A stretch of 6,876 nt of DNA, taken from contig PWGE01000023.1 in the NCBI GenBank assembly GCA_003554345.1, positions 1 to 6,876 of the forward strand, written 5' to 3'. Source of the stretch: T1SED10-198M sp003554345 [NCBI: Candidatus Sumerlaeota bacterium] (GTDB lineage: Bacteria; Sumerlaeota; T1SED10-198M). Made by a program: the position numbers and the translations under genes. Below the pieces are notes generated by a model that was not told the DNA's origin, made no database searches, and worked only from the letters and a program-made list of their open reading frames with translations. This document shows, in pieces, positions 1 through 6,876 of the stretch. How positions within the stretch are numbered: position 1 is the first letter of the stretch; the number at the start of each line of letters is the position of its first letter.

Positions 1-1298
1 ACACCCATCAAAGGACCTACTGTCTCCCGCATAATTTTCACATCTTCCAGCTTAGCACCGCCCGGACCAAAACCGGTAGAAGTTTTGACAAAATCGGCTC
101 CTGCTTTTTTTGCCAGCTCAGAAGCTTTTCTTATCTGTTCTTTGTTCAACAGAGCTGTTTCCAGGATAACCTTCAAAACCTTTCCCTGAGTTGCTTCTCT
201 TACCGCCTGAATATCATCTTCTACCAGCCGGTAATTGCCTGATTTAAGAGCTCCTACATTCAATACCATATCAATTTCATCAGCACCATTAGCAATAGCG
301 TCCCGCGCCTCTATAGCCTTTACTGTTGGTGTGGTAGCTCCCAGAGGAAAGCCCACCACCGTAGTCACTCCTACCTGAGTACCCCTCAGAAATTGCCTGG
401 CTATCTTCACATTGGAAGGATTGACGCAAACAGTAGCAAAATCGTAGCGCCTGGCTTCATCACATAATTTTTTCACGTCTTCTACGGTAGAATCAGGATG
501 GAGCAGGGTATGGTCTATCAATCCTGCCAGGTCAGAAGAAACTTTCCCGTCCGTCTGCTTGGAAGCTATCCTATCTGCTCCGGCATCAACGATATTTCTC
601 ACCGCCTTTTCCCTGTGAACCACACAAAGGCCGCATTCCACGCAACACTCAACATCACCATTGCAGGGGGCTGAAGAAGGCGGGGCAGATGGTCCCACAT
701 CCTGAACCATGACATTACCTCCCGTACGTTCCAGCGAAAAAAGTCGCTTTCCTTCCCTGGCTAAACTCTTTGCCGATACTACCCGGGCTCCAAGACTCGA
801 TATCGTATTCAAAATTTCATGAACCTTTTTTCTGTAAAAAGAAGTCACCGGTGGCTCAGGCGCACCACAGCATATCACAGCATCCTTTGCCATGAGAATT
901 CTCTTTTCCTGGCGAAACGCCAGAAGAATACAATGCGTGGCAGCATTATCAGCAATCATCCCGGCAATTTTTGCTGCTCCGTTCAAAGTGAGCACCGGTA
1001 CCATCAGTCCATCCACAGCATTCAAAATTTCCCTGTTCCACAATTCATACTCGCTCACAATACGTTTAACACCTGCAGACAGTACTTGTTCTTTTCCGAT
1101 AAGACGTTCAGCAGCAGGTGTCAGGTAAGCAGAAAAAACAGCCCCTTCGCCGGCCAACTGAGACACTGCTTGTAATGATGTTTCCACTTCTCTGTCGCCG
1201 CCCATGAATATAAGCAGTATTTCGGGATTTTTCTTCTGTTTTTCCTGGAGTTTTTGCATGGTTTGACTGGTAATTTTTTGTATAAAACTTTCTTCCAC
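1..1298 (-). CDS. deoC: Flavoprotein-like domain / Cys cluster / deoxyribose-phosphate aldolase (DeoC) fusion, 3' end cut by window edge
   Basis: One uninterrupted frame of 432 codons runs from GTG at 1298 past the left edge. The C-terminal part, from about residue 256, is class I DeoC (2-deoxyribose 5-phosphate to acetaldehyde plus glyceraldehyde 3-phosphate). It shows LIDHTLLHPD (260-269), DEIDMVLNVGA with the conserved Asp at 343, and DFVKTSTGFGPGG with the Schiff-base Lys at 405. The second active-site Lys region lies outside the window. Residues 1-24 form a short amphipathic helix (FIQKITSQTMQKLQ) like a BMC encapsulation peptide. Residues 25-185 look like a Rossmann-type flavoprotein domain, with ILLIFMGGD near 27-35 and VPVLTLNGAAKIAGMIADN at 100-118. 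A Pro/Ser linker (about 203-211) leads to a cysteine cluster (C212, C218, C219, C222, C225). The GTG start has AGGAG 9 nt upstream and is 13 nt after the preceding BMC-P stop. DeoC is certain; the flavoprotein assignment is from pattern memory and less sure. Confidence 0.9.
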   Translation of the reverse strand, partial: MEESFIQKITSQTMQKLQEKQKKNPEILLIFMGGDREVETSLQAVSQLAGEGAVFSAYLTPAAERLIGKEQVLSAGVKRIVSEYELWNREILNAVDGLMVPVLTLNGAAKIAGMIADNAATHCILLAFRQEKRILMAKDAVICCGAPEPPVTSFYRKKVHEILNTISSLGARVVSAKSLAREGKRLFSLERTGGNVMVQDVGPSAPPSSAPCNGDVECCVECGLCVVHREKAVRNIVDAGADRIASKQTDGKVSSDLAGLIDHTLLHPDSTVEDVKKLCDEARRYDFATVCVNPSNVKIARQFLRGTQVGVTTVVGFPLGATTPTVKAIEARDAIANGADEIDMVLNVGALKSGNYRLVEDDIQAVREATQGKVLKVILETALLNKEQIRKASELAKKAGADFVKTSTGFGPGGAKLEDVKIMRETVGPLMG

Positions 1299-1307
1299 GG
1301 CTCACAT

Positions 1308-1312
1308 CTCCT
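1308..1312 (-). promoter_or_regulatory. Ribosome binding site fixing the GTG start of the deoC fusion
   Basis: AGGAG sits 9 nt before GTG at 1298. It shares bases with the TAA stop of the upstream BMC-P gene (TAAGGAG), so the two genes are likely translationally coupled. This supports placing the flavoprotein-like domain and DeoC in one polypeptide that starts here. Confidence 0.7.
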
Positions 1313-1608
1313 TAGTGAAATTTTTTACGGCGATTTTTACGGTATACACTATCTATCACGCCGCTGATTATTGTTCTCGTCGGTCCTTCCCTGTATCCCA
1401 GTATTTTACGACAGGCATTTCCCTCATCAATGATGAGGACAATATCTCCTATTCCGGCTCCAATATGCACATCAAGAGCCATCTGGATATCTCCACACGG
1501 TGCCAGGTTCATCTCATGTACAGGGCGAACCAACATCAACTTCTTCCCTTCCAGGGAGGAATGTTTAGTGGTTGCCCACACATTGCCCACTACTTTTGCT
1601 ATAAACAC
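1312..1608 (-). CDS. BMC-P pentameric shell vertex protein (EutN/CcmL family), copy 1
   Basis: This 98-aa protein has the EutN/CcmL fold signature: MFIAKVVGNVWATTKHSSLEGKKLM at the N-terminus and the pore-region motif DVHIGAGIGDIVLI near 50-63. Family members form pentamers that cap the vertices of the icosahedral shell. Compared with the usual D-x-VGAG-x-GE, this copy has His for Val and Asp for Glu. It ends in a very basic tail (YRKNRRKKFH) that the other two copies lack. The start is GTG: an in-frame TGA lies only 15 nt upstream and a perfect AAGGAGGG is 8 nt away, so no other start fits. It lies 60 nt after copy 2 and 13 nt before the deoC fusion. Family assignment is firm; any special role of the tail is unknown. 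Confidence 0.93.
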   Translation of the reverse strand: MFIAKVVGNVWATTKHSSLEGKKLMLVRPVHEMNLAPCGDIQMALDVHIGAGIGDIVLIIDEGNACRKILGYREGPTRTIISGVIDSVYRKNRRKKFH

Positions 1609-1616
1609 CGCTTTTT

Positions 1617-1624
1617 CCCTCCTT
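1617..1624 (-). promoter_or_regulatory. Strong Shine-Dalgarno for the GTG start of BMC-P copy 1
   Basis: AAGGAGGG lies 8 nt before the GTG at 1608. The in-frame TGA overlaps its first base, which excludes any upstream start. The near-perfect site may compensate for the GTG initiation codon and the 60-nt gap to the preceding gene. Confidence 0.75.
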
Positions 1625-1668
1625 CAGTCTTTCAGAATCTCTTCCTCAATTTCCCAACAACACCCATA

Positions 1669-1974
1669 TTATTCCTTTATCGTTAACCCATCAATAATAC
1701 CAACCACTGCATTATGGCAAATAGGATTATCAGGAAAAGCCTGGCAGGCTTCGCGAGAACTCACATAAAAAACATATTCACCGGCTCCTGCTCCCACAGC
1801 ATCCAGCGCCACTACAGATTGTTGTTCAGGAGGTGTGTTATCCTTTCCATTTTCCTGAAAAATACGGTCAACTTCTTCCCATTTGAGGGGTTTCAGCATA
1901 AGTATTTTCTTTCCTTCAACACTGGAATGTTTTTGCGTGGCAACCACGCGTCCTATTACTCTAGCAGCCTTCAT
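1669..1974 (-). CDS. BMC-P pentameric shell vertex protein (EutN/CcmL family), copy 2
   Basis: This 101-aa EutN/CcmL-family vertex protein begins MKAARVIGRVVATQKHSSVE and carries the canonical core motif VALDAVGAGAGEYVF. Between the N-terminal strand pair and this motif it has a longer loop rich in charged and polar residues (around EVDRIFQENGKDNTPPEQQ) than the other two copies. The fold makes small beta-barrel pentamers that close the shell corners. The ATG at 1974 has GGGAG about 9 nt upstream and follows the rpiB stop by 36 nt. It stands in tandem with copy 1 but the two differ clearly in sequence, so this is an old duplication rather than a recent one. No residues suggest an enzymatic role. 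Confidence 0.93.
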   Translation of the reverse strand: MKAARVIGRVVATQKHSSVEGKKILMLKPLKWEEVDRIFQENGKDNTPPEQQSVVALDAVGAGAGEYVFYVSSREACQAFPDNPICHNAVVGIIDGLTIKE

Positions 1975-2010
1975 GAATTTTTGCTCCCATGCTTTTCTAT
2001 AAGCCTCTTC

Positions 2011-2460
2011 TCATTTGAAATACCGGTTTTCAATTTCCTTCATCTTATCCAGTCTTCGTTGATGACGTCCCCCTCCATAAGGAGTATCGAGCCACTTTTT
2101 GACAATTTCATATGCCACCAGTTCGCCTATCATTTTCCCGCCGAGACATAAAATGTTAGCATCATCATGTTCTGAAGCAAAGGCACCGGTCAATGTATTG
2201 TAGGCGGTAACCGCTCTGATCCCCTTCACTTTATTCGCCGTCAGACAGACGCCGGCACCGGTTCCATCGAGGAGAAGACCCTTTTTATACTCTCCTCCAG
2301 CGACAGCTTCTCCCACAAGAAGGGCATAATCAGGATAATCACAGGATTCTCTGGAATAAGTGCCAAAGTCAATAACATTGTACCCTTCCTTCTGAAGAAA
2401 CTTTTTAATTTTTTCTTTTAAGTCCCATCCACTATGGTCCGATCCTATAACAATATCCAT
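2011..2460 (-). CDS. rpiB: RpiB/LacAB-family sugar-phosphate isomerase, variant active site
   Basis: This 149-aa protein has the RpiB fold signature throughout: MDIVIGSDHSGWDLKEKI, VIDFGTYS, DYPDYA, DGTGAGVCLTANKVKGIRA, SEHDDANILCLGG and GGGRHQRR. RpiB interconverts ribose 5-phosphate and ribulose 5-phosphate; relatives act on allose or galactose phosphates. The ring-opening His (H98, in SEHDDAN) is kept. The catalytic-base Cys of E. coli- and Thermotoga-type RpiB (CGTG) is replaced by Asp65 (DGTG), and a Cys appears seven residues later at 72. Mechanism or substrate may therefore differ. The ATG at 2460 is preferred because it gives the usual family N-terminus; a GTG at 2472 in the same frame overlaps the Shine-Dalgarno. 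The ATG follows the BMC-T stop by one base, indicating translational coupling. In this locus it probably supplies or interconverts the sugar phosphate used with DeoC. Confidence 0.9.
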   Translation of the reverse strand: MDIVIGSDHSGWDLKEKIKKFLQKEGYNVIDFGTYSRESCDYPDYALLVGEAVAGGEYKKGLLLDGTGAGVCLTANKVKGIRAVTAYNTLTGAFASEHDDANILCLGGKMIGELVAYEIVKKWLDTPYGGGRHQRRLDKMKEIENRYFK

Positions 2461-2461
2461 A

Positions 2462-3010
2462 TTACAACACACTCCTTCGTAAGTCCTTATGAGGTTGTGG
2501 TATTACAACCCGGCGGATAATAATACCCTCTTCTTTCAAAGCGTTACAGCCATCATTCACCGCAGTTCGAACCGCTCCTACTTCCCCGGTCAGCGTAACA
2601 AAGGCTTTTCCTCCCAGGGCATTGGCAAGGCGTACTTCAATCAACTGAACATGTGCCCCTTTGACTGCAGCATCAGCTGCTATGATACTGGAAGCAGCAG
2701 AAAAGGTTTCTATTATACCCAGCGCATCCAGCTCTGTCACATTCGACATATCCCGAATGGCAGGTACCAGTTGAGGGTCGATATTCGGTATAAGTAATTT
2801 ATCAATAAGGGCATCTTTTGAGAGAGCTAAACCCTGCTTCATTGATGCTTCCACATCTGCCACGGTTCCGGTAATCAATACAATGAATTTACCGGGACAG
2901 ACAGAATGCGCCTCCACAAGTTCACTTTCAGAGGCTTTCAACAGAGCATCCGTCACTTCAAAACCTTTAGCAATACTGTTTAATTCTATCAAACCTATGG
3001 CACGTTGCAT
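2462..3010 (-). CDS. pduT: BMC-T trimeric shell protein, PduT-like, with Fe-S ligand Cys
   Basis: This 182-aa protein has two tandem BMC domains (about 1-90 and 93-182). Each begins with the family motif, AIGLIELNSIAKGFEVTDAL and ALGIIETFSAASSIIAADA, and the second ends VIPQPHKDLRR. It aligns closely with PduT as I recall it, including SVCPGKF with Cys at residue 38. That is the position known in PduT to bind a [4Fe-4S] cluster at the centre of the trimer. The protein is thus expected to be a flat shell facet with a redox centre at its pore. It starts 2 nt after the stop of pduS, its known electron-transfer partner in Pdu compartments, and is followed one base later by rpiB. Family and cluster-binding residue are clear; actual cluster occupancy is inferred. 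Confidence 0.93.
   Translation of the reverse strand: MQRAIGLIELNSIAKGFEVTDALLKASESELVEAHSVCPGKFIVLITGTVADVEASMKQGLALSKDALIDKLLIPNIDPQLVPAIRDMSNVTELDALGIIETFSAASSIIAADAAVKGAHVQLIEVRLANALGGKAFVTLTGEVGAVRTAVNDGCNALKEEGIIIRRVVIPQPHKDLRRSVL
2472..2477 (-). promoter_or_regulatory. Ribosome binding site deciding the rpiB start
   Basis: AAGGAG ends 11 nt before ATG 2460. The alternative in-frame GTG (2472-2470) uses the last G of this site and would add four residues (VCCN) not typical of RpiB, although an AAGGA further upstream could serve it. The site lies within the last codons of the BMC-T gene. Confidence 0.55.
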
Positions 3011-3012
3011 AC

Positions 3013-4341
3013 TTATTGAACCTTTCCGGTAATTTCCACCCTCTCCCGGCTCACATGAGTGACCCTCCCATCAATACTGGCATGAACCATCATGCCCAGG
3101 GCATCTGGCGGAATTTCACCAATAACATCTCCCCTCACAAGAGTATCACCCTTTTTCACCACCGGCAGGGCACTTTTTCCTATTTTAGGGGTAAGGTCAA
3201 TAACCACCTTATCTGTTTCTATCTTTTTTATTTCATATGTCTGACGTTCATAATCATCTACACCAATACGAATAGCCAGGCGTTCGGCATTTACCTTGCG
3301 GAATTCCTTTTCAGAATGAGGTTCCAGAACTTCCCGGCAGTGGGTATTTTTCACTCCATCAACCCGCAATTTCTCGCCAACCTCCTGCAAAAGCCGCCGG
3401 GGAGATAAGTCCAGGGGACAGGCATACATATCGCAAAGGCCGCACTCAGAACAAAGGTAAGCAGGAGTATACTCAAAGGCATTCTCCGGAGCAATAAAAA
3501 GCTGACGCATAACTTTGTGAGGTTCCAGGGCATGTCCCAGGAGGTTGCGAGGACACACAATGGTACAATCAAAGCACTGATCACAGGTGGATTTACCCCG
3601 TCGTTTATGGGCACGTAGAGACATTGTCTGTTTTCCTGTCAGAGGGTGGTCGGGCGGCAATACCAGCAGTCCCCCGCAGGTTTTGTCTATCCGGTAATTC
3701 TTTTCAACCGACTCTCCCATCATGGGACCTCCTGCCAGGATGATAAAATCATCTGAAAGAGGTTTTGCGATATCAACCAGTTCCCCCGCTGATATTCCCA
3801 ATGGGACCTCTGCCAGATAAGGCTCTGCCAGCTCACCCGCTACCGTCACCCAGCGGGTGGTAACAGGGAGACTTTTTTCAACGGCTAATGTTATATTCAA
3901 GAGAGTGTTCACATTAATGACCACGCATCCCACATCAATAGGGAGGCCACTTTCCGGTATAATTCTACCGGTCACATTATAAACCAGCTCAAATTCATCC
4001 CCGGCAGGATAATAATTCTGCAGAAACCACAGCTCAATATCACTGCTTTCTCCCACAGCTTTTTTGAATGTTTCCACTGCCTCAGTATATTTTTCTTTCA
4101 CACCGATATAAGCATTTCGTGCGCCGGTCACATATTTCACATAGCGCAATCCCCGGACTATTTCAGCAGCGCAGTTCTGCATAAGATGCCTTTCAGTGGA
4201 AAGTACGGGTTCACATTCAGCCCCGTTAGCAATAACCGTATCCACCTGACAGTCCATCTTTTTATAGGCAGGGAACCCCCCTCCACCGGCACCTACAATG
4301 CCCGCTTCTTTAACCTGTTTAATAATTGTATCTCTTTGCAT
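3013..4341 (-). CDS. pduS: PduS-like / RnfC-type flavin and Fe-S electron-transfer protein
   Basis: This 442-aa protein (from ATG 4341) belongs to the PduS/RnfC family. In order it has a glycine-rich nucleotide/flavin-binding loop GAGGGGFPAYKK (17-28), an NGAECEP segment of the complex-I 51-kDa type (39-45), and two ferredoxin-like cluster motifs. These are CDQCFDCTIVCP (C253, C256, C259, C263) and CSECGLCDMYACP (C297, C300, C303, C308). A barrel-sandwich/SLBB-like C-terminus follows (KGDTLVRGDVIGEIPPD onward). PduS is known to carry flavin and two [4Fe-4S] clusters and to work with PduT. Here it likely oxidises NADH made by the aldehyde dehydrogenase and passes electrons to the shell. A GTG at 4347 abuts the upstream TAG, but the AGGTGA site suits ATG 4341 better. 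No transmembrane segment is evident, so it is not membrane-anchored as in the Rnf complex. Confidence 0.93.
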   Translation of the reverse strand: MQRDTIIKQVKEAGIVGAGGGGFPAYKKMDCQVDTVIANGAECEPVLSTERHLMQNCAAEIVRGLRYVKYVTGARNAYIGVKEKYTEAVETFKKAVGESSDIELWFLQNYYPAGDEFELVYNVTGRIIPESGLPIDVGCVVINVNTLLNITLAVEKSLPVTTRWVTVAGELAEPYLAEVPLGISAGELVDIAKPLSDDFIILAGGPMMGESVEKNYRIDKTCGGLLVLPPDHPLTGKQTMSLRAHKRRGKSTCDQCFDCTIVCPRNLLGHALEPHKVMRQLFIAPENAFEYTPAYLCSECGLCDMYACPLDLSPRRLLQEVGEKLRVDGVKNTHCREVLEPHSEKEFRKVNAERLAIRIGVDDYERQTYEIKKIETDKVVIDLTPKIGKSALPVVKKGDTLVRGDVIGEIPPDALGMMVHASIDGRVTHVSRERVEITGKVQ

Positions 4342-4343
4342 TT

Positions 4344-4349
4344 TCACCT
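4344..4349 (-). promoter_or_regulatory. Ribosome binding site deciding the pduS start
   Basis: AGGTGA, the 3' half of the full AGGAGGTGA consensus, overlaps the TAG stop of the aldehyde dehydrogenase gene and precedes ATG 4341 by 2 nt. The alternative GTG at 4347 lies inside this site and has no Shine-Dalgarno of its own. The overlap indicates translational coupling. Confidence 0.55.
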
Positions 4350-5778
4350 ATACAATTCGAAAATAATCTACAAGAACACAGCGCAGGGGACGGGTAAAAT
4401 TCTTTGCACTTACCAGACCATCACCGGTAGGTGTGGCAATGGAAAGGGTGGCATAGCCTTCTCCCATTCCCAACCCCATATAGGAAGGACCATTTTTTAC
4501 AAAGATAGAACACGCTATTTTTTTCGCCATTTCGGTTAGACTCTGCACATTCAATGAATGCATGATAGCCGTATGTCCATTCCCACCTTCCATTTCCACT
4601 GCCAGATCAATTGTCTCACTGATACCTCCCGTTATAGTAAAAGGAAGAACAGGCATTAATTGTTCTGTCCAGAGAAAATCATTCTCTTTACCCACAACAC
4701 CCCATAAAATTCTCACTTCCTCACCCACATCAATACCGAGGGCAGCGGCTATTTGACGAGCTCCCTTACCAATAAAGTCCTTATTAACCACTGGATGAGC
4801 TCCCCCTTTTCCACTTTTCTCAATAGCCATCGAAGAGAGTTTTTCCATCCGGGCTTCGGATAATTCATACGCCCGGGGATCAGCACGAAGACATGGCAAA
4901 ATACTCTGCTCACATCCTTCTGCCAGCAGCACTTCTTTTTCAGCAGTACATAACACATTATTATCAAAAGAGGCACCTTTAATAATAGAATCAACTGTTT
5001 TTCGTGGTTCTACCGTATTATCAACCACCACCGGCGGATTACCCGGACCCGCAGCAATTATTTTTTTGGGGGTTTTCATGGCTTTTTCAACAACAGCAGG
5101 ACCTCCTGTTACCAGCAAAAGCCGGATATCAGGATGGGAAAAGAGAATTTCAGCCCCTTCCAGGGTGGGTTCCTTCATTGCCGTTATGATCCCCGACGGA
5201 GCCCCTGCAGACTCAGCAGCCTGACTGAGGAGCCTCATCGTTTTGAGAGAAACCTCTTTTGCACCAGGATGAGGGGCAAAAACCACGGTATTGCCACCTG
5301 CCAGTATACTGATGGCATTATTTATTATGGTAGAAGAAGGGTTTGTGGAAGGTGTCACAGCACCTATGACCCCAAAGGGGGCTCTTTCCACAAGAGTTAA
5401 ACCGCGATCCCCGGTATACGTTCGGGGTTTCAGGTCTTCAATCCCGGGAGTTTTATCTGCAGCAAGCTGATTTTTCAGGGTTTTATCTTCCCACCGTCCC
5501 ATACCTGTTTCCTGAGCAGCCTGCTTACCCAGATTTTCCGCCTCTTTTCGGGACACTTCTCTCATCGCTTCAATAATGTGAGCTCTATTTTCCAGGCTTA
5601 AGGCAACAAATTTCTTCTGGGCTTTTCGGGCTGCAGCAATAGCTCCTTCCATAGTGGGGAAAAGAACTTCTTCCCCAGAGCCATCTGGCCTGGGTGAGGC
5701 AGGTATACCCTCTTCTGTCTCCAGACGGGCAACAACCTCGCGTACTATTCTGGCAACTTCTTCCCTTTTAATATCCAT
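4348..5778 (-). CDS. CoA-acylating aldehyde dehydrogenase (PduP/EutE family) with N-terminal encapsulation peptide
   Basis: This 476-aa protein oxidises an aldehyde with NAD+ and CoA to acyl-CoA; with DeoC in the operon, acetaldehyde to acetyl-CoA is the likely reaction. Family marks are ERAPFGVIGAVTPSTNPSST (131-150), LLLVTGGPAVV (220-230), GPGNPPVVVD (244-253) and the catalytic thiol Cys277 in SFDNNVLCTAEKEV. The first 24 residues (MDIKREEVARIVREVVARLE and on) form an amphipathic helix with Ile, Val and Leu on one face. A Pro/Gly/Ser linker follows (IPASPRPDGSGEE). This is the classic layout of a peptide that targets cargo into the BMC lumen. ATG 5778 lies 17 nt after the BMC-P stop with GAAGG close upstream. 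The stop codon touches the pduS start region. PduP and EutE cannot be told apart by eye, so no symbol is given. Confidence 0.95.
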   Translation of the reverse strand: MDIKREEVARIVREVVARLETEEGIPASPRPDGSGEEVLFPTMEGAIAAARKAQKKFVALSLENRAHIIEAMREVSRKEAENLGKQAAQETGMGRWEDKTLKNQLAADKTPGIEDLKPRTYTGDRGLTLVERAPFGVIGAVTPSTNPSSTIINNAISILAGGNTVVFAPHPGAKEVSLKTMRLLSQAAESAGAPSGIITAMKEPTLEGAEILFSHPDIRLLLVTGGPAVVEKAMKTPKKIIAAGPGNPPVVVDNTVEPRKTVDSIIKGASFDNNVLCTAEKEVLLAEGCEQSILPCLRADPRAYELSEARMEKLSSMAIEKSGKGGAHPVVNKDFIGKGARQIAAALGIDVGEEVRILWGVVGKENDFLWTEQLMPVLPFTITGGISETIDLAVEMEGGNGHTAIMHSLNVQSLTEMAKKIACSIFVKNGPSYMGLGMGEGYATLSIATPTGDGLVSAKNFTRPLRCVLVDYFRIV

Positions 5779-5795
5779 GACCTTCGCTTCCCATC

Positions 5796-6089
5796 TTATG
5801 AATTCTTTTCAAAGATTATGGAGCCATTCTTTTCCACATAATCCACAATACCCATAATGGTGCAGTCAACAGGACGGTCCTGGGTAATCTCCGTCATTCG
5901 TGAGGAAGAGCCCGAAACAATAAGTACAAGCTCCCCTTCCCCTGCACCAACGGAATCAATGGCAACTAAAGAGGAACCCTGTGCTTTAAGAGAATCGTCT
6001 ACGGGTTGAACCAGGAGAAGCTTGGTTCCCGAAATTTTTTCGTCTTTCCTGGTACATACCACATTTCCCGTAACCAATGCAAATTTCAT
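5796..6089 (-). CDS. BMC-P pentameric shell vertex protein (EutN/CcmL family), copy 3
   Basis: This 97-aa EutN/CcmL-family protein begins MKFALVTGNVVCTRKDEKISGTKLLL, has the canonical VAIDSVGAGEGELVLI core, and ends with a MGIVDYVE strand. Pentamers of this family close shell vertices. It departs from copies 1 and 2 in the first loop, where their TxKHSSxEGKK becomes TRKDEKISGTK. The ATG at 6089 has GAGGGGG 4 nt upstream. It is the first gene after the 231-nt spacer, and its start overlaps by ATGA with the stop of a possible small ORF. The aldehyde dehydrogenase follows 17 nt later. It may form a separate vertex type or mixed pentamers with the others; the sequence cannot say which. Confidence 0.92.
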   Translation of the reverse strand: MKFALVTGNVVCTRKDEKISGTKLLLVQPVDDSLKAQGSSLVAIDSVGAGEGELVLIVSGSSSRMTEITQDRPVDCTIMGIVDYVEKNGSIIFEKNS

Positions 6090-6217
6090 TTTTCCCCCTC
6101 TTTTATCTTCTTTATGGTGGGATTCATTTTCTCACCTGGTTTGTATGCAACCTCCCGGCGAAAACCCTGAAATACAAGAAAAACAGACCATGATACTTCT
6201 TCCCTGCCTTCCGACAT
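6086..6217 (-). CDS. Possible 43-aa small ORF in the BMC-H to BMC-P spacer (doubtful)
   Basis: An open frame of 43 codons starts at ATG 6217 (or at GTG 6232, just after an in-frame TGA). It ends in a TGA that overlaps the ATG of BMC-P copy 3 as ATGA, the usual form of coupled operon genes. The predicted peptide starts MSEGREEVSWSVFLVFQGF and ends in a basic, Lys-rich stretch (MNPTIKKIKEGEK). AGGTGA lies 11 nt before the ATG, a long spacing. I recognise no family. A frame of this length can occur by chance, so the ATGA junction and its filling of an otherwise empty spacer are the only arguments for it. Confidence 0.25.
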   Translation of the reverse strand: MSEGREEVSWSVFLVFQGFRREVAYKPGEKMNPTIKKIKEGEK

Positions 6218-6320
6218 CCGGTTCTTTTTCACCTGTCAGGTCACAGCACTTTTTTCATGCAGGGCTTTCCCACTCTTTACCGGCAACCTGCTTTCTCAGG
6301 TAGCCTGTTCTACCAGGGTG
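6090..6320 (-). other. 231-nt intercistronic spacer between BMC-H and BMC-P genes
   Basis: This is the only large gap in the operon; the other junctions are 60 nt or less. It holds a stem-loop just after the BMC-H stop (6282-6305), an 11-bp dyad ACCTG-N-CAGGT (6231-6241) and most of a doubtful 43-codon ORF (6086-6217). There is no GC stem followed by a T-run in the direction of transcription, so no intrinsic terminator. No convincing -35/-10 pair was found. A role in uncoupling BMC-H expression from the downstream genes is inferred. Confidence 0.6.
6282..6305 (-). other. Intercistronic RNA stem-loop after the BMC-H gene
   Basis: Read on the coding strand, the arms are GGC, a U-U mismatch and ACCUG, then the loop AGAAAG, then CAGGU, U and GCC. 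That gives eight base pairs interrupted by one mismatch. It begins 15 nt after the BMC-H stop codon. With no U-tract it is not a typical terminator. It could block 3' exonucleases and stabilise the upstream pduL/BMC-H transcript, as intercistronic hairpins do in other operons with unequal gene output. Confidence 0.55.
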
Positions 6321-6623
6321 TTACTTTTTTGTTTTCCCGGAAAAAAATTCAGCAGATATAGGCACCTTATCTTCGAGGTCATTATGAGGTCGAGGTATGA
6401 CATGTACAGATACCAGTTCTCCTACTCGCTGGGCAGCAGCGCTTCCTGCTTCACAGGCAGCACGACAGGCAGCCACTTCTCCCCGAACCAGTACAGTTAC
6501 ATAGCCCTGTCCGATTTTCTCATACCCTACAAGTGATACATCTGCTGCTTTGACCATAGCATCAGCAGCTTCAATCATAGCCACCAGACCTCTTGTTTCA
6601 ATCATTCCCAATGCCTGTTCCAT
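6321..6623 (-). CDS. BMC-H hexameric shell protein (PduA/PduJ/EutM type)
   Basis: This 100-aa single BMC-domain protein, close to PduA and EutM, should form the hexameric tiles that make most of the shell. It has the signature [20 protein letters not shown] (4-23), the [20 protein letters not shown] stretch (33-52) and [12 protein letters not shown] near the end. The pore loop is G38-Q39-G40, where PduA has GSG. The bulky amide should narrow or retune the metabolite pore. After the domain it has a C-terminal tail ([13 protein letters not shown]) with Lys at the end. ATG 6623 has AAGGAG 8 nt upstream (6632-6637) and lies 36 nt after the pduL stop. It is the only BMC-H gene in the window, although shells need many copies; a strong ribosome binding site and the hairpin downstream fit high expression. 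Confidence 0.95.
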
Positions 6624-6659
6624 AATTCTTACTCCTTATTTATTTAATGTAAAATTTAT

Positions 6660-6876
6660 TTAACTTAAAAATACTTCTGTTCCACTTTGCAGATCACAAG
6701 CGTTGGCTTCATCAGTATCAAGATGACATTCCAGTTTAAACTTTTCATCAACACGCACCACCACATCTTCAAAGACAACTGCCCGGGGAGGGCGGGTTCG
6801 GACACGTACTTTTTGGCCATCCTTTACTTTAAATCTCGTAGCATCAGCAGGAGTCATATGGATATGACGCTGTGCT
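6660..6876 (-). CDS. pduL: PduL-type phosphate acyltransferase (phosphotransacylase), 5' part cut by window edge
   Basis: The last 71 codons and stop are visible. They begin AQRHIHMTPADATRF and continue with DGQKVRVRTRPP, VFEDVVVRV and LECHLDTDEANAC, the conserved second half of PduL. PduL makes acyl phosphate (here probably acetyl phosphate) from acyl-CoA and phosphate, recycling CoA inside the compartment. The His pair in RHIHM and the His in CHLDTDE are separated as the three zinc-binding histidines are in the PduL structure (45 residues between the second and third). The active-site metal ligands of this half thus look intact. The N-terminal half, including any encapsulation peptide, is outside the window. 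The BMC-H gene follows after 36 AT-rich nt. Confidence 0.93.
   Translation of the reverse strand, partial: AQRHIHMTPADATRFKVKDGQKVRVRTRPPRAVVFEDVVVRVDEKFKLECHLDTDEANACDLQSGTEVFLS

What the first reader, a model, noticed from the sequence alone, without database searches (positions are those of the whole stretch)
1..1298. DeoC aldolase fused behind a flavoprotein-like domain
Classical DeoC is about 220-260 residues and starts near its LIDHTLL motif. Here that motif is preceded by about 255 residues in the same frame: a targeting-like helix, a Rossmann-type domain with VPVLTLNGAAKIAGMIADN (typical, as I recall, of flavoprotein/dipicolinate-synthase-B-like proteins), a Pro/Ser linker and a Cys-rich segment. 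Joining an aldolase to a possible flavin domain in a compartment that also has PduS/PduT suggests direct coupling of aldehyde release to redox chemistry, or a scaffold role. Such domains may occur as separate genes in related loci; the fusion looks unusual to me.
Basis: partly seen in the sequence, partly recalled or inferred. Interest (0 to 1): 0.75.

Follow-up and report, generated by a model that had tools for sequence, protein, structure and literature searches.

The report
Aldolase fused to organelle flavoprotein-like domain
In a bacterial protein organelle thought to digest DNA sugars, the key sugar-splitting enzyme carries an extra domain with the fold of flavin-binding proteins; the fusion is real and recurs in several lineages, but the extra domain lacks classical catalytic residues and more likely helps pack the enzyme than run redox chemistry.

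Summary
The minus-strand frame 1298..3 (GTG start, 432 residues, cut by the contig end) is helix + HFCD/PF02441-fold domain + Cys-rich linker + class I DeoC. It is not a lost stop: 6 of 77 DeoC loci that I could place in an 80-locus scan have the same architecture, in MAGs labelled Elusimicrobia, Endomicrobia, Bacillota, Thermoplasmatota, Armatimonadetes and Dependentiae. The missing C-terminus probably lies on contig C382 of the same genome.

The N-terminal domain is confidently modelled (pLDDT 85). Its best structural matches are FMN proteins (DmrB Z 18.3, CoaBC 17.8, UbiX, EpiD). Its relatives are stand-alone TIGR02536/PF02441-like proteins of BMC loci: 13 of 39 other genomes of the phylum have one, and 12 of these 13 also have a separate DeoC with an extension. 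The fusion joins two parts that are there split.

The redox reading is not established: the HFCD catalytic His and PxMN segment are missing, the PASANT-type Asn is kept in 5 of 7 fused copies, the domain diverges far faster than DeoC, and sister DeoCs lack it. I favour a core-assembly role with optional flavin (0.5). New variant of a known kind (SPU microcompartment).

The parts
3..1298 (-). Fused DeoC gene, 432 residues, C-terminus cut by the contig end
1242..1295 (-). N-terminal helix, residues 2-19, candidate encapsulation peptide
   Evidence: Helix in the AF2 model (block pLDDT 62-75); hydrophobic moment 0.25, not above shuffles; aligned with the N-terminal helix stretch of the stand-alone relatives
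735..1229 (-). HFCD/PF02441-fold (flavoprotein-like) domain, residues about 24-188
945..998 (-). PVLTLNGAAKIAGMIADN, the PASANT-equivalent motif (residues 101-118, Asn106)
624..665 (-). Cys-rich segment, residues 212-225 (C-x5-CC-x2-C-x2-C)
561..602 (-). VRNIVDAGADRIAS segment, residues 233-246, resembles DeoC's own beta8 phosphate loop
   Evidence: Sequence; relatives tested (the window itself was not, its beta8 being beyond the contig end)
3..530 (-). DeoC class I aldolase domain, residues 257-432 of about 475; Schiff-base Lys405 (role recalled from E. coli DeoC) present
1312..1608 (-). EutN/CcmL pentamer shell protein
1669..1974 (-). EutN/CcmL pentamer shell protein
2011..2472 (-). RpiB sugar-phosphate isomerase
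2462..3010 (-). PduT-like tandem BMC shell protein
   Evidence: TIGR02526 133.6 bits, under its cut-off of 250.3
3013..4347 (-). PduS/RnfC-like flavin and Fe-S oxidoreductase
4348..5778 (-). CoA-acylating aldehyde dehydrogenase (EutE/PduP type)
5796..6089 (-). EutN/CcmL pentamer shell protein
6321..6623 (-). BMC-H shell protein
6660..6876 (-). C-terminal part of a PduL-type phosphate propanoyltransferase, cut by the contig end
   Evidence: PF06130 85.5 bits, cut-off 25

Best explanation
[quoted passage not shown] In front of it sits a domain shared with the stand-alone HFCD-fold accessory proteins of BMC loci (TIGR02536/PF02441-like). I think this domain mainly organises the core: its fold normally makes trimers and larger cages (recalled; PDB titles of DmrB and UbiX say 'cubic cage' and 'dodecameric'), so fusing it to DeoC, itself oligomeric, would cross-link the aldolase into the lumen lattice while the N-terminal helix targets it to the shell. 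Flavin may still bind in some copies, but is not the shared function. Shown: architecture, predicted fold, recurrence, split relatives. Inferred: oligomerisation, core assembly, targeting.
For: Fold: DmrB Z 18.3, CoaBC Z 17.8; after the HFCD/UbiX rows (down to Z 14.5) the list falls to Z 11.2. Fused and stand-alone domains are one family: hhalign 99.7%, E 1.8e-25 over 195 columns including the helix. Fast divergence: between fused pairs the domain is 13-52% identical, DeoC 58-76% (21 pairs). The HFCD His and PxMN segment are absent from the window domain, although the CoaBC of the same genome shows both. Sister enzymes do without: DeoCs of nine Elusimicrobia and of L023 group with fused ones in a quick tree (SH-aLRT 80-93) but lack the domain. 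Of 8 stretches with a stand-alone copy, 7 have BMC-H next door and 2 also PduL. The stand-alone tail matches EutQ's N-terminus and PduM's C-terminus; PduM is an assembly protein of the Pdu compartment (recalled).
Against: No oligomer was modelled. The closest structure, DmrB, is a redox flavoprotein. Window, L007 and L008 keep the Asn of the PASANT-type motif and the T/S-x-x-A loop and reach or pass the PF02441 cut-off when the N-terminal part is scanned (L008 whole), which would be odd for a pure scaffold. PduM's main body does not clearly match the domain (2.9% probability), and the tail match is only 36%. One stand-alone gene (L108) has no BMC-H within its 20-kb stretch. Fast divergence could also mean a changing substrate or partner.
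Confidence: 0.5

Rival explanations
1. The domain binds FMN and shuttles electrons inside the compartment, for instance between PduS and the NAD(H) used by the aldehyde dehydrogenase; being fused to DeoC keeps the carrier near the source of acetaldehyde. The Cys-rich segment might hold a metal or Fe-S cluster.
For: Best structural match is DmrB with and without FMN, titled a cage for redox transfer. 12 of 21 family members match PF02441 and 4 match AfpA at E <= 0.01. PduS-like gene in the same locus. Axen et al. 2014 (PMC4207490, passages read) noted recurrent flavin-type domains, PF02441 among them, in BMC loci and named an electron shuttle as one possible role for the GRM3 flavoprotein.
Against: PASANT-type Asn kept in 5 of 7 fused and 9 of 14 stand-alone members (read by eye). 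Only 3 of 7 fused copies pass the PF02441 cut-off (window part, L007, L008); L009 and L021 stay under it, L010 and L011 have no PF02441 match at E <= 0.5. The Cys motif is absent in L021 and incomplete in L011. DeoC chemistry needs no redox cofactor.
Confidence: 0.25
2. The domain is an allosteric or ligand-binding sensor (nucleotide, CoA-type or sugar-phosphate ligand in the HFCD pocket) that tunes DeoC.
For: HFCD pocket motif partly kept; a long linker of low confidence separates the two domains.
Against: No polar residue is invariant: only M1, L28 and G170 are, in 7 fused sequences. Sister enzymes lack the domain.
Confidence: 0.12
3. The domain is a remnant of a stand-alone protein that fused long ago, without a retained function beyond not harming DeoC.
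For: Fast divergence and apparent losses.
Against: Frame kept open over about 160 residues in copies as little as 13% identical, and a well-folded model (pLDDT 85).
Confidence: 0.12
4. The fusion is an assembly error or a lost stop in this MAG.
For: The window is a 6.9-kb contig of a 454-contig MAG with 4.3% contamination.
Against: Same architecture in six other records of differently named MAGs; frame without a stop.
Confidence: 0.01

Closest known systems
SPU bacterial microcompartment loci (Axen 2014, PMC4207490; Sutter 2021, PMC8217296; passages read)
   Same: DeoC-type aldolase + RpiB + AldDH + shell genes, PduS in some; Sutter 2021 mentions an EP-like N-terminal extension on some pfam01791 enzymes of genomes with HO loci
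   Different: The passages I read mention no flavoprotein domain fused to DeoC; Axen reports another fusion, aldolase-isomerase in Marinimicrobia
TIGR02536 'eut_hyp' / PF02441 accessory proteins of BMC loci
   Same: Same domain; N-terminal helix + HFCD fold; mostly beside BMC-H
   Different: Stand-alone, about 245-310 residues, with a C-terminal EutQ/PduM-like tail; the fused copies have the linker and DeoC there instead
HFCD flavoproteins: DmrB, CoaBC/Dfp, EpiD, UbiX, AtHAL3a, dipicolinate synthase B
   Same: Fold (Z 14.5-18.3) and PASANT-like motif region
   Different: Catalytic His and PxMN segment missing in the window domain
PduM, pdu microcompartment protein
   Same: Its C-terminus matches the tail of the stand-alone relatives (E 3.8e-4, probability 36%)
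   Different: The body does not clearly match; the window protein has no such tail

Membership tests
Class I deoxyribose-phosphate aldolase (DeoC) | Family profile above curated cut-off | tested here: met
   TIGR00126 240.7 bits, cut-off 117.3; PF01791 67.9 bits, cut-off 23.8
Class I deoxyribose-phosphate aldolase (DeoC) | Active-site Lys (VKTSTG), Asp (ADEID) and second Lys (VKASGG); roles recalled from E. coli DeoC | tested here: inconclusive
   First two present at 404 and 339; the third lies beyond the contig end in the window; it is seen in L006-L011 and L021
PF02441 Flavoprotein / HFCD fold | Pfam gathering score | tested here: inconclusive
   23.9 bits for residues 1-253, 22.5 for the whole protein; cut-off 22.7
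PF02441 Flavoprotein / HFCD fold | Fold | tested here: met
   On the predicted model: Z 14.5-18.3 to HFCD/UbiX structures; 75 Foldseek matches at E <= 0.001, the 50 rows shown all HFCD/UbiX-type
HFCD Cys decarboxylases | Catalytic His before the PASANT motif (recalled) | tested here: not met
   No His at residues 80-98 of the window; present in the own-genome CoaBC as HHIDFQEWADL
HFCD Cys decarboxylases | C-terminal PxMN substrate clamp (recalled) | tested here: not met
   PF02441 match ends at profile position 103 of 162; no PxMN in residues 133-152; CoaBC has CPAMN
FMN-binding flavoprotein | Bound flavin | not testable with these tools
   Needs purified protein
TIGR02536 eut_hyp | Curated cut-off 152.6 bits | tested here: not met
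   12.1 bits, E 0.11. Of ten relatives scanned singly none reaches it, highest 49.4 bits; best E among the 21 members of A5 is 1e-17
SPU microcompartment locus | DeoC (PF01791) plus RpiB (PF02502), as in PMC8217296 | tested here: met
SPU microcompartment locus | BMC-H, BMC-T, pentamer shell genes and CoA-acylating AldDH | tested here: met
BMC encapsulation peptide | N-terminal amphipathic helix | tested here: inconclusive
   Helix 2-19 predicted; hydrophobic moment 0.25, reached by 1484 of 5000 shuffles

The most novel reading that the evidence does not exclude
The TIGR02536-type HFCD proteins are a general class of microcompartment core scaffold: they build trimers or cages that dock signature enzymes, usually as a separate subunit (with a PduM/EutQ-like tail) and here by direct fusion to the aldolase, with flavin either lost or used as a redox relay inside the core.
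Probability: 0.3. Interest if true: 0.7.

Novelty: new variant of a known kind. Interest (0 to 1): 0.5.

Why it matters
The frequent flavin-type domains in BMC loci, PF02441 among them, were pointed out in 2014 as a trend of unknown meaning (PMC4207490, passages). A natural fusion to the signature enzyme ties such a protein physically to the core and gives a single-gene handle: delete the domain, ask whether the core, the flux or the redox balance fails. It also offers a ready-made linker for co-assembly in engineered compartments.

Tried and rejected
Assembly error or lost stop: rejected by recurrence in six other records. Wrong organism in the bin: the DeoC of L006 is 84% identical over 172 tree columns, yet two other L006 proteins find at best 45% matches in the window's genome. 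Contig C382 of the same bin carries what looks like the missing DeoC end and, by eye, otherwise ordinary chromosomal genes, so lateral gain is as likely as contamination; GC (45.9% against 36.8-43.4% for seven other stretches of that genome) and tetranucleotides did not decide. PduM body as a degenerate copy of the domain: not shown. hhalign against the own CoaBC as a single sequence: uninformative. Viral contigs gave 6 loci, matched only in the DeoC part, query residues 249-457; plasmids held no match to the domain. One clade of fused DeoCs (with L006): rejected on a quick DeoC tree (p-AU 0.003), because domain-less rows nest inside; not rejected on the domain tree (p-AU 0.22, long branches). 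Full-length model of L008: linker 190-248 nearly all under pLDDT 50, so nothing can be said about domain packing or the Cys segment. Literature: no paper found on a flavoprotein-DeoC fusion in searches of the held library (listings; passages of three papers read); supplements were not open to me. One search (PASANT motif) was empty; one search listed one paper that I did not open. A promoter/terminator scan around the gene start showed nothing I could use.

Full report
WHAT IS THERE. The window is the whole of contig C49 (6876 bp) of a 2.55-Mb, 454-contig genome. All genes of interest are on the minus strand. In transcription order: the end of a PduL-type phosphotransacylase (cut), BMC-H, EutN, CoA-acylating aldehyde dehydrogenase, PduS/RnfC-like, PduT-like BMC-T, RpiB, two EutN proteins and the fused DeoC. 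DeoC plus RpiB is the shared mark of the SPU type (PMC8217296, passages). The DeoC frame runs 1298..3 and is cut by the contig end after residue 432. The 234 bases before the BMC-H gene at the end of contig C382 begin, in one frame, VEAGASRIGASASVAIVSGKESTSTY-stop, which looks like the missing C-terminus. In L006 the order is DeoC, BMC-H, a 94-residue ORF, and C382 has BMC-H and a similar 94-residue ORF.

THE N-TERMINAL DOMAIN. PF02441 scores 23.9 bits for residues 1-253 alone and 22.5 for the whole protein, cut-off 22.7; this is marginal, so I used profiles and structure. A profile of 21 fused and stand-alone relatives finds TvaF (E 1.1e-7), EpiD (9e-6), CoaBC (1.7e-5), dipicolinate synthase B (4.6e-5), DmrB/AfpA (1.2e-4) and AtHAL3a (2.3e-4) among solved structures. 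Its top row, an AI-designed TIM barrel matched by a repeated segment, is one that I disregard. A profile of the 7 fused copies alone is weaker: TvaF 0.0054, AtHAL3a 0.019. An AlphaFold2 model of residues 1-203 from 8 sequences has pLDDT 85.2 and pTM 0.77. Foldseek gives 75 matches at E <= 0.001; the 50 rows shown are all UbiX, CoaBC, EpiD, MrsD, TvaF, AtHAL3a and DmrB-type proteins. VIA-align puts DmrB (4mwg, Z 18.3, rmsd 2.7, 159 aligned; 3wis Z 18.2) and CoaBC (6tgv, Z 17.8, rmsd 2.4, 150 aligned) first, tied within 1; the list falls from Z 14.5 to 11.2 after the HFCD set.

IS IT A WORKING FLAVIN SITE? The motif PVLTLNGAAKIAGMIADN aligns with AtHAL3a PLSANTLGKIAGGLCDN. Read by eye, the Asn is kept in 5 of 7 fused (not L009, L010) and 9 of 14 stand-alone members. 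The His that HFCD decarboxylases carry before this motif and the PxMN segment after it (both recalled) are seen in the CoaBC of the same genome but not in the window domain. Of the 21 members, 10 have a His somewhere in the stretch before the motif, at scattered columns. Of the seven fused copies three pass the PF02441 cut-off (window part, L007, L008), two stay under it (L009, L021) and two have no match at E <= 0.5 (L010, L011). Only M1, L28 and G170 are invariant in the seven fused domains. The domain therefore has the fold but not the decarboxylase chemistry; FMN binding stays open.

FUSED, SPLIT AND WITHOUT. In 77 of the 80 loci a motif rule placed the DeoC frame; 6 have a 245-278-residue extension with the domain (L007-L011, L021), L006 is cut by its contig start, 51 are plain (<25 residues) and 19 have 25-143 residues before the barrel, of which some may be false starts. 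L017, counted as plain, may be a frameshifted short form. In L007 the open frame starts after the helix, and a match that reaches further up crosses two stops. In the window's own phylum (40 genomes held) the domain profile hits 14; the window is the only fused one, and the 13 others are stand-alone frames of 268-310 aa. Of these 13, 12 also have a separate DeoC with an extension of 60 residues or more (all but G012). I examined 30 of the 33 weaker non-own PF01791 rows (not G011:C281, G004:C78, G005:C188); 29 gave a DeoC frame and none matched the domain. The 15 strongest rows I took to be other class I aldolases, unchecked. The genomes behind seven relatives were searched: six hold the fused form, G041 (L006) has no match, and three of the six (G042, G043, G044) also hold a copy in a 244-266-residue frame; G043 and G044 have one more weak match each. 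In G043 the fused and the stand-alone gene sit on the same contig 7 kb apart. Some of these MAG contigs may be mis-binned, the Thermoplasmatota one above all, so the labels are not claims about hosts.

FAMILY AND HISTORY. hhalign of the fused against the stand-alone profile: 99.7%, E 1.8e-25, 195 columns including the N-terminal helix. 14 of 21 members match TIGR02536 'eut_hyp' at E <= 0.01 and 12 match PF02441; the window itself matches TIGR02536 only at E 0.11. Of 8 stretches with a stand-alone gene, 7 have BMC-H beside it (not L108), 2 of them PduL as well. In single scans the tail matches EutQ residues 3-44 (L102, E 0.044) and PduM 114-153 (L116, E 0.081), and in a profile comparison PduM's C-terminus (E 3.8e-4, probability 36%). 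A quick tree holds 53 DeoC domains: 7 fused, L006, 30 with an extension (15 from the 80-locus scan, 15 of the phylum) and 15 plain; this is a selection, and one more row, L157, was dropped because the motif rule failed. Fused rows need 4 changes; holding them plus L006 as one clade is rejected (p-AU 0.003), since nine Elusimicrobia short forms, one plain DeoC (L024) and L023 lie among them. In the domain tree fused copies group loosely with one stand-alone row (53/84, long branches), and one clade is not rejected (p-AU 0.22). An old fusion with later losses fits both; repeated fusion is not excluded.

RATES. Between fused pairs, identity is 13-52% in the domain and 58-76% in the DeoC part (21 pairs). 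A catalytic redox partner of a conserved enzyme would be expected to be better kept; a spacer, scaffold or partner-specific dock need not be.

MECHANISM. Most likely (0.5) the domain helps build the enzymatic core. HFCD proteins form trimers and larger shells (recalled; the PDB titles of DmrB and UbiX say cage and dodecamer), and DeoC is itself oligomeric (tetramer: PMC8346489, passage). Such a fusion can form a lattice that the N-terminal helix would tie to the shell, as the stand-alone form may do as a separate subunit. The redox-relay reading keeps 0.25, the ligand-sensor and remnant readings 0.12 each. None of these functional steps is shown here.

NOVELTY. The held literature (searches named under Tried and rejected) describes SPU loci, EP-like extensions on some DeoC relatives, PF02441 among recurrent flavin-type domains of BMC loci, and an aldolase-isomerase fusion; in the passages I read there is no PF02441-DeoC fusion. 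I rate it a new variant of a known kind.

Noticed in passing
window 561-602 (-); L008, L009, L010, L021, L147, L153, L158 and others: The linker before the barrel carries VxxIVxAGADRIGAS, resembling DeoC's own beta8 phosphate loop (MIxAGATRIGAS). In 26 relatives tested the best linker-to-barrel match fell on beta8 in 19 by the script's rule (three more, L141-L143, at the same place by eye); 9 of the 19 were reached by at most 10 of 1000 shuffles. Relatives are not independent.
   Followed up: partly
window 624-665 (-); L006-L010, L147, L153, L158, L163: Cys-rich motif of the type C-x(n)-CxxCGxC just before that segment, in fused and in several unfused DeoCs; incomplete in L011, absent in L021. 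Possible metal site, unexplained.
   Followed up: partly
L012-L016, L018-L020, L022; three times in L007: Short motif [ST]-[AGS]-G-K-[IV]-F between the N-terminal helix and the aldolase in nine Elusimicrobia short-form DeoCs, and a variant repeated three times in the L007 linker. Among the frames of 26 loci scanned it occurs otherwise only in L017, in another frame just upstream. Perhaps a docking motif.
   Followed up: partly
L102-L109, L116; L006 1276-1560; L002 1038-1322: Tail of the stand-alone proteins (RxFxTxEDV...IxTDxARxxA) resembles EutQ's N-terminus and PduM's C-terminus; a 94-residue ORF after BMC-H in L006 and C382 has a similar end (by eye).
   Followed up: partly
L103, L106, L116, L104, L105: Stand-alone flavoprotein-like genes sit in tiny clusters with one BMC-H, sometimes PduL and PduS, with no DeoC beside them in the stretches seen: satellite-type loci.
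   Followed up: no
L173 2935-5067 (-) (contig C382): ORF with the domains of an ADP-forming acyl-CoA synthetase (ATP-grasp_5, Succ_CoA_lig, CoA_binding_2) on the contig that seems to continue the locus; could make ATP from the acetyl-CoA.
   Followed up: partly
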